The position numbers and the translations under genes were made by a program. Below, piece by piece: positions 1 through 61,380 of a stretch of DNA of 61,380 bases. The notes under the pieces are model-generated. The model worked only from the letters and a program-made list of their open reading frames with translations, was not told the origin of the DNA and ran no database searches. This DNA is from Gemmatimonadota bacterium (GTDB lineage: Bacteria > Gemmatimonadota > Gemmatimonadetes > Longimicrobiales > Gaopeijiaceae), in contig JAQBXY010000021.1 in assembly GCA_027623325.1 (NCBI GenBank), forward strand, positions 1 through 61,380, written 5' to 3'. Every line of letters begins with the position of its first letter. The stretch's first letter is position 1.

Positions 1-132
1 GATAAGCTCAACACCAGACCTCGCCGTAGGCTCGGCTTTCGAACCCCCGCCGAGTGTTACTTCACCAAAACCGCCCGTTAACTGCTGTTGCACTTCAAAC
101 TTGATGTCACATTGAAGCCCCGTATGTCGTGA

Positions 133-161
133 TTGACACACTACGTCGAATCTGACATAGT
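133..161 (+). promoter_or_regulatory. Candidate promoter/operator of the toxin-antitoxin pair
   Basis: A perfect TTGACA (133-138) lies 17 bases before CATAGT (156-161), a 4/6 match to a sigma-70 -10 box. Inverted half-sites overlap it: TATGTC at 123-128 with GACATA at 154-159, and CACTA at 139-143 with TAGTG at 158-162. Transcription would begin almost at the toxin ATG (169), so the mRNA could be nearly leaderless. Repression by the antitoxin is inferred from how such loci normally work. Confidence 0.45.
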
Positions 162-168
162 GGGGAGC

Positions 169-507
169 ATGAGCCCGAACGACAAGCCGCTCGTGTGGCT
201 GGCCAGGGAGGTGAAGTCGCCGCCGTTCTCGGCTGAGGCCAGAATCGAGGCCGGCTTCCTGCTACGCCGGTTGCAGCAGGGGGGGTCGTTGTCGATGCCG
301 CACTCTCGGCCGATGCCAAGTATCGGGAAGCGGTGTCACGAACTCAGGATCGTGGACGAGAGGGTAACGTGGAGGATCGTGTACTTCGTGGACGCCGATG
401 CTGTGGTGCTCCTCGACGTTTTCGCCAAGAAGACTCAGGCCACTCCGAGGAACGTCATCGAAACCTGCAGTACGCGGCTTGCGACGTACCAGGACAGCAG
501 GAAGTAG
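169..507 (+). CDS. RelE/ParE-superfamily toxin (phage Gp49-like, HigB type)
   Basis: A protein of 112 residues whose C-terminal half has the typical Gp49/HigB pattern: a W-R-I-V-Y-F strand, a V-V-L-L-D-V-F strand, then the basic A-K-K-T-Q-A-T-P motif and a helix containing R-L-A-x-Y. Members of this family are mRNA interferases that cut ribosome-bound transcripts. The ATG at 169 is preferred over the upstream in-frame TTG at 133, which lies in the putative -35 box. The antitoxin gene follows after 17 bases, the toxin-first order of higBA loci. Cellular target is not visible from sequence. Confidence 0.8.
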   Translation: MSPNDKPLVWLAREVKSPPFSAEARIEAGFLLRRLQQGGSLSMPHSRPMPSIGKRCHELRIVDERVTWRIVYFVDADAVVLLDVFAKKTQATPRNVIETCSTRLATYQDSRK

Positions 508-524
508 CGAGGGAGGCTGGAATC

Positions 525-842
525 ATGGATAAGGCGACGAGCAGGAAGCTGGCGGCAGCTGGCTGGACGACGGGCGACGCCCAGGAGTTCCTGGGCCTTT
601 CCGACGCGGAAGCCGCATTCGTGGACATGAAGCTCGCCTTGGCCGCAGACCTCAGGGCGCGGAGGCTGGAGAAGCACTTGAATCAGACTCAGGTCGCCCG
701 GATCATCGGCTCCAGTCAGTCGCGAGTCGCGAAGATGGAAGCCGCTGATGCCAGCGTGTCGGTGGATCTTCTGATCCGCGCCCTGCTCAAGCTCGGTGCA
801 GAACGCCGCGATGTGGCGCAGGCTGTCGCTGCCTCGGTGTAA
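525..842 (+). CDS. XRE-family helix-turn-helix antitoxin (HigA type)
   Basis: A protein of 105 residues. Residues about 45-100 form a lambda-repressor-like HTH, with L-N-Q-T-Q-V-A-R-I-I-G as helix 2 and S-Q-S-R-V-A-K-M-E as the recognition helix. The N-terminal 40 residues are probably the toxin-binding part. A strong ribosome site GGGAGG (511-516) sits 8 bases before the ATG at 525. It should bind and neutralise the toxin and repress the shared promoter. The pair lies 190 bases from the 3' end of an integron integrase gene, a common setting for TA cassettes, although no canonical attC site was found. Confidence 0.82.
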   Translation: MDKATSRKLAAAGWTTGDAQEFLGLSDAEAAFVDMKLALAADLRARRLEKHLNQTQVARIIGSSQSRVAKMEAADASVSVDLLIRALLKLGAERRDVAQAVAASV

Positions 843-881
843 GAAGCTTCAACCTAACTCTCTTTATTCAACGGGTCTGCC

Positions 882-899
882 CCGGATTCCGCAATCCGG
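882..899 (+). terminator. Stem-loop after the antitoxin gene
   Basis: A perfect 7-bp stem, CCGGATT (882-888) and AATCCGG (893-899), with a CCGC loop. There is no U-run after it, so it may be a weak terminator or a recombination-related hairpin. It lies between the converging antitoxin and integrase genes. Confidence 0.35.
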
Positions 900-1032
900 C
901 TCCGGTTCCGCGGCCACTCCCCTCAGAACTCCTGCCCTCCCAATCCCGCACCATGCCTGAGGAATCTCGCGCTAGCCGCTGGCGCCCGGGCCTTCTCCCT
1001 ATTGGTGGAAAGACAGCGCGCGACCTAACGGG

Positions 1033-2052
1033 CTAAAGGGGGTCGGGCTCGGGGCGTTCCGCGAAGATTGTGTCGAGGGGGCTTCGGATTCCCCGTCCGC
1101 CGCGGTTGAGCACGTGGGTGTAGATCATGGTGGTCTTCACGCTCCTGTGGCCGAGCAATTCCTGGATGGTGCGGATGTCGTATCCATCCTCCAATAGATG
1201 CGTGGCGAAGGAATGGCGGAACGTGTGGCTGGTGATTCGCTTGACCATGCCGATCGCTCTCGAAGCCGTGGTGACGGCCCTTTGCACCGCTGTTTGGTGC
1301 AGATGATATCGCCCGAGCGCACCGGTGGTTGGATCAGCGCTGAGCGTCGAAGACGGGAAGACGAACTGCCACCCGAACTCGAATCCGGCCCGGGGCGACT
1401 TTCTCGAATAGGCCCCGGGCAGGGTCACCCATCCGCCACCTCCGACGAGGTCGCGCTCGTGCGTCGCGCGCCTTCGCTGAAGTTGATCCTCCAGTCGGGT
1501 GACGAGCGCGGATGGGATCATGGACACCCGATCTCGTCCGCCTTTCCCCGATCGCACCACGAGTTCACGCCTCTCGAGGTCCAGGTCTTTGACCCGTAGG
1601 CTGAGCCCCTCGCTCAGACGTAGCCCAGATCCGTACAGCATCGACGCAACAAGCTGGGGCTTCCCTCCCATCGCGCGCAGAAGACGCCCGACCTCGGTGC
1701 GCGTCATCACGACCGGAAGCCTTTGTGGCGACTTGCCCTTCACGGTCTCGATATCGATGCCATCGACGGGCGCGGTGAGCACGACCTTGTAGAGGAAGAG
1801 CAGCGCGGCTCGGGCCTGGGCTTGGGTCGACCCGCTGGCGCCCCGTGCTACGACGAGGTGGGTCAGGAAGGCGTTGATCTCCTCGACCCCCATTTCGGAC
1901 GGATGGCGGAGTCCATGGAAACGGACAAATCGCAGTGTCCACCCTCGGTACGCCTCTTCCGTCCGCGGACTGTATCGGCGCGCGCGCACGGCCCGCGACA
2001 CGAGGTCTAGGAGCTTCGGCCTTTCTTGATCAGGGCGACCCTGTGTGGACAT
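1033..2052 (-). CDS. intI: Integron integrase (tyrosine recombinase, IntI family)
   Basis: A 339-residue tyrosine recombinase with a SAM-like N-terminal domain (about 12-90) and a catalytic domain (about 112-320). Catalytic residues are visible: R145 in GSGLRLSE, K170, H276-x-x-R279, H302 and nucleophile Y311. Between them, about residues 205-240, is the extra insert that marks IntI proteins among XerC/D relatives; it includes A-G-F-E-F-G-W-Q-F-V-F-P. The gene is full length. IntI enzymes recombine attI with folded attC hairpins. No attC array or clear attI was seen within 200 bases on either side, so this may be a cassette-less or degraded integron. The TA pair downstream could be a captured cassette. 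Confidence 0.9.
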   Translation of the reverse strand: MSTQGRPDQERPKLLDLVSRAVRARRYSPRTEEAYRGWTLRFVRFHGLRHPSEMGVEEINAFLTHLVVARGASGSTQAQARAALLFLYKVVLTAPVDGIDIETVKGKSPQRLPVVMTRTEVGRLLRAMGGKPQLVASMLYGSGLRLSEGLSLRVKDLDLERRELVVRSGKGGRDRVSMIPSALVTRLEDQLQRRRATHERDLVGGGGWVTLPGAYSRKSPRAGFEFGWQFVFPSSTLSADPTTGALGRYHLHQTAVQRAVTTASRAIGMVKRITSHTFRHSFATHLLEDGYDIRTIQELLGHRSVKTTMIYTHVLNRGGRGIRSPLDTIFAERPEPDPL

Positions 2053-2215
2053 TGGGGCTCCCGTGGAGTCATCTCTCTGCCGGCACCGAGCTCACGCCGG
2101 GAGACCGGCCCTGAGAATAGATCACGACCCAAGCGGGGCGATGCGATGCGACGACGGGCCCCGGTTCACCATCGAGCTTCGCGGGCCCACAACCATCCGT
2201 CCGAGAGCCCCTACC

Positions 2216-2620
2216 TCAGCGCGGCACCATCTGCTTCAACACCTCGGCGAAGTTGTTCACGAGCACGAAGCGGGGAGCGGTTGGCCCGTCCGCCCCACCA
2301 TCTGACGCGTGCCCATCTCGCGGGACACATAGGCGATCCACCGTCCATCCGGTGAGATCGCCGGATCCATTTCCTCGGACGGAGTAGCGAATAGTGGCGT
2401 GGCCACACTGTCCTGACGAGGACGGCTGTGCGGTGCTACCGGGATACGGGGGCTCGCCGACGAGCATCTCGTACAGCACACACGCGAGCGAGAGAGTGTC
2501 GCTCGCGGGACCGATGGCCTGATCGCCCGTCGCCTGCTCAGGCGACATGTAGTACGGGGTGCCTAGCGAGAGCCCGGTTTCCGTGAGGCGCCCGCTTCCT
2601 CCTGCAGCGCCATCCAGACC
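2216..2620 (-). pseudogene. Decayed Ser/Thr protein kinase with TolB-like C-terminus
   Basis: Reading leftward from about 2620, one frame gives a kinase activation segment and P+1 loop (G-R-L-T-E-T-G-L-S-L-G-T-P-Y-Y-M-S-P-E-Q-A), then A-S-D-T-L-S-L-A-C-V-L-Y-E-M-L-V-G-E-P-P-Y from helix F. Near 2430 the similarity moves to another frame: M-D-P-A-I-S-P-D-G-R-W-I-A-Y-V-S is a TolB/WD40-type blade found at the C-terminus of large bacterial kinases. A final frame ends in N-N-F-A-E-V-L-K-Q-M-V-P-R. The kinase N-lobe, catalytic loop and most of the propeller are missing. The remnant therefore carries a large internal deletion and frameshifts, and abuts the next gene's stop codon. Confidence 0.75.
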
Positions 2621-4249
2621 TCAGGGCGTTAGCTGAAAGATCACGAGCACGACGAAGTTCCACATGAGGTGGGCAACCACCACAGCCGGGAGACTGTCGC
2701 TGAACGCTCGCAGTGCAGACCAGCACAGGCCAGCCCCAAGGGCCGTGACGACGAGCGCCGCAGACCCAATGGGAATATGCGCCAGCGAGTAGAGCACGGC
2801 TCCGGCGACGACGGCCCACGGCAACGACATCCTCCGCGCCAAAGCGTTGTGAATCGCGCCACGCCAGACGACCTCTTCGAACACCACGACCATCGGCATG
2901 AGAAAGACCACGATCAGCGCACCGGGACTTCGGAACGCCGCGTAGAGCGCCGCGACGTCGGCCCGAAGAGAGGGAAACGCTCCTGCGACGGGCTCGAAAA
3001 GCACGAGGGTCGCAACGGCCATCATCAGGCCCACCATCGCGCCCAGGATCATGGAGCTGGCAGGAGGCCCACTCCCCCACAACGTCCTCCGTTCAAGCAA
3101 CAGGGCCGTCACGCCCAACAGCGCGGCTGAGGTTCCAATGGCCAGCCAGATCCCGATTTGGGTCGAGATCCATGCGCCGATGAGCCAGACGAGCCCGTAG
3201 GCGAGGGCGCGTCCACCGGCCATGGACCCGTCCGCTCCTCGCGGCTCCGGCCCCGAGGAACGCTCTGAAGCGAGGCTCCCGACAAGGCGTAGGGCTCGCT
3301 CCACCCAAGACCACGGACCTCGACTGGGAGCCCGCTCACGCTCGGCTTCCAATGCTGTCCTGGCAGCCTCGTCGAAGCTCTGGGTCTCCCGATGTCCTAT
3401 GAGAGACCAGAACCGATCATCGTGGGCGATGAGGTCCGTTTTGAGCCCCACGACGACTTCACGCGCGACGGACCACTTCGCTCGGGTGACGAACCGCACC
3501 CAATGCGACGAGAGCTGCGGCGAGAGGAAGGGGACCTGGATCATCACGGGCTTGTGCACGCCCAAGGCCGCGGCGGTTCGCTCCAGAATCTCGCGTCCGG
3601 AGAGCACGTCCGGACCGGGCACGTCGAACCACGTGCTGTACTCCAGTTCGAGGTCCAGCGCTCGCACGAGCGCGACGGTGATGTCGTCGATGGACACCGG
3701 CTCCGTGCGCGACCGAAGCCAGCTCGGAAGGATCATCACGGGCAGGCGCGCGGCCAGGTCCCGGACGATGAGCCAACTCAAGCTTCCATCGCCCACGATC
3801 ATGCTGGCACGGAGCTCCACGGTGAGGACGTCGCCCGCCCTCAGGGCTTCGCCCACCTCTTCACGGCTCCGAAGATGTTCGGACGCATCGCCCGGCGCGG
3901 CGACTCCGCCCAAGTAGACGATCCGGTCCAGCCCGGCCTTCGCGGCTTCTTTGGAGAACGCCTCCGCCTGCCGAACCTCGGCGCTGCGAAAGTCGTCCCC
4001 GTGCGACGCCATGCCATGAATCATGTACAGGGCAGCCTTGCACCTCTCCATGGCCCCGCCCAACGATCCGGGGTCGGATACGTCGAGCTGGACCCAGGTA
4101 CGCTCGGGCCACCGAGCCTGCGCGGACGTTACGTCTCGCGTCGCGCAGCGAACGCTCCACCCCGCTTCGACGAGTGCGTCGTACACGTATCGACCGACGA
4201 AGCCGGTGGCTCCCGTGAGCAGAATCGTACGCTTGTCTTGACCATTCAT
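2621..4249 (-). CDS. Fusion of an atypical SDR (NAD(P)-binding) domain and a CPBP intramembrane protease
   Basis: A 542-residue protein. Residues 8-300 form an NmrA/NDUFA9-like atypical SDR with the dinucleotide motif G-A-T-G-F-V-G at 13-19. After a linker, residues about 345-542 contain several membrane segments and the CPBP (CAAX protease/bacteriocin-processing) motifs: E458-E459-x-x-x-R463, H491 in L-A-H-I-P, and H527-x-x-x-N531. All presumed catalytic residues are present, so the protease half could be active inside the membrane. The SDR half faces the cytoplasm by inference. Start ATG at 4249 is followed at once by the nucleotide-binding strand. The fusion runs in one uninterrupted frame. 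Substrates are unknown. Confidence 0.82.
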   Translation of the reverse strand: MNGQDKRTILLTGATGFVGRYVYDALVEAGWSVRCATRDVTSAQARWPERTWVQLDVSDPGSLGGAMERCKAALYMIHGMASHGDDFRSAEVRQAEAFSKEAAKAGLDRIVYLGGVAAPGDASEHLRSREEVGEALRAGDVLTVELRASMIVGDGSLSWLIVRDLAARLPVMILPSWLRSRTEPVSIDDITVALVRALDLELEYSTWFDVPGPDVLSGREILERTAAALGVHKPVMIQVPFLSPQLSSHWVRFVTRAKWSVAREVVVGLKTDLIAHDDRFWSLIGHRETQSFDEAARTALEAERERAPSRGPWSWVERALRLVGSLASERSSGPEPRGADGSMAGGRALAYGLVWLIGAWISTQIGIWLAIGTSAALLGVTALLLERRTLWGSGPPASSMILGAMVGLMMAVATLVLFEPVAGAFPSLRADVAALYAAFRSPGALIVVFLMPMVVVFEEVVWRGAIHNALARRMSLPWAVVAGAVLYSLAHIPIGSAALVVTALGAGLCWSALRAFSDSLPAVVVAHLMWNFVVLVIFQLTP

Positions 4250-4253
4250 GCGA

Positions 4254-4808
4254 TCACCATCCTCCTGACCCTAGATCACCCTTGAAGGGTCCCACAACGT
4301 CCGAAGTGATCCAACCAGCGTAGAAGCCGCCGGCTTGGGCCCGCACCTCCTCTCCGGCCAGGACGCAGTCGACCCGATTGGGGTAGAACGCGAGATAGTC
4401 CCGGAGCGCTTCAAAATCGGGGAACGGCTCAGCGTAGCTCCACGCGGCCTCTTCCACGCGCTCGCCTTCCTGAGTCCGCACGGACCAGTACCGAGCGGTA
4501 CCCTTCCACTCACACCGAGACACGCCGGCCTCTGGGCGCATCAACTCCATCCGTATGTCGGACGGCGGGATGTAGAAGGTGGGAGGACTGGCCGTCTCCA
4601 ACAGTCGAAGAGCCCCAGTAGTGTCTGCGATGACGGCACCGCCCACCCGAATCACGATCCGCCGCTCATCCGGCTCGAGCCGGGGCGGCCGAGGATAGTC
4701 CCACACGGATTCCTGACCCACGCCGGGTGTATCCGCGAATTCCGGCCGTTGCGAGCCGTCCCAACGCCAGATGCCGCGCCCACGTTTGGCCCATTCAGGC
4801 AGTTGCAT
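4254..4808 (-). CDS. DUF427 domain protein
   Basis: A 184-residue protein resembling the DUF427 family: a small beta-rich fold with repeated strands and the typical F-Y-I-P-P-x-D-I and A-W-S-Y-x-E-P segments, followed by F-Y-P-N-R-V-D and F-Y-x-G-W. The biochemical role of the family is not established. The ATG at 4808 is preferred because an upstream start at 4847 would overlap the photolyase gene by 53 bases; with 4808 the overlap is 14 bases. It is probably co-transcribed with the photolyase upstream and the SDR-protease gene downstream, which starts 5 bases after its stop. Confidence 0.75.
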   Translation of the reverse strand: MQLPEWAKRGRGIWRWDGSQRPEFADTPGVGQESVWDYPRPPRLEPDERRIVIRVGGAVIADTTGALRLLETASPPTFYIPPSDIRMELMRPEAGVSRCEWKGTARYWSVRTQEGERVEEAAWSYAEPFPDFEALRDYLAFYPNRVDCVLAGEEVRAQAGGFYAGWITSDVVGPFKGDLGSGGW

Positions 4809-6300
4809 GACCCGCTCCGTCCAGAGTGAGCTGCGCGCTCGGTCCACCCCAGCGCTCCAAGTACCGATCCAACGACAATTTCCGCCGCGTCGACGCGGAT
4901 GTCATGGAGCGGACCTTCCCGAAGATCGGTCGCTCCGGCCACCCACGGTCGAATCGGCCCATGACCCAGAAGATGCCGCTGTAGGAGTTCGGATCTCGGC
5001 CATCGAGTGCGTACCGGTTGTTGATTTCGACCATGACGTCGAGCGCCTCGCGGGGGTGTTCGGTCCACTCGAGGATCTTCTTTCCCCACAGCATCCGCAG
5101 ATAGTTGTGGATGTAGCCGTCCTCCACGAGCTGCCTCTGGGCGGCGTTCCAGATTTCGTCGTGCGTTTCGGCCGCCGCGAATTCGTCCGCGGAATACAAG
5201 TGCTCCCGTCGGTCGTGGACGTGATCCTCGAGCGTCTGGCGCGCCCACGCCGGCAGCGTTTCGTACTGGGTGAAATCCGGCTCGTAGACCGCGTACCCGT
5301 GACCGACTTCGCGCCACGTGATGAGTTGATCGAGGAACGCTTCGGCGCTGGCGCTCATGCCCCACCAGCCGCTCCGGCGTCCGTCCGGTTTGTCGGAGAG
5401 TCGAATGGGGGTCCACTCCTCCGCGTCGACAACCGCACGAAAGATCTCGTGCGGCGAGATGTGTCCGTAGTGCAGCCAGGGTGACAGTCCACTCGGAGCC
5501 ATCGAGTCGGGATGGTTGCGATCCTCTACGTACCTCGGCAGTGAGGCTTCCACGAAGTCCTGCAGGCGCGAACGTGCAGCGGATGCCCCGCCACGCCATG
5601 GAGTCGTACCCACCGAGTGGTCGATGGGGAGCGACGCGAGAAGGCTCGGGTCTTCGAAGTCGGCCGGTTCGGCGGGCGCCCAGCGCGCCGCGACTTCAGT
5701 GGGCAACTCGCCCATGGGGGGCAATACGATGCCGGTGAGGGGGTCCGCGCTCGGCACATCACCGAGTCGGGCAGGCAGCTCTTTGTGCAGATAGCGCCTG
5801 AAGTGATACGCCGCGCTGTAGGGACGACCCGCGGCGCGAATCGGGAGGAGTCCGACGCTATCGACCGCGTCGACCCGGACCCCTTCCAAGCGCGAGGCCG
5901 CTTCGAGGAGCTTAGGGGTGAAGAAGACCGGCGAGTCGTCCGTGACGACGTGACACGCTCGAGCGGCCAATGCACGCACGAGCCCCCTGCCCTCGCCCGC
6001 GCTCCGCTCGATGAACGGGAAGTACCCAACGGGAGACGCCGACAACTTCGTGCTGTGTTCGCGCATGCCGTCCATGATCGCCTGGTGGTGCCGATCCGAA
6101 GCCCATCGATACCCCAGCTCGAGCCCCTCGTAGATGAGCAGCGGCTTACCGAGAGATCGGGCGACGGTCACGGCGTGGTCGAGCGCGTAGTTCCACTCCA
6201 ACCGTCGCGTCGCGGTCATCCAGTAGAGCACGAAGGCTCCGCCTAGGCGCGGGGGCGCCTCGGCCAGGGTTCGGACCCGCATCGTGGGTGGGTGACTCAT
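4795..6300 (-). CDS. phr: Class II deoxyribodipyrimidine photolyase
   Basis: A 501-residue cryptochrome/photolyase. The N-terminal alpha/beta domain opens with V-L-Y-W-M-T-A-T-R-R, the class II form of the antenna domain. The C-terminal FAD domain holds L-I-T-W-R-E-V-G-H-G-Y and T-H-D-E-I-W-N-A-A-Q-R-Q-L followed by G-Y-I-H-N-Y-L-R-M-L-W-G-K-K, the most conserved class II block. The enzyme uses blue light and FADH- to split cyclobutane pyrimidine dimers. Its promoter region (6301-6424) contains two nested inverted repeats, suggesting dedicated control, possibly by light or a MerR/LitR-type factor. The regulator itself is not in view. Confidence 0.9.
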   Translation of the reverse strand: MSHPPTMRVRTLAEAPPRLGGAFVLYWMTATRRLEWNYALDHAVTVARSLGKPLLIYEGLELGYRWASDRHHQAIMDGMREHSTKLSASPVGYFPFIERSAGEGRGLVRALAARACHVVTDDSPVFFTPKLLEAASRLEGVRVDAVDSVGLLPIRAAGRPYSAAYHFRRYLHKELPARLGDVPSADPLTGIVLPPMGELPTEVAARWAPAEPADFEDPSLLASLPIDHSVGTTPWRGGASAARSRLQDFVEASLPRYVEDRNHPDSMAPSGLSPWLHYGHISPHEIFRAVVDAEEWTPIRLSDKPDGRRSGWWGMSASAEAFLDQLITWREVGHGYAVYEPDFTQYETLPAWARQTLEDHVHDRREHLYSADEFAAAETHDEIWNAAQRQLVEDGYIHNYLRMLWGKKILEWTEHPREALDVMVEINNRYALDGRDPNSYSGIFWVMGRFDRGWPERPIFGKVRSMTSASTRRKLSLDRYLERWGGPSAQLTLDGAGHATA

Positions 6301-6321
6301 CGGAAACCGCTCCGTGTCTCA

Positions 6322-6383
6322 CGTGTGTACAAGTATCGTCTAACTCATTACATTGAGAAGTTAGACAAAACCCGGTACACACG
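6322..6383. promoter_or_regulatory. Nested inverted repeats upstream of the photolyase gene
   Basis: The outer pair is CGTGTGTAC (6322-6330) and its exact reverse complement GTACACACG (6375-6383). The inner pair is GTCTAAC (6339-6345) and GTTAGAC (6360-6366), perfect over 7 bp. The whole block lies 22-83 bases before the photolyase start and also upstream of the small membrane protein genes on the other strand. On the minus strand, TTGTCT and GATACT could be promoter elements but are spaced too widely (25 bases) for plain sigma-70, unlike ordinary promoters. A bound regulator is inferred, not shown. Confidence 0.6.
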
Positions 6384-6424
6384 AAAGCCGGTAGTCGAAT
6401 TCAACAAGACCAAGGGTGTCACTC

Positions 6425-6658
6425 ATGAACAACACGCACGACCAGACAACACAAACGAGCGCAACACAGGAACATGCGCCGGCCCGAGGCCTCCTTTCGA
6501 GCCCCCGGACGTTCTTCTTCATGGCTGCATTCCTGTCCTTCGTACTGTCGGTCGGCCTCTTCTTCAGCGGTGACCGTGAGCGCGGAATCTTCGTCGGGAT
6601 CTGGGTGCCTTCCATCCTCTCCGCCGGCACACTCACCCTGATGGGGCGAGGCCGATGA
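6425..6658 (+). CDS. Small membrane protein (77 aa)
   Basis: Residues 1-22 are polar and Gln/Thr-rich. After them comes S-S-P-R-T-F-F-F-M-A-A-F-L-S-F-V-L-S-V as a first membrane helix, a short charged loop G-D-R-E-R-G, and a second hydrophobic segment I-F-V-G-I-W-V-P-S-I-L. The ATG at 6425 is used; an in-frame GTG lies 9 bases earlier. The stop overlaps the next start (ATGA), indicating translational coupling with a second tiny membrane protein. I recognise the F-x-S-P-R-T-F-F-F pattern as that of a conserved short protein but cannot name its function. Confidence 0.65.
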   Translation: MNNTHDQTTQTSATQEHAPARGLLSSPRTFFFMAAFLSFVLSVGLFFSGDRERGIFVGIWVPSILSAGTLTLMGRGR

Positions 6659-6795
6659 CCGACGGAATCCTCTTTGCACTCGGATGCGGCATCTCCTTCA
6701 TCTTCATCGCCGGAGCCTACGTCTACATTCGTGAAACGGCGACCCAAAGTGGACGCGAGGTGACCGACGCCAAGCGGCCCACACCAGCCCAGTAA
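6655..6795 (+). CDS. Very small membrane protein (46 aa)
   Basis: A 46-residue reading frame starting at the ATG that overlaps the previous stop by 4 bases. The N-terminal 25 residues form one hydrophobic helix (I-L-F-A-L-G-C-G-I-S-F-I-F-I-A-G-A-Y-V-Y-I) and the rest is polar. Coupling to the 77-residue membrane protein suggests that the two form one small membrane complex. The function is unknown. The case for coding rests on the overlap, the helix and the clean stop, not on known homologues. Confidence 0.55.
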   Translation: MTDGILFALGCGISFIFIAGAYVYIRETATQSGREVTDAKRPTPAQ

Positions 6796-6854
6796 AGAGC
6801 GTCGAAACACATCCTGTGGAAGACTTATGGAAGACTCTAGGTCCCAAATGGCAA

Positions 6855-6888
6855 AAGCCCCACAAGCATATAAGTGCTTGTGAGGCTT
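6855..6888 (-). terminator. Intrinsic terminator of tRNA-Lys
   Basis: Read on the minus strand, the stem pairs 6884-6888 with 6855-6859 and 6875-6882 with 6861-6868, 13 bp with one unpaired base on each side and a 6-base loop. It is followed by a T-run (GGCTTTT). It begins 14 bases after the 3' end of the tRNA. Confidence 0.8.
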
Positions 6889-6901
6889 CACTTTGCCCGA
6901 G

Positions 6902-6974
<73 letters not shown>

Positions 6975-7453
6975 GTCTCTTCCTCTCGCGCCGACATGAG
7001 GAGAACCCGAAAGCTACGGAGCGGGAGGGCCGGGTCAACCTCACCAGTTGGACTACTGAGTCGGGTTCGCCGGAAGGCACTCTTGAGCGTGACCTTCATG
7101 ATTCTCCGAAGACGCGGGGATCTCTCGGCGCTTCCAAAGTGCAGGAAGTGGACCGCATAGCGGAATCCCTTTGCGCTCAAGGTCATTCGTGAGCCACCCG
7201 GCGCTATCCCCCCCTCGGAGAGGATTGAAGCGGTGCAAAACGTGTTTCACGACGCCGGCCGGGTGTTGCATCGACGTTCCATGAAACAGCGGGCCCGGCC
7301 CGTGCCGACTCGCCTTGAAGGCCCGACATCCGGGCGGATCAACGGTTTTCGCCACTCACCGTCGACCGTGCACGCCCCCTGCTCATGGTATGGCCCCACC
7401 TGCGGTGATGAAACGATCCGCGCGATACGGTCAACCAAAACAAAGGAACTACG
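6975..7453. other. Intergenic region with no recognisable gene (479 bases)
   Basis: It lies between the tRNA-Lys gene and the lipoprotein gene. No reading frame here has a plausible start, composition or known motif. On the minus strand TTGACC (7033-7038) and TAGCTT (7011-7016), 16 bases apart, could be a weak promoter for the tRNA. On the plus strand AAAGGAA at 7441-7447 is the ribosome site of the lipoprotein gene. Nothing else was identified. Confidence 0.5.
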
Positions 7454-8362
7454 ATGAAGCGCACTCTTGTTTTCACGCTCGCACTCGCGACGCTCGGCCT
7501 GGCGGCGTGTGGCGACGATGATCCCACGGAGCCACTCATGGAGACCCTCGATCTGGCATTTGTTGGCCTCGAGCCACTCGCCAACGGCTTCCACTATGAG
7601 GGATGGGCAATCATCGCAGGGGCACCCGTGAGCACGGGCAAGTTCAACGTCGACGGCACGGGCGCATTGACCACCGTCGCCGGAGGGCTGATCGCCGGCG
7701 GCAGCTTCGAGACCGGCATCGATCTCATGGGCACCACCATGGTCGTGATCACCATCGAACCATCGGGTGACACCGACGTAGTTCCTGCCGACACGCACGT
7801 TCTGGCGGGGCCCGTCGGCGCGGTCGGAGCCAGTCTTACCGTAGGTGATGGCGCTGCGCTGGGGAATTCCTTCACCACGGCCACGGGCGACTACATCCTG
7901 GCCACCCCCACAGACGGTGCGATGAACAATGAGAACAGCGGCATCTGGTTTCTCTCCATCGCGTCCGGTTCGCCCGCAGTGGGGCTGAACCTTCCGGCGT
8001 TGCCGGTAGGCTGGGCGTACGAGGGCTGGGCGGTCATCAATGGGCAGCCGGTCACCACGGGAAGGTTCACAGCACTCAACATGGCCGATCTCTCGGCTCC
8101 CTTCAGCGGCGCGATGGCCGGCCCGCCCTTCCCCGGCGAGGACTTCCTCATGAACGCGCCCACCGGGCTGACCTTTCCGACTGATCTCGCCGGAGGCCTG
8201 GCTGTGATTTCGATCGAGCCACAGCCCGACGACAGTCCGAATCCCTACACGCTGAAACCGCTAATGGGCGGGATCGCGGCCGGGTCCGTCGATCACGTGA
8301 CCTACTCGATCCCCAACATGGCCGTCGCCACGTTCCCGACCGGAACGGCGATGATTCGTTGA
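7454..8362 (+). CDS. Lipoprotein with two tandem anti-sigma-like repeats
   Basis: A 302-residue protein. It begins with a signal peptide and lipobox L-A-A-C (Cys19), then an acidic G-D-D-D linker, so it is probably an outer-membrane or periplasmic lipoprotein. The mature part is a duplicated domain: the first copy has L-A-N-G-F-H-Y-E-G-W-A-I-I-A-G-A-P-V-S-T-G-K-F and the second has L-P-V-G-W-A-Y-E-G-W-A-V-I-N-G-Q-P-V-T-T-G-R-F. Each copy then carries a strand with V-I-x-I-E-P. The Y-E-G-W-x-x-x-x-G-x-P-V-x-T-G-x-F signature resembles extracytoplasmic anti-sigma-factor-like domains. Function is unknown. It stands alone, with its own ribosome site and a strong terminator behind it. Confidence 0.7.
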   Translation: MKRTLVFTLALATLGLAACGDDDPTEPLMETLDLAFVGLEPLANGFHYEGWAIIAGAPVSTGKFNVDGTGALTTVAGGLIAGGSFETGIDLMGTTMVVITIEPSGDTDVVPADTHVLAGPVGAVGASLTVGDGAALGNSFTTATGDYILATPTDGAMNNENSGIWFLSIASGSPAVGLNLPALPVGWAYEGWAVINGQPVTTGRFTALNMADLSAPFSGAMAGPPFPGEDFLMNAPTGLTFPTDLAGGLAVISIEPQPDDSPNPYTLKPLMGGIAAGSVDHVTYSIPNMAVATFPTGTAMIR

Positions 8363-8384
8363 CCGAGTAACGCGGAAAGAACGA

Positions 8385-8412
8385 GGGCGGGTCGGCGATT
8401 GCCGGCCCGCCC
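8385..8412. terminator. Strong stem-loop between converging genes
   Basis: A 12-bp stem (8385-8396 with 8401-8412, one G-T pair) and a GATT loop, followed on the plus strand by TTCATTCTT. It lies between the lipoprotein gene and the converging acyl-CoA dehydrogenase gene and can serve both. Confidence 0.75.
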
Positions 8413-8481
8413 TTCATTCTTCGTGGGGCAACCCGCTCGTGGAGCAAGCCGCTCTTGTGGCGCGACCCGCCGCTCGACGTC

Positions 8482-9666
8482 TTAGAACGCGTTGATGCCC
8501 GTTACTGCCTGACCGAGAATCAGTGAGTGGATGTCGTGCGTCCCCTCATACGTATAGACCGACTCGAGGTTCGCCATGTGCCGCATGGAGTGGTACTCGA
8601 CCAGGATCCCGTTCGCGCCAAGCAGGCGCCGAGCCTCCCGAGCGATGTCGGTCGCCATGTCGCAATTGGCCCGTTTCGCGAGCGAGACCTGCTGGGGTGT
8701 CATGGTGCCCTCGTCCTTCATGCGCCCCAGATGGTACGTCACCAACTGACCTTGAGTGATCTTCGTCAGCATATCCGCAAGACGCACCTGCTGAATCTGC
8801 TTGCCGCCGATGGTCGTGTCGAACATGACCCGTTCCTTGGCATACGAAACGGCCTCGTGGAAGCAGGCCATGGCAGCTCCGACCGCGCCCCAGGAGATGC
8901 CGTACCGGGCCTGAGTGAGGCACATGAGCGGCTGCTTGAGTCCGTCGGTGCTCCCGGGCATAAGAGCACTCTCCGGAAGATCGACATCCTGGAAGACCAG
9001 CTCGCTCGTATCCGATGCAAGGAGAGAGAGCTTGCCCTTCTGATCCTTGGCGCTGAAGCCAGGCGTATCGGTAGGCACCACGAATCCACGAATGCCCTTC
9101 ACGTCGCCCGGCGCGCCGGTCTGCGCCCACACGACCGCCACATCCGCCATCGACCCGTTCGTGATCCACATCTTGGCGCCGTTGAGTCGCCAGCCGTCCG
9201 ACGTCTTCTCAGCACGCGTGATCATTCCGGCGGGGTTGGAGCCGTAGTCGGGTTCGGTCAGGCCGAAGCAGCCGATGGCCTCTCCCGTGGCCAGCTTCGG
9301 GAGCCATTGCCGTCTGTGCTCCTCGCTCCCGAACGCAAAGATCGGATACATGACCAGGGCGCCCTGAACGGAAACGAAGGAGCGGATCCCGGAGTCTCCG
9401 CGCTCCAGCTCCTGCATGATCAGCCCGTAGGCGACGTTGTTGAGCCCCGCACAGCCGTATTCCTCCGGGAGGTTGGCCCCAAGCACGCCGAGCTCACCGA
9501 GTTCAGGAATCAGCTCCGTCGGGAACTCCCGCTGGATGTACGCTTTACCGATGATCGGCATGAGGCGATCCTCGACCCAAGTGCCAACCGTATCGCGCAC
9601 CATGCGCTCCTCTTCCGAGAAGAGCGCGTCGAGGTTGTAGAAGTCGATGCCTTCGTAGCGGGCCAT
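8482..9666 (-). CDS. gcdH: Glutaryl-CoA dehydrogenase-type acyl-CoA dehydrogenase
   Basis: A 394-residue flavoenzyme of the acyl-CoA dehydrogenase fold. Diagnostic for the glutaryl-CoA branch are S-V-Q-G-A-L-V-M-Y-P-I preceded by the conserved Arg (G-D-S-G-I-R-S), G-C-F-G-L-T-E-P, and the C-terminal N-L-E-S-V-Y-T-Y-E-G-T-H-D-I-H, where Glu is the catalytic base. It ends in G-Q-A-V-T-G-I-N-A-F, like human GCDH. The expected reaction is oxidative decarboxylation of glutaryl-CoA to crotonyl-CoA in lysine and tryptophan degradation, feeding electrons to ETF. No other pathway genes are adjacent. Confidence 0.88.
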   Translation of the reverse strand: MARYEGIDFYNLDALFSEEERMVRDTVGTWVEDRLMPIIGKAYIQREFPTELIPELGELGVLGANLPEEYGCAGLNNVAYGLIMQELERGDSGIRSFVSVQGALVMYPIFAFGSEEHRRQWLPKLATGEAIGCFGLTEPDYGSNPAGMITRAEKTSDGWRLNGAKMWITNGSMADVAVVWAQTGAPGDVKGIRGFVVPTDTPGFSAKDQKGKLSLLASDTSELVFQDVDLPESALMPGSTDGLKQPLMCLTQARYGISWGAVGAAMACFHEAVSYAKERVMFDTTIGGKQIQQVRLADMLTKITQGQLVTYHLGRMKDEGTMTPQQVSLAKRANCDMATDIAREARRLLGANGILVEYHSMRHMANLESVYTYEGTHDIHSLILGQAVTGINAF

Positions 9667-9739
9667 CGCACACGTTCCGTTTGTTGAGAGTTACGCCTCG
9701 GAGCTGACCGAGGGCAGAAATCTAGTCGACCGGTCCGTC

Positions 9740-10114
9740 TCAGGCAGGTCCGCCTAGGGCAGGCCCGGGTGGTACCGCGTCCACGGCCCGAGCATTCCGA
9801 ACACGCATGACCCCGTACACGATTTCGCGGGCCACTTTCTGGCCAATCCAGATCGCAGCGACGACGGTCCCCACCCAACCGCCGATCACCAAATCGGTCG
9901 GCTCAATGACGAGCCAGATGTACGCGACGATGCCTGTTCCGAAGGCGAGGCCGCCGAGCCATCCGGCCCACGCGGCCCGTTCACGTGCACGGCGACGGCA
10001 ATCATCGCACCAGAGCAGCCGATCCAACAGCATCTGGTCGAGAACCTCCAGGCAGCGCACACACGTCACCTCATCAGGATAGCGATCTCTCCAGGTCGGG
10101 GTGCCGTCGTTCAC
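9740..10114 (-). CDS. Zinc-ribbon membrane protein, unknown function
   Basis: A 124-residue protein. The N-terminal 45 residues contain C-V-R-C and C-D-D-C, spaced 15 residues, which look like a small zinc ribbon. Two membrane helices follow (about 50-72 and 77-95), and the tail is Pro/Gly-rich. The zinc ribbon is probably cytoplasmic. It lies 22 bases downstream of the isocitrate dehydrogenase gene, so it is likely in the same transcript. I do not recognise the family. Confidence 0.6.
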   Translation of the reverse strand: MNDGTPTWRDRYPDEVTCVRCLEVLDQMLLDRLLWCDDCRRRARERAAWAGWLGGLAFGTGIVAYIWLVIEPTDLVIGGWVGTVVAAIWIGQKVAREIVYGVMRVRNARAVDAVPPGPALGGPA

Positions 10115-10136
10115 CTAGCGGTCCGCTCCCGTCCGC

Positions 10137-11150
10137 TCAACCGAGCGCTCGTACCAACGCTGTCGTGAATTCCTTCGTGGTGGCCTTCCCGCCCATGTCC
10201 ACCGTGCGCGCCTTACCCTCGAGCACAACGGTTTCCAATGCTCCACGGATCGTGGTGGCAGTGTCGGGCTGGCCCAAATGGTCGAGCATGAGGCACGCCG
10301 ACAGGAGGAGGCCCGTCGGGTTGGCGATGCCCTTCCCGGCGATATCCGGCGCCGACCCGTGCACCGCTTCGAACATCGCGGCGTCCACGCCGATGTTGCC
10401 GGCCGGAGCAAAACCCAATCCGCCGACGAGGCCGGCCATCAGATCCGAGAGAATGTCGCCGAACATGTTTTCCATGACGAGCACGTCGAAACGGTACGGA
10501 TCGAGCACGAGTTGCATCGCCGTGGCGTCGATGATCCGATCCTCCCACTCTATATCCGGATAGTCCCTCGCCACGTCCTGGGCGCTCTCGAGAAAGAGGC
10601 CCTGGGTGTACTTCAGGATGTTCGCCTTGTGCGCGAGCGTCACCTTCTTGCGGCCGTGTTTCCGCGCGTACTCGAAGGCATAGCGACAGATGCGCTCCGC
10701 TCCGAAGCGCGTGATGATCATCACAGACTCCGCGGCGGCTTTGGGGTCGCCGTGCATGCCGATATAGTGCTCCACTCCGACGTAGAGCCCTTCGGTGTTC
10801 TCTCGAATCAGGACCAGGTCGATGTCTTCGTAGCGCCCGCCGGGCACGATGGTGCGGACCGGGCGCACGTTCGCGTACAGGTCGAACGTCTTGCGGAGCT
10901 CGACGTTGATCGAGCGAAAGCCCGCACCCGAAGGTGTGGTGAGCGGGCCCTTGAGCAGAATCCGGTTCTTCGTCGCCGAGTCCAGCGTGGCCTGTGGGAG
11001 CGGATTACGGAGTTCCTTCAGCGCGATCAGCCCCGCGAGCTGAAAGTCGTACTCCAAATCGGCGCCGGCCGCCTTGAGGATCTCGAGTGTCGCGTCGGTG
11101 ACCTCGGGGCCGATGCCGTCGCCCGGTACTACCGTGATGGTCTGAGCCAT
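10137..11150 (-). CDS. NAD-type isocitrate dehydrogenase (IDH3-like)
   Basis: A 337-residue member of the isocitrate/isopropylmalate dehydrogenase family. The motif R-S-I-N-V-E-L-R-K-T-F-D-L-Y-A-N-V-R-P places a Ser and Asn at the substrate gamma-carboxylate site, as in isocitrate rather than isopropylmalate enzymes. R-E-N-T-E-G-L-Y-V-G follows, and later K-A-N-I-L-K and the metal-binding D-V-L-V-M-E-N-M-F-G-D-I-L-S-D. The length matches the short NAD-dependent mitochondrial-like group. It converts isocitrate to 2-oxoglutarate in the TCA cycle. A homoisocitrate or tartrate role cannot be fully excluded from sequence. No leucine-biosynthesis genes adjoin it. Confidence 0.82.
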   Translation of the reverse strand: MAQTITVVPGDGIGPEVTDATLEILKAAGADLEYDFQLAGLIALKELRNPLPQATLDSATKNRILLKGPLTTPSGAGFRSINVELRKTFDLYANVRPVRTIVPGGRYEDIDLVLIRENTEGLYVGVEHYIGMHGDPKAAAESVMIITRFGAERICRYAFEYARKHGRKKVTLAHKANILKYTQGLFLESAQDVARDYPDIEWEDRIIDATAMQLVLDPYRFDVLVMENMFGDILSDLMAGLVGGLGFAPAGNIGVDAAMFEAVHGSAPDIAGKGIANPTGLLLSACLMLDHLGQPDTATTIRGALETVVLEGKARTVDMGGKATTKEFTTALVRALG

Positions 11151-11352
11151 TTCAACTAGATGGGGTTAAGCGCCGATCAGCGGCGCGTATATCGTTCACT
11201 GTAAGAAAACTCGGTGTGCGCCTCGCCCCAGTCGACCATGTCCTCGATCCGACGGCGCCTCACACGCCATCAGGAGTGCACCCGTCGCCACCACCCACCG
11301 CCCATCGATCATCGATCCCGTTCCTTCGGTCGTGGTTTCGGTTCTTGGCCGT

Positions 11353-11991
11353 TTATCGCCGGACATACCAAAACAAGGTCTGCGCGAGCCTGTCGACGGC
11401 AGACGCGAGGCCACGGGGATCCGTCGGGACGAAGTCGCCACCCTCTTCGATCCCGAACCAAAGCACTCTCCCTGTTCTCGGCTCGATCAGAGCTACCGTG
11501 AACCGGACCCTCGGGGTCCCACCTGGGATCGCTTGATTGGGCTCGAATGAGGCCAGGATGGGCAGCAAGATCGCCTGCGCGTTCACCAGTGTCGCCATGC
11601 GACGCAGTTCTCCGTACAGAGGATCCCCCACCCTCTCCACCTCGGCCTGCAGGAAGAGTCCGACGGGAAGTCCCCGGGTCCGCGCCTGGATCGCCGGAGA
11701 CCGTCGCAGGATCTCCTCGACCTCGGCCTCGAAGATCCACTCGACCTCTCGCCCGCGCTCCCTCAGCGTGAACGCGAGTTCTGCGTTCGGATCCCCTTCG
11801 ACCCCACTCACGAGTTGCACGGGCAACAGCATCACTCGTGAACCCCGCAAATCGGGAGGGATCCCTCGGTTGTCGCCCGGTTGGGGCACCGGGCGCGGGC
11901 CGCCACATGCCGCAAGACCCAGCCACAATCCGACCATAGCTGCCCACCGCAAGGACGCGCTCCTGCCCCATACGCAACCGTGCCGGTTCAT
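11353..11991 (-). CDS. Putative lipoprotein, unknown function
   Basis: A 212-residue protein starting at the ATG at 11991; an earlier in-frame ATG lies at 12033 but lacks the signal-peptide position. The N-terminus has a basic stretch, a hydrophobic core and lipobox L-A-A-C-G-G. The mature part has V-M-L-L-P-V-Q-L-V-S, an acidic E-A-E-V-E-E-I-L-R-R helix and a strand R-V-R-F-T-V-A-L-I-E-P-R-T-G-R-V-L-W-F-G. This layout resembles periplasmic lipoproteins that assemble with outer-membrane machinery. I cannot name the family. Confidence 0.6.
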   Translation of the reverse strand: MNRHGCVWGRSASLRWAAMVGLWLGLAACGGPRPVPQPGDNRGIPPDLRGSRVMLLPVQLVSGVEGDPNAELAFTLRERGREVEWIFEAEVEEILRRSPAIQARTRGLPVGLFLQAEVERVGDPLYGELRRMATLVNAQAILLPILASFEPNQAIPGGTPRVRFTVALIEPRTGRVLWFGIEEGGDFVPTDPRGLASAVDRLAQTLFWYVRR

Positions 11992-12054
11992 GTCAGGGAC
12001 CCTCCCATCGGATGCCACATGCGATTGGACCACAGCTGAGAAAGGTAGGTCGCG

Positions 12055-12498
12055 TCACGGATCCTTTGAACCCTCGACACGACTCGGATCCGTCGGGTCC
12101 GCCTGCTCCGGAACGAGCTTCAACGACGCCGAGTTGACGCAATAGCGCAAACCCGTCGGTCCCGGTCCATCGGGGAAGACGTGGCCCAAGTGTCCACCAC
12201 AGCTGGCACACAGGATCTCGGTCCGAGTCATCGCGAATTTTCGGTCGGTCTCCGTGCGGACGTTCGCTCGATCGACTACATCGGAGAACGACGGCCAACC
12301 GCTGTCGGAGTCGTACTTCGTTTCGGAAGAGAACAGATCGGTCCCGCAGCCCCGACACCGGTAGGTGCCCGGCCGCTTCTCGTCGTTGTACACGCCGGTA
12401 AAAGCCCGCTCGGTGCCCTTCTCGCGCAGGATCCGGTACTCCTCGTCGCTGAGGAGTGCTTTCCACTCCTGAGTCGACTTCTCCACAGGGTCGCTCAC
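12055..12498 (-). CDS. msrB: Peptide-methionine (R)-S-oxide reductase
   Basis: A 147-residue MsrB of standard length. Two C-x-x-C pairs (C-R-G-C-G and C-A-S-C-G) bind structural zinc. G-W-P-S-F and H-V-F-x-D-G-P are conserved, and the catalytic cysteine lies in L-R-Y-C-V-N-S-A-S-L. It reduces methionine-R-sulfoxide in proteins using thioredoxin. No signal peptide is seen, so it is cytoplasmic. The lipoprotein gene starts 63 bases downstream and may share its transcript. The cupin gene diverges from it. Confidence 0.93.
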   Translation of the reverse strand: MSDPVEKSTQEWKALLSDEEYRILREKGTERAFTGVYNDEKRPGTYRCRGCGTDLFSSETKYDSDSGWPSFSDVVDRANVRTETDRKFAMTRTEILCASCGGHLGHVFPDGPGPTGLRYCVNSASLKLVPEQADPTDPSRVEGSKDP

Positions 12499-12653
12499 AG
12501 CGTCCTCCTATCGTTCCTTCGGCCGAGCAGCATCGAACCCCATTCTACCCGAGCGGGGTCCCAGCGAGCCGAGAGAACCACGCCGCCCATTGACTTGAGG
12601 CGCATGCTGTTACCGATTGGCACTCCTCTCTAAGTCGACCCCGGGGTACCCCG

Positions 12654-13037
12654 ATGACCGATTCTCTCGTCCGCCACGAGAAGTGGGAAGACATCGCCCA
12701 CGAAGTGGTAACCGATTCGATCGCGCGCCGTCTCTTCACTGGCGAACGGATGATGCTCGCGCACGTCTACATCGACAAAGACGCGATCGTGCCCAAACAC
12801 TCGCACGAAAACGAGCAACTGACCTGGATCATATCGGGTGCGCTCAAGTTCTGGATCGGGAACGAGGGTGAGCCAGGGTACGAGGAGCGTGTGGTATCGG
12901 CAGGTGAGGTCATGTACATCCCGTCGAACGTGCCGCATATGGCGCAGGCTCTCGAGGACACCTTCGACGTCGACGTCTTCAGCCCTCCTCGGCAAGACTG
13001 GCTCGATGGCAGCGACTCCTACTTCCACAAGAAGTAG
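12654..13037 (+). CDS. Cupin-domain protein
   Basis: A 127-residue single-domain cupin. Motif 1 contains P-K-H-S-H-E-N-E-Q (two His and a Glu as metal ligands) and motif 2 contains P-S-N-V-P-H-M-A, with the third His. It resembles the KdgF-like group. It probably acts on a small organic acid or sugar-derived substrate. It is first in a tight operon: the SDR gene begins 3 bases after its stop and ilvE overlaps the SDR stop. This context suggests a shared small-molecule pathway, but the substrate is unknown. Confidence 0.8.
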   Translation: MTDSLVRHEKWEDIAHEVVTDSIARRLFTGERMMLAHVYIDKDAIVPKHSHENEQLTWIISGALKFWIGNEGEPGYEERVVSAGEVMYIPSNVPHMAQALEDTFDVDVFSPPRQDWLDGSDSYFHKK

Positions 13038-13040
13038 ATC

Positions 13041-13832
13041 ATGGATCTGGGGCTAAAGGGTAGAGTCGCGGTCGTCGCGGGATCGAGTCAGGGACTCGGA
13101 CGCGCGATCGCCGACGTGCTCGCCCAAGAGGGTGCCGCGCTCATGATCAACTCTCGGTCGGCCGCCAAGTTGGCGGTAGTCAGAGACGAAATCGTCGCCG
13201 CGACGGGGGCGAGGGTCGAGGCTTTCGCGTGTGACCTTTCGGAGCCCGCAGGGGCCGAACAGCTGATCGCTGCCGCACAGGTTGCCTTCGGGAAGGTCGA
13301 CATCCTCGTGACCAATACGGGCGGACCGCCCGCGGGCATGTTCGAGGATCATTCACCCGAGGTCTGGCGCCAGGCGATCGCCCAGAACTTCGAGAGTGTC
13401 GTGAACCTGGTGCGCGCCGCCCTCCCTGGAATGAAGGAGCGCAGGTGGGGCCGGATCGTGAACGTGACATCGATCTCCGTAAAGCAGCCCGTCGAGGGCC
13501 TGATCCTGTCGAACTCGCTCCGAGCGGGGGTAACCGGCTTCGCCAAGACGATCTCGAACGAAGTGGCCCGCTACAACGTCACCGTGAATAACGTGCTGCC
13601 GGGGTATACACGGACCGAGCGTCTCATACATTTGGCCGAAGCGGTCTCCGAGCGCGACAAGAAGACCGTGGATGAGGCCTACGAGGGGTGGGCGGCCGAA
13701 ATCCCGATGGGACGACTCGCGGAGCCACCCGAGGTGGGTGCGGTCGCCGCGTTTCTGTGTTCCGAACAAGCCTCGTACGTAACCGGACAATCAATCGCCG
13801 TCGATGGCGGCTGGATCAAAGGACTCGTGTAA
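13041..13832 (+). CDS. SDR-family protein lacking the catalytic Tyr and Lys
   Basis: A 263-residue protein of the FabG-like SDR fold. The N-terminal nucleotide site is intact (G-S-S-Q-G-L-G), and the usual N-A-G is replaced by N-T-G-G-P-P. After the catalytic-region Ser (N-V-T-S), the position of the catalytic Tyr, 13 residues later, is Ser and the Lys position is Arg (L-S-N-S-L-R-A-G-V-T-G-F-A-K). The same sequence with N-S-L-R recurs in a widespread SDR subgroup, so this is a family trait, not a mutation. Classical dehydrogenase chemistry is doubtful. The last base of its stop is the first base of the ilvE ATG. Confidence 0.82.
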   Translation: MDLGLKGRVAVVAGSSQGLGRAIADVLAQEGAALMINSRSAAKLAVVRDEIVAATGARVEAFACDLSEPAGAEQLIAAAQVAFGKVDILVTNTGGPPAGMFEDHSPEVWRQAIAQNFESVVNLVRAALPGMKERRWGRIVNVTSISVKQPVEGLILSNSLRAGVTGFAKTISNEVARYNVTVNNVLPGYTRTERLIHLAEAVSERDKKTVDEAYEGWAAEIPMGRLAEPPEVGAVAAFLCSEQASYVTGQSIAVDGGWIKGLV

Positions 13833-14767
13833 TGGGTGCAGTGGGTTTCAACGAAGCGGATTGGATTTGGCGGGACGGTGAGTTCATCCCCTGGCACGAC
13901 GCGCAGCTTCACCTCCTGTCGACCGCCGTCCAGTTCGGCACTTCAGTGTTCGAGGGCATCCGCGCGTACCAGACGCCGAAGGGGGCCGCGATCTTCCGGC
14001 TCGACGCGCACATCGAACGGCTCTTCGATTCCGCGAAGATCTACCGGATGCTGCCCGACTACACGGCAGACAATATCGCCGCGGTGTGTCGCGAAGTCGT
14101 CGCCAAGAACGGACTCGGCGACTGTTATATCCGCCCGATGATCCTTCGCGGATACGGCACGCCGGGCCTCAACCCGACACTCAGCCCCATCCAGACGTTC
14201 GTGGCTACTTGGGCTTGGGGTGCGTATCTCGGCGAGGAAGCATTGGCCCAGGGGGTGGACGTCTGTGTGTCGTCCTGGCAGCGGGCTCTACCCAACACGC
14301 TCCCGGTTCGGGCCAAGGCGGGTGGGCACTACGTGAGCGCGCAGCTCATGAAGATGGAGGCCGTCGCCAACGGATACGCGGACGCAATCGCGCTCGGGCC
14401 GGGCGGGCTGGTCAGCGAGGGCAGCGGTATGAACCTCTTCCTCGTCGACGATGGCGTCGTGATCTCCCCGGTTCTCGACGGGACGTCCCTGGTCGGGATC
14501 ACCCGCGATTCGGTGATCCAGATGGCGAAAGATCTCGGTTATGAGGTCAGCGAGCGGCCAGTGGCACGGGAGTTTCTGTACACCGCCGACGAGGTGTTCT
14601 TCACGGGAACAGCCGCCGAGGTCACCCCAGTGCGCAGCATCGACAGAATCGAGATTGGAATAGGGAAGGCGAGACCGATCACCCTCGCACTCCAGAAGGA
14701 GTTCATGGATACGGTCCGGGGCCGAAACGACGACCGGCACGGATACCTGACCTACGTGACCGGGTAG
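13832..14767 (+). CDS. ilvE: Branched-chain amino-acid aminotransferase
   Basis: A 311-residue class IV PLP aminotransferase. F-G-T-S-V-F-E-G-I-R-A-Y is the conserved N-terminal segment. R-A-K-A-G-G-H-Y-V-S places the PLP lysine, and S-E-G-S-G-M-N-L-F followed by F-F-T-G-T-A-A-E-V-T-P-V completes the class IV signature. It transfers the amino group between Val, Leu or Ile and 2-oxoglutarate. The start is fixed by the TAATG overlap with the SDR gene; the upstream frame extension is not used. A 13-bp hairpin overlaps its stop. Confidence 0.92.
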   Translation: MGAVGFNEADWIWRDGEFIPWHDAQLHLLSTAVQFGTSVFEGIRAYQTPKGAAIFRLDAHIERLFDSAKIYRMLPDYTADNIAAVCREVVAKNGLGDCYIRPMILRGYGTPGLNPTLSPIQTFVATWAWGAYLGEEALAQGVDVCVSSWQRALPNTLPVRAKAGGHYVSAQLMKMEAVANGYADAIALGPGGLVSEGSGMNLFLVDDGVVISPVLDGTSLVGITRDSVIQMAKDLGYEVSERPVAREFLYTADEVFFTGTAAEVTPVRSIDRIEIGIGKARPITLALQKEFMDTVRGRNDDRHGYLTYVTG

Positions 14768-14787
14768 GGCGCAAGCGCCCTACCCGG
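14760..14787. terminator. Perfect bidirectional hairpin at the ilvE stop codon
   Basis: Bases 14760-14772 are the exact reverse complement of 14775-14787, a 13-bp stem around AA; in practice a 12-bp stem with a 4-base loop. It spans the ilvE TAG and precedes the converging DUF3179 stop at 14794. No long T-run follows. It probably ends transcription from both sides. Confidence 0.7.
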
Positions 14788-14793
14788 CTCGCC

Positions 14794-15894
14794 TCATCGC
14801 GTGGCGCCGTAGATCTCGGTCTGCGGAAAGGTCAACGAGAAGCCGTACCAGCGGGTGAAGACTTGGAGTGGCCGATCGCCTCGCACGCGGTTGTCCGAGC
14901 GATCGTACAGTAGGCTGCTAGCCACGTACGACCCGTCGGACAACCGCAGCACGTCGTCATCCCATTGCGGCGTGTCCCCGTCGACATAGACGGCTGCCAG
15001 TACGAAGGTCTTCGGGTCGAGGTAAATGAGCACGCGTTTGCCGTCGAAGGTATCGACGAGGGCGCGACCCTCTTCGCGGACGACGTCGTGCGGGTAGTAC
15101 CGTGCCCCTGCGTCCGACCACACCCCGATCCCGATGTCCATCGTGGGACGTCGATCGTCTTCCTGTTTGACCGTGGAGCTGAACATGCCATTCAGTCGGC
15201 CACGGATCCCCGCCAGCAGCCCTTCGACCTTCATCTGGTCGTCGGTCCGAATCGCTTGTGTCGACAGAGCGACCATCGCGTCCGGATCCGTCTCGAGCAC
15301 CTGTTCGACGGTCGTCTGACGCAGACTCGACACCGTCAGCGAAGTCCCGACGAGCGGGCCATACACGGCTCGCCCGGTCATATGATCCCAGTAGGTGCCG
15401 GTCTCCTCGTCCTTCATTAGGAAGAGCCCGTCGTACAAACCGTGTTCGGAGAAGAGGTGAACGTCGCCTTCGATGCGTGGAGCCATCCTGACCCCTGAAT
15501 TACAGATCACTCAGAAGGTGACCATCCACGGTTCTCCCGCCATGTCACCCTGCGCAACGTGGTGATACGACATCTGACTCGAAACCAACGCGAGTGTCTG
15601 TCCACCCGCCTCGAAGACGATGACCGGCGTATCGTCGGCAACCTCACGGGCCCGACGCACGGCTCGAAGCGGCCGCCATTCCGGGTCGCGAAGCGGTACG
15701 AAGTTCGGTTCGGCCCAAAAGAGCGCCCGCTCGGTGTCGAAGCCCTCCGCGACTGGCATGGAAGGATCGACCGGAACCTGCGTGAAGCGCTCCGTTCGCG
15801 CCTGCCCCTCGACGCCGCTGGCCGCTGCGACCAGTATCGCGAGGGCCAGCGTCGTGCCCGCGGTCCTGCCGATGGGTAGGGGATCTCGAATCAA
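14794..15894 (-). CDS. DUF3179 protein with in-frame UGA at a signature Cys (candidate selenoprotein)
   Basis: One continuous frame of 366 codons, interrupted only by TGA at codon 128 (15511-15513). Start is TTG at 15894, preceded by CGGGAG, and followed by a signal peptide ending about V-E-G-Q-A. Upstream of the TGA is the DUF3179 segment S-Y-H-H-V-A-Q-G-D-M-A-G-E-P-W-M-V-T-F. Downstream is V-I-C-N-S-G-V, then Y-D-G-L-F and T-G-T-Y-W-D-H-M-T-G-R-A-V-Y-G-P-L-V-G-T. Family members normally have V-T-Y/F-C-x-x-C-N/G-S-G, so the TGA replaces the first Cys and would give U128-x-x-C131. A stem-loop follows (15479-15495). The alternative is a recent nonsense mutation of TGC or TGT. The protein is predicted to be exported; its function is unknown. 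Confidence 0.72.
15479..15495 (-). promoter_or_regulatory. Candidate bacterial SECIS stem-loop
   Basis: On the minus strand, GGGGUC (15495-15490) pairs fully with GGCUCC (15484-15479), 6 bp with two G-U pairs, around the loop AGGAU. The loop starts 21 bases after the UGA and has G as its second base. As I recall the published bacterial SECIS model, it needs a loop of 3-14 bases, a stem of 4-16 bp, a G in the first two loop positions and a spacing of 16-37 bases; all are met. Such short hairpins can arise by chance. Confidence 0.5.
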
Positions 15895-15968
15895 GGAAAC
15901 ACTCCCGTGGCATGAGGATCTGTAAGCCGTTCGATCCCATAATACGTGGGACCCCTCGTGAGATCCAA

Positions 15969-16565
15969 ATGGCGAGCCAATACATGACGACCCAACCGTT
16001 TGTAAACCTCCTCGAGGAGGTCCGCGCGTGCCAGCTGTGCGCCGAGCATCTGCCTCATGGGGTCCGTCCGGTGGTTCAACTGAACCCGGGGGCGCGAATC
16101 CTGATCGCCGGGCAAGCACCCGGGCGAAAAGTGCATGAGACGGGCATCCCATTCGATGACCCCAGCGGTGACCGCCTGCGCGATTGGATGGGGCTGACGA
16201 CCGAGCAGTTCTACGACCCTGGCCTCGTGGCCATCCTTCCTATGGGGTTTTGTTATCCCGGGACCGGATCCTCAGGGGACCTGCCACCCCGGCCCGAGTG
16301 CGCACCCGCGTGGCGGGCGCGATTATTGGAGCAGCTGCCCCTCATCGAGGTGACGCTGGTCATCGGACGATACGCTCAACTCTGGCACCTCGGCGTCCCG
16401 GGGGTTGGTGTCACGCAGACGGTGGCCGACTGGACGCGATACTGGCCCGAGGTGCTCCCACTGCCGCATCCGAGTCCCAGGAACAATCGGTGGCTCAAGC
16501 AAAATCCCTGGTTTGCTCGAGAAGTGTTGCCCGCCCTCCGCGCCCGGGTGGCGGATCTGCTTTAG
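15969..16565 (+). CDS. Uracil-DNA glycosylase family protein
   Basis: A 198-residue protein of the COG1573-like uracil-DNA glycosylase group. I-A-G-Q-A-P-G-R-K-V-H-E-T-G-I-P-F-D-D-P-S-G-D-R-L is motif A with the following substrate loop, and L-P-H-P-S-P-R-N is the C-terminal motif with the conserved His. The first Cys pair (C-Q-L-C) is present near residue 20, but only two more cysteines occur, so a 4Fe-4S cluster is uncertain. ATG 15969 is chosen; ATG 15984 is also possible and neither has a strong ribosome site. It diverges from the DUF3179 gene. Confidence 0.85.
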   Translation: MASQYMTTQPFVNLLEEVRACQLCAEHLPHGVRPVVQLNPGARILIAGQAPGRKVHETGIPFDDPSGDRLRDWMGLTTEQFYDPGLVAILPMGFCYPGTGSSGDLPPRPECAPAWRARLLEQLPLIEVTLVIGRYAQLWHLGVPGVGVTQTVADWTRYWPEVLPLPHPSPRNNRWLKQNPWFAREVLPALRARVADLL

Positions 16566-16566
16566 C

Positions 16567-16589
16567 CGCGCGTCGCTCCCACACGCGCG
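16567..16589. terminator. GC-rich hairpin between uracil glycosylase and antiporter genes
   Basis: CGCGCGT (16567-16573) pairs with ACGCGCG (16583-16589) around a 9-base loop; an outer pair GCCGCGC (16565-16571) and GCGCGGC (16594-16600) is an alternative. It lies just after the glycosylase stop, in the 179-base gap between converging genes. No T-run is present. Confidence 0.4.
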
Positions 16590-16744
16590 AGAAGCGCGGC
16601 GAACTCCGGCGTAGCTGAAGCCGAGCATCTGAGTAACGATCCATGCGCCAGCCAGATATCCGAGCATACGGCTCCGAAAGCTTGTTCAGATGATCGATAA
16701 TCTCCCCGCCCACCGTTGCGTTCGCCAGGCGGGGGGTACCGCGC

Positions 16745-19312
16745 CTACAGTCGAGGCGTCGGGAACTCCTTTTCGTATCGGACCACCGCGTCCGCGGTAC
16801 CACAGATGTAGAGCGTGTGCTCGGCCGTGAGTCGGAAGTCGCCACCGAAGTCCATCATGACTTCACCACCCACTTCGACTGCAACGACCGTGCAGCCCGT
16901 CCGTTCGCGAATCCGTTCGGCCATCGGGTTCCGGCCTTCCAGAGGACCGGCGGCCACGCGCACGAGTTTGATGCGTGGTTGGAGAGACACGGTCTCGCCG
17001 AGCACATGGTGTACCAGCAACTGCCCCGCGACCTGGCTGACCGACAGCGCAAAGTCGACGCCCGCCCGCTGAATGCGAGAGACGTTCTCAGCTAGGCGTG
17101 CGGCAGCGATGATCGGTAGATGTGGCGCTCGGTCCCGAAGCACTGTAGCCGCCAAAGCGGCGGCGCTGTCGGACTCGAGCGCGAGCACCACCACTCTGGC
17201 CTCCGCGAGCGGGAGCCTCTCGAGCACGTCCGGATCCATCACGTCGCCGACCACGTGCACGCCGGGCCGGGCGACAGGATCGACCACGATGAAATTCTCG
17301 TCCACCGACGCCAGGATCTCCGCGAGCTTCTCGCCCACGTCCCCGAACCCCACGACGACGATGGTCCCCTCTTGCGTGATGGGTCGTGCCATCTCGCTGA
17401 GCTTCTCGATACTCTCCGGCGTTCCCGCGGCGATCAGAATCGTGCCCGAAGGGATGGTTTCGTCCGCCGCCGGCGGGAGGTGAAGCGCGGCATCTCGCCA
17501 TTGGCCGACAATGTTGGCTCCGGTACGGCTCCTCACCCCGACGCTCGCAAGTGTGGCGCCCGCGAGAGGACTGGCGTCGTGCACCCTCAGCTCCGCCACC
17601 TCCAGCAGCCGAACGAGGGGTCTCACACCGCTCAGGCGTGGACCGATGAGGGCGCTTGCGCGAGAGCTCAAGACCGCTGCGAGCACATGCGTGGGAGCGA
17701 AGGTGGCGGACGCTCCGGCAAGGAGCAGCGCCGAGCGCCGCCGCGGGTCTCTGATCATCGCAATGATCGGCCCCTCGAGCCCCGCCTCTCTCGCGCTCAA
17801 CGCGAACAGCGCGTTGTCATCGTCATCTCCGTTGAGAACCAGGGCCCGCGCGCGCGCCAACGGTCGGAGGTCGATCTCGTGTTCCGTCGGTTCGGCATGG
17901 AGCACTCGTTGCCCGCGATCATGAAGCCGGCGCGCCGCAGCTTCCTCCTTTTCGATAACGAGCGAAGGGATGCCATGGTCCCTGAGTTCGCCGAGGAGCA
18001 CTTCGACCTCCGGGCCGGCCCCATACACCACCACAGCATCGTCCACGACGGGAAGCGCAGGCGCGACCCGTCGGACGAATCGCTCCATCAGCGGAGCGTC
18101 TGCGAACTTGTCGCGCAGCAACACCCCCACGGCCCCTCCCTCGTGCTTGGGTGCTCGGCCCTCCAGCATCACCGCGCATCCCTTGAGCGCCATCGGCGTG
18201 AACAGATTCAGCACGAACGCTGTGAAGATCAGCACGGAAAAGACGGACGCGTCGATCGCGCCCTGAGCGAATGCCAGTGCGGCCAGAATGAACGCGAGTT
18301 CCGCACGCCCGCACATTCCTACGCCGACGGTCAGCGCCTCTCGGGCGGGCAGGCCCATGCGTAGCGCCATGCCGCCGGCGCTCACGATCTGGCCCACGAT
18401 GACTCCGAGGGTGAGCAAAACCATGAAGGCGAGCGCAGATGCGGTGATATCGAACGTGACCGAGAAGCCCAGCGACATGAAGAATATGGGTCCCAGAAAC
18501 GAGTACGCGATGCCGTACGAGCGGTCCGCCACAACGCGAACCAGGTTCGGGTGCGCGACCTTCTCCTCGAAGAACAACCCCGCGAGGTACGCGCCCAAGA
18601 TCATGTGAAGGCCGATCGCTTCGGCGAACAACCCTGCGGCAAACGCGACGAACAGGATGAACGTGAAGCCCTTCCCTCCCTCGGTACGAAAAGGCAGGGT
18701 CAAGCGGGGGTAGATGAACCCGCCGAGCAGACCCGCCACCCCGAAGAACGCGACGACCTTGGCCAGCGCGATACCGACCATCACCGGCTCGAAAGAGCCA
18801 CCCCCAAGCACGCCGACGATAAGGCCGAAGAAGATCAGGGTGAGCATATCGTCGATGACGCAGCTTGCCACGATCACGCGGGCCAAGCGCGTGTCCGCCA
18901 GGCCCAGGTCCTTCAGGGACTTGAGCGTAATGACCACCGCGGTGGCAGTCATGGTGAGGCCCACGAAGGTCGCGGCAATCAGATCCAATCCGAAGGCAGT
19001 CGCCACACCGAAGGCGACACAAAAGGGCACGATCGCACCGACCAGGGCGACGCCGATTGAGCGCTTGAGCGCGTCAAAAAACTCGACGGGCTGGGTTTCC
19101 ACCCCCGCGTGGAACATCAGAAAGAAGATGCCGATCTCGGACAGAAGCGTCAGCGCTTCACTCGGTTCGATGACGCCAAAAACCGCGGGGCCCAGGAGCA
19201 CGCCTACGATCAGCTCGCCCATGATCGTAGGGAGCCCGAGTGGGCGAAGGGTGACCGCGACCAGCCAGATTCCGCCCAGCAGGATCAGAATATCGAATGC
19301 GACGTCGTGCAT
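16745..19312 (-). CDS. CPA2 cation:proton antiporter with two RCK (TrkA) modules
   Basis: An 855-residue protein. The first 385 residues are a Kef/CPA2 exchanger domain with 12-13 helices, including G-L-P-T-I-M-G-E-L-I-V-G-V-L-L-G-P and the G-x-F-x-x-x-F-x-x-G-V-E segment. The cytoplasmic half has two regulatory units, each TrkA-N then TrkA-C: the first begins V-V-V-Y-G-A-G-P-E-V (about 413) and the second V-V-V-G-F-G-D-V-G-E (about 640), with the last TrkA-C ending at the C-terminus. It probably exports K+ or Na+ in exchange for H+ under nucleotide control. The ATG at 19312 is preferred; an in-frame GTG at 19348 would add 12 residues without a membrane segment. Confidence 0.86.
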   Translation of the reverse strand: MHDVAFDILILLGGIWLVAVTLRPLGLPTIMGELIVGVLLGPAVFGVIEPSEALTLLSEIGIFFLMFHAGVETQPVEFFDALKRSIGVALVGAIVPFCVAFGVATAFGLDLIAATFVGLTMTATAVVITLKSLKDLGLADTRLARVIVASCVIDDMLTLIFFGLIVGVLGGGSFEPVMVGIALAKVVAFFGVAGLLGGFIYPRLTLPFRTEGGKGFTFILFVAFAAGLFAEAIGLHMILGAYLAGLFFEEKVAHPNLVRVVADRSYGIAYSFLGPIFFMSLGFSVTFDITASALAFMVLLTLGVIVGQIVSAGGMALRMGLPAREALTVGVGMCGRAELAFILAALAFAQGAIDASVFSVLIFTAFVLNLFTPMALKGCAVMLEGRAPKHEGGAVGVLLRDKFADAPLMERFVRRVAPALPVVDDAVVVYGAGPEVEVLLGELRDHGIPSLVIEKEEAAARRLHDRGQRVLHAEPTEHEIDLRPLARARALVLNGDDDDNALFALSAREAGLEGPIIAMIRDPRRRSALLLAGASATFAPTHVLAAVLSSRASALIGPRLSGVRPLVRLLEVAELRVHDASPLAGATLASVGVRSRTGANIVGQWRDAALHLPPAADETIPSGTILIAAGTPESIEKLSEMARPITQEGTIVVVGFGDVGEKLAEILASVDENFIVVDPVARPGVHVVGDVMDPDVLERLPLAEARVVVLALESDSAAALAATVLRDRAPHLPIIAAARLAENVSRIQRAGVDFALSVSQVAGQLLVHHVLGETVSLQPRIKLVRVAAGPLEGRNPMAERIRERTGCTVVAVEVGGEVMMDFGGDFRLTAEHTLYICGTADAVVRYEKEFPTPRL

Positions 19313-19664
19313 GGGAGGACGATACCGGCGGAACCCCGCCTCCACCAAGTGGCGGGGTCACGCTAGCGGCGTCACGGGTGCGGCCACATGTTGATTCGTC
19401 CCGCTGCGTGTGGGCTGCGTTTGTCCTATGGTGCCTCCAACGGTCTTGGCTGGCGGGCCGTGAGGCTCATCCCCCGTCGCTCGTTATCGAGACGAAGCGG
19501 GGCGAGTCCGGCCTGCCGACCCGCACGGTCCACGGCAGAGGCTAACCGCCGGTCGCCGAGGCGCCACCCCCTGGTGGCCGTTTCGCCAAACCGTCGCGAC
19601 CCAGTACCTTGGTTCGCCTCGCCCGTGGTGAGGCTGACCAGCCCAACGCGGACTCACAGGAACC
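19313..19664. other. Intergenic region between antiporter and carbonic anhydrase (352 bases)
   Basis: No gene is seen. An 8-bp inverted repeat ACCCCGCC (19333-19340) and GGCGGGGT (19351-19358) lies in the antiporter 5' region. A second hairpin, GCCTCGCC (19616-19623) with GGTGAGGC (19627-19634), one G-T pair, lies 31 bases before the carbonic anhydrase ATG, whose ribosome site is AGGAAC at 19658-19663. No convincing -35/-10 pair was found. Confidence 0.5.
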
Positions 19665-20291
19665 ATGATCTCAGCGCGAGAAGCATTGGAGCGGTTGCTC
19701 GAAGGTAATCGCCGCTTCGTGGCCGACGTCGGAGACGACGGCATCGTCATGACGAAGACGTTGCAGAGTGACATGGTCGCCGATCAGGAGCCGTTCGCGA
19801 TCATCCTGGGATGCTCTGACTCCCGTGTGCCGGCGGAAATCGTCTTCGGTCAGGGACTCGGTGACCTTTTTGTCATCCGAGTGGCGGGCAACGTGGTCGC
19901 ACCTTCACAGATCGGCAGCGTCGAATTCGCAGCCGCTCTATTCGGAACGCGCCTCGTCGTGGTCCTCGGACACTCCACGTGCGGGGCCGTCATCGGAACG
20001 CTCGACGAGCTCGAGCGCCCCACCGACATGCGTTCGCCCAATCTGCGTTCGATCGTAGATCGAATTCGGCCTTCCATCGAAGCTCTGATGGAGGCGAACC
20101 CGGGACTCGATCGGGCCACACTGATCGATCGTGCGGTGCGAGCGAACATCCGCGCCTCCGCGAACCAGCTCAGGCACGGCTCTCAGATCCTCGAAGATCT
20201 GATCGAACAGAGCGGCCTACTCGTAGTCGGTGCCGAGTACTCACTGGAAACGGGCGTCGTGGACTTCTTCGACGGCCTTCCCCAAGGGTAA
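19665..20291 (+). CDS. can: Beta-class carbonic anhydrase
   Basis: A 208-residue beta-carbonic anhydrase. Zinc ligands are C50 in G-C-S-D-S-R-V-P, H103 and C106 in G-H-S-T-C-G-A-V, and the D52-R54 dyad is present. R-V-A-G-N-V-V and S-V-E-F-A-A complete the family pattern. It interconverts CO2 and bicarbonate in the cytoplasm. It stands alone, diverging from the antiporter gene; a link to pH control is only suggested by position. Confidence 0.93.
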   Translation: MISAREALERLLEGNRRFVADVGDDGIVMTKTLQSDMVADQEPFAIILGCSDSRVPAEIVFGQGLGDLFVIRVAGNVVAPSQIGSVEFAAALFGTRLVVVLGHSTCGAVIGTLDELERPTDMRSPNLRSIVDRIRPSIEALMEANPGLDRATLIDRAVRANIRASANQLRHGSQILEDLIEQSGLLVVGAEYSLETGVVDFFDGLPQG

Positions 20292-20315
20292 CCCGCTACC
20301 CCGCAGGCTAGACCG

Positions 20316-20490
20316 TCACCCCTGCGCGCGCCGAAGCGTGGCTTTCACCCGCGTCATGAGTCGCGCGGGGTCGAGAGGCTTCCTCAGGCAGTCGTCGGCG
20401 CCCATCTCCAACGGCATCCGTCCAACCACTCTCTCCCGGTCGCTGCTCATCCATGTGCGCTCCTGGGCTCCGGCCGATTGAACGTCCTTC
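20316..20490 (-). pseudogene. Remnant of a response-regulator receiver domain
   Basis: The minus-strand frame ending at TGA 20316-20318 encodes R-V-V-G-R-M-P-L-E-M-G-A-D-D-C-L-R-K-P-L-D-P-A-R-L-M-T-R-V-K-A-T-L-R-R. This is the last third of a CheY-like domain, with the conserved Lys and following Pro. Similarity fades upstream near 20490, and the phosphoacceptor Asp and N-terminal strands are missing. An ATG at 20450 could give a 44-residue peptide, but it cannot fold as a receiver. Confidence 0.6.
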
Positions 20491-20511
20491 GAGCACCGCG
20501 CTCCCTCCAGT

Positions 20512-21072
20512 CTACCAGTCGGGACTCTCCGACTCGTCCAGTGTATGCATCGCGGCGCGCAGCCGCTCGGCTTCGTCGTCCGTGAGGACCCCCACGGGCG
20601 CGAGGGACTCCTTGTTCATGCCTCCTCGCGCGACCAGCCCCACGAGCATGCCGGCGGTCAGGATCGCCGCCGCTGGCAGTAAGTATCCCAGAAGATTGAA
20701 GCCTTCGGGCGGGGGCAGCATGAGTACCTGGGTGCCGAAGTCAGCGACGAAACTGGCCCGGATCGCCTCTTCGGATTCACCGGCTGCCAGCGCCTGACGA
20801 ATCCGGAGCGACCAGACGGGCGAGGTGCCGCACTGCATCTGGAACTGGCAAGAATGAACATCGAGCCCGCACCCGCAACTGCACTTGAAAGCAGACTCGA
20901 GCGCCATCAGCTTCTCGCCGAGTTCACCCTCGTGGAAGTGTCCCCCCACCGGGGCGCTTGGATCGTAGCCTGCGTGGTTCGAACCCGTCGATTGCGCTGT
21001 CAGCGGAATGCAGAACAGCAACGCCGTAAGCGCGCCGGTCGCCGCCGTGACTATCGTCCTTGAAGTCATATA
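20512..21072 (-). CDS. CcmH-like cytochrome c maturation protein, atypical
   Basis: A 186-residue protein with a signal peptide, then a domain related to CcmH/CycL. The usual L-R-C-x-x-C-Q is replaced by F-K-C-S-C-G-C-G-L-D-V-H-S-C-Q-F-Q-M-Q-C, with five cysteines in 18 residues. A membrane helix follows (G-Y-L-L-P-A-A-A-I-L-T-A-G-M-L-V-G-L-V-A), then a short cytoplasmic tail rich in acidic residues. CcmH proteins reduce apocytochrome c before heme attachment. No other ccm genes are nearby. The start may be 21072 or 21066, both just after GGGGG. Confidence 0.7.
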   Translation of the reverse strand, partial: YMTSRTIVTAATGALTALLFCIPLTAQSTGSNHAGYDPSAPVGGHFHEGELGEKLMALESAFKCSCGCGLDVHSCQFQMQCGTSPVWSLRIRQALAAGESEEAIRASFVADFGTQVLMLPPPEGFNLLGYLLPAAAILTAGMLVGLVARGGMNKESLAPVGVLTDDEAERLRAAMHTLDESESPDW

Positions 21073-21163
21073 CATCCCCCGTGACTCATCTTCTGCTCGC
21101 TCCACACGCTTTGAACGTCGCCCATTCTCGGGCTACCGCCCAGAGAGTGGGGGGTTCCACGCG

Positions 21164-22870
21164 TCATCGGCCCCGCGCCGCCGCGTCGGGACTCCGCGGG
21201 TCGGGGGCACCGATTCGTTCTCCCGTGACGGCATCGATCCCGACCGAGTTCGCCGAGCCCTGCTGTCCTCCGATGCGCACGACGTGACCCATAAGCTCCA
21301 GTCGTTCGACCGTTTCGGCCGTCGCACCATCGGCTTCGATACTGATCCGGTCCGGCAGCCACTGATGGTGAAAGCGTGGAGCGTCAACCGCGGCCTGGAT
21401 GCCCATGTCGAAGTCGATGAGGTTGAGTACGACCTGCAGCACCGTGTTGATGATCGTGCGTCCACCAGGCGTGCCCACCACCGCCACCAGGTCGCCGTCC
21501 TTCGCCACGATGCTCGGCGTCATGGACGACAGCATCCGCTGCTGCGGCCGCGTGAGGTTGGGTTCGGTCCCAATCAGCCCGCTCGCGTTCGTGAGCCCGG
21601 GACCGGCGTTGAAGTCGCCCATTTCGTTGTTGAGGAGGAAGCCACCTCCGGGCACGACGATGCCGGAGCCGTAGCCGGACTCGAGCGTGTAGGTCACCGA
21701 AACCGCGAGCCCGTCCTCGTCGACCACGGAATAATGCGTCGTCTCCGGGCTCTCGGGAGCCATGGCAACGTCGGAGGGATGCGAGACCGACGCCCGGTCG
21801 GGATCGATATTTCGGCGAAGCCAGTCCGCGTGCTCTTTGCTGGTGAGCCATTGGACGGGCACGTCGGCGAAGTCCGAGTCCGCGAGGTACTCGGCACGGT
21901 CCTGGAACGCCCGTCGCATCGCTTCAGATACGTGATGGATGTAGGCCGCGCTGTTGTGGCCCATGCCGGCGAGATCGAATGCCTCCAGCATGTTCAGCAT
22001 CGTCACGAGGGCCACGCCGCCGGAGCTGGGTGGCGGCATCGAGATGATATCGAAGCCCCGATAGGTACCGGTCACCGTCGCCCTCTCACGAGCCTGATAA
22101 CGATCCAAGTCCTCCTCGGTGATGACTCCCCCACCCCGACGCATCTCGGCCGCGATCAAGCGGGCGGTCTCGCCTCGATAGAAGCCGTCGCTCCGACCCC
22201 TTTCGATTCGTGCTAGCGTCCGCGCGAGATCTGGCTGTCTCCACGTCTCGCCGGCCTGGTAGGCCCCGCCGTCCTTCGTAAACGCCGCAACGGTCGCCTC
22301 GTAGGAACTCCGGCTACCGAACGATGAAATCGACCGCGCGAGCGACTCGCTCAGTGGGAAGCCCTCTTCGGCCAACCGCACCGCAGGCGAAACGAGCTCT
22401 GACCAGTTCGATTGACCGTAGAGTCGGTGCGCCATGTCGAAGCCGGCCACGGTACCCGGCACACCGACTGCCATATGGCTGCGGTGATGCAGTTCGGACG
22501 AATACTCACCGCTCTCGTCGAGCCACATCTCAGGGTGAGCCGCGAGTGGGGCCTTCTCCCGGAAATCGATGGCCGTGGACTGGCCGTTCGGAAACCGAAT
22601 GACCATGAAGCCACCCCCGCCGATATTCCCAGCGGTGGGGTGAGTGACGGCTAGGGCGAAACCCACGGCGATCGCCGCGTCTACGGCGTTCCCTCCCGCG
22701 GCAAGGACATCGGCCCCCACCTGACTCGCGATGACCTGCTGAGAGGCGACCATCCCGCTCGTGGACCGAGCGGCATCAGGCGCCTGGGCCGCCACCTCGA
22801 CGGCAAGGAGCCCAACAGACGGTGCGAGAGCGAGGGCCAGGACGACAAGCAGTGAGCTGTTCTTATGCAC
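21164..22870 (-). CDS. ggt: Gamma-glutamyltranspeptidase
   Basis: A 568-residue Ntn-hydrolase precursor with a signal peptide (to about A-A-Q-A). The large-subunit start has G-M-V-A-S-Q-Q-V-I-A-S and G-N-A-V-D-A-A-I-A. The self-cleavage site and nucleophile Thr lie in E-T-T-H-Y-S-V-V-D, followed by the small subunit with G-S-G-I-V-V-P and F-L-L-N-N-E-M-G-D-F. G-T-P-G-G is the oxyanion region. It hydrolyses or transfers the gamma-glutamyl group of glutathione in the periplasm. It is divergent from dctP. Confidence 0.94.
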   Translation of the reverse strand: MHKNSSLLVVLALALAPSVGLLAVEVAAQAPDAARSTSGMVASQQVIASQVGADVLAAGGNAVDAAIAVGFALAVTHPTAGNIGGGGFMVIRFPNGQSTAIDFREKAPLAAHPEMWLDESGEYSSELHHRSHMAVGVPGTVAGFDMAHRLYGQSNWSELVSPAVRLAEEGFPLSESLARSISSFGSRSSYEATVAAFTKDGGAYQAGETWRQPDLARTLARIERGRSDGFYRGETARLIAAEMRRGGGVITEEDLDRYQARERATVTGTYRGFDIISMPPPSSGGVALVTMLNMLEAFDLAGMGHNSAAYIHHVSEAMRRAFQDRAEYLADSDFADVPVQWLTSKEHADWLRRNIDPDRASVSHPSDVAMAPESPETTHYSVVDEDGLAVSVTYTLESGYGSGIVVPGGGFLLNNEMGDFNAGPGLTNASGLIGTEPNLTRPQQRMLSSMTPSIVAKDGDLVAVVGTPGGRTIINTVLQVVLNLIDFDMGIQAAVDAPRFHHQWLPDRISIEADGATAETVERLELMGHVVRIGGQQGSANSVGIDAVTGERIGAPDPRSPDAAARGR

Positions 22871-23031
22871 TAGCCACCTCGAAGGAGAGAGCCCAATGGA
22901 ACGAAGGCGGAAGATCCCGCGCCCGGCCGTCCGGCGCCAGCCACGATTGCCCGTACGGCAAGCACCCGTTACTTCATTCGGCCTTCACCCACAACCGATC
23001 CTCACCGAATCGACCACATATAGGGCGCCAC

Positions 23032-24153
23032 ATGACCATCAAGAGACGCGATTTTCTAAAGAAGGCTGGAACGGGAGCCGCCGGGGTCGCGGCGTTGGGT
23101 GCCTGTGGGAGTGAAGGCGGCGCGGCAGCGGGTCAAACGGGGGGGATCGACGGCCCGCGGGTAGACTGGCGGCTGGCCACGAGCTTTCCGCCGAGTCTCG
23201 ACCTCCTACACGGCGCTGGCGTTCGAGTCGCGCGGAGGGTCGAGGAGCTCTCGGGTGGCAACTTCACGATTCGCGTTTACGCTGCTGGTGAAATCGTGCC
23301 CGCGCTCCAGGTCATGGACGCCGTCATGCAGGGTACAGTCCAGTGCGGCGTGTCACCCGGCTACTACTACATCGGGAAGAACCCCGCCCTCGCGTTCGAT
23401 ACGGCTATTCCGTTTGGTTTGACCACGCGGCAACAGTATGCGTGGATGACCCACGGCGGCGGGCTCGATCTCATCAACGCGATCTACGCCGACTTCGGAA
23501 TCATCTCGTTCGTCGCGAATTCGACGGGCGGGCAGATGGGTGGGTGGTTTCGCGAGCCGGTCAACAGCCTCTCTGAGCTGGCAGGGCTACGGTTCAGAAT
23601 CCCGGGCATCGGCGGCGAGATCATGTCGCGCCTCGGCGTCACGGTTCAGAACCTCGGCGCCCCGGAGATCTATCCGGCGCTAGAGCGGGGCGCGATCGAT
23701 GCCACCGAATGGGTGGGCCCGTACGACGACGAAAAGCTCGGCTTCTATCAGGTCGCGAAGAACTACTACTACCCTGGCTGGTGGGAGCCGGGTGTGACGA
23801 TGGGCCTGCTCATCAACCTCGAGGCGTACAACGAACTTCCGACTGTCTATCAGCACATCCTGCAGGCGGTCGCCGGCGAAACGTTCGCCGATCGTCTCGC
23901 GGCGTACGACCACGCGAATCCACTCGCGCTGCAGCGCCTTGTTCGAGACCACGGTGTCATCGTCCGAGAATACTCTCCAGACATCATGGACGCCGCCTGG
24001 CGCGAGTCGAATGCGTTTCTCGAGGAGCAGTCCGCCGCCGACGCGACGTTCCGTCGCGTGCACGAGTCGTACAAGGCGTTCCGCGAGACGCAGTGGTCGT
24101 ATGCGCGAGGCAACGAGCTCGCGTACCAGAATTCGGCGCTGTCGCGGACGTAG
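23032..24153 (+). CDS. dctP: TRAP transporter substrate-binding protein (DctP family)
   Basis: A 373-residue protein. The start at 23032 gives a Tat signal with R5-R6 in K-R-R-D-F-L-K and a lipobox at A-L-G-A-C25, so it may be a Tat-exported lipoprotein. The mature domain has the DctP fold, including the strand with R-V-Y-A-A-G-E-I-V and G-L-R-F-R-I-P-G, whose Arg binds the substrate carboxylate. The sequence suits the mannitol/chloroaromatic-like subgroup. The membrane subunits are encoded on the other strand at 26376-28234, separated by four other loci. Confidence 0.88.
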   Translation: MTIKRRDFLKKAGTGAAGVAALGACGSEGGAAAGQTGGIDGPRVDWRLATSFPPSLDLLHGAGVRVARRVEELSGGNFTIRVYAAGEIVPALQVMDAVMQGTVQCGVSPGYYYIGKNPALAFDTAIPFGLTTRQQYAWMTHGGGLDLINAIYADFGIISFVANSTGGQMGGWFREPVNSLSELAGLRFRIPGIGGEIMSRLGVTVQNLGAPEIYPALERGAIDATEWVGPYDDEKLGFYQVAKNYYYPGWWEPGVTMGLLINLEAYNELPTVYQHILQAVAGETFADRLAAYDHANPLALQRLVRDHGVIVREYSPDIMDAAWRESNAFLEEQSAADATFRRVHESYKAFRETQWSYARGNELAYQNSALSRT

Positions 24154-24165
24154 ATCGTCCGGCGG

Positions 24166-24828
24166 CTACTCCCGCCGCAACAAGGTCAATCCATCCCCGA
24201 TGGGGACGAGACTCAGCGATACCCGAGTGTCATCGATCACCTTCGCGTTGAAGCCACGAATGGCCTTGGTCGCGTCATCGAAGATGTCCGGGGTGATGAC
24301 CTTGCCACTCCAAAGTGTGTTGTCGACGGCGATGAGTCCCCCCGGCCGCACGAGTCGCAGGGAGTGCTCGTAGTACTCGTCGAGTCCTTTCTTGTCGGCG
24401 TCGATGAAGACGAAATCGAACGAATCCTCCGCACCTTCTGCTCGAAGGCGCTCCAGTGTCTTCGCTGCCGGGCCAGATCGGAACTCGATCTTGTGAGCGA
24501 CGCCTGCTTCCGCCCAATACCGACGCCCGAACGAGGGCCATTCCTCGTCGATGTCGCATGCGATCAACTTGCCGTCTTCCGGTAGCGCCGTCGCGACGCA
24601 GAGTGCGCTGTAGCCGGTGAAGGTGCCGATTTCGAGCGCGGTCCGCGCACCCATAAGGCCGACCAACATATGCATGAACTGCCCCTGTTCGGGGCTGATC
24701 TGAAGGTCGGAGTTTTCGAGACGCTCCGTCTCTTCGCGGAGACGCCGCAAGACATCGGACTCCCTCAGCGAGACTTCCAGGAGATAGTCGTAGAGTGCTT
24801 CAGAAAGTGGGGTGGTTCTTCTACTCAT
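24166..24828 (-). CDS. SAM-dependent O-methyltransferase (type 3)
   Basis: A 220-residue class I methyltransferase of the catechol/caffeoyl-CoA type. A-L-E-I-G-T-F-T-G-Y-S-A-L binds SAM, D-F-V-F-I-D-A-D-K is the metal-binding segment, and G-G-L-I-A-V-D-N-T-L-W completes the family pattern. A divalent metal and a vicinal diol or hydroxamate-like substrate are expected. The start (24828) overlaps the stop of the glycosylase gene by 4 bases, so the two are translationally coupled. Confidence 0.87.
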   Translation of the reverse strand: MSRRTTPLSEALYDYLLEVSLRESDVLRRLREETERLENSDLQISPEQGQFMHMLVGLMGARTALEIGTFTGYSALCVATALPEDGKLIACDIDEEWPSFGRRYWAEAGVAHKIEFRSGPAAKTLERLRAEGAEDSFDFVFIDADKKGLDEYYEHSLRLVRPGGLIAVDNTLWSGKVITPDIFDDATKAIRGFNAKVIDDTRVSLSLVPIGDGLTLLRRE

Positions 24829-25466
24829 GGCAGTTCGGTTTCGAGGACTCTCCAACAATAGAACGCTGCTGCGCTACGCCAGGGACGGTACGGGTCGCCC
24901 AGGGGTTCCATCTCCTTTTCCTTCGGATGGCCATTCAGGCTGTGTATCTTCGCGAAACCGGCCCGGACACCAAGGTCGCCCGTGGGCCACACATCCGGCC
25001 TCACGAGCCGAAACATCAAGTACATCTGCGCCGTCCACACGCCGATGCCCCGCACGCGCACGAGCCGCTCAATGACCACGTCGTCCGACTGGTCGACGAG
25101 ATCGTGCACCTCCACCTCACCCGATCGGACCTTGGTCGCCAAGTCGCGAATCGCGGCGAGCTTGTTGCCCGAAAGGCCTGCCTTTCTCAGCGTGGTCTCG
25201 CGCGTCCTGAGCACCTTCGCCGGAGTGACTTCACCCTTCAGCGCTTCGACCACGCGCCCGTGGATCGTCGCCGCTGCCCTCCCCGCCAGTTGCTGATAGC
25301 AGATGGTTCGGACGAGATAGAAGAACGGCTCCTCGGTCGCCGCGTGGAGCTTGATGGCACCGATGTGGCGTACCCAAGGACCGAACACTGCGTCGTCGCC
25401 CAGCTTGCGACGGGCGCCAGGCCAGGCCGTGATCCATAAAGGTTCTTTCGGCTCGTAGGTCGCCAT
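24825..25466 (-). CDS. DNA-3-methyladenine glycosylase II-type (AlkA-like)
   Basis: A 213-residue HhH-GPD glycosylase. I-C-Y-Q-Q-L-A-G-R-A-A starts the helical domain, and V-R-G-I-G-V-W-T-A-Q-M is the helix-hairpin-helix. The catalytic Asp is in W-P-T-G-D-L-G-V. It excises alkylated purines by flipping the base. The AlkA N-terminal beta domain is absent, as in short members. The start at 25466 is chosen over in-frame starts that have no family similarity. Confidence 0.88.
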   Translation of the reverse strand: MATYEPKEPLWITAWPGARRKLGDDAVFGPWVRHIGAIKLHAATEEPFFYLVRTICYQQLAGRAAATIHGRVVEALKGEVTPAKVLRTRETTLRKAGLSGNKLAAIRDLATKVRSGEVEVHDLVDQSDDVVIERLVRVRGIGVWTAQMYLMFRLVRPDVWPTGDLGVRAGFAKIHSLNGHPKEKEMEPLGDPYRPWRSAAAFYCWRVLETELP

Positions 25467-25586
25467 CGGTGAACGGTAGGGCCGTCCAGGCGAGCGAAGC
25501 AGGCTCCGTTCCCCGACACGGCGTGCGCAGAGCACCATTGTCGTGCGGCCGGGGCGCCGCGTCGAGGGGACGCCTGCCGATTTCCC

Positions 25587-25961
25587 CTAGTCGGAACGCA
25601 GCGTCGTAGCGGGATCCATCCGCGTCGCACGGCGCGCGGGGATGAGGTTCGCCGCGAGCGCCACCAACGCGAGCACCGCCGGAATCCCCACGAAGCTCAC
25701 CGGATCCGTCGCGCTGATGCCGTACACCAAACTCCCCAACAACCTGCTCAGACCCAACGACGCCACGAGCCCAACGGCGATGCCGACGGCGAGAAGTCGT
25801 GCACCCTGAGAAAAAACCATCCACCTCACCTCACCGACACGCCGTTGGAACCCCTCGTGGAGGTCGCCGAGGTGTTCGTCTCGGTATTGCCACGGAAGCA
25901 GGAGCAAGAGAAGGAACTCAGCCCAGCGCGGCGGCCGGCTCTCGGGACGCTGGAGTGTCAC
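25587..25961 (-). pseudogene. In-frame deletion remnant of a duplicated-type FtsX/MacB permease
   Basis: 124 codons starting at GTG 25961, overlapping the PadR stop as GTGA. The N-terminal 40 residues (P-P-R-W-A-E-F-L-L-x-x-L-L-P then H-L-G-D-L-H-E-G-F) match the prefix domain of ADOP-type permeases. The remainder, V-G-I-A-V-G-L-V-A-S-L-G to A-R-R-A-T-R-M-D-P-A-T-T-L-R-S-D, is the extreme C-terminal FtsX segment. The normal protein is near 800-900 residues, so the central 650-750 residues are gone but the frame is kept. It may still be translated as a small membrane protein. Confidence 0.75.
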
Positions 25962-26293
25962 GCGGCGCCGTCCAGGTCCAGCTCGAGGCCGTCCCACAGG
26001 GCGTGTAGCGCCGACCGGGAGCGCCGCAACGCGTAGACCCCCGCGGGCTCGAGCGCGAAAAATCGTTTCGCTCGGCCTCCCCGCTCAGGCGTCGGATCGC
26101 CCACCTTCGACGACACGTACTCCTGCCGTTCGAGTCGATCGAGCGCCGCGTACACCGAGGCGACTGCGGCCTCCGCTCCTGTTCGCGACTGGATCTCTTC
26201 GAGAATCGCAATCCCGTAGGCGCCCCCGCCCAAGCGCGCCACGGCGAGCATGACCATCTGCTCGAACTCGCCTAGGTATTCCCCTCTCGGCAT
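25958..26293 (-). CDS. PadR-family transcriptional regulator
   Basis: An 111-residue winged-helix protein with the PadR pattern: G-E-F-E-Q-M-V-M-L-A-V-A-R-L, Y-G-I-A-I, an S-V-Y-A-A-L-D-R-L recognition helix, and the wing containing G-G-R-A-K-R-F-F. The ATG at 26293 has GGAAG in front; an in-frame GTG at 26305 is less likely. PadR proteins of this type usually precede duplicated-type ABC permeases and repress them. Here the permease is reduced to a remnant, so the regulator has probably lost its partner. Confidence 0.87.
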   Translation of the reverse strand: MPRGEYLGEFEQMVMLAVARLGGGAYGIAILEEIQSRTGAEAAVASVYAALDRLERQEYVSSKVGDPTPERGGRAKRFFALEPAGVYALRRSRSALHALWDGLELDLDGAA

Positions 26294-26375
26294 TCTTTCT
26301 TCCACAAGTACGAGGATTCCTGATTCGGAGCCCTACGCACCATGAATTCGAGAGGTTTCAGCGGCCGGAACTCGC

Positions 26376-27674
26376 CTACTTGGGCACCGCCATCCAGATC
26401 AGCGCGGCGAGCACGATGAGCTGGATCCCGATGAACGGGATCACTCCTCGATAGATCGCCGTCGTAGGGATTCCTTCCGGGGTGACTCCACGCAGGTAGA
26501 ACAGGCTGAAGCCGAACGGCGGCGTCAAGAATGACGTCTGGAGGTTCACCGCGAGCACGATTCCGAGCCAGACCAAGTCGACGCCGAGCACCACGGCAGC
26601 CGGCACGATCAACGGCACGATGATGAAGGCGATCTCGAAGAAGTCGATGAAGAAGCCCAGAAGGAAAACCAACAGGTTGACGACAATGAGGAAGCCCAGC
26701 GCCCCACCCGGGACCCCGGTGAGCATACCCTCGATCCACAGGTCGCCGTCGAAGCCGCGAAACACCAGCGCGAAGGCAGTCGAGCCGATGAGAAGGAAGA
26801 CGACCATGATGGTGAGTCGACTCGTCTCCTCCATCGCCCCCTTGAGCGCATCGAAGGTGAGCGACCGGTTCATCATCGCCAGGGTCATCGCGCCGATGGC
26901 GCCCAACGCTCCCGCCTCGGTTGGCGTAGCGACACCCGCGAAGATGCTGCCTAGCACAACGACGATGAGCGCCAACGGCGGCACGAGCGAAAGCACCACG
27001 CGCCGCACCAACTCCCAGCCGGAAATCCTCATCTCCACCGACAGGGCCGGCGCCACTTCCTTCTTGAAGAAAGCGATGGCCGCCACGTAGACCGCATACG
27101 CGCCGGTGAGAACCAACCCGGGGACTAATGCCGAACGAAAGAGGTCTCCGACACTGACCCCCATCTGGTCACCCAATACGATGAGTACGATGGAGGGCGG
27201 AATGATCTGACCCAGCGTACCCGAAGCCGCAATCACGCCCAGACTGAGGTCCTCCTTGTATCCGTTGCGGAGCATGACCGGAAGCGAGATCAGTCCCATC
27301 GCGGTCACGCTCGCTCCCACCACGCCGGTCGCGGCGGCAAGCAGCGCGCCAACGAAGATCACACCCAGGGCGAGACCACCTCGAAAGCGTCCGAACAGGA
27401 GCCCGATCGTCTCGAGCAGTTGCTCGGCGAGTTTCGACTTTTCGAGCAGCGTCCCCATGAAGATGAAGAACGGGACCGCGAGGAGCGTGAAGTTCGACAT
27501 CGTGCCGAAGGTTCGCTCGGGAAGCGCGAAGAGCAGCGGAACGGGGAAGACGCCGGCAAGATCACCGACGAGGGCAAAAATCATCGCGGTGCCCCCCAGT
27601 GCGAACGCCACCGGATATCCGGTGAAGATCATCGCGAGAACCGAGAGGAACATGGCGGGGCCCCAGAGACTCAT
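26376..27674 (-). CDS. dctM: TRAP transporter large permease (DctM)
   Basis: A 432-residue polytopic protein of the DctM family, with about 12 helices. The family-specific L-L-A-V-P-F-F-I-F-M-G, G-V-V-G-A-S-V-T-A-M-G and Q-I-I-P-P-S-I-V-L-I-V are present, and Q-T-S-F-L-T-P-P-F-G-F-S-L-F-Y-L-R-G occurs near the C-terminus. It is the sodium-driven translocator of a TRAP system. Its start overlaps the small permease stop by 4 bases. It probably works with the DctP encoded at 23032 on the other strand. Confidence 0.9.
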   Translation of the reverse strand: MSLWGPAMFLSVLAMIFTGYPVAFALGGTAMIFALVGDLAGVFPVPLLFALPERTFGTMSNFTLLAVPFFIFMGTLLEKSKLAEQLLETIGLLFGRFRGGLALGVIFVGALLAAATGVVGASVTAMGLISLPVMLRNGYKEDLSLGVIAASGTLGQIIPPSIVLIVLGDQMGVSVGDLFRSALVPGLVLTGAYAVYVAAIAFFKKEVAPALSVEMRISGWELVRRVVLSLVPPLALIVVVLGSIFAGVATPTEAGALGAIGAMTLAMMNRSLTFDALKGAMEETSRLTIMVVFLLIGSTAFALVFRGFDGDLWIEGMLTGVPGGALGFLIVVNLLVFLLGFFIDFFEIAFIIVPLIVPAAVVLGVDLVWLGIVLAVNLQTSFLTPPFGFSLFYLRGVTPEGIPTTAIYRGVIPFIGIQLIVLAALIWMAVPK

Positions 27675-28234
27675 ACGTGCACCTCGGGCTCACCCGCATG
27701 ATGGTCGAGTGCCGGCGCCACGCCTCGGATCACGTCGACCTGCTTGACGAGCTGGCTGAACGCCTGCAACAGCAGCAAGACAAACGACACGAGAATGAGT
27801 GCCTTGATAGGGTATCGCGGCAGGCCACCCGGGTCGGGCGAGACCTCACGCACGGACCAGGAGGCCCGGACTGCCGGGTACGAGACGTACAGCATCATGA
27901 TCGAGAACGGAACCAGAAACATCACGGTCCCGGCCAGGTCGATCCAAGCCTGAACCTTCGCGCTCATCCGTTCGTACACGACGTCGACACGGACATGTAC
28001 GTTGTGGTTCAGGCCGTACGCTGCGCCCAAGAGAAAGATGACGCTGAACATGTACCACTGAGCCTCGGTCGCCGGCGTGAGGTTCAGCGTCCACTGTTGG
28101 GAGCGAGCAAAGTATCGAGCGACGGCACTGGTTGCCCCGACGAGCACCATGAACAACGCGAGCCACCGGATGAACGCTCCGATGACGTCGTTGAGTCCGT
28201 CGACGAGCCCGCTCAGCTTTCTGAGAGTCTTCAT
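27671..28234 (-). CDS. dctQ: TRAP transporter small permease (DctQ)
   Basis: A 187-residue, four-helix DctQ-family protein. Helix 1 contains I-R-W-L-A-L-F-M-V-L-V-G-A; E-A-Q-W-Y-M-F-S-V-I-F-L-L-G-A-A-Y follows with the conserved Trp-Tyr, and H-V-R-V-D-V-V-Y-E comes after. It scaffolds DctM in the membrane. First gene of the dctQM pair. Confidence 0.87.
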   Translation of the reverse strand: MKTLRKLSGLVDGLNDVIGAFIRWLALFMVLVGATSAVARYFARSQQWTLNLTPATEAQWYMFSVIFLLGAAYGLNHNVHVRVDVVYERMSAKVQAWIDLAGTVMFLVPFSIMMLYVSYPAVRASWSVREVSPDPGGLPRYPIKALILVSFVLLLLQAFSQLVKQVDVIRGVAPALDHHAGEPEVHV

Positions 28235-28279
28235 GCGCCGATGATGCGCAGGTGAGCGTGATTCGGCAACGCGCAGAGC

Positions 28280-29122
28280 TTACAACAAGTAGCCGCCATC
28301 AACCGGAATCACGGCGCCGGTGATGTGGCGCGCGGCCTCGGAACACAGAAAAACCACCACGCCGGCCACGTCCTGGGGGTCACCGAGCCGCCCCAAGACC
28401 GCTTGTTCTCTGGCTCGGTCCAGAATCTCGGGCGCCACCCCGTCGGTAAGTCGCGTGGTCCGTATGTAACCGGGCGCCACCGCGTTGACGTTGATATTTC
28501 GGGGTCCGAGCTCGATCGCCGCGCTGCGCGTCAACCCGATCATCCCAGCCTTCGAAGACGCGTAGTTGGAGATGCCGAACTCGGAGCTGATCCCGTGAAC
28601 TGAGGTGACATTCACGATCTTCCCGAATTCCTGGGCGCGCATGATCGGTGCCACGGCGCGGGTGAAGAAGAAGGCACCGTCCAGATTCGTGCGGACAACC
28701 GCCTCCCACTCGTGATCCTCCATGTTCCAAAGTGCCCCGTCACGCCCGATACCAGCATTGTTGATCAGGATCTGGAGGCCTCCCAACTCTTCCTGGACCT
28801 CGGCCACGAAGTCCTTTACGTCGTGACTCTCGCGCACATCGCACGACCGAAAGTAGACCTGCACCTTGAGCGCGCGCAGTCGCCGGGCGGTCTCCTGAGC
28901 GTCGAGCCGAGACTGTGCGCCCGTGTCGAGAAAGCAGAACGCGATGTGCGTGCCGCCCTCGGCAAACTCGAGGGCTACGGCTCGCCCGATCCCGCTGGAT
29001 CCCCCGGTTACGATTGCCACTTTACCGCGGAGTCGCCTGACGTCGTACAGCGGCTCGGGCTGAGTCGCGACTGCTACTTCCTCGAGGAGAGCCTCGACCG
29101 CACCGTGTATCTCGGAATCCAT
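28280..29122 (-). CDS. SDR-family oxidoreductase, FabG-like
   Basis: A 280-residue classical SDR with an extra 30 N-terminal residues. T-G-G-S-S-G-I-G binds NAD(P), N-N-A-G is present, and S-V-H-G-I-S-S-E-F-G-I-S-N-Y-A-S-S-K holds the catalytic Ser, Tyr and Lys. The C-terminal H-I-T-G-A-V-I-P-V-D-G-G is typical of 3-oxoacyl-ACP reductases. It may reduce a 3-oxoacyl thioester, but the separate position leaves the substrate open. The gene lies 46 bases before dctQ and 60 bases after phoU in opposite operon contexts of the same strand. Confidence 0.85.
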   Translation of the reverse strand: MDSEIHGAVEALLEEVAVATQPEPLYDVRRLRGKVAIVTGGSSGIGRAVALEFAEGGTHIAFCFLDTGAQSRLDAQETARRLRALKVQVYFRSCDVRESHDVKDFVAEVQEELGGLQILINNAGIGRDGALWNMEDHEWEAVVRTNLDGAFFFTRAVAPIMRAQEFGKIVNVTSVHGISSEFGISNYASSKAGMIGLTRSAAIELGPRNINVNAVAPGYIRTTRLTDGVAPEILDRAREQAVLGRLGDPQDVAGVVVFLCSEAARHITGAVIPVDGGYLL

Positions 29123-29181
29123 GGAGGACAGGCTACGGGAGCCGACGGGCCCTCCGCAACATAGGCTCTTTCGCGACCCGA

Positions 29182-29883
29182 CTACTCCTCTCGAGATCTG
29201 GAGCTGGGCAGCTCGGCTCCGTGCTTGATCGCCCGGCCCTCGACCAGGAACACCACGTCCTCGCCGAGGTTCGTGGCCAGGTCGGCGATCCGCTCGAGAT
29301 TCTGGGACACGAGGAGGAGCTCGAGGGCGCCACTGATCCTCTTGGGATCTTCCATCATGTGGGTCACCAGAATGCGAAACATCGAGCGCTTGAGGTCGTC
29401 GACCCGATCATCGGTGCTGCAGACGTGCCTCGCCAATTGCGCATCGCGGGACACGAACGCCACGAGAGCATCCGACACCATGCCTCGGGTAGCATCGATC
29501 ATCTCCTCCATCTCTCGCAAATGGGGAACCGGCGCGAGCTGCTCCAAGCGGACGACGGCTTTCGCGATGTTCGACGCATGATCTCCCATGCGTTCCAGAT
29601 CGTTGCTGAGCTTGTGGCAGGTGACGATACGCCTCAGGTCGGACGCCATCGGCTGGTGGAGCGCGAGCAGGGCGATCACCCTCTCATCGACCTCGATCTC
29701 GAGTTCGTCCACTCGACGATCCGCTGCCCGGACGAGGCGTGCTCCGATCACGTCCCGAGTGAGTACCGCCTCCGTGGACGCCGCGATCGCCTGCTCGACG
29801 AGTCCCGCCATCTCCATGATGCGCTGCTGGAGAATGTCCAACTCGTCATGAAAATGACGCCGTGACGCTGTGTCGGGCTTCAA
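29182..29883 (-). CDS. phoU: Phosphate signalling protein PhoU
   Basis: A 233-residue protein with two PhoU three-helix repeats. Each has the metal-binding E/D-x-x-x-D signature: [14 protein letters not shown] in repeat one and [14 protein letters not shown] in repeat two. It couples the Pst transporter to PhoR and dampens Pho activation when phosphate is plentiful. Its start overlaps the pstB stop by 4 bases, the usual last place in pstSCAB-phoU. Confidence 0.94.
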
Positions 29884-30662
29884 CCGAACCTCCCGGTTAC
29901 GTAGGCCTCGGTTCGCTCCTCGCGGGGGTTCGTGAAGATCGAGTCGGTAGGACCGTACTCAATCAACTTCCCCATGTACAAGAAGGCCGTATAGTCGGAA
30001 ATCCTGGCGGCCTGCTGCATGTTGTGGGTAACGATCACGATCGTATAGTCCTTCTTGAGCTCGTATATGAGTTCTTCGATTCGCTGTGTCGCGATCGGGT
30101 CTAGCGCCGACGCGGGTTCGTCCATGAGCAGCACCTCCGGGGTCACTGCGAGCGTGCGGGCAATGCAGAGCCGCTGTTGCTGTCCTCCGGAGAGCGAATA
30201 CGCCGATTCTTCCAGTCGATCCCTGACCTCGTCCCACAGCGCGGCCCGACGGAGCGAAGCCTCCACGAGCGCATCCTCATCGCCCCTAAAGTTGTTGATG
30301 CGTGGCCCGAACGCGACGTTGTCGTAGATGGACTTCGGGAACGGATTGGGCTTTTGGAAGACCATCCCGATATGCCTCCGGACTTCCACGGGGTCGATGG
30401 TCGGCGCGTAGAGATCCTGCCCGTGGAATTCGACCGCACCCTCCACTCGAGCGCCGCGCACGAGATCGTTCATCCGATTAAAGCACCTCAGCAGGGTACT
30501 CTTACCACACCCGGACGGACCGATCAGCGCGACGACGGAGCGTTCGGGAACTCGAAACGAGACGTGGTCGACCGCCATCGTTTCACCATAGAACACAGAG
30601 AGGTCACGAGTCTCCAGTGCCGGCCCTTCCTCGCCCACTTCGATGTCGTAGATCGTAGTCAT
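29880..30662 (-). CDS. pstB: Phosphate ABC transporter ATP-binding protein
   Basis: A 260-residue ABC ATPase. Walker A is G-P-S-G-C-G-K-S-T, the signature is L-S-G-G-Q-Q-Q-R, and Walker B is [22 protein letters not shown] is specific for PstB. It powers phosphate import through PstAC. It starts 3 bases after the pstA stop. Confidence 0.95.
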
Positions 30663-30665
30663 GGC

Positions 30666-31553
30666 TCAGCCCCCGGACCGGGCGCGGTTGCGGAGCACAA
30701 TCGCGAAGGCGTTCATCGTTAGGAGCAGAGCCAAGAGGACGATGATGCCGGCCGCAGCCAGCGGTTGGAATTCCTCCTGAGGCCTGGATATCCAGCTGTA
30801 GATCTGCAGCGGCAACACGGTGAACGGGTCCATGACGCTCTGCGGCGTGAACGCGAGGAAGCCCACGGCTCCCACCATGATGAGCGGAGCTGTTTCGCCG
30901 ACGGCCCGCGAGAGGGCCAGAATCGTACCGGTCAGGATTCCAGGCATGGCCATCGGTAAGACCTGCCCCCGTACGACCTGCCATCGCGTCGCACCGAGTC
31001 CGTAGGCAGCCTCTCGAATGGTCGATGGCACAGCCCGAATGGCCTCCTGCGCCGACATGATGATCACGGGCATGACCAGGAGTGAGAGGGTGAGCGCACC
31101 CGACAAGACGCTCCGCTCCAACCGGAGTCCACGAACGAAGAGGGCGAGGCCGAGGATCCCGTACACGATCGATGGCACACCCGCCAGGTTCGCGATGTTC
31201 GTCTGGATCGCCCGGGTGACCCAGTTGCGGGGAGCGTACTCCTCAAGGTGGATCGCCGCTGCCACCGACAGTGGGAACGAGATCAGGGCGGTAAGGACGA
31301 GCAACCACACCGATCCGGCCAGAGCGGCCCGGATGCCGGATCGTTCCGGGAACCGAGAGGCGAATCCCGTGAGGAACGCGAGGTCCAGTCGACTCGCACC
31401 GTCGGCGATCACATCGACGAGCAGTGCCCCCAGGGAGGCCACACCGACGAAGGCGGCCGCCGCGCATGTGAACGCGAAGATTCGACCCTTGGTGCGTCGA
31501 GCTCGATCGAACGCCGACGGACTCGCGCCGAGCGGCGCGCGCCCGGGCCTCAC
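30666..31553 (-). CDS. pstA: Phosphate ABC transporter permease PstA
   Basis: A 295-residue, six-helix permease starting at GTG 31553, which overlaps the pstC stop (GTGA). The EAA-type loop is [13 protein letters not shown], followed by the [20 protein letters not shown] motif common to PstA and PstC. It lies between pstC and pstB. An upstream in-frame ATG (31586) would overlap pstC by 37 bases and is less likely. Confidence 0.92.
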
Positions 31554-32455
31554 TGGTACTCTTCGCGAAAACGCGCCATGACCCATTGGCTGACGATGTT
31601 CATGCCGAGGGTCATCAAGAAGAGCGTCATGCCGACGGCGAACAGCGTGCGATAGGCCAACGTTCCCTGGGGTGTGTCCCCCATGCTCGCCTGCACGATG
31701 AACGCGGTCATGGTCTGGATCGACTCGAGCGGATTCAGCGTCAGGTTCGGGAGATTCCCGGCCGCGATCGTGACGGCCATCGTCTCTCCCACGGCTCGAG
31801 AAATCGCGAGAATGAACGAGGCGATGATGCCCGAAAGCGCCGCGGGCACGACGACGCGCGTCGAGACCTCGAGCTTGGTCGCGCCGAGCCCGTACGCAGC
31901 CTCTCGGAGCGAACGCGGAACGGCACGCAGGGCGTCCTCCGAAAGTGACGACACCGTCGGGATGATCATGAGACCGACGACGATACTCGCCGCGGCGGCA
32001 TTGAAGATGTCGGTCCCTGGAAATACGAGCCGGAGAAGCGGCGTGATGAAGGTCAACGCGAAGTAACCGTACACCACCGTCGGCACGCCCGCCAGAATCT
32101 CGAGGAGCGGTTTCAGAACCGCCTGAAGCCGTGCGCCCGCGTATTCGCTGAGGAAGATCGCGCTCAGAATGCCGATGGGCAGCGCAATCAGTCCGGCGCC
32201 GCCTGCAACCAGCAGGGAACCACTAACCAGCGGGAGAATGCCGAAATGCTGCTCCTGAAACATGGGCTCCCACCGCGTACCGGTGAGAAAGTCCACGATC
32301 GAGACCTCGGAAAAGAACGCTACCGATTCTCGAGCGAGTACGACGACGACTCCAACCGTTACCAGCGTCGAAAACGCGGCGCAGGCAAACAGGGCGGTGC
32401 CGATCAGGCTCTCACCGAGCTTTCGTGAGCCCTTCCGGGTGAGATCAACTCCCAC
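31550..32455 (-). CDS. pstC: Phosphate ABC transporter permease PstC
   Basis: A 301-residue permease using GTG 32455, with GAGGG nine bases before and the first helix starting soon after ([14 protein letters not shown]). The PstC motif [10 protein letters not shown] and the loop [13 protein letters not shown] are present, then [11 protein letters not shown]. It overlaps the pstS end by 11 bases. ATG 32494 is an alternative start. Confidence 0.9.
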
Positions 32456-33380
32456 CCGGAACGACCCTCGCGATCGCCGCTCGCCCCTGTCCATACTGCT
32501 CAGCCGACAGTGCATGGTAGCCTGTCGAAGGAACGAGTAGGCTGGCGCTGTCGAGCAGATAGTCGACGTAGGCCCGTACTTCCGGCCGCGCGAGAGCCGC
32601 GTGACTCACATAGACGAATAGCGGGCGCGCCAACGGAGCGTAGGAGCCGTCTTCGATTGTCGTGTCTGAAGGCTCGACACACCCCGCTCCACCATCGATG
32701 GCAAGAACCTTCAGCCGGCCGGCGTTCTCGGCGTAGTACGCGTACCCGAAGTAGCCGAGTGCGTACGTATCCCCCGCGACCCCTTGGACGAGAATGTTGT
32801 CGTCCTCACTGGCCTGGAAGTCGGGTCGACTGACCCCACTCTCACCGTTGATGACCTCAGTGAAGTAGTCGAACGTCCCGGAATCGGTCCCGGGTCCATA
32901 CAGTCGAATCTCCTCGGCGGGCCACGTGGGACGGACGTCTCGCCAGGTGCGGACCGTGGTGCCCGGCGACCAGATGCGCCTCAGTTCAGCGACCGTGAGA
33001 CAGGTGGCGAACGAATTGGCGGGATTGACGACGATTGACAGCCCGTCCCACGCCACGGCCAGTTCGGTATACGCGACCCCTGCCGAGCGGCATGCGTCGG
33101 CCTCGGACTCCTTGATGGGGCGCGACGCGTTCGCAATCTCGATCTCTCCTGCGCAGAAACGCTTGAAGCCGCCGCCCGTCCCGGAAACGCCGACCGTCAC
33201 ACGAACGTTCGGGTTGCTCAGCTGGAACTCTTCGGCGACCGCCTCGGCGATCGGAAAGACCGTGCTCGACCCATCGATTCGTACGGCGCCAGCCGGGGTC
33301 ATTCCGCCGCTATCTTGGCCTCCACAGGCCGCGATCAGGGCCGTCGCGAACACCGCCTGCATCCTGGTCCAGCGTTTCAT
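32445..33380 (-). CDS. pstS: Phosphate-binding protein PstS
   Basis: A 311-residue periplasmic lipoprotein with lipobox I-A-A-C-G-G. The mature domain has [11 protein letters not shown], whose Ser-Ser-Thr binds phosphate, and [12 protein letters not shown], the second phosphate loop, followed by the S-R-P-I segment. It is shorter than E. coli PstS but normal for the PstS/PhoX-type lipoproteins. The gene is preceded by three heptamers in Pho-box spacing and is first in pstSCAB-phoU. Confidence 0.93.
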
Positions 33381-33447
33381 GAGAATCACTCTCTGTCGAA
33401 GTGTCGTTTCGTTGTCTCAACGCTAGAGTCAGCCCTGTTCGAAAACG

Positions 33448-33476
33448 GTCACTAGCTGGTCACAACTACGTAACAG
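33448..33476 (-). promoter_or_regulatory. Pho box upstream of pstS
   Basis: Three direct heptamers on the minus strand, CTGTTAC (33476-33470), TTGTGAC (33465-33459) and TAGTGAC (33454-33448), separated by 4 bases each, so they repeat every 11 bp like the E. coli PHO box. They lie 68-96 bases before the pstS ATG and directly after the phoR stop. PhoB binding is inferred from arrangement and context. Confidence 0.8.
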
Positions 33477-33481
33477 CTGGC

Positions 33482-35233
33482 TCACTTCGTCCCTTTGAGC
33501 GGGAGCGTGAACCGAATCGTCGTCCCTTTTCCCCACTCGCTCTCGGCTTCGATCTCTCCGCCCATCGCTCCAATAAAGTGCTTCACAATAGCCAGCCCCA
33601 GCCCCGTACCACCGAAGTCACGCGCCCTCGAAGAATCTGCCCGGTAGAATCTCTCGAAGATGCGTGGGAGCGACCGAGCGGGGATCCCTTCCCCATCGTC
33701 GGTGACGGAGATGTGGGCCACGCGTCCGGCGTCATCCGAGTCCACGATCACAGCGACATGCCCATGTGAGTCGGTGTGTCGGACCGCGTTCTCGAACAGG
33801 TTACTGAAGACCTGAAGCAAGCCGTCACGGTCCGCCACGACGTCGGCGTCCCCATTGAGCGTGAACGTCCGAGACGCGTCGACCCGTGCAGAAATCAAGT
33901 CCCACGACTCCCACACCACGTCCGAGACAGAGAGCGCATCGGGACTCGCGACCCATCCACCCGAGTCGAGCCGAGACAGGTCCAACAGGTCGTCCACGAG
34001 TCGCTGGAGCCGCAACGTGTTGTTTCGAATGGACTCCATGAACTTGCGGCGCGTGGGCTCCGGCGGATCGGTCTCTACCAGCGTCTCCGCGTATCCACGT
34101 ATCGAGGTTAGCGGCGTCTTGAGTTCGTGGGACGCGTTCGCGACGAAGTCCCGACGGACCTGTTCGAGGCGACGCAGATGTGTGACGTCGAGCAAAGTCG
34201 TCACGGCACCTCCGTGATCGAGCGCCCGGGACGCGAGCAGAAAATGGCGCGCGCCCATGTCGATCTCCTTCGCTTGCGTTGACTCGGTGACCGACCGTTC
34301 CAATGCGTTACGAAGACTCGCGTGCCGAATCAGCGAGCCGAGGGGAGCGAAGACCGGGGCGTCCCCGAGATCGAGGAGCGCGCGGGCGGCACGATTCGTT
34401 CTCACGACTTCTCCGTTCTCGTTGAGCGCGATGACGCCCTCGGCCATGCAGTCGATGAGCGCCTGCATTTCATCGCGCTCGCGACGCAGGTCGGAGAGGC
34501 GCTCCTGCAACTCATCGGCGAGTCGGTTGAAGGCGACCGCCAAGTCTCGCAGTTCAACAACGCGACTACGCGGCACCCGACTGGTGAAGTCACCCTTCGC
34601 GAGGCGGCCAGCCCGGTCGGCGAGATCGACGAGCGGCCTCGTAAACGCTCGACTGAGCCCGTACGCGGCCATCATCGCCACGAACATCGCGAACAACCCA
34701 CTCAGGGCGACGGTCCTTCGGAAATCTCCGAGGGCTCGATCGATATCCGTCTGGGGTGCCGCGATACGGAGGATGACCGGCACGTCTGCCAGTCGGCTCT
34801 GACGGGCTCCGTACAGGAACGACTCCCCGACCGTCGTACTCGAACGCCGAGCAAAGCTCGGAGACCGACCGGCGAGGGCGGCCTGGACCTCCGGCCGTTC
34901 CCGATGGTTCTCGACCGCTCCCAGGCGGTCGGTTTGCACATGAGAGTCACCGAGCACCGTCCCGCTCAGCGCGATAAGGGTGACCCGGTACTCGAGACGG
35001 GCAGCGATCAGGCGCGCGAGTGAATCCGGATCCGTCGCAGCGGAAGAAGTGACGAGCGCATCCGCCAGAGCGAGTTGGCGCTCCAACTCGTGTTCGAACG
35101 TGGCGTCGAGTTGCCGGCGCAGACCCGAATTCACCGACAGAATGATCAACAAGACCAACCCACCGACGATTGTCAGCACTCCCGCGAACAGCGTGTGATG
35201 AATGCGGAGTCCCGGCAGTGCGGTCGAAGGCAT
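33482..35233 (-). CDS. phoR: Phosphate-regulon sensor histidine kinase
   Basis: A 583-residue sensor. Helix 1 is at about 13-34, followed by a periplasmic domain of about 145 residues, a second helix about 177-197, then HAMP (about 198-250) and PAS (about 255-350). The HisKA box is S-H369-E-L-K-T-P, and the ATPase has N-L-F-E-N-A-V-R-H, D-D-G-E-G-I-P and F-G-G-T-G-L-G-L. The long periplasmic domain is unlike the short E. coli PhoR and typical of PhoR/PnpS of other phyla. It is coded 9 bases after phoB. Confidence 0.9.
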   Translation of the reverse strand: MPSTALPGLRIHHTLFAGVLTIVGGLVLLIILSVNSGLRRQLDATFEHELERQLALADALVTSSAATDPDSLARLIAARLEYRVTLIALSGTVLGDSHVQTDRLGAVENHRERPEVQAALAGRSPSFARRSSTTVGESFLYGARQSRLADVPVILRIAAPQTDIDRALGDFRRTVALSGLFAMFVAMMAAYGLSRAFTRPLVDLADRAGRLAKGDFTSRVPRSRVVELRDLAVAFNRLADELQERLSDLRRERDEMQALIDCMAEGVIALNENGEVVRTNRAARALLDLGDAPVFAPLGSLIRHASLRNALERSVTESTQAKEIDMGARHFLLASRALDHGGAVTTLLDVTHLRRLEQVRRDFVANASHELKTPLTSIRGYAETLVETDPPEPTRRKFMESIRNNTLRLQRLVDDLLDLSRLDSGGWVASPDALSVSDVVWESWDLISARVDASRTFTLNGDADVVADRDGLLQVFSNLFENAVRHTDSHGHVAVIVDSDDAGRVAHISVTDDGEGIPARSLPRIFERFYRADSSRARDFGGTGLGLAIVKHFIGAMGGEIEAESEWGKGTTIRFTLPLKGTK

Positions 35234-35242
35234 CGCGAACGG

Positions 35243-35980
35243 TTACTCGATCCCTTCGGGGACCTTGAGGCGGTAACCGAAGCCCCTCACCGTCTGTATC
35301 CAGCGTCCGCCCACGCCCAGCTTCGCCCGAAGCCGGCGCACATGCATGTCCACCGTGCGGGTGTGAAGTCGATCGGAGACCCCTGGCTCCACCGCCCAGG
35401 CCTTCTCGAGCAACTGCCTACGACTCTGCGTCCGCCCTGGGCGTTCGATAAGGGCTCGGAGTAGACGAAACTCCGTCGGCGTCAGGTCGAGCTCCACCCC
35501 ATTGAGCTCGGCTCGATGCGCCCCGATGTCGACCCGGATCGGGCCTGCCCGGAACACCCGGCCACCCGGCGACGATTCCGTTCCGTGCATCCTGCGTAGG
35601 ATGGCATGGGCTCGAAGAACGAGTTCGCGCGGACTAAAGGGTTTCGTGAGATAGTCGTCGGCCCCCAACTGGAGACCTTCGATCCGATCTTCTTGCTCGC
35701 GCCTGGCGGTCAGGACCAGGACCGGAACCTTCGCGGTCGACGGTTCCGACCGGATCCGGAGCAAGACCTCGTCTCCGCTCAGCCCCGGTAGCATCCGATC
35801 GAGCACAACGAGATGAGGCAGTTCGCGATCGATCGCGGCGAGGGCATCCGGTCCGCTGCCAACGGTCTCTACCCGAAAGCCCTCGCGGGTAAGCTGATAA
35901 GCGATGAGGGCAGCGATGTCGGGCTCGTCCTCCACGACGAGAACACGGGGCACCAACGGGAGTGTCGACTCGGAGGTCAT
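35243..35980 (-). CDS. phoB: Phosphate-regulon response regulator
   Basis: A 245-residue OmpR-family regulator. The receiver has acidic E17-D18, phosphoacceptor D61 and K113. The C-terminal winged helix includes L-T-P-T-E-F-R-L-L-R-A-L-I and R-T-V-D-M-H-V-R-R-L-R-A-K-L, close to PhoB. The start at 35980 lies 7 bases after the LeuA-like stop, so all three genes look co-transcribed. It presumably binds the 11-bp repeats before pstS and the TonB receptor gene. Confidence 0.92.
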   Translation of the reverse strand: MTSESTLPLVPRVLVVEDEPDIAALIAYQLTREGFRVETVGSGPDALAAIDRELPHLVVLDRMLPGLSGDEVLLRIRSEPSTAKVPVLVLTARREQEDRIEGLQLGADDYLTKPFSPRELVLRAHAILRRMHGTESSPGGRVFRAGPIRVDIGAHRAELNGVELDLTPTEFRLLRALIERPGRTQSRRQLLEKAWAVEPGVSDRLHTRTVDMHVRRLRAKLGVGGRWIQTVRGFGYRLKVPEGIE

Positions 35981-35987
35981 ACAGACG

Positions 35988-37220
35988 TCAGCCGGTGCGG
36001 CAAAGCGCCTCCAATTCACCCACGGTCAGCGTATGATCGGCCTGCTTGGCGGCCTTGAAGATGCGCGCGCAGAGATCGTCGTCGTCCGGATCGTGTCCAT
36101 GTTCACGCAGCCAGTACTTCACATTGGACAGCCCGGACATCGGTCCGATTTCGATGATCTGGCGTCTCCCGACCATGGAGGCAGGAATCCCCGAATAGAT
36201 CCGGTCGGCGAGCCAGTTGTCGCCCTTCGCATGAGCCTTCACGATCGCCGCTGCGTGTACACCGGTGCCCGTACGGAAGGCGTCGCTCCCGAAGATCGGA
36301 TAGGAATGTACCAGCGGTATCTGGCACCCATCGGCGGCTAGTTGGCAGTACTCAGGCAACACCGTCAGATCCGCGTCGTGGACGCCGAGGAGCTTCAGGT
36401 TCACCAGTAGTAGATCCATCTCCGTGTTCCCCGAACGCTCTCCAATGCCAAGGGCGGTCCCATGGATGCGCGTCGCACCAGACTCGATCGCGGCGATCGC
36501 ATTGGCGAGCCCGAAGCCCCGGTCCCGATGCCCGTGCCAATCCACGCCCACGTCTTCACCGGATGGCCGTACGATTTCTTCCACGACGAAGCGCACCAGC
36601 GCTCGCGTGCCGTCCGGCGTCGCATGCCCCACGGTATCGGAGATACATATCCTCCGCGCTCCCCATTCGATCGCTCGACCATAGAGCGCCTTCAAGACCT
36701 CCGGTTGGGCCCGCGTGGAATCCTCCGTGACCATCATCACGGGAAGCCCCTCGGCAACCGCGAAACGTACGGCCTCCTCCGACACCCGAAGCATCTTCGA
36801 GAGGGTCCAGTCTTCCGCATACTGGCGAATCGGGGAACTGCCGATGAACGTGCACGCCTCGATGGGAATGCCGACCGCCTGACTGATCTCCGCGATCGGG
36901 CGCACATCAGCCACCACAGTTCGGGCAGCACAGTTGGCCGCGATCTTCAGTTTGGAGTCGACAATCTCACGGGCCAGCGCCGTGACGGCAGCCACGGCGC
37001 GCGGACCCGCTCCGGGAAGTCCGATGTCCGCTGTGTGGATGCCCAACCGATCCATCAGGTGGAGCAGGCTGATCTTGTCCTCGATGGAGGGATCCACGAC
37101 GGTCGGATTCTGCAGACCGTCGCGCAACGTCTCGTCGTCGAGCTGGATCTCCCCGACGGCAGACCAGTCGAAGGTCTGGCCGGTAGCATTCCAGTCGTGT
37201 ATGAGCGCCTTCTCGTCCAT
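35988..37220 (-). CDS. LeuA-family (HMGL-like) acyltransferase, specificity unknown
   Basis: A 410-residue TIM-barrel enzyme of the isopropylmalate/citramalate/homocitrate synthase family. The N-terminal D-E-T-L-R-D-G-L-Q binds metal and substrate, and H-G-H-R-D-R-G-F-G-L-A-N carries the metal-binding His pair. G-I-G-E-R-S-G-N-T follows. The C-terminal regulatory LeuA dimer domain of true LeuA is missing, as in HMG-CoA lyases and homocitrate synthases. It leads into phoBR on the same strand. Link to phosphate response is positional only. Confidence 0.8.
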   Translation of the reverse strand: MDEKALIHDWNATGQTFDWSAVGEIQLDDETLRDGLQNPTVVDPSIEDKISLLHLMDRLGIHTADIGLPGAGPRAVAAVTALAREIVDSKLKIAANCAARTVVADVRPIAEISQAVGIPIEACTFIGSSPIRQYAEDWTLSKMLRVSEEAVRFAVAEGLPVMMVTEDSTRAQPEVLKALYGRAIEWGARRICISDTVGHATPDGTRALVRFVVEEIVRPSGEDVGVDWHGHRDRGFGLANAIAAIESGATRIHGTALGIGERSGNTEMDLLLVNLKLLGVHDADLTVLPEYCQLAADGCQIPLVHSYPIFGSDAFRTGTGVHAAAIVKAHAKGDNWLADRIYSGIPASMVGRRQIIEIGPMSGLSNVKYWLREHGHDPDDDDLCARIFKAAKQADHTLTVGELEALCRTG

Positions 37221-37289
37221 GCTCCCCGCTTTCGCATCGGATGCTCTTGAACCTGTAGGCGATAAAGATAGGCCGCTCGACTGGCCTGG

Positions 37290-37916
37290 TCATGGTCGGG
37301 CCTCGCGCCGGTACCGCCGCGGCTCCGCGTCGTAGTAGCGAAAGACCTTGAATCCGTCACCGCGCTCGAGGACGTCCTTGAAGACCTGGACCTCCCACTC
37401 CTCCAGAGTGTCGCCTGTCACGAAAACGACCCAGCAGTCCGTCCTCACTGCGAACGAGACAAACCGCTCGGTCTCACCACGGCACTGCACTTCCCGAAAC
37501 GCGAGCGCGCGGTCGGCGAACCGGGGGATGATCCGGACCAGGCCCTTCCGGTTCCTGTTCTCGATGTTCGACCAGGCATAGTCCATCGGGAAGTTGACCT
37601 CGGGTGCTGACGCCGGGAGCTCCGGCCAGACCACGTCGTTGTGTTCGTGTTCCGACAACCTGTAACCCTCGAGGCGCGTTGTATCTGCCCGACTAAGGGA
37701 CGTCAGGACCTCCCGACCCAGAGCATCGAGCGACGGTGCCGATCCATCGAAACGCAGGCTCCCATCGTGGTACGAACCATCAGTGGGGCCATCAGTCGCG
37801 TCGGACGACCAGCCACACCCCGAGACCGCCATTGCCGCGAAAAGAATGATGGTAGCGAAGACACGTGCCGTCCCGGGGACCCGGGACGGGCGGATGTGGC
37901 GAAGGGCAGGGAGCAC
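37290..37916 (-). CDS. Putative lipoprotein
   Basis: A 208-residue protein from GTG 37916, with a signal peptide and lipobox A-V-S-G-C-G. The mature part has W-P-E-L-P-A-S-A-P and Y-A-W-S-N-I-E-N-R-N-R-K-G-L, then a Cys pair (C-R-G-E and C-W-V-V) that could form a disulphide. I do not recognise the family. It follows the beta-helix lipoprotein gene by 11 bases, so it probably belongs to the TonB-receptor operon and to the Pho regulon. Confidence 0.62.
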   Translation of the reverse strand: MLPALRHIRPSRVPGTARVFATIILFAAMAVSGCGWSSDATDGPTDGSYHDGSLRFDGSAPSLDALGREVLTSLSRADTTRLEGYRLSEHEHNDVVWPELPASAPEVNFPMDYAWSNIENRNRKGLVRIIPRFADRALAFREVQCRGETERFVSFAVRTDCWVVFVTGDTLEEWEVQVFKDVLERGDGFKVFRYYDAEPRRYRREARP

Positions 37917-37927
37917 CGGCACTCTCT

Positions 37928-39508
37928 TCAGTTCCTCACGAACGTGGTCCAACCCTCGAACCACTGCGCCGTGTCCATCGGGTCGACAGCCCCGATGTAG
38001 TTCACGGTGATGTCGAAGAAGCCGTCGTCCGGAGGCGTGGCGAAGCCGGCGAGCGCCGGTGACCCCGTGCCGGGCCTGAGGTCGGGAGCATCGCGGTTAA
38101 ATGCGTCGGCGAGCAGGGGGTCGGCCCCTGCTCCAATGACGTTGTTCCACGCGGGCAGGGACAGACTGTCCTGGAACGCGGCCCCACCCGCGTCATCCGC
38201 GGATTGCAGATCCTTGCTGTTCCGCGAGACAATCGAGTTCTGGATCGTATAGCGGCCCACCGACTCGATGTTGTCCACGTCGACGCCAGCGCCACCGAAG
38301 CCGATCACGATGGCGTTGAAGATGTCACCGCCGGTTCCCCGCCGCAGGCGGATACCATCTTTTGACTCGCCCGCGGTGCCACCCGCCCCGTCGAGGCCCT
38401 TACCGACTAGGGTGAGGTTGTAGATCGTCGGGTCGGTCAACGGCATCGCATTGAAGTCGTCTTCGTTGCCGTCCACCTCAAACCCGTTGTCCGCATCGTC
38501 GGGATCCTGTTGGGCGATCCAGAACTGGCCGCGCCCACTCCAGCCGGTGGAGTAGTCGAAGGAGTCGTCGGAAATCCCGGTCGCCACCGCATACTTCAGG
38601 TCGACCGTACCGCCGAACCACTCGAATCCGTCATCCGAACCGTAGTGGGTCTGGATGTGGTGGAGTTCGGTACCCGAACCAACGCCATTCAACGTCAGTG
38701 CGTTGAGCTCATTCCCGAAGCTTACTTCGAAGCCGGCGAACTCGATCCGCGTGTAGGTCATGACGCCACTGTCATCGTCCAGCACGCTGCCTCCGTACGG
38801 ACCCGAGGCGCCCTCCCCGACGCAGTCGCCCGCCGGGAAGTTGCAGACGGACCGTCCGTTGATGACCACACCGCCCCAGTCACCCCGCGCGCGTTGCCCG
38901 ACTGCGGCACCCGAGGTGAAGATGACAGGATTGGCCGCGGTCCCGTTCGAGAAGATCTTGCCGCCCTGCCGTACCATCACCGCCGAAGGTGAAACGCTCG
39001 TACTCCCCTTGAGCACCGTGCCGGCCGGGATGGTCAGTGACGCGCCATCGGCGATCGCCACGATCCCGGTGATGATGTAGGTCTCCGAGGCGTCGAGTGT
39101 CATCGGCCCTGTGATAGTTCCGCTCAGCACGGTCTCGTTCAGGTCGAGCGCCCCGGGAAGCGGATCGCTGGGCGTGGAGCTGCCCGCGCTGTTCTTCGCG
39201 ATCACGCGGTAGTTGTACGTCGACCCTACCATGGCCGTTGCGTCGGTGTACGTAGTAACCGTCTGGTCTGCTGCGATCGTGATGAACGTCGCAGCTCCGA
39301 CCGCCAGTTGGCGCTGCACGTCGTATGCGTCCGCCCCGGCAACTGCAGCCCAGGTTACCACCAGCGCCCCACCCTGCTCGGCAACGGACTGCACAACCGG
39401 CTGAACCGGCACCACCGGCCCCGGATCGACAGGTGAGTCCCCGCACGCGCCCATCGTAATGAGAAGACCCGCCAACACGGGGGTCCGGAATATTCTACGG
39501 AACATCAA
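37928..39508 (-). CDS. Fn3/beta-helix lipoprotein in the TonB-receptor operon
   Basis: A 526-residue lipoprotein (lipobox M-G-A-C-G-D). Residues about 35-118 are a fibronectin type III domain (V-T-W-A-A-V-A-G-A-D-A-Y-D-V-Q-R). From about 125 there is a right-handed beta-helix with repeated V-I-N-G, L-T-L-N-G-V and D-D-G-F-E-W-F-G-G-T-V-D-L-K-Y strands. Such proteins often sit beside TonB-dependent receptors as surface-exposed partners. It lies 106 bases downstream of the receptor gene, which has a Pho box in front. A role in phosphate-ester or polymer capture is a guess. Confidence 0.75.
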   Translation of the reverse strand: MMFRRIFRTPVLAGLLITMGACGDSPVDPGPVVPVQPVVQSVAEQGGALVVTWAAVAGADAYDVQRQLAVGAATFITIAADQTVTTYTDATAMVGSTYNYRVIAKNSAGSSTPSDPLPGALDLNETVLSGTITGPMTLDASETYIITGIVAIADGASLTIPAGTVLKGSTSVSPSAVMVRQGGKIFSNGTAANPVIFTSGAAVGQRARGDWGGVVINGRSVCNFPAGDCVGEGASGPYGGSVLDDDSGVMTYTRIEFAGFEVSFGNELNALTLNGVGSGTELHHIQTHYGSDDGFEWFGGTVDLKYAVATGISDDSFDYSTGWSGRGQFWIAQQDPDDADNGFEVDGNEDDFNAMPLTDPTIYNLTLVGKGLDGAGGTAGESKDGIRLRRGTGGDIFNAIVIGFGGAGVDVDNIESVGRYTIQNSIVSRNSKDLQSADDAGGAAFQDSLSLPAWNNVIGAGADPLLADAFNRDAPDLRPGTGSPALAGFATPPDDGFFDITVNYIGAVDPMDTAQWFEGWTTFVRN

Positions 39509-39614
39509 TCATTCTCCTGGAAATTCGTTGTGTTGCGAGACCGCGCGTTTCGCGGCCGCGTCGAACAGCCGCCTCCGGAGTCGGAGACGGTCCTGACCGG
39601 TGCGAGTCGCTCAC

Positions 39615-42431
39615 CTAGCGCCCCGCACCCCAGCTCACTCCCGCCGAGACGGTCCGACCGAGGTCGTACGACCGAAGCAGATCCTCGTTTTGCGTGAAAT
39701 TCACGACGTTGCCGAGGAGTCGTGACGCCGACAGCTTCGCCTTCCAGCCGCTGCGGACGGGCCACTCGACCACCATGTCGAGCTGGCTCCTCGCAGACTC
39801 GAAGACATCGGGCGTAGCCTGTCCGCCGACCGCGTCGATCCGCTGGCCGAATCGGTTGAACAGCAGAGTCGCCGTCGTGCCCGTGAGAGGTGCCCACGTC
39901 AACCCGGCGTTCAGGACGTAAGGCGACTGTCCCTGAAGCGCCCGCTCCCTGGAGATCACCGAGATCTCCGCGGGCCCCGTGCCGGGCAGATAGACCCGGG
40001 CCACGTCACCCGTCGTCACCGTCGACCGCACCAGTGTGACATTCGCGTTGAACGAAAGGGCATCGAGCGCGCTGGTGAGCCCTCCCAGGCCGCTGCGCAG
40101 CTCGAACTCGACCCCGTAGTTCTCCGCCGCGTCGGCGTTCACCCACGTCTTCAGTAGCTCCGAGCTGGGTAGCACAGACACCTCGATGGGCGCGTCGAAG
40201 CTCTTGTAAAACACGCTCGCGGCAAACACGGACCGAGGGCCACCGAACCATTCAAACCGAGCGTCGTAGTTGTCGATTCGCGTACGATCGAGACCTGGAT
40301 TCCCTATGACGAGGTATCCGCCCGCATAGTCCGCAAAGGAGAACGGCGCCAGTTCGCGCAGCTGGGCACGTGCGAGGGTCCGCGACGCACTCGCCCGAAG
40401 GTTGATCGCGTCGGTGAGCTCCACCGTCGCGTTGATGGCAGGAAGGATGTCCGTGGTCTCTAGGTTCGCGCCTTCCATCGGTGGAATGCCACCGATGTCC
40501 CACAGGTCCTTTGGGCTCACCGTTTGCAGAGATCGCTCCACACGTGCACCCCCGGAGAGCCTCAGGCCCAGGACATCCACGTCGAGCATGGCGTATCCTG
40601 CGTCGATCTGCTGCATGGCGTCGTAGTTGTCCGTCCGGAACGTCGCCTCTTCGATCTCGAAGCCATCCGGGCGAATGTACTGCTGATCGCCTCCAAAGAG
40701 TTCGTTCGGGCTCAGAGCCCGCACCTGTCCGTCGATCTGGCCGCCTGGCTGCGGGCGGAAGCGGAAGCGTCTCGTGTAGGCGTCCCTGTCTTTGCGATCG
40801 GTGCTCGCGCCGAGCTGGAGCGACGCGGCGGCACGGCCCAGATCGAACGGGACCTTGAGGGACGAGCCACCATTCCAGCCGCGATCCGTCATGTCCTGGT
40901 GGAAGATTGACCCACTCTGAATGAAGTCGTCCCAGAGCAGCACTCCGTCCGACTCCTGGTAGAGCGATTCCCTCGTGCTCGGCTCGTACCGGGACGCCGA
41001 AGTCAACGCTCCTCGCCATGCGAACGTCGCGTCACCGAGGAATCCGAGCTCGTGGCGTCCCTCGAGTTGACTGTTCACCAACGTTTGCTCGAGGAACTGA
41101 ATTCGCGAATTCCACTGATTCGTATTCGAGTCGAGGTTGAACCCGCTGAATACCCGCGACTGGTCGTTGGACAGGTGGTTGTAGATCGTCGCAAACTTCA
41201 GTTGATGTCGTGGTGAAGGCTGGTACGTGAGGTTGAGCAACCCTCCGATCGAGACCGCATGGTCGGCGATTTCGCCGCGATAGTCGACCTCGGGGTCGGA
41301 CCCACCCGAGGCCGCGAACACGCGTTCGATCATGTTGCTGCGCAAGCCCTGACTCGATGAGTAGTTCAGGGAGCCGATGTAGCCGAGGCGCTGATCGCCG
41401 AAGATGTCGGCATGGTCACCGATCGAGATACCGAGGCCGCCGTTGAGGGGAATCTTTCGGGGTGTCGGTGCCCACTCACCGGTGAAGGCCCGTCCGATGC
41501 CCTGGAGTGCCTCTCCGGAGAAGTTCGCGCGCGATACCTGAAGATTCGTCGGGATTCCGGCGGGTAGTCCCCGCGCTCCGTCGTCGAATCCCAGGAAATC
41601 CATACCGCCACCCACGTAGCCAATGCCGTCGCGTAGGCTCGCGTCGGAGCTCCACCCGCCCGACACGCTGACGTTCATGAGCCGATTCACGGGGAAGTCC
41701 CGCGTGCGAAGCTGGACGAGCCCGCCTGCATAGTCACCCGGATGCTCGGGCGAGTACGACTTAGAGATCACGATGCTTTCGAGCAGTCCACTCGGAATCA
41801 CATCAAGCGGGATCACTTTCTTGTCGGGCTCGGGTGAAGCGAGAGGCGCACCGTTCAGAGTCGTCGCGCTGTACCGCTCACCCAGTCCGCGGACATAGGC
41901 GTACTTTCCGTCCACCACCGAGAGTCCCGGCACCCGGCGCAAGGCGGACGCGGCGTCGCCGTCCGGCGTGCGAGCCATCTGTTCGGACCCGATCCCATCC
42001 TGTACGACCGCTGCCAGCTTTCGCTCCCTGATGAGTGCGGTGGTGGATCCTCCCTGTGCGGCCGAGGTGATGATGATCTCCTCCAGCATCACCGCCTGTG
42101 ACTCCATGGTGATGTCTAGGGTCGCCGTCCCGTTCGCGTCGACCGACACGTCCGTGATGGTCTTGGCTGCGTAGCCGATGAGTTGAACGGAGACCTCGTG
42201 GACGCCTACCGGAACGTTCCGAAGGACGTAACGTCCGTCGAGCGCCGTAAGGGCCCCGACAGAGCCGCCGACCGTGAACACTTGAACGCTCCCGAGAGGG
42301 GACCCGTTCAAACCATCGATGACGCGACCTACGATCCGGCCGGTCTCCTGGGCGTTGAGAAAGGCCGGTACGACCGTGAGAAAAGCGGCCATGGCGGCCA
42401 TGGTTCTTTGTCGTATTCTTCTCGTGTTCAT
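39615..42431 (-). CDS. TonB-dependent receptor, probably Pho-regulated
   Basis: A 938-residue outer-membrane receptor with signal peptide (to about L-N-A-Q), a carboxypeptidase-regulatory-like domain (about 30-110), a plug with P-G-L-S-V-V-D-G-K-Y-A-Y-V-R-G-L-G-E-R-Y (about 165-185), and a C-terminal barrel. Plug motifs include L-E-S-I-V-I-S-K-S and G-G-L-V-Q-L-R-T-R. It transports a ligand across the outer membrane with TonB energy. Its upstream region has the 11-bp repeats also seen before pstS, so the ligand is probably a phosphorus compound. Confidence 0.88.
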   Translation of the reverse strand: MNTRRIRQRTMAAMAAFLTVVPAFLNAQETGRIVGRVIDGLNGSPLGSVQVFTVGGSVGALTALDGRYVLRNVPVGVHEVSVQLIGYAAKTITDVSVDANGTATLDITMESQAVMLEEIIITSAAQGGSTTALIRERKLAAVVQDGIGSEQMARTPDGDAASALRRVPGLSVVDGKYAYVRGLGERYSATTLNGAPLASPEPDKKVIPLDVIPSGLLESIVISKSYSPEHPGDYAGGLVQLRTRDFPVNRLMNVSVSGGWSSDASLRDGIGYVGGGMDFLGFDDGARGLPAGIPTNLQVSRANFSGEALQGIGRAFTGEWAPTPRKIPLNGGLGISIGDHADIFGDQRLGYIGSLNYSSSQGLRSNMIERVFAASGGSDPEVDYRGEIADHAVSIGGLLNLTYQPSPRHQLKFATIYNHLSNDQSRVFSGFNLDSNTNQWNSRIQFLEQTLVNSQLEGRHELGFLGDATFAWRGALTSASRYEPSTRESLYQESDGVLLWDDFIQSGSIFHQDMTDRGWNGGSSLKVPFDLGRAAASLQLGASTDRKDRDAYTRRFRFRPQPGGQIDGQVRALSPNELFGGDQQYIRPDGFEIEEATFRTDNYDAMQQIDAGYAMLDVDVLGLRLSGGARVERSLQTVSPKDLWDIGGIPPMEGANLETTDILPAINATVELTDAINLRASASRTLARAQLRELAPFSFADYAGGYLVIGNPGLDRTRIDNYDARFEWFGGPRSVFAASVFYKSFDAPIEVSVLPSSELLKTWVNADAAENYGVEFELRSGLGGLTSALDALSFNANVTLVRSTVTTGDVARVYLPGTGPAEISVISRERALQGQSPYVLNAGLTWAPLTGTTATLLFNRFGQRIDAVGGQATPDVFESARSQLDMVVEWPVRSGWKAKLSASRLLGNVVNFTQNEDLLRSYDLGRTVSAGVSWGAGR

Positions 42432-42529
42432 TTCGTTTTCGTTCGCTCCCTGCTGTCTCTGAGCTTCGGTTCGATATGAGGAGAAGCCCCCGCTCCCGTT
42501 CCATCCTGATGGAACTCTATCGGGACGTC

Positions 42530-42569
42530 GTAACGGACCGACCCAGAGTTGGTAACGGCCGCGTAACGC
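42530..42569 (-). promoter_or_regulatory. Pho box upstream of the TonB-dependent receptor gene
   Basis: Minus-strand heptamers GCGTTAC (42569-42563), CCGTTAC (42558-42552) and CCGTTAC (42536-42530) start 11 and 22 bases apart, so they keep an 11-bp phase with one degenerate unit between. Exactly 10 bases after the last heptamer is TAGAGT, a plausible -10 hexamer, as at E. coli Pho promoters. The box lies about 100 bases before the receptor ATG and just before the divergent M20 peptidase gene. Confidence 0.72.
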
Positions 42570-42594
42570 ATTTCACCGCGCCCGAGGAAGCCGG

Positions 42595-43776
42595 ATGAAT
42601 GTCCGGAACCGTGCCGCCGACGTGGCCTCGCGCACGGACGTCCTCGCGGCCGTCGACCTGATTGGTTCTACGGACGACCGGACGGTCGAGACCCAGATCG
42701 AGTTGTCCGAGATACCGGCACCCCCCTTCGGCGAGGAGCACCGGGCCCGCCGCATGCTCGAACTGTCCGAGGCGGCCGGACTCGGAGCCCCGCACATCGA
42801 CGCCGTGGGCAACGTCGTCGCTAGCCGACAGGGGACGGCCGCATTGCCTCCGCTGGTCGTCTCGGCGCATCTCGACACGATTTTCCCGGCCGGTACGGAC
42901 GTAACCGTACGCCGGGACGGGAACTTGCTGCGAGGCCCCGGCATCTCGGACGACGCGCGTGGTCTCACCGCGATGCTGACGATCGCTCGAGCGCTCGAGT
43001 CCGCTTCCATCTTCACCGAGGTACCACTGCTCTTCGTGGCCACAGTCGGAGAGGAAGGGCCCGGTGATCTACGAGGCGTGAAGCACCTCTTCTCAGATGC
43101 CGGAGCCGCCCATCAAGCAGCCGGGTTCATTTCGCTCGACGGGGCAGGCCTCGAACGGATCGTGGTGAATGGGCTGGGATCTCGACGGTTCCGCATCACG
43201 AGCCGCGGCCCCGGCGGCCATTCGTGGACCGACTGGGGAACGCCAAACCCGATCTCGGCACTGATGGAAGTCGGCCGTCGCCTCAACCGAATCAAGCTGT
43301 GTGCCAACCCTCAGTCGACTCTGACGCTGTCCCGTGTGGGAGGTGGCACCAGCATCAACGCCATTCCGCAGAACGCGTGGCTAGAGATCGATACGCGCAG
43401 CTCGGACGGGCAGCAACTCGACGGCATCGAAGTGTCCCTCCGTGACATCGTGCGATCCGTGGGTAGTGAATGGTCCGCGCTCACCTTCGAGCTGTCCGTC
43501 ATCGGAAACAGACCGGGTGGCAGCACGCCCGTCGCCCACCCGCTGGTTGAAGCGGCCGTGGCCGCCACCCACCACCAGAATCGCACTCCCGTGATGGCAC
43601 TGTCGTCGACGGACGCCAACATCCCGATGTCCCTGGGGATAGCGGCGCTGACCCTGGGCTGTGGTGGAGAAGCCGGACAGGCACATACGACCGACGAGTG
43701 GTACAGAAACCAGGCGGGGCCTGAGGGAATCATCCGCGCCCTCCACACGGTTCTGCTCTTCGCGGGGGTGGCCTAG
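42595..43776 (+). CDS. M20-family metallopeptidase
   Basis: A 393-residue peptidase of the M20/M25 type. S-A-H-L-D-T-I-F holds the first zinc His and Asp, G-P-G-I-S-D-D-A-R-G the bridging Asp, and T-V-G-E-E-G-P-G-D the Glu pair. G-P-G-G-H-S-W-T-D is the dimerisation-domain His. No signal peptide is seen, so it probably acts in the cytoplasm on a di- or tripeptide. A ribosome site GAGGAAG (42582-42588) precedes the ATG at 42595. It shares the intergenic region with the Pho box. Confidence 0.87.
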   Translation: MNVRNRAADVASRTDVLAAVDLIGSTDDRTVETQIELSEIPAPPFGEEHRARRMLELSEAAGLGAPHIDAVGNVVASRQGTAALPPLVVSAHLDTIFPAGTDVTVRRDGNLLRGPGISDDARGLTAMLTIARALESASIFTEVPLLFVATVGEEGPGDLRGVKHLFSDAGAAHQAAGFISLDGAGLERIVVNGLGSRRFRITSRGPGGHSWTDWGTPNPISALMEVGRRLNRIKLCANPQSTLTLSRVGGGTSINAIPQNAWLEIDTRSSDGQQLDGIEVSLRDIVRSVGSEWSALTFELSVIGNRPGGSTPVAHPLVEAAVAATHHQNRTPVMALSSTDANIPMSLGIAALTLGCGGEAGQAHTTDEWYRNQAGPEGIIRALHTVLLFAGVA

Positions 43777-44813
43777 CCGGCCCGTTGGGGTCGGCCCCGC
43801 GTTGCCCCGCCGAGGCCCCTCACGACCGAATGGTCCGCCACAAGCACCGAACCGGACACACCCGACAGTTCAGCGTACCCCCCCACGATCGAGTCGCGGA
43901 GCTGTACGCGCCGCAGCCGGGCTGAAGGCCCGACGACCGTGTGTTCGAGCGTCGAATCGTCCACGACCGTTCCCGCCTCGAGGGTGACGTTGGGGCCGAT
44001 GCGGCCGCCGCGCACCTCGACGCCCGCTTCGATTCGGACCGGCTCGACGATTTCCGCGCCCTCCACCTTCGCGGCCGGATCGACGCCGCCCCGTCCGATG
44101 AGAAGCAAGTGCTCGTTGGTCTCGAGGAGGGTCTCCGGCTTGCCGGCGTCCCACCAGCCGTCGACGGGAGCAGTCGCGATTCGACTCCCTTGGTCGACCA
44201 TGTATTGGAAGGCGTCGGTGAGATAGAACTCACCCGAAGGGCCGGCACCGACCGAAAGAGTATGCCGGATGCCCTCGAACAGAAGCTTGTGGTCCCGCAC
44301 GTAATAGAGCCCGATGTTCGCGAGTTTCGACACAGGCTCCGATGGCTTTTCGACGATGCGAGCCATCGTGCCGTCTTCATGGGTCACGATGACACCGTAC
44401 CGCTGATAGTCCTCGACTTCCTTGGCCCAAATCACGGCTCCGTAGTCCGACCCGAGCGTGTCGATGAGACCGTAGTCCACCTCGAGAACGGCATCGGCGA
44501 AGATGATCAGGACGTCTTCGTCGACGAACGGTTCGGCCAGAGCGATGGCCCCGGCGGTGCCATCCTGAACTTCTTGAAGCACATAGTGGGCACGGAGCGT
44601 CGGATACTCCTCGGCGATCCAGGCCTCGACCGTCTCGCGAAGGTGTCCGACGATGAAGACGATCTCCTCAACCCCCAAGGCCACAACGTCGTCGAGGATG
44701 TATGCCAGAACCGGCTTTCCGGCGACCTTGAGGAGCGGCTTCGGAGTATGATGTGTATGCGGCCTGAGACGGGTACCCTTCCCGGCCAGCGGGATGACTG
44801 CTTTCATCGGCAC
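43773..44813 (-). CDS. Sugar-phosphate nucleotidyltransferase (RmlA-like)
   Basis: A 346-residue protein. The N-terminal nucleotidyltransferase domain begins M-K-A-V-I-P-L-A-G-K-G-T-R-L-R-P with P-K-P-L-L-K-V-A-G-K-P-V, then E-V-Q-D-G-T-A-G-A-I and F-A-D-A-V-L. The C-terminal third is a left-handed beta-helix with hexapeptide-like repeats (I-E-A-G-V-E-V, I-G-P-N-V-T-L). It makes an NDP-sugar from a sugar-1-phosphate; the sugar is not determined. It converges with the M20 gene and overlaps it by 4 bases. Confidence 0.87.
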   Translation of the reverse strand: MPMKAVIPLAGKGTRLRPHTHHTPKPLLKVAGKPVLAYILDDVVALGVEEIVFIVGHLRETVEAWIAEEYPTLRAHYVLQEVQDGTAGAIALAEPFVDEDVLIIFADAVLEVDYGLIDTLGSDYGAVIWAKEVEDYQRYGVIVTHEDGTMARIVEKPSEPVSKLANIGLYYVRDHKLLFEGIRHTLSVGAGPSGEFYLTDAFQYMVDQGSRIATAPVDGWWDAGKPETLLETNEHLLLIGRGGVDPAAKVEGAEIVEPVRIEAGVEVRGGRIGPNVTLEAGTVVDDSTLEHTVVGPSARLRRVQLRDSIVGGYAELSGVSGSVLVADHSVVRGLGGATRGRPQRAG

Positions 44814-44934
44814 TCACATGTTTGTGGCGAGGGGGCGTCGACGGCGCCACACTATAACCCGATTTCCTGGATCTGCGGGAGTCCGAAAACCGACTCTCCC
44901 GACCTGACCACTCGGTCCGAACGAGGATGAAGCG

Positions 44935-45744
44935 ATGATACGAATCGGGGAAGTCGCAGCGCTCGCGGCGATCCTCACGGCCTGCGGAGGCCCGCAGGCA
45001 GGCGGGCAGGCGACGCCTCCAACATCGGGAGGCCTCGACCGGATCCATCTGTACGAGGTCGCGTCCGACGCGATGCCGCAGGGGCTGACGCCTCAGTCTC
45101 AGGAGGCCGGATGGATCGAGGTCAGTGGTTCGGGCTCCGTCCAGGTGACTCCCGACCGTGCGCGGGTGGCATTCGCCATGGAGACCCGCGCCGACGCCGC
45201 TGACGCAGCCGCCGGAAGGAACGCCGACGCGATGGACGCCGTTTTGCGCGCGATCCGCGAGGCCAACTTCGACGGGCTCACCCTGAGCACATTTGGCTAC
45301 ACGCTCCAGCCCGAATATTCGGCAACGAACAACCAACGGTCCCGTGAAATCGCAGCGTACACGGTCCTCAACAACGTCGCAGCGATTACTGAGGACGTCG
45401 ACGCAGTCGGTCGCATCGTTGACGTGGCCATCGCCGCCGGGGCGAACCGGGTGTCGAGCATCTCGTTCTTCGCCTCCGACACCGACGCGGCGCGAAGCGA
45501 TGCGCTCGCTCAGGCCGTGCGCAACGCGCGCGCAGAAGCCGAGGTGATCGCCGAAGCGCTTGGCTATCGCTTGGGAGCACCGCTCGAGATCAACGGTGGA
45601 GCTCAGCGGCCCATGCCGCGAGGCGGTGAATACGGCGATGCGGTAATGCTGCGAGCGGCGGCCACACCGATCGAAGTAGGCGACCAGACGGTACAGGCCA
45701 GTGTTTCGATCCGCTTCGCGCTCAGCCGGGAGTCAGGTGGTTGA
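44935..45744 (+). CDS. SIMPL-domain (DUF541) lipoprotein
   Basis: A 269-residue protein with lipobox L-T-A-C-G-G and a SIMPL domain: I-E-V-S-G-S-G-S-V-Q-V-T-P-D-R-A, A-I-R-E-A-N-F-D-G-L, Y-T-L-Q-P-E-Y and S-V-S-I-R-F-A-L. SIMPL proteins are periplasmic or surface proteins of unclear role, some linked to oxidative stress. The stop overlaps the next start (TTGA). First in a four-gene operon. Confidence 0.83.
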   Translation: MIRIGEVAALAAILTACGGPQAGGQATPPTSGGLDRIHLYEVASDAMPQGLTPQSQEAGWIEVSGSGSVQVTPDRARVAFAMETRADAADAAAGRNADAMDAVLRAIREANFDGLTLSTFGYTLQPEYSATNNQRSREIAAYTVLNNVAAITEDVDAVGRIVDVAIAAGANRVSSISFFASDTDAARSDALAQAVRNARAEAEVIAEALGYRLGAPLEINGGAQRPMPRGGEYGDAVMLRAAATPIEVGDQTVQASVSIRFALSRESGG

Positions 45745-46172
45745 AAGGGATCCTGAGGGGTCTTCTCGAACACGAGGCGCGAACCGATCCCGGGTCAGAC
45801 GATCCGCGACTGCGCGGACGGACGTATGCCATCCCATTCGAAACCGTCTGGCAAGCATCGCTCGCGCTCGGTCGAGGTGGCCTGCGCGGATGGTCTCTCG
45901 GCCACGCCGATGACCAGATCGGCGTGATCGACGTGCTTTGGCGCACCTTCGTTTTTGGCATCGAAGCCGACATTCGCATCGAGATTGGCCTCGACCAGGA
46001 CGCGCAGACGCGGGTCGACCTGCGCGCCCTGTCCCGGAACGGTCGAGGCGATCTGGGCCGGAATCGTCGGGCGATCGGGCGATTCACACGCAAGCTCGAT
46101 CGGCTACTCGATCCACGGCCGGGCCAGGTCTTGGACCCAACCCGATCCCCTCGGTACGAGTCACATCCGTGA
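45741..46172 (+). CDS. DUF1499-like protein
   Basis: A 143-residue protein from TTG 45741. The segment R-T-Y-A-I-P-F-E-T-V-W-Q-A-S-L-A-L then G-W-S-L-G-H-A-D-D-Q-I-G-V-I-D-V resembles the DUF1499 family, and R-V-D-L-R-A-L-S-R follows. Function is unknown. No signal peptide was found. Translationally coupled to the SIMPL gene and to the lipoprotein gene after it (GTGA). Confidence 0.68.
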   Translation: MKGILRGLLEHEARTDPGSDDPRLRGRTYAIPFETVWQASLALGRGGLRGWSLGHADDQIGVIDVLWRTFVFGIEADIRIEIGLDQDAQTRVDLRALSRNGRGDLGRNRRAIGRFTRKLDRLLDPRPGQVLDPTRSPRYESHP

Positions 46173-47116
46173 CCCGCGCACACGGAATCGGAATCGTATT
46201 GTTGATCGCCGCTTCGGCGTGTGGACGCCCGGAGCCTGCCCCCCCTTCGGGGACCGGGGGCGACCCGTCGCCGGAGACCGACGGAAACTTCACCCGCCAC
46301 ACCTACGAACGGAACTTCGTGTTCATCTCCCTGGAGAGCGACAGTCTTTTTCTCGTGCCCTGGCTCATGAAGACGATCGAGACCCCAGATACTGTGACCC
46401 GAACCGCACGCGCATGGCTGGCACGGGGCGGAGTGTGGGAGGGCTTCTACTCCGAGCGTTGGCTCACCGGGCCGACCCGTTCGCCCGGACAGGTGCTTCC
46501 ACAGGGAAGTCTTCGACTCCTCGTCCGGGACGGCAACGCCATCGACGGCATCCTGTTCGAAGAGGGCCCACGCAGTCTGGAACTGATTCTGGGAGACGTC
46601 GAGGCGTCGTGGACCGGCGCGCGCGGAGGGGCTTTCGAACTGCTCGAAGCCGCAGCGTACATCGCCGATCGGCGCGTGGACGGTTTGGTTCTCGATATGG
46701 CTCGCGCCGCGGCCGGTGAAACCCCGCCCGGGGGCGACTGGGCCCTTCTTCTTTCGGGAGACTCGGCCGTCTTCGTCTTCGCGGCCGACGATGAATACGG
46801 CGGCGAGGTCGAGCCGATCTATCGGGGTTGGGCCAGCCTGGAGAACGACGACCTGCAGTGGCCCGAGGCTCGTGTCGACTGGCGTCGGACCGAGGCGTTT
46901 CCACCTGCTCGACGAGATGTTCCGGTGGAGTGGCGGATCTGGACCGTGGACGGGTTGGTGGAGGGTGAGTTGCAGGCTGTGTCCGCTGAAATGCAATCCG
47001 GAGAGGGCCCTGGGCCGCTCTTACCGGTGCACGCGCTCTTCGAGGTCGCCGGTGAAATCTCGACCGTGGAAGGTACGTTTGTTGTTCGCGGTCTCCTCGT
47101 TCATGAACGGCGGTAG
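46169..47116 (+). CDS. Putative lipoprotein
   Basis: A 315-residue protein from GTG 46169, overlapping the previous stop. The signal peptide ends with lipobox A-A-S-A-C-G-R-P. The mature part has E-R-N-F-V-F-I-S-L-E-S-D-S-L-F-L-V-P-W-L, Y-S-E-R-W-L-T-G-P-T, then a C-terminal half with F-E-V-A-G-E-I-S-T-V-E-G-T-F. I do not recognise the family. Tryptophan-rich surface strands suggest a beta-sandwich binding domain. It precedes the DUF445 gene by 6 bases. Confidence 0.62.
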   Translation: MTRAHGIGIVLLIAASACGRPEPAPPSGTGGDPSPETDGNFTRHTYERNFVFISLESDSLFLVPWLMKTIETPDTVTRTARAWLARGGVWEGFYSERWLTGPTRSPGQVLPQGSLRLLVRDGNAIDGILFEEGPRSLELILGDVEASWTGARGGAFELLEAAAYIADRRVDGLVLDMARAAAGETPPGGDWALLLSGDSAVFVFAADDEYGGEVEPIYRGWASLENDDLQWPEARVDWRRTEAFPPARRDVPVEWRIWTVDGLVEGELQAVSAEMQSGEGPGPLLPVHALFEVAGEISTVEGTFVVRGLLVHERR

Positions 47117-47122
47117 AGCACG

Positions 47123-48697
47123 GTGCTGACCGAAGAATTGGTCCGAGCACTCATCACGGTCGGTTTCGGCGCCGTCGCCGGCGGGCTCACGAATACGATC
47201 GCGATCTGGATGCTCTTCCACCCCTATGAGCCCCCGAAACTCTTTGGGCGTTGGTCGGTTCGTTTCCTGCAGGGTGCCATCCCCAAGAATCAACCGCGGC
47301 TCGCGTCGGCCATCGGTCGGACGGTCGGCAGTCGGCTGCTCACCGAAGACGACCTCACGCGAACTTTCGCGGATGGCGAATTCCGGGATGCCTTCGATCA
47401 GCGCCTCGCTCTGTTCGTCAACGAGATGCTGAATACGGAGCGCGGTTCGCTGGAGGAGCTGATCCCAGCAAGCGCGATCGGCGATCTGGAAGCGCTCATC
47501 GCCGATGGGCTGCAACGTGGCCTCGAACAGCTGGAGGCTTACATCGCTTCCGATGCCTTCGAGGCCGCCATGCGCCGACGGGCCGGTGACTTCGTCGAGG
47601 CCATCGCCCACGAGCCGATCGCAGGGATGTTGACCCCCGCCCGAGGAGCCGCCCTGGAGGGGGCGGTCGAAGGGTGGCTCCAGAACGCGGTGGAAAGCGC
47701 CGACTTCACCGAGGCCGTGTCCGACTATCTCGACAGGGCGGCGGGGAAGCTCCTCTCCCATGGACGCACCTTCGAGGAAGTCCTTCCGCTCGGGCTGATC
47801 AGCTCGCTGGAGAAGGCCATCGCCAGCTATCTGCCGCTCGCCGCGGCAAGGCTCGGGGGACTCCTCGAGGACCCCAAGGCGCGGGCGCGTTTCGAAACGA
47901 TGCTGCACGATCTACTTCATCGCTTCCTCCGCGATCTCAAGTTTCACCAGCGTGTCGTAGCCCGTCTCGTCATGACCGAGGATACGGTCGAGAAAGTCCT
48001 CGATACGATCGAGGCCGAGGGTGCCGATCGGCTGTCCGAGATCTTGCGGGACCCTGCCGTCCAGGAGGCGATGGCCCGAGGAGTGAACCAGGCGATCGTG
48101 GACTTCTTGCGCAGACCGGTTCACGAGGTGCTCGGGGAGCCCGATGATCCCAACCTTATCGAGGCCCGCGATACGCTCGCCGGCTGGGTAGTCGGCATGG
48201 CTCGCGATCCCGCAACCCGAGAGTTCCTCGGCGAGAAGCTCCACGCCGGCCTCGAGAAGGCTGGGGCCAAGACGTGGGGAGACGTACTCGAGCGTGTGCC
48301 GACGGACCGCATCGCCGACGCACTGATATTCGCGGCGCGAACGGACGCCGCCCGCAAGGTGATCGACACCGGAGCCCAACGCGTCGCGACGCGACTGCTC
48401 CAGCGACCCATCGGTACGCCCGCCCGCTGGTTCCCCCCGGACGGCCCCCGGCGCATCGAAGCTGCCCTGGGGGACCCCATCTGGGATTGGCTTCAGACCC
48501 AGGTACCTGCGGTGGTCGAACGGATCGACGTGGCCCGGCGCGTCGAAGACAAGGTGCTGCACTTCCCCATGGAGAAAATGGAGGAGATCGTGCGTCGGGT
48601 GACCGACCGCGAGTTGCGCCTGATCGTGCGCCTCGGCTACCTCCTCGGCGCCTTCATCGGACTCGGACTCGTAGCGGTCGACCGATTGTTGGGCTGA
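47123..48697 (+). CDS. DUF445 family membrane-associated protein
   Basis: A 524-residue protein of the DUF445 (YheB-like) family. The first helix contains G-A-V-A-G-G-L-T-N-T-I-A-I-W-M-L-F-H-P-Y-E-P, the signature of the family, and a second helix is at the C-terminus (L-G-Y-L-L-G-A-F-I-G-L-G-L-V-A-V). The long middle is helical with coiled-coil tendency. Function is unknown. Start is GTG 47123. Confidence 0.85.
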   Translation: MLTEELVRALITVGFGAVAGGLTNTIAIWMLFHPYEPPKLFGRWSVRFLQGAIPKNQPRLASAIGRTVGSRLLTEDDLTRTFADGEFRDAFDQRLALFVNEMLNTERGSLEELIPASAIGDLEALIADGLQRGLEQLEAYIASDAFEAAMRRRAGDFVEAIAHEPIAGMLTPARGAALEGAVEGWLQNAVESADFTEAVSDYLDRAAGKLLSHGRTFEEVLPLGLISSLEKAIASYLPLAAARLGGLLEDPKARARFETMLHDLLHRFLRDLKFHQRVVARLVMTEDTVEKVLDTIEAEGADRLSEILRDPAVQEAMARGVNQAIVDFLRRPVHEVLGEPDDPNLIEARDTLAGWVVGMARDPATREFLGEKLHAGLEKAGAKTWGDVLERVPTDRIADALIFAARTDAARKVIDTGAQRVATRLLQRPIGTPARWFPPDGPRRIEAALGDPIWDWLQTQVPAVVERIDVARRVEDKVLHFPMEKMEEIVRRVTDRELRLIVRLGYLLGAFIGLGLVAVDRLLG

Positions 48698-48731
48698 GTG
48701 CCGAGGTACGCTACACAGGCGGCAAGCGCCG

Positions 48732-48992
48732 TTACCGGTCTTCTGGTGTCTCGATTCGAAAGCCGGACCCGCCACGGCTCTTGCGCAGGTCCCGCGTGCC
48801 TCGGGCGTCGGCCTTGCGCTGCAGCCAGGCAAGGGGCGTGAACACCTGCTTGGTCTTTCGGCGTCTCGCTCCGCCGGCGGCCATCACCTTCTCGATGTCG
48901 TCGGGGGTCTGCGTGTAGCGGCCGGGCATCCCAAGCCAGATCCCGATCCCCAGTGCGCCGAGCGCCCCGACGATCATCAGCGTGGGGCCCAT
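48732..48992 (-). CDS. Small membrane protein (86 aa)
   Basis: An 86-residue protein with one N-terminal helix (M-I-V-G-A-L-G-A-L-G-I-G-I-W-L-G-M) and a basic C-terminal part with R-R-R-K-T-K-Q and repeated Lys/Arg. The soluble part is probably cytoplasmic. The family is not recognised. A 49-residue membrane ORF lies upstream on the same strand, 20 bases away. Confidence 0.55.
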   Translation of the reverse strand: MGPTLMIVGALGALGIGIWLGMPGRYTQTPDDIEKVMAAGGARRRKTKQVFTPLAWLQRKADARGTRDLRKSRGGSGFRIETPEDR

Positions 48993-49012
48993 TCGTCAGG
49001 CCTCGCCGTCGA

Positions 49013-49162
49013 TCACTGTTTGGTGGCCATCTCCACGACCAACAGCCCAATCCCGATCGAGAGGATGATCGCTACGGCGTTGGTGCCGACCGCCACCATC
49101 GCGACCACCGTCCAGAAGATGAGGTGGGTGAAGATGTAGCCGCCGGGGACGAGATCGCGCAT
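49013..49162 (-). CDS. Very small membrane protein (49 aa), start uncertain
   Basis: From ATG 49162 the frame encodes 49 residues, with V-P-G-G-Y-I-F-T-H-L-I-F-W-T-V-V-A-M-V-A-V-G and I-I-L-S-I-G-I-G-L-L-V-V as two hydrophobic helices. Upstream of the ATG the same frame is open and looks protein-like (D-I-R-L-P-A-G-H-I-P-A-A-L-A-N) but has no ATG, GTG or TTG, so the real start may be CTG or the gene may be truncated. Function unknown. Confidence 0.4.
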   Translation of the reverse strand: MRDLVPGGYIFTHLIFWTVVAMVAVGTNAVAIILSIGIGLLVVEMATKQ

Positions 49163-49262
49163 CGTTCGCAGATGTTCGGGTTGGTTCGCTAGTGCCGCTG
49201 GAATATGCCCGGCCGGCAGCCGGATGTCACCCCCGCTGGACAGGCTGAGCGTCCGGAGACGG

Positions 49263-49754
49263 TCAGTCCATCGCCTGCATCGGGTCTTCCTGATCGGTCT
49301 CGGTGAAGCGCTGTCTCGCCTCGGCGAGATACCCCGGCTCGAGGCGCAGGAGGTTGCAGATCTTCCGCATGAGGTAGTCCTCCTTACTCGCGAGGTCCCC
49401 GTCGGAATAGACCAGCCCCCACATGATCTCGGCGAGCACCATCTTCTGACCGGTCGAGTAGTTCTCCGCGATCAGGTTGGTGAACTGCCAGAGATCCACA
49501 GCCTCGGATCGTGCCTCCTGGGCCAATTCGAGGAGCCTTTCCGCGTCCGCAGCGCCCAATCCGAATTGGCGGCGAACCGCAGACTCAAGATGTTGCCGCT
49601 CATCATCCGTGAATTCATCGTCGGCGTTCGCCAGCTCGAGGAGCAGGGCGCAGGCGGCGAGTCGAATGTCCTTCTTCGCGACACTGACGTCCGCCTCGGG
49701 AGCCGGACTCATCGATGAAGAGAAGAACCGTTTGATTGCAGAGATCATACTCAT
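49263..49754 (-). CDS. TerB-like family protein
   Basis: A 163-residue helical protein of the tellurite-resistance TerB superfamily. D-I-R-L-A-A-C-A-L-L-L-E-L-A-N-A-D-D-E-F-T-D-D-E-R is the first repeat and G-L-V-Y-S-D-G-D-L-A-S-K-E-D the second; both have acidic metal-binding loops. ATG 49754 follows an upstream frame that has no family similarity. The role is unknown; relation to metal or envelope stress is only family-based. It lies downstream of the ABC exporter genes. Confidence 0.8.
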   Translation of the reverse strand: MSMISAIKRFFSSSMSPAPEADVSVAKKDIRLAACALLLELANADDEFTDDERQHLESAVRRQFGLGAADAERLLELAQEARSEAVDLWQFTNLIAENYSTGQKMVLAEIMWGLVYSDGDLASKEDYLMRKICNLLRLEPGYLAEARQRFTETDQEDPMQAMD

Positions 49755-49800
49755 TTCCCAGTGAAATTCGACTCGAACTCCGACGTCCAAGCCGGCCCAG

Positions 49801-51504
49801 TTAGAAGTCCAATGACTGCACGTTCCGGATTCCTGCCCGTAGAGGCAACCAGGTTGCGAAGATCGTGAGGACTCCCGCGCCGGCAACCCCCATCATCAAG
49901 GGCGCGAGGCCCACCTCGGCCTGCCCCCCCTGCAACCGGGAATTCAAGAACAGATAGACGGGCCACGCCTCGAGAATCACGACCCCTGCCAGATAGATCA
50001 CTGCGGCCATCATGAACAGGAGCCCACCGAACGAAGTCGGGATTTCAGCGATGTTCTCGGTGTCGTAATTCGGGTAGAGCGCACCGAAGCCGAGCGCGAG
50101 GGCCGTTAGTGCGAACGTGACACCGACCATGGTCACCGACGTCAGTATGAGGATGAACGGCGACGCCTCGAGCACGATGTTCGTGCCGATAATGAGCGGC
50201 AGCGCCACGACGAGGAGCGGTAGCGTCCCGACCCAGTACTTCGACCAGAAGATCGTGCGCACGTCCACGGGCGACGACTTCATGAGCCACATCATGCGCC
50301 CCTCGATGGACATCGACGGAAACACGAATCGCGCGGCGATGGCGGCGACGACGAAACCGGCCAGCCCGAGATTGAGGAACGAAATCACGTTGATGATGAG
50401 GAAGGACACCTGCTCGCCCGTGTAGAGCGGCAGCACCGTGATGTTGTAGACGTAGACCACGATGAGTACGCCTAGAAGGATCAGCTGCGACCACTGCGTG
50501 GTGTCGCGGAAGAAGACCCTGACCTCTTTCGATACGAGGCTCCGCGTGCTCGGCCGGGCCCCGGCCAGTGCCCGATCCAACATGAGGGAGCGGACACGAC
50601 CCTCTCTCCGTTCTGCGCCCTCCCGGGCACGCGAGAATCCGGCGTCGTAGTACCAACGGTGCAGCCAAGCGCCCACGACGAAACACATCGCTGCCGTGGA
50701 CCAGAGGAACACGAACGGGAACCACTGGAAGAATCCCCCCAAATAGGACATCAACGCTTCCGTGGCCCACTCGCTCGGCAGCCAGGTCGACGTCGGGGTA
50801 CGCAGTACCGTGACGAAGTCGACGAGGTCGCTGAATTCCTCCGGGCTCATGAGGCGTTCGGGCCGCAGCATCCGGAAGAGAGCGACCACACCTGCCGCGG
50901 CGAAGAGCGCGATCAGGGCCAGGAGGTCGCGAGTGCGTCGGGCCGGGAAGACGTTGACCAACATGAGCGTGACCGCACTGCCCAACACCGCTGGAATGAC
51001 GAGGAAGGAGATCACCGTAGCAACCGCCAGCACGTAGTACATCGGGCCCGCCGCATACACGGCCCCGTACGCGACCAGAAGTGGGATCGCGAGCAACGCA
51101 ACCATCCACGACGAGTCGACGATCGTCTCGATGAGGCGGGCGCTATAGACAGTCTCAGCCTCGACGGGGGCCGCGACCACGAACTCTAGGTCCTCGGAGA
51201 GAAAAAACGTCGATAGCGCCGTGATAACGTTGGACAACACCAAGATCGTGAGGAACGTGAGAAAGGCGAGTCCAAGCAGCTTGGCCGCGAGAAGGTCTCC
51301 GATCCCCTGCGTGCCGCGGAAGTACAACAGCATCCGAAAGATGACAGCGAAGATCAGGCTCCAGAAGAAGAGCCCCACAAAGCCGAGCAGAAGACCCTTG
51401 AACAGCCGCCCCTCATCGGTCTTCGCCCGATTGAGCCTGATGCGGACCTTGGGGCGGAGTAGCCAAATGAGGCCCGCCCGAACGGGAGCCGTGACTTCGC
51501 TCAC
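49801..51504 (-). CDS. ABC-2-type exporter permease
   Basis: A 567-residue membrane protein with about 14 helices. It contains F-L-S-E-D-L-E-F-V-V-A-A-P-V in the first half and L-V-S-K-E-V-R-V-F-F-R-D-T-T-Q-W-S-Q-L in the second, the repeated cytosolic contact helix of 16-helix bacterial exporters. It overlaps its ATPase gene by 4 bases, so both are one transporter. The cargo is unknown. Confidence 0.82.
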   Translation of the reverse strand: MSEVTAPVRAGLIWLLRPKVRIRLNRAKTDEGRLFKGLLLGFVGLFFWSLIFAVIFRMLLYFRGTQGIGDLLAAKLLGLAFLTFLTILVLSNVITALSTFFLSEDLEFVVAAPVEAETVYSARLIETIVDSSWMVALLAIPLLVAYGAVYAAGPMYYVLAVATVISFLVIPAVLGSAVTLMLVNVFPARRTRDLLALIALFAAAGVVALFRMLRPERLMSPEEFSDLVDFVTVLRTPTSTWLPSEWATEALMSYLGGFFQWFPFVFLWSTAAMCFVVGAWLHRWYYDAGFSRAREGAERREGRVRSLMLDRALAGARPSTRSLVSKEVRVFFRDTTQWSQLILLGVLIVVYVYNITVLPLYTGEQVSFLIINVISFLNLGLAGFVVAAIAARFVFPSMSIEGRMMWLMKSSPVDVRTIFWSKYWVGTLPLLVVALPLIIGTNIVLEASPFILILTSVTMVGVTFALTALALGFGALYPNYDTENIAEIPTSFGGLLFMMAAVIYLAGVVILEAWPVYLFLNSRLQGGQAEVGLAPLMMGVAGAGVLTIFATWLPLRAGIRNVQSLDF

Positions 51505-52289
51505 TGCTGGATCGCCTCACGGAGACCTTCGATGACCTCACTCATGGCCTCGCCCCCGGTGACCTTGAGAAAGATCTCCTCGAGGTGCGCGCCGCCAGCC
51601 TCGGCTTGAGCCCTCAGTTCATCCATGCCGCCGAGGGCGATGATCTCACCCTGGTTGATGATCGCGATGCGATCGCACAGCGCCTCAGCGACCTCGAGCG
51701 TGTGCGTGGACAGGAAGACGGTTCCTCCGTTGTCGGCGAACGTGCGGAAGAGTTCCTTGAGCACCTTCGCCGACCGTGGATCGAGTCCCACCATCGGCTC
51801 ATCGACAACGATAAGCTGAGGTTGATGGATGAGCGCAGAACTGATGAGGATCTTCTGCCTCATGCCGTGGGAGTAACTCTCGATGAGTTCGTCCTTCCAC
51901 GCCGTGAGTTGAAACAGCTCGAGAAGTCGATCGATACGCGCCTCGACGTCGGCTCCCTCCCGACCCCAGAGTCCCGCGACGAAGCGAAGGAACTCGGCCC
52001 CGGACAACTTCTCGTAGAGGTAGGGACGGTCCGGGATGTACCCGACTCTGGCCTTCGCTCGCTCCGGGTCGGCCAGCAGGTCGTCCCCTCCTACGAGCAC
52101 TCGCCCGGAGGACGGTCGCAGCACGCCCGCGACCATACGAATCGTCGTCGTCTTTCCGGCCCCGTTCGGACCCAGAAAGCCGAAGATCTCGCCCCGACGC
52201 ACATCGAGATCAATTCCCTTCACCGCAACGAAGGAGCCGTACTGCTTCCGCACGTCAATGAGTTGGAGCATCATCTGCGCTTCGGACAC
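51501..52289 (-). CDS. ABC transporter ATP-binding protein
   Basis: A 262-residue ATPase from GTG 52289, with AGGA six bases before it. Walker A is G-P-N-G-A-G-K-T-T, Walker B is L-I-V-V-D-E-P-M-V-G-L-D, and the signature is Y-S-H-G-M-R-Q-K. The last residue of the signature motif is unusual (S-H-G-M-R instead of S-G-G), as in several drug/lipid exporters. It pairs with the adjacent permease. Confidence 0.9.
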   Translation of the reverse strand: MSEAQMMLQLIDVRKQYGSFVAVKGIDLDVRRGEIFGFLGPNGAGKTTTIRMVAGVLRPSSGRVLVGGDDLLADPERAKARVGYIPDRPYLYEKLSGAEFLRFVAGLWGREGADVEARIDRLLELFQLTAWKDELIESYSHGMRQKILISSALIHQPQLIVVDEPMVGLDPRSAKVLKELFRTFADNGGTVFLSTHTLEVAEALCDRIAIINQGEIIALGGMDELRAQAEAGGAHLEEIFLKVTGGEAMSEVIEGLREAIQQ

Positions 52290-52317
52290 TGATATTCCTT
52301 TCGGATCGAAGGGATGT

Positions 52318-53853
52318 CTACTCGAGGACTTCGATATCGAGGTTGCCGATGAGTCGAACGATCTCGACTTGTTGGGCGAGCCCGCCGATGACGAAGCGAA
52401 TATGCGACGCGTCCGCAGGGTACTGCCCGAAGGTCGGATCGACGGCGACCCACTCGTCGAGCCAGACTTCGGGCCACGCATGGTAGAAGAAGGCTCCGTT
52501 CACGTATACGAGTCCGACCGCCGTGCGAGCCGGTAACCCGAGGGCCCGCGCCATCGCAACGAAAAGGACGGTGTGCTCGTTGCAGTCACCCTGGAGCGTC
52601 TCGAGAACCTGGACAGCATTGGGCACCGAGAAGGTGATCCGTTTGTCCAACATGTTGTAGACCGCCGTCGTAAGCTGGCGGGCGACCTGCTTCGGGTCTT
52701 GAGACCACTGACTCCGTCGGGCCGTGATTTCTCGGGCGCGTCGAATGATGCGCGCGTCGTCGCTTTGAATGAGGGGTTCCGGCTCCAGCGACGCACGCAG
52801 GTCCATGAAGGCGTACGGAAGCCGGTACCCCGGCTCAATTCCTTCCCAATCCCCGCGACGAATCACCAGGGTATCGCCGTGCAATGACTGCCGCCCGCCG
52901 TCCAGCTGGAATCCCTCGAGATCCACTCCGGTCAACCGGAATCGCAACTCGGCGAACTGCTCGACGTTCTCGAGGTCGACGTTGCTCTGCACTGCAGTCG
53001 AGAGGATGACGTCGCTGTCGATGGGCGATGAAGTCACGAGACGCGAGTCCTCCTGCGACTGCCTCGCCAACTCGTACTCCGTCTTCTCCATGGCGAAGCC
53101 CAACGCGCTCGAGGCCCGCAGAATACGGCCGTCCTCGTCGACCCAGCTCTCCACACGAATCCCCCCGAACACCTCGGCGATCTTCCAGGCTGGAATCGAG
53201 TCCGTTCGGGCGGAGACCCATCGGCCGGCACCGTTTGCCGATGCCGAGTCCGTCACGAAGAGGGTGTCGTGTTCGAGGACGTGCACTTCGACGGTCCGCA
53301 TGCTGAGGCTCGTCGGATCGAATACCGGGAGACGCACCGTCTCGCCCACCTCGAGCGCCCCACCCATCGCGACCCGAATCGGGACGACATTGGACATGAC
53401 CGGTGGCTGGGGGAGGCGGAAGCTCAAGTTCTGCTCACTTCCCGCAGAGACGATGGAGACTTCCAGCGTCGTGTCGGGACGGAGCACTCCGCTCGCTTCG
53501 AATCGACCAACCTCACTGTCCAGGGTGAACTGGAAGCTCTCCATGACCAGGGACGGGCTGAGTTTGACGCGCGTGCGAGCTACGGCGATCCCGGTCTGGC
53601 CCAACGCGGGCAGCTCGAGATTCATCACGTCTTCGAGCTCGAAACCGTCGGGGAGCGTGTCGAGGCGGGACGTCGCCTGACCGATCGTTCGGTCGCCCAT
53701 CGTCAGCGTGTAGAAGTTGATGCCCGGCGCGAGGGACAGGCTCGCCGCGGCCAGGCGCGCGAGTTCCGGTTGGAAGTACTCGTCGCGCGCTTTCCAACCG
53801 ACCATCGCCACCCACACAAGGACGATCGTCGTCCCGAGGATCCGTTTCCGCAT
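52318..53853 (-). CDS. Transglutaminase-like domain protein
   Basis: A 511-residue protein with one N-terminal helix (I-L-G-T-T-I-V-L-V-W-V-A-M-V-G-W). The C-terminal third is a transglutaminase-core fold with catalytic Cys in G-D-C-N-E-H-T, His in Y-H-A-W-P-E-V-W and Asp in A-V-D-P-T-F-G-Q. The N-terminal region is beta-rich. A ribosome site GGGAG precedes the ATG at 53853. It probably faces the periplasm. Substrate is not known; a peptidase-like role is possible. Confidence 0.83.
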   Translation of the reverse strand: MRKRILGTTIVLVWVAMVGWKARDEYFQPELARLAAASLSLAPGINFYTLTMGDRTIGQATSRLDTLPDGFELEDVMNLELPALGQTGIAVARTRVKLSPSLVMESFQFTLDSEVGRFEASGVLRPDTTLEVSIVSAGSEQNLSFRLPQPPVMSNVVPIRVAMGGALEVGETVRLPVFDPTSLSMRTVEVHVLEHDTLFVTDSASANGAGRWVSARTDSIPAWKIAEVFGGIRVESWVDEDGRILRASSALGFAMEKTEYELARQSQEDSRLVTSSPIDSDVILSTAVQSNVDLENVEQFAELRFRLTGVDLEGFQLDGGRQSLHGDTLVIRRGDWEGIEPGYRLPYAFMDLRASLEPEPLIQSDDARIIRRAREITARRSQWSQDPKQVARQLTTAVYNMLDKRITFSVPNAVQVLETLQGDCNEHTVLFVAMARALGLPARTAVGLVYVNGAFFYHAWPEVWLDEWVAVDPTFGQYPADASHIRFVIGGLAQQVEIVRLIGNLDIEVLE

Positions 53854-53944
53854 GTAGCAGTCTCCCTGCAGGCGAACGGGCCACTTCAGGTCCGGGATGG
53901 TCATGGGTACGGGAGAACCATAATCAGGTTCCCCGCTAACGGGG

Positions 53945-54460
53945 TCAGGTGGTCCGGTCGCGCGCCAGCTCCAGGACCAACTGCGAAAAGAGATCCACCT
54001 CGTAACTCGACGAAACCGCGATCGTCAAATCCTGGGGCGGCAGGCCTTCGTCGAGATGGTTGTAGAGGAATTCGACCAAAGCCCGCGCGGACACCTCGGG
54101 TTCGATGAGCCCTGCTCCCATGCCGATCGGGGGGAGCGCCAGAGAATCGAGACCAAGATCGGACGCTCGGCGAAGCCCGTTTTGCAGCGCCTTCTGTACA
54201 GTCGCCGCGGTCTGAGGCTCGTCCTCGGTCATCACCACGACGTGGATCAGGAAGGTCGCGGGCAGATTGCCCCCGGGCGTGATGACCGCTCCTCCGAGCG
54301 GGAGCACACCGATACTCTCCAAGCGGTCGGTGACGGCACCGCCGGCGACGATCGCGAGGTCACGGGACGCGCTGTTGACCGGTGAGAGATCGGAACGAAT
54401 CGAGCGCATGACTCCCGCGGAACCGAGTTCGGTCAACTCGGCTTGCACGACGGTAATCAC
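53945..54460 (-). CDS. Macro-domain protein
   Basis: A 171-residue Macro-domain protein. V-N-S-A-S-R-D-L-A-I-V-A-G-G-A-V is the ADP-ribose-binding Asn-Ala-Gly-rich loop in variant form, and A-L-P-P-I-G-M-G-A-G-L is the second glycine loop. It may bind or hydrolyse ADP-ribose derivatives. Its start overlaps the TPR gene stop by 4 bases. Confidence 0.78.
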   Translation of the reverse strand: MITVVQAELTELGSAGVMRSIRSDLSPVNSASRDLAIVAGGAVTDRLESIGVLPLGGAVITPGGNLPATFLIHVVVMTEDEPQTAATVQKALQNGLRRASDLGLDSLALPPIGMGAGLIEPEVSARALVEFLYNHLDEGLPPQDLTIAVSSSYEVDLFSQLVLELARDRTT

Positions 54461-55395
54461 GGCGTCTGTAGCTCCCGAACCCGCCGATACATCTCGGCCG
54501 CCTCTGTGGAGAGGCTCTTTCGGTCGTACAGATGTCCGAGCGTATAGAAGGGGCGTGGGTCGCCCGGCATGAGCTGTGCGGCTCGCTCGACGAGCGGAAT
54601 GGCCTCGTCGAAACCGCCCGACCGATTGAGCGCTTCCCCGCGGTAGTAGAACGCCGGCCCGTTCTCAGCATCATGTTCGCAGACCCAGCGCAGCTCGACG
54701 TCTGCCTGAGCGTAGAGTCCCCGTCGAAACGAGAGGATGCCCGCAGCGAGTCGCGCCGCGACATCGTCGGGCGCATTCCGAAGGGCTCGCCGCAACATCG
54801 CGTCGGCGACCTCATAGCGCGCGAGCGCGGTCAAGGCCGAGCCGTGGTTGGTAAGCACCTCGACGTTGTCCGGTTCCAGGCGAAGTGCCTCTTCGAAGTG
54901 TTCGACCGCCGCCTCGAACTTCCCAACTTCGTCAAAGAGGACACCGAGGTTGTTGTGTGCCTTCAGGCTAGCCGGGTTCTCCGCAACGATCTCACGGTAC
55001 AGCTCGATCGCTTCATTAACGCGGCCTCGTTCGACGAGGTCGCGAGCGCGGGCCAGCTGATTTCCGGCCGGCCGCACGACGGAGTCCGAGACGGGCGCTT
55101 TGGAAACCTGCGGCGGCGACGGTACCGGGGCGACCTCGGGCTGACGCGCGGACGAGCGATCCGCTTTGGGCTCCGGGGCTGCGGCCGATTCCTTCCCGTC
55201 CCGCGCCGCTGGGGCCGGTTCCTTCGCGTCCCGGGCCACGGCGACGGGCTCCTCCCCGTCCATTACGGAGTTGGGTGCCTCGGGGGGCTCGGGTGTCGGG
55301 ACCTCCGCACGCCGCGTCCCGGCATCCGGCAGCAACTCGACCTGACGCTCGTCGGGAGGGAGTCGTTGGCCCTTCTTCCGCTTCCGCGGCGTCAT
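54457..55395 (-). CDS. TPR protein with low-complexity N-terminus
   Basis: A 312-residue protein. The first 115 residues are disordered, Pro/Ala/Glu/Lys-rich (T-P-E-P-P-E-A-P and K-E-P-A-P-A-A-R repeats). Residues about 120-310 contain four or five TPR repeats, including A-I-E-L-Y-R-E-I-V-A-E-N-P-A-S-L-K-A-H-N-N-L-G-V and E-E-A-L-R-L-E-P-D-N. TPRs mediate protein-protein contacts. Starts by ATGA overlap with cutA. Confidence 0.82.
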   Translation of the reverse strand: MTPRKRKKGQRLPPDERQVELLPDAGTRRAEVPTPEPPEAPNSVMDGEEPVAVARDAKEPAPAARDGKESAAAPEPKADRSSARQPEVAPVPSPPQVSKAPVSDSVVRPAGNQLARARDLVERGRVNEAIELYREIVAENPASLKAHNNLGVLFDEVGKFEAAVEHFEEALRLEPDNVEVLTNHGSALTALARYEVADAMLRRALRNAPDDVAARLAAGILSFRRGLYAQADVELRWVCEHDAENGPAFYYRGEALNRSGGFDEAIPLVERAAQLMPGDPRPFYTLGHLYDRKSLSTEAAEMYRRVRELQTP

Positions 55396-55733
55396 GGGGC
55401 CACCCTGACTTCCCCGCGGACCCAATCCATGTAGGCGGTCGAACCGTCGGGAGTGGGGATGACCAAGACCTCGGGCACGTCATAGGGGTGCAACTCGATG
55501 ATACGCTCTCGCAGTTGAGGAAAGGCCGCCTCAGTGGTCTTGAGGATCACGAGCACCTCCGTCTCGCGCTGCACCTGTCCCTGCCATCGGAAGATCGACG
55601 TCACGCCCGGTACGAGATTCGAGCACGCAGCCAAGCGCTCCTCAACGAGTCGGGTCGCGAGCCGCTCGGCAACGTCGGCGTCGGGCACCGTCGTCAGCAC
55701 GGCCATGAGCGCCGTGTCGGGAGAATCGGGCAT
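55392..55733 (-). CDS. cutA: Divalent-cation tolerance protein CutA
   Basis: A 113-residue CutA1. The family pattern includes R-L-A-A-C-S-N-L-V-P-G-V-T-S-I-F-R-W-Q-G, then V-L-V-I-L-K-T-T and E-L-H-P-Y-D-V-P-E-V-L. Homotrimers bind copper or other divalent ions. It overlaps the TPR gene at its end and follows the ligase gene by 5 bases. Confidence 0.92.
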   Translation of the reverse strand: MPDSPDTALMAVLTTVPDADVAERLATRLVEERLAACSNLVPGVTSIFRWQGQVQRETEVLVILKTTEAAFPQLRERIIELHPYDVPEVLVIPTPDGSTAYMDWVRGEVRVAP

Positions 55734-55738
55734 GGTAC

Positions 55739-57583
55739 TCAGGGGCCGGTGGCGTCTGCCGCCTCACCCTCGTACAGGCCAGCGATCACCGAGGAAAGGC
55801 GATCTTGAACCTCGCGACGCTTGATCTTGAGCGTCGGGGTAAGGAGGCCGTTCTCGATCGTAAATTCCTCGTCCAGCAGCGCGATCTTCTTGGGCCTCTC
55901 GAAGGAAGCCACGTCGACGAGCATCGCACCAACTTCGGCCTCTATGTGCTGAAGCACACGAGCATCGTTCACGAGGTCGCGTCGAGAGTCCCACGAAATG
56001 TCCTGGCTCGCCGCCCATGCCTCGAGTGCTGGAAACGAAGGCACGAGCAGCAACGCACAGTAGCGCCGACGATCCCCGATCAGGACCGCCTGTTCGACGA
56101 GCTCATGAGTCTTGAGGCGATTCTCGATCGGCTGCGGGGCCACGTTCTTCCCGCCCGCGGTCACGATGATGTCCTTCTTGCGGTCCGTGATCTTCAGGAA
56201 CCCGTCGGAATCGATCTCACCAATGTCCCCGGTCGCGAACCATCCCTCCGCGTCGATTACCTCCGCCGTCGCCTCGGGCTTGTTGTAGTACCCCTTCATG
56301 ACCTGGCCACCGCGAAGAAAAATTTCGCCGTCCGGAGCAATCCGAGTTTCGGTCCCGGGGACGGGCTTGCCCACGGTGCCGATCCGAAAGTCGCTCTCGG
56401 TGTTCACGTGCGTGACCGGGCTCGTTTCGGTGAGGCCGTACCCTTCGAAGATCTTGAGTCCGATCGAGTAAAAGAAGCGATTCAGCGCGGGAGCGAGCGG
56501 CCCTCCTCCGCTTACGAAGAAGTTGAGATTGCCACCCACGGCATTCTTCACTTTCGAGAACACCAGCCGGTCCGCGATCCTGTACTGAAGCGCGAGCCAA
56601 CCCGCCGGTTCCCTTCCCTCGAGCCGAAGCGTCGCAGCGCGATCCGCGACTCCTACCGCCCAGGCGATCAGTTTGCGCTTGATACCCTGCGCACTCATGA
56701 CGTTGTTGTAGATCTTCTCGTAGACACGCGGCACCGACACCACGACTGTCGGCCGCAACGTCCGCATGTCGGCGACGACCGTGTCCATCGATCGAGGATA
56801 CCCGATCGTGCAGCCCACCCACATGAACAGGTAATCCGCCATGCGCTGGAGGATGTGTGAGAGCGGAAGGAAGCTCACCGTGTTGTCGGTCGCGCCGACA
56901 TCCAGCACCATGCACACGGCGCGGACATCTGAGGCCACGTTGTTGTGGGTCAGCATGACCCCCTTGGGAGGCCCCGTCGTCCCGGATGTATAGAGTACGG
57001 TCGCAACATCGTCCGGCTTGGCTCGCAGCGCCGCCGTGCGGAATGTCTCATCGGACCATCGGGCGTCGATCTCGGCGCCAGCCGCGAGGAACTCATCCCA
57101 GTGAATGACCCCATCGAGCGGTGTGGCCATCGCGTCGAACGCGACCACCGCTACCTCATGAGGGCATTCGGCCGAAGCATCCCGCGCCTTACGAGCCTGC
57201 TCCTCGGTCGACACGAACACGAGCTTCGCACCCGAGTCGGAGAGGACGTAGGCCACCTGCGCCGCGGTCAGCGTCGGATAGATCGGAACGCTGATGATGC
57301 CCCCGCACAGACATCCATAATCGGCCATCGCCCACTCGGGACGATTGTCGGAGAGGATGGCGACTCGGTCTCCCCGTTCGATTCCAGCAGCCTCAAGTGA
57401 TGCGGCTACCCGGCGCACCGACCGGAGGACCTCGGCGTAGCTGATGTCGACAACGCGCTCGGCGGTCTCGAGGCGCTGACACGCGGCGGCTCCCGGATTC
57501 CGGGTCACACCTTCGAAGAAGAGTTCGGTGAGCGTCGAGTCCGGGACGGGCGTGTCATTCGCAAAATAGTCCAGCGCGGTCAC
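55739..57583 (-). CDS. Long-chain acyl-CoA ligase (AMP-binding)
   Basis: A 614-residue ANL-superfamily enzyme. The P-loop is L-Y-T-S-G-T-T-G-P-P-K-G-V, followed by Y-G-L-T-E-T-S-P, W-F-A-T-G-D-I-G and D-R-K-K-D-I-I-V-T-A-G-G-K-N-V-A-P-Q-P-I-E-N. The C-terminal Lys region is present. It resembles the FAA1/COG1022 acyl-CoA synthetases. It activates fatty acids as adenylates and CoA esters. Confidence 0.93.
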   Translation of the reverse strand: MTALDYFANDTPVPDSTLTELFFEGVTRNPGAAACQRLETAERVVDISYAEVLRSVRRVAASLEAAGIERGDRVAILSDNRPEWAMADYGCLCGGIISVPIYPTLTAAQVAYVLSDSGAKLVFVSTEEQARKARDASAECPHEVAVVAFDAMATPLDGVIHWDEFLAAGAEIDARWSDETFRTAALRAKPDDVATVLYTSGTTGPPKGVMLTHNNVASDVRAVCMVLDVGATDNTVSFLPLSHILQRMADYLFMWVGCTIGYPRSMDTVVADMRTLRPTVVVSVPRVYEKIYNNVMSAQGIKRKLIAWAVGVADRAATLRLEGREPAGWLALQYRIADRLVFSKVKNAVGGNLNFFVSGGGPLAPALNRFFYSIGLKIFEGYGLTETSPVTHVNTESDFRIGTVGKPVPGTETRIAPDGEIFLRGGQVMKGYYNKPEATAEVIDAEGWFATGDIGEIDSDGFLKITDRKKDIIVTAGGKNVAPQPIENRLKTHELVEQAVLIGDRRRYCALLLVPSFPALEAWAASQDISWDSRRDLVNDARVLQHIEAEVGAMLVDVASFERPKKIALLDEEFTIENGLLTPTLKIKRREVQDRLSSVIAGLYEGEAADATGP

Positions 57584-57602
57584 GCCTCCTCCTCTCTCGA
57601 AA

Positions 57603-58022
57603 TCAAGCGCGTTCCACGCGAAGATCGAAATCGATCTCGGGATCGAGCGTGTGTAGGACCGAGCAGTACTTGTCCCGCGAAAGCTCGATCGCGCGATCGA
57701 GCTTGGATTGGTCCTCGGCGGTAGGGCCGCCTAGGCGATAAAGCAGCTTCACCGACACGAACCGCTTGGGCACCGTCTCGGCTCGTTCGCCGATCGCTTC
57801 CACCTCCAGCGATTCGACCGGAACCCGCGACTTCTCCAGAATCATCAGAACGTCGACCGCCATACAGCCGGCGAGAGCCATCAGCAGGAGCTGCGTCGGG
57901 GTTTGACCAAGCTTGCCGTCACTGTCGACAACGATCTGAACCCCCTCGTCAGGGCCTCCTTCGAACACGAGACCCGCGCCACTCCATCGAAGCCTGACCT
58001 GGCGGATATTAGAAGTGAGCAT
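57603..58022 (-). CDS. OsmC/Ohr family protein
   Basis: A 139-residue OsmC-fold protein. The two active cysteines are in L-A-G-C-M-A-V-D-V-L and R-D-K-Y-C-S-V-L-H-T-L. It is expected to reduce organic hydroperoxides with a thiol cofactor. Starts at ATG 58022, overlapping the end of the TPR gene by 14 bases. Confidence 0.87.
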   Translation of the reverse strand: MLTSNIRQVRLRWSGAGLVFEGGPDEGVQIVVDSDGKLGQTPTQLLLMALAGCMAVDVLMILEKSRVPVESLEVEAIGERAETVPKRFVSVKLLYRLGGPTAEDQSKLDRAIELSRDKYCSVLHTLDPEIDFDLRVERA

Positions 58023-58464
58023 CTGGATCGTCGACGTCGTAGTTCCCGTCGTGCGCTCTGCCTCTCAACTGAGCCAGGGTCCATCGCGCGTGCTCGACGT
58101 GGGCCCCCGCCTCCTCATCCTTGGGCGCGTGGGAAAGGAAGGCCTCGAGGTGTTCGATCGAGGCAGCGGGCTGCTCGCTGCGAAGGAGGATAAACGCCAG
58201 TCCGTAGTGGGCACCGGCCGCTGCGGGGTTTTTCTGAAGGACGTGGCGGTAGGTTTTCGCCGCTTCTTCGACCATGCCGATCCGTGTGTAGCAGATCGCG
58301 ATCTGCTGTAGCACGATCGCGTCCCCAGGCGACTCTTTCAGCGCCAGTCGGAACGACGTGAGAGCCTCGTGGAATTTACCTGCCGTAAGGAGATCGAGGC
58401 CCTCGTGGTAATAGTCGACCGGCTGGACATCCTCGTTGCCCAGAATCTTCTTCCAGAACGCCAT
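58009..58464 (-). CDS. TPR-repeat protein
   Basis: A 151-residue protein starting at ATG 58464. It contains three TPR-like helical repeats: D-Y-Y-H-E-G-L-D-L-L-T-A-G-K-F-H-E-A-L-T, then A-A-K-T-Y-R-H-V-L-Q-K-N-P-A and A-S-I-E-H-L-E-A-F-L. The C-terminus is acidic. The partner is unknown. Confidence 0.75.
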   Translation of the reverse strand: MAFWKKILGNEDVQPVDYYHEGLDLLTAGKFHEALTSFRLALKESPGDAIVLQQIAICYTRIGMVEEAAKTYRHVLQKNPAAAGAHYGLAFILLRSEQPAASIEHLEAFLSHAPKDEEAGAHVEHARWTLAQLRGRAHDGNYDVDDPDAHF

Positions 58465-58567
58465 GCTCGGGGGTTGGCTAGAGGCCTGTGGCACCGCAGG
58501 AGAGAGCCTCCGGAGGTCCTCCCAGGGTTGCCGGAAGGTAGGCGACCCACCACACCGGACGCAACGC

Positions 58568-59248
58568 TTAACCCCTTGTCGCGACGACCGTTTCGGCCTC
58601 CGCCGCGAGGATCGAGAGCCCGGCCTTCCGGAGAAGCTCCTCGGTTCCGGCGGGAGCGCGAACGACCAGAAGCCGTGCGAGAGGCGCCGTTACCCGAGCG
58701 GCTTCCACAACAAGCTCCGTTCCCAGCCTACCGTCGAGGACGATGCCCCGAAGGCTCCGCGAGAAAAAGCAGAGCCCGGGTCCAGACACGATCCGACTGA
58801 TTCTCACCCGGTCCGTCCACTCCCGAGTGTCGGCATCGACCACAACCACCTGCACCTCTTCCATGACCTCTGCCAGGGCCGCTCCATACCGGGCGGCCCC
58901 CCCGACCAACACGACGGTCCCGGAACCGCCCGTGATCCCGAGTAGAGCGATGATCCGGGAGGATTCGTCGTCGGAGATGGGGCCGTCGGATCTATCCGAA
59001 GAACCCTCGGATCTATCCGAAGAACCTTCGGATCTATCCGACCCCGCGAGGCCGGGGGACAACTCGTCCCGGGGGGGCGCTCGCAGATCGGCGAACCCAC
59101 TCGCGATCGGATAGGAATCCCGGCAGTTCGGGCACCCGAGAATGCCCTCGTGGACACGCCGCTCGATGAGCCGGTCGGCACGAAGGATGAGCCCGAAGGT
59201 CGGGCCACAACGTGGACACGTGAGCCGATCGGTCAGAAGGAGGTGCAC
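58568..59248 (-). CDS. Trm112-like zinc ribbon fused to a methyltransferase-like domain
   Basis: A 226-residue protein from GTG 59248. A zinc-ribbon at the N-terminus has C-P-R-C-G and C-P-N-C-R, then Y-P-I-A-S-G-F-A-D-L-R, the Trm112/YbaR pattern. After a linker with a 7-residue tandem repeat (S-D-R-S-E-G-S) comes a Rossmann-like domain with V-V-L-V-G-G-A-A-R-Y-G and V-V-V-V-D-A-D, like a SAM-binding fold. The weak glycine motif makes methyl transfer uncertain. It follows the pterin SDR by 16 bases. Confidence 0.65.
   Translation of the reverse strand: MHLLLTDRLTCPRCGPTFGLILRADRLIERRVHEGILGCPNCRDSYPIASGFADLRAPPRDELSPGLAGSDRSEGSSDRSEGSSDRSDGPISDDESSRIIALLGITGGSGTVVLVGGAARYGAALAEVMEEVQVVVVDADTREWTDRVRISRIVSGPGLCFFSRSLRGIVLDGRLGTELVVEAARVTAPLARLLVVRAPAGTEELLRKAGLSILAAEAETVVATRG
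58986..59041. repeat. 21-bp tandem repeat inside the zinc-ribbon gene
   Basis: Two copies of a 21-bp unit (58986-59006 and 59007-59027) differ at one position, followed by a partial third copy. The unit begins TCGGATCTATCC and encodes S-D-R-S-E-G-S, so copy-number change keeps the reading frame. Likely a slippage-prone linker. Confidence 0.85.
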
Positions 59249-59264
59249 GCCGTCGCCGTCTCGG

Positions 59265-59975
59265 TCAGCCGCGTTCGACCCTGAGCACCGGAATGCTGAC
59301 GGTATCGGAGCGTGTCGCGATGAACAGGACGGCATCGGCTACTTCCGACGCCGCCAGCATGTCGGCCCGATCGGGCAGATTGGGATCGGAGTCCGGTTCG
59401 AGTGGGTCCCAAAGCGGTGTGTCCGTCGCCGCCGGTTCGACCAACGACGCACGCACCCCGGATCCCTTCAACTCCTCCAGCAGGACCTCATGGAATCCCC
59501 TCAGCCCGAACTTGGAGGCCGAATACGCCGCGTTTCCGGTAAACGCTCGCCTTCCCGCAACGGAGCCGATGTTCACGATGAGACCGGACCTTCGTTCCAG
59601 CATAGCCGGCAACAACGCCCGCACCACCAGAAACGGACCACGCAGGTTCACCGCGATCTGGGCGTCGAACGACGCCACCGACTCCTTGTCGCAGGCAGCG
59701 ATGCCGAAGGTCCCTGCTGCGTTGACCACGATGTCGGGGGCACCACCCATCACGTCGGTCATATCGTCCAAGGCGAGCCAGGTCGCCGTCTCGTCGCGAA
59801 GGTCGACACGGAGTGGCTCTACGCCGTGGTGACGGGACAGGTCGGCGAGATCGTCCTCCGAGCGAGCGAGCCCCCAGACCCGCGCACCGGCCCGTGACAA
59901 CGACTCCGCCACCTGACGGCCGATTCCCCGGCTCGCACCCGTGACGAGCGCCGTTCGACCGCTCAGGTCACTCAT
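59265..59975 (-). CDS. SDR oxidoreductase, candidate pterin (sepiapterin-type) reductase
   Basis: A 236-residue classical SDR. T-G-A-S-R-G-I-G binds NADP(H), N-A-A-G-T-F-G follows, and the catalytic S-V-A-G-R-R-A-F-T-G-N-A-A-Y-S-A-S-K is intact. Its ATG is formed by the last base of the FolE stop (TGATG), which joins it to PTPS and FolE in one operon. By this context it may carry out the last reductions of a biopterin pathway; sequence alone is not specific. Confidence 0.72.
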   Translation of the reverse strand: MSDLSGRTALVTGASRGIGRQVAESLSRAGARVWGLARSEDDLADLSRHHGVEPLRVDLRDETATWLALDDMTDVMGGAPDIVVNAAGTFGIAACDKESVASFDAQIAVNLRGPFLVVRALLPAMLERRSGLIVNIGSVAGRRAFTGNAAYSASKFGLRGFHEVLLEELKGSGVRASLVEPAATDTPLWDPLEPDSDPNLPDRADMLAASEVADAVLFIATRSDTVSIPVLRVERG

Positions 59976-60574
59976 CAAAGCGGCCGATGAAGACTGGTGC
60001 ACAGCCGGAGAAACTCATCTCGCGTGCGATGATCCTCGAGGAAGATCCCGCGCATCGCCGATGTCACCGTCTTCGAGTTCTGTTTCTCCACCCCCCGCAT
60101 CATCATGCATAGGTGGTACGCCTCGATCACGACGGCCACACCCTGTGGCTCCGTCGTTTCCCAAACGGCTTGAGCAACCTGCTCGGTAAGCCGCTCTTGA
60201 ACCTGGAACCGTCGTGCGAAGACTTCGACGAGGCGGGCGATCTTCGACAGGCCCATGATCTTGCCATTGGGGATGTAGGCCACGTGCGCCTTGCCGAAGA
60301 ACGGCAACATGTGATGCTCGCACAGCGAGTACAGTTCGATGTCCTTCACGAGCACCATGCCATGGTGGCCTTCCTCGAAGAGCGCGTCGCCCACGACTTC
60401 GACGGGGTCCTCGCGGTAGCCTTTCGTGAGGAACGCCATCGATTCCGCGACACGCTCCGGAGTCTTCTTCATGCCCTCGCGCTCCGGATCGTCTCCCAGC
60501 CGCCGGATCATTTCAGCGACGAGGTCCTCGAAGGCGAGGGTGGACAGGTCCGGTCGACCGTCAGAAGGGCTCAT
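59975..60574 (-). CDS. folE: GTP cyclohydrolase I (FolE)
   Basis: A 199-residue FolE. Zinc ligands are in [15 protein letters not shown] and H-L-C-M-M-M-R-G, and Q-E-R-L-T-E-Q-V-A forms part of the pterin site. It opens the imidazole ring of GTP and makes 7,8-dihydroneopterin triphosphate. Directly downstream of PTPS with a 4-base overlap. Confidence 0.95.
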
Positions 60575-61005
60575 CGGCGCTCGGCCTCACTCGGTCCGGT
60601 GTACTCGACGGCGTTGTTCGGTGTCTCGCGGAGAAAGACGCGTTGCAGCCGTACACCGTCGGGCAGGGCGTCCGCGAGACGGTCCCAGATCGCGACAGCG
60701 AAATTCTCGGTCGACGGCATGACACCGGTGAGCCAGGGTACTTCGACGTTGAGGTTCCTGTGGTCGACGTCCGCGACCACACGCGCGGTCACGGCTTCCT
60801 TCAGTTTCTTGAGATCCATCACGAACCCCGTTTCCGGATCGACAGGCCCCTCGACCGTGATGTCGAGGACATAGTTGTGACCGTGCCAATTCGGATTCGA
60901 GCAGTCACCGAACACGCTTCGGTTCTCCTCCTCGGACCACTCCGGCCGTCGCAGCATGTGGGCAGAACAGAAATGGACGCGGCGGGTCGCTCGCACGATA
61001 GGCAT
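60571..61005 (-). CDS. 6-Pyruvoyl-tetrahydropterin synthase (PTPS-II type)
   Basis: A 144-residue PTPS. Zinc-binding His is in F-C-S-A-H and the H-G-H pair in [11 protein letters not shown]. The spacing C-x5-H-G-H is that of eukaryotic-type PTPS, not the C-x3-H-G-H of QueD. Further agreement includes [11 protein letters not shown] and [10 protein letters not shown]. It should convert dihydroneopterin triphosphate to 6-pyruvoyl-tetrahydropterin. It heads the pterin operon. Confidence 0.87.
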
Positions 61006-61055
61006 GGGATTCTTGGTCGCGGGTCATGGTGCAAAAGCGAAGGGCCGGCACCGTA

Positions 61056-61071
61056 GTTCACCTAGGTGAAC
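61056..61071. promoter_or_regulatory. Perfect 16-bp palindrome upstream of the pterin operon
   Basis: GTTCACCTAGGTGAAC equals its own reverse complement over all 16 bases. It lies 51 bases before the PTPS start codon. Dyads of this size are typical dimeric-regulator operators. The binding protein is unknown. Confidence 0.6.
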
Positions 61072-61289
61072 GGCGCCAGCCCCCGCAAACAACACACCGA
61101 AGGGGTTTTATTGAAGCCCGGGAATCCACGAGTGGAGACTTCCCCGAGTCTTACCGCTTTCCCCTCACGGGGCATAGCGTCGTGCCCAGGAGTCAGTCCC
61201 GGCTTCTATTTGTTGGCTCAATAAATGAGCCCTCCAGTGTGGAACGAATATAGGCCGTGTTTGATATCATGACTAGGATGTCGTGGAGG

Positions 61290-61317
61290 TTGACATCGCC
61301 ACGACCACGGATATAGC
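61290..61317 (+). promoter_or_regulatory. Candidate sigma-70 promoter facing right
   Basis: Perfect TTGACA (61290-61295), a 16-base spacer and TATAGC (61312-61317, 4/6 match). Transcription would start near 61324 and leave the window, so the gene it serves is not seen. Confidence 0.5.
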
Positions 61318-61380
61318 CTGCGAGGCAATGACCACTCGAAGCCGACTTCGGAAGAGCGTCTCAAGAGGATTGATCGTACA

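Follow-up and report, generated by a model that had tools for sequence, protein, structure and literature searches.

A predicted selenocysteine-only branch of the DUF3179 selenoprotein family in Gemmatimonadota

DUF3179 (UxxC/T) appears among the selenoprotein families in reviews from 2022 and 2026 (PMC9312934, PMC13188914), and the earlier of these credits the DUF3179 selenoprotein to Zhang and Gladyshev 2007, from an Olavius algarvensis symbiont (PMC9312934). The DNA analyzed here is a 61,380-nucleotide stretch of a Gemmatimonadota contig, referred to as the window. Its original prediction, that an in-frame UGA of a DUF3179 gene is read as selenocysteine (Sec), was made in the belief that no DUF3179 selenoprotein had been described, which was wrong, as both reviews list one. 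The published protein and the product of the window gene belong to the same Pfam family (PF11376), and both place Sec first in the UxxC motif. The window subfamily, for its part, comes from Gemmatimonadota, and all of the members found carry Sec. Codon 128 of the window gene, a UGA, is almost certainly decoded as Sec, and the reading put forward originally is supported by the Sec machinery of the genome, a conserved TGA column and a covarying stem. The features are collected in Table 1.

Table 1 Coordinates and properties of the DUF3179 locus in the window
Feature	Position	Strand	Description
DUF3179 selenoprotein CDS (predicted)	14794..15894	(-)	TTG start, 366 residues, terminal TGA
Predicted N-terminal signal peptide (about 33 residues)	15796..15894	(-)	hydrophobic core LALAILVAAASG, then EGQA
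Predicted Rieske-type beta-barrel with U-x-x-C hairpin	15307..15603	(-)	model pLDDT 89; Rieske ferredoxin match
His111-His112	15559..15564	(-)	invariant (H80, H81 of the subfamily alignment); by strand pairing opposite Sec128
UGA predicted to be read as Sec, residue 128, first position of U-x-x-C	15511..15513	(-)	TGA in 36/36 distinct subfamily genes
Cys131, putative resolving/second residue of U-x-x-C	15502..15504	(-)	invariant in the subfamily alignment
Bacterial SECIS (predicted), 7-bp stem GGGGUCA/UGGCUCC, loop GGA	15479..15495	(-)	16-32 nt after UGA
Putative second Rieske-like domain	14797..15153	(-)	deduced from the duplicated halves of the canonical family

The frame from 15894 to 14794 on the reverse strand had been described as interrupted by nothing but a TGA at codon 128, and this holds; apart from the terminal TGA it is the single in-frame stop, and the start and end codons are also as described. 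The Pfam DUF3179 domain spans residues 78-296 of the read-through product with an E value of 5.9e-26 and a score of 92 bits, above the curated cut-off of 27. Because this match extends over both sides of the TGA, family similarity crosses the codon without a break, as had been claimed. The dN/dS ratios, about 0.06 to 0.30, stay below 0.31 both upstream and downstream of the TGA, which is indicative of purifying selection on either side. A PF11376 search of the source genome (3.35 Mb in 60 contigs, 100% complete, 3.8% contaminated) returned only one gene, with one TGA inside, and no NCBIfam model matches the subfamily protein. Standard gene callers would cut the genes of this subfamily in two at the UGA. 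The N terminus reads by eye as a signal peptide, implying export of the protein, and subfamily homologues begin with similar signals that end in AQ.

A profile of the subfamily was run against 121 genomes of the family and 395 of the phylum Gemmatimonadota. Exactly one TGA was present in each near-full-length member (above 300 bits), and these searches found no full-length member that lacks a TGA. We extracted 36 distinct genes, which belong to many genera and to several families and all have TGA at the identical codon of the motif [VA]-[TSA]-F-U-x-x-C-N; the extraction rule included the motif, while the preceding profile searches made no demand for TGA. In a profile comparison, the alignment of the subfamily to canonical DUF3179 spans about 300 columns, and U falls on the invariant first Cys. 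The motif V-T-Y/F-C-x-x-C that had been given for DUF3179 proteins is right in outline, but the last position, equivalent to Cys131, is mostly Cys or Thr in the canonical proteins. The alternation of TGA and Cys codons suggested as a check on the original prediction is seen between DUF3179 subfamilies and not within that of the window, in which TGA occupies the column in every gene. A single-sequence pattern scan of genome contigs gave one contig, that of a Longimicrobiales MAG with a 60%-identical copy, a result that does not show absence elsewhere. One genome holds a tandem pair of Sec gene copies (L063, G139:C23).

The machinery that Sec decoding calls for, named beforehand as the thing to look for in the same genome, is complete: selA (459 bits), selB (324 bits), selD (382 bits) and a tRNA-Sec with the anticodon UCA (71 bits) were all found. 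The selD gene (L083, G000:C8:257912-258832:-) encodes a selenoprotein in its own right: its in-frame UGA lies in the motif GAG-U-ACK, where SelD selenoproteins are known to carry Sec, and the gene thus serves as an internal positive control. In the stretches examined, TGA terminates 46 of 79 long ORFs. As it is the commonest stop codon of long ORFs, UGA is not reassigned genome-wide. A tRNA-Sec is present in 27 of 30 carriers of the subfamily gene, and in all 16 of those that are near-complete (completeness of 90% or more and little contamination). For selB the count is 21 of 22 carriers versus 260 of 373 other genomes of the phylum sample (Fisher P 0.005, shared ancestry ignored); G261, the sole carrier without selB, does have tRNA-Sec.

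The stem-loop originally placed 16-32 bases after the UGA, with six base pairs and the loop AGGAU, is found at those positions; the same structure counts as seven base pairs when an A-U closing pair is included. It agrees with the published bSECIS rules, namely a stem of 4-16 bp, a loop of 3-9 nt with a G in its first two positions, and a loop 16-37 nt after the UGA (PMC13188914). Taken alone, the window stem is weak evidence and not significant. Among 22,651 codons of long ORFs in the window, 22% are followed by a stem that obeys these rules with 6 bp or more and 9.6% by one with 7 bp or more, although only 0.16% reproduce the exact 7-bp register by chance, and the fold z-score of the region in this single sequence is -0.8. 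Comparison of the 36 genes is far more telling. Almost all of them have the 7-bp stem in the same place, its start 16 nt past the UGA, with two exceptions in pairing, one an internal mismatch and the other an unpaired closing base. Pairing is kept in 250 of 252 cells, and four of the seven pairs have changed on both sides in a compensatory manner. When codon swaps were confined to sequences that share the amino acid concerned, none of 2000 such synonymous-codon shuffles reached the observed pairing. The first loop positions retain G across the subfamily (AGGAU, GGUCU, AGUUU, AGUAU and similar). The published rules and, above all, the comparison across genes support the SECIS assignment proposed at the outset. 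In the proposed mechanism, this stem-loop would direct Sec insertion, codon 128 would be decoded by SelB with Sec-tRNA, and the full product would be an exported selenoprotein.

Some bacteria have tRNAs with the anticodon UCA that insert Cys. The UGA might accordingly be read as another residue, Cys or Trp, through a UGA-reading tRNA, or be passed by leaky readthrough, and the Cys found at this position in homologues fits such a reading. We consider it very improbable, as the bacterial tRNA-Sec, SelA, SelB and SelD are all present, the stem is conserved and covaries and is of the kind that SelB needs, and selD of the same genome uses UGA at its Sec site.

Even less can be said for a point mutation or sequencing error, regarded originally as the main rival, by which a Cys codon became TGA and the gene a pseudogene. 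TGA does differ from TGC and TGT by one base only, and a related genome of the same genus carries a degenerate copy (L043, G003:C53) without the whole Sec-containing core, which suggests that some copies of the subfamily gene are decaying. This explanation is refuted, and is left with next to no probability, because the TGA is kept in 36 of 36 genes. In a maximum-likelihood tree that includes canonical DUF3179 proteins these genes form one clade with support of 100/100 and no Cys member inside it. The subfamily itself therefore offers no exchange of Cys and Sec, a point against Sec decoding. The spread of the same TGA over many genera and several families, the purifying selection downstream of it and the covarying stem also speak against a chance mutation. 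Equally negligible is the notion that the UGA is a true stop which ends a functional 127-residue protein ahead of an ORF with its own GTG start: a GTG directly follows the TGA (15510), where the mechanical ORF listing puts a 238-aa ORF, but the cut would split one beta-hairpin and one Pfam domain, and while many homologues have GTG right behind the TGA, others have GCG, CCC or ATC, so no start is conserved.

The same tree contains two Sec lineages outside the clade of 36 genes. One comprises L070, L071 and L072, membrane-anchored proteins with N-terminal membrane segments and the motif AT[YF]-U-TLCHTG (ATYUTLCHTG), in whose genes a strong stem, CCACACC-GGTCT-GGTGTGG, lies shortly 3' of the UGA. 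The other is a single canonical-looking DUF3179 protein, L080 (G067:C368), with VTW-U-PLCG (VTWUPLCG), which is likely a third DUF3179 Sec lineage.

An AlphaFold2 model of the subfamily protein was obtained with 34 subfamily sequences (pLDDT 89, pTM 0.87). A sequence search of the PDB with the subfamily gave no match, nor did Foldseek with the model against the PDB at an E value of 0.001. On realignment of the model, Rieske ferredoxins rank first, with a Z score of 6.6 (2.5 A for 91 residues, within positions 67-165 of the model). In a model of a canonical Cys-type DUF3179 protein (pLDDT 84), the second half aligns with Rieske proteins at Z 8.4 and 2.4 A over 92 residues. Nearly all top structural matches are Rieske proteins (Z 6.6 and 8.4 for the best), but with Foldseek E values for Rieske chains above 0.01. 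By profile, one half of canonical DUF3179 matches the other (E 6e-17); the same comparison of the subfamily halves yielded no match (E 0.26). We hypothesize that DUF3179 is probably a duplicated, tandem Rieske-type barrel, where Z scores of this size may mean only a common arrangement. An uncharacterised giant-virus protein (BFVD A0A1V0SD44, Indivirus ILV1) also matches the predicted fold, with a Foldseek E value of 2e-8.

Across the subfamily, Cys or Sec is invariant at U128 and C131 alone. The first His of the pair His111-His112 aligns with the invariant H89 of canonical DUF3179, and both stand 17 residues before U or Cys. Strands 82-87 and 90-97 of the model hold His111-His112 and U128 and form one hairpin. 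From these strand ranges, the two histidines should face Sec128. Sec128 would then sit in Sec-x-x-Cys at the turn of the beta-hairpin, beside the invariant histidines. It may attack the substrate, and Cys131 would resolve the intermediate as a selenenyl-sulfide. On the motif and the predicted structure, we modestly favor a periplasmic selenol/thiol redox protein. The neighborhoods of 15 loci were compared and offered no conserved gene neighbor as a hint to the substrate.

A different function, which would leave Sec decoding unaffected, is that Sec, Cys and His bind a metal in a Rieske fold with a changed metal site, and do not perform thiol chemistry. The predicted Rieske-type fold is consistent with this, as is the position of the invariant His-His and the Sec-x-x-Cys opposite each other in the hairpin. 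By the aligned ranges, however, UxxC lies in an early hairpin away from the usual cluster loops, and since Thr is allowed at the second position in canonical DUF3179, the Cys pair is not required. We regard metal binding as the main alternative to the redox function preferred here, unlikely though still deserving of some weight. A broader scenario, slightly less likely than not, is that the tandem Rieske-type domains of DUF3179 lost their iron-sulfur cluster and gained a redox or metal center of His and Cys-x-x-Cys(Thr) in the hairpin, with one exported Gemmatimonadota branch becoming obligately selenium-based.

With Rieske [2Fe-2S] proteins, the subfamily domain and the second half of canonical DUF3179 may, by their models, have the fold in common. 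Unlike Rieske [2Fe-2S] proteins, however, the subfamily shows no recognizable CxH...CxxH cluster ligands, and a Pfam Rieske match to the subfamily protein was absent even at an E value of 10. Canonical Cys-type DUF3179 proteins are closer relatives, with a full-length profile match of 99.8% probability to the subfamily and the same spacing from the invariant His to Cys or Sec. Yet the window protein is distant from them, at 92 versus 338 bits to PF11376; they carry Cys-x-x-Cys/Thr where the subfamily has Sec-x-x-Cys, and the N-terminal region and several motifs also differ. A literature search on selenoproteins of Gemmatimonadetes or Gemmatimonadota, and on DUF3179 together with Rieske, returned no title that describes the subfamily or the fold. 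The all-Sec subfamily, the two further Sec lineages and the prediction of a tandem Rieske-type DUF3179 appear to be new. The predicted fold with its invariant His, Sec and Cys center provides a first testable active site for this DUF. With Sec in all the members found and Cys in none, this branch lends itself naturally to the question of what selenium can do and sulfur cannot. The window gene is thus well supported as a new branch of an already known selenoprotein family, and it adds a phylum-wide, all-Sec branch to a family that is otherwise a table entry in the reviews.

Follow-up and report, generated by a model that had tools for sequence, protein, structure and literature searches.

The minus strand of the window, by which we mean the entire 61,380-nucleotide stretch of Gemmatimonadota DNA analyzed here, carries a gene whose frame runs through an internal UGA and whose read-through product matches the Pfam DUF3179 profile with an E-value of 5.9e-26 (92 bits; gathering score 27). 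The source genome contains no other DUF3179 match. A GGGAG sequence at 15902–15906, seven bases upstream of the TTG at 15894, together with the hydrophobic leader that would follow, points to that TTG as the probable start (Table 1). The neighboring genes code for a short-chain dehydrogenase, a class IV aminotransferase, a uracil-DNA glycosylase and a Na/H exchanger with TrkA domains, none with an evident link to the DUF3179 gene. Elsewhere in the window, a tRNA-Lys (CTT) lies at 6901–6974 on the minus strand. Among the flanking open reading frames of the relatives, no true neighbor recurs beyond three close relatives; the largest clusters of such frames we take to be shadow frames of the DUF3179 gene itself. 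An AlphaFold prediction for the window protein with two relatives (pLDDT 45.4, pTM 0.35) was set aside, and nothing credible emerged when solved structures were searched with a profile.

Table 1. Features of the DUF3179 gene and of its putative SECIS element, in window positions
Feature	Position	Strand	Basis or comment
Predicted DUF3179 selenoprotein gene, UGA read through, 366 aa	14794..15894	-	Pfam PF11376; single frame; TTG start probable; terminal TGA 14796-14794
Probable signal peptide, residues 1-32, MIRDPLPIGRTAGTTLALAILVAAASGVEGQA	15799..15894	-	predicted from the sequence alone; similar leaders in relatives
Probable selenocysteine UGA codon, residue 128	15511..15513	-	column is Cys in 35 Cys homologues; UGA in 36/36 clade members
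Second Cys (TGT) of the UxxC motif	15502..15504	-	invariant in the 24-row alignment
Putative SECIS stem, 5' arm GGGGUC	15490..15495	-	sequence, covariation, fold
Putative SECIS apical loop AGGAU	15485..15489	-	second-place G and fifth-place U invariant, 36/36
Putative SECIS stem, 3' arm GGCUCC	15479..15484	-	sequence, covariation, fold

From the UGA onward, the minus strand (15513–15479) reads TGA GTG ATC TGT AAT TCA GGG GTC AGG ATG GCT CC. The first-pass annotation of this DNA had described a SECIS-like hairpin here, and each element of that description is borne out: the two arms form six pairs, two of them G-U, around the loop; the loop lies 21 bases from the UGA and has G as its second base; the structure lies within the coding sequence, the UGA being inside one frame; and the UGA stands in place of a signature cysteine, namely the first of the DUF3179 CxxC, giving a U-V-I-C motif in the window protein. 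ViennaRNA recovers the same stem in the window segment with an additional A-U pair within the loop that leaves GGA unpaired, so that the geometry may be counted either as a 6-bp stem with a 5-nt loop at a spacing of 21 nt or as 7 bp with a 3-nt loop at 22 nt. The bare stem-loop has an energy of -7.1 kcal/mol, and the 42-nt segment, which includes a second helix, one of -11.4 kcal/mol. The annotation had also cautioned that a stem this short is weak evidence taken singly, and we concur: the fold of the 42-nt segment is ordinary (z-score -1.15), with 25 of 200 shuffled sequences folding equally well. The window contains 1635 TGA trinucleotides when both strands are counted; 124 are followed within the permitted range by a G-loop hairpin of the same or better energy, and 12 by the strict motif (6 bp around N1-G-[GU]-N-N2). 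The evidence from the single sequence is thus weak, and the element becomes convincing because the stem is kept in 35 of the 36 members of the clade described below.

To delineate this clade we searched 154 genomes of the order with a protein query, which gave matches in 70, and 395 genomes of the phylum, a set overlapping that of the order, with a profile, which gave matches in 93. The set kept comprises 36 distinct members from 30 Gemmatimonadota genomes, namely 24 genes from 19 genomes of the order and 12 genes from 11 further genomes of the class. Genes retrieved in duplicate (one copy of each being kept), a partial match (L055) and five fragments without a row at the UGA column (L039, L040, L086, L087 and L090) were left out, and five UGA-containing genes of a second type (L057, L059, L091, L093 and L095) were counted apart. 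For comparison we assembled 35 distant DUF3179 genes with cysteine at the motif position, having dropped one aligned row with CAG (the second match in L113). The nearest named relatives are Longimicrobiales metagenome-assembled genomes within Gemmatimonadota, and the window protein shares 40–70% identity with the 23 other clade members aligned to it, all with open frames downstream of the UGA. The clade is marked by the motif G-E-P-W-M-V-(T/S)-F-U-x-x-C-N-(S/T)-G.

The codon at the motif position is TGA in all 36 clade members as against TGC or TGT in all 35 distant homologues. Every clade match with E < 1e-100 in the profile search of the 395 genomes contains at least one internal TGA, and neither that search nor the protein search of the 154 genomes revealed a cysteine form of the close clade. 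Given that the sequence comes from a draft assembly of 60 contigs, the UGA might in principle have arisen by nonsense mutation or misassembly, or be the stop of a pseudogene. However, UGA occurs at the same codon in every one of the 36 members across 30 genomes, and their frames remain open to nearly the same C-terminus, the ends nearly coinciding across the 24 aligned members. These observations refute such an origin, to which we accord practically no probability.

The source genome encodes the complete selenocysteine machinery: a tRNA-Sec (selC) with a TCA anticodon (70.8 bits), selA (533.8 bits, cut-off 267.9), selB (323.7 bits, cut-off 242.25) and selD (381.8 bits, cut-off 125). The selD frame (L114; G000:C8:257912-258832) has an in-frame UGA of its own, in the context SHGAG-U-ACKLG, which we take to fall at the catalytic cysteine and after which stable hairpins follow; selD is a probable second selenoprotein gene of this genome. 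The reading-through of UGA in both the DUF3179 gene and selD would also be expected if UGA had been reassigned genome-wide, for instance to tryptophan, glycine or cysteine, with the hairpin being irrelevant. However, the DUF3179 gene itself terminates at UGA, and the genome has the tRNA-Sec with its TCA anticodon, SelA and SelB. Moreover, the full six-pair stem follows none of the terminal TGAs in the 16 of the 36 clade genes that end in UGA and have enough following sequence. Hence, we consider a reassignment exceedingly improbable.

Beyond the source genome, a tRNA-Sec (E < 1e-11) is present in 27 of the 30 clade genomes (16 of the 19 in the order and all 11 outside it); it was not found in G101, G054 and G060, which are 83, 76 and 81% complete, respectively. 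By a hand tally at the same E-value cut-off, which was our own choice, 100 of the 154 genomes of the order possess a tRNA-Sec, and the DUF3179 gene is present in 16 of these 100 as compared to 3 of the 54 without one (one-sided Fisher p = 0.047). This co-occurrence is only marginal because many users of selenocysteine lack the gene and, taken singly, it is weak evidence.

With offsets counted from the U of UGA (offset 0), the six stem pairs are complete at identical offsets in all but one of the clade members, the sole exception being L081, which has A-A at 21:31 and retains the UGA and the loop. The pairs 18:34 and 19:33 are G-C in all 36 genes. At 20:32, G-U is found in 18 genes, G-C in 9, A-U in 6 and C-G in 3; at 21:31, G-C in 30 and A-U in 5; at 22:30, U-A in 25, U-G in 9 and C-G in 2; and at 23:29, C-G in 35 and G-C in 1. 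Thus, four of the six stem pairs show changes on both sides, one of them mostly linking silent third codon positions. The loop conforms to N-G-[GU]-N-U throughout the 36, with the second-place G being invariant and the third base either G or U; L029 has U-U as its N1-N2 pair.

The comparison of this segment across homologues for compensatory changes, which had been suggested as a check, accordingly finds them. In the first 24 genes, 99.4% of the alignment cells are paired and four of the seven counted pairs show two-sided changes. The covariation score of 0.396 for these genes exceeds that of all 500 shuffles (mean 0.225), and slid registers attain at most 0.112 as against the true register. 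RNAalifold, unaided, recovers the same helix. A protein tree built from the 36 members has 17 of its 33 inner branches well supported. Parsimony on it places 27 changes in the four pairs that vary; pairing is preserved in 26 of these, and in the printed reconstruction 9 of the 26 alter both sides. The counts are approximate because the tree is resolved only in part.

Alternatively, the hairpin might arise incidentally from the coding of the conserved peptide C-N-(S/T)-G-V-x-(M/L)-(A/T)-P, without any role as RNA. The peptide is indeed well conserved, the fold of the single sequence is unexceptional as noted above, and synonymous recoding with the codon use of each gene gives a six-bp stem in approximately 20% of cases (mean over 24 genes). 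However, that expectation per gene falls far short of the observed near-universality of the stem. Further, at 20:32 the third base of the glycine codon pairs with that of codon +10 in 36 of 36 genes, the positions being mostly silent on both sides. Codon +10 specifies threonine or alanine in 30 of the 36 clade genes, and T-ending codons, which are rare for these residues, account for 23 of these 30 as compared to 147 of 2030 threonine and alanine codons elsewhere in the same genes. The residues at codons +7 and +10 likewise shift jointly, preserving the 21:31 pair. Since the covariation is present, the by-product account is already refuted, and we regard it as very improbable.

The homologues with cysteine provide a further control, namely whether they have the hairpin equally often. 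At the clade offsets the stem is found in none of the 35, a comparison that is not fully fair because these homologues are only distant and differ in the peptide that follows the motif; the recoding null above and a free scan for the motif are fairer controls. In the latter, the strict 6-bp motif anywhere between 16 and 37 nt occurs in none of the 35 cysteine genes as against 34 of the 36 with UGA. The contrast becomes softer when hairpin energy is the sole measure: a threshold of -7.5 kcal/mol is passed by 27 of the 36, with the window gene among the 9 that fail, as compared to 8 of the 35 cysteine genes.

UGA-containing DUF3179 genes show some additional diversity. In L082 (G171:C23) two such genes lie in tandem. 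L091, L093 and L095 make up a second group with the motif VAT[FY]-U-TLCHTGLVWER, hydrophobic N-terminal segments and the hairpin CCACACC-ggtct-GGTGTGG downstream of the UGA; two of their three genomes have a tRNA-Sec, G321 being the one where none was found. L057 (G054) has the motif VTW-U-PLCGTG, and L059 (G060) has VGW-U-PLARLS, which is devoid of the second cysteine; no clear tRNA-Sec was seen in either genome.

Because the stem has been kept by matching two-sided changes in dozens of relatives, we conclude that the hairpin is very probably a bacterial SECIS element and that the UGA specifies selenocysteine in a probably exported DUF3179 protein. In the mechanism that we envisage, the hairpin in the mRNA, 21 nt past the UGA, would bind the C-terminal domain of SelB, which would carry the selenocysteine-charged tRNA-Sec to the ribosome at that codon, and the UGA would be decoded as selenocysteine rather than as a stop. 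The predicted product is a DUF3179 protein, likely exported, with selenocysteine at the first motif cysteine. Its U-x-x-C site would most likely constitute a thiol/selenol redox center or a metal-binding center. Going further, one may propose that this Gemmatimonadota subfamily is strictly dependent on selenocysteine and that upkeep of the SECIS stem forced the linked residue changes at codons +7 and +10 (from V...A/T to I...V/I), a combined proposition on which we are evenly divided.

An annotation that reads the UGA as a stop would split the gene into two fragments. For Gemmatimonadota the analysis supplies a covariation-tested candidate SECIS, and within DUF3179, a family of unknown function, it marks the motif cysteine as a probable catalytic center. 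As a clade in which no cysteine form was seen, it also offers a natural setting for asking why cysteine cannot replace selenocysteine.

Among known systems, the SECIS of Escherichia coli fdhF is a stem-loop situated just past the UGA, with a G and a U of the loop being contacted by SelB. The window hairpin resembles it in placement and in having G and U in its loop, but its upper stem lacks a bulged U and its stem sequence differs. The bacterial SECIS model, as set out in the legend to Fig. 2 of PMC13188914, specifies a loop of 3–9 nt, a stem of 4–16 bp, a spacing of 16–37 nt, a G at the first or second loop position (mostly N1-G-[G|U]-N-N2) and an energy of at most -7.5 kcal/mol. Set against this model, of the bSECISearch type, the window hairpin agrees in position, stem, loop, placement of the G, the N1-G-[G|U]-N-N2 pattern and spacing, with its bare-stem energy being just short of the limit. 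The word Gemmatimonad is absent from the available portion of PMC13188914, and the literature searched, in the parts available, yielded no description of a Gemmatimonadota selenoproteome; within those bounds, and as far as the searches show, there is no earlier description of the clade or of its covarying SECIS. The available portions of PMC9312934 and PMC13188914 tabulate DUF3179 with UxxC/T as a selenoprotein family, which the former credits to Zhang and Gladyshev 2007, and the listed examples include MBW1804167.1 and MDJ0986319.1. Relative to these entries as available, the window clade differs in being from Gemmatimonadota, with no cysteine form found, and shares with them the Pfam family and the placement of selenocysteine at the first motif cysteine (UxxC). 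Since DUF3179 is already tabulated as a selenoprotein family, the kind is known, and the clade is therefore an added member of it.
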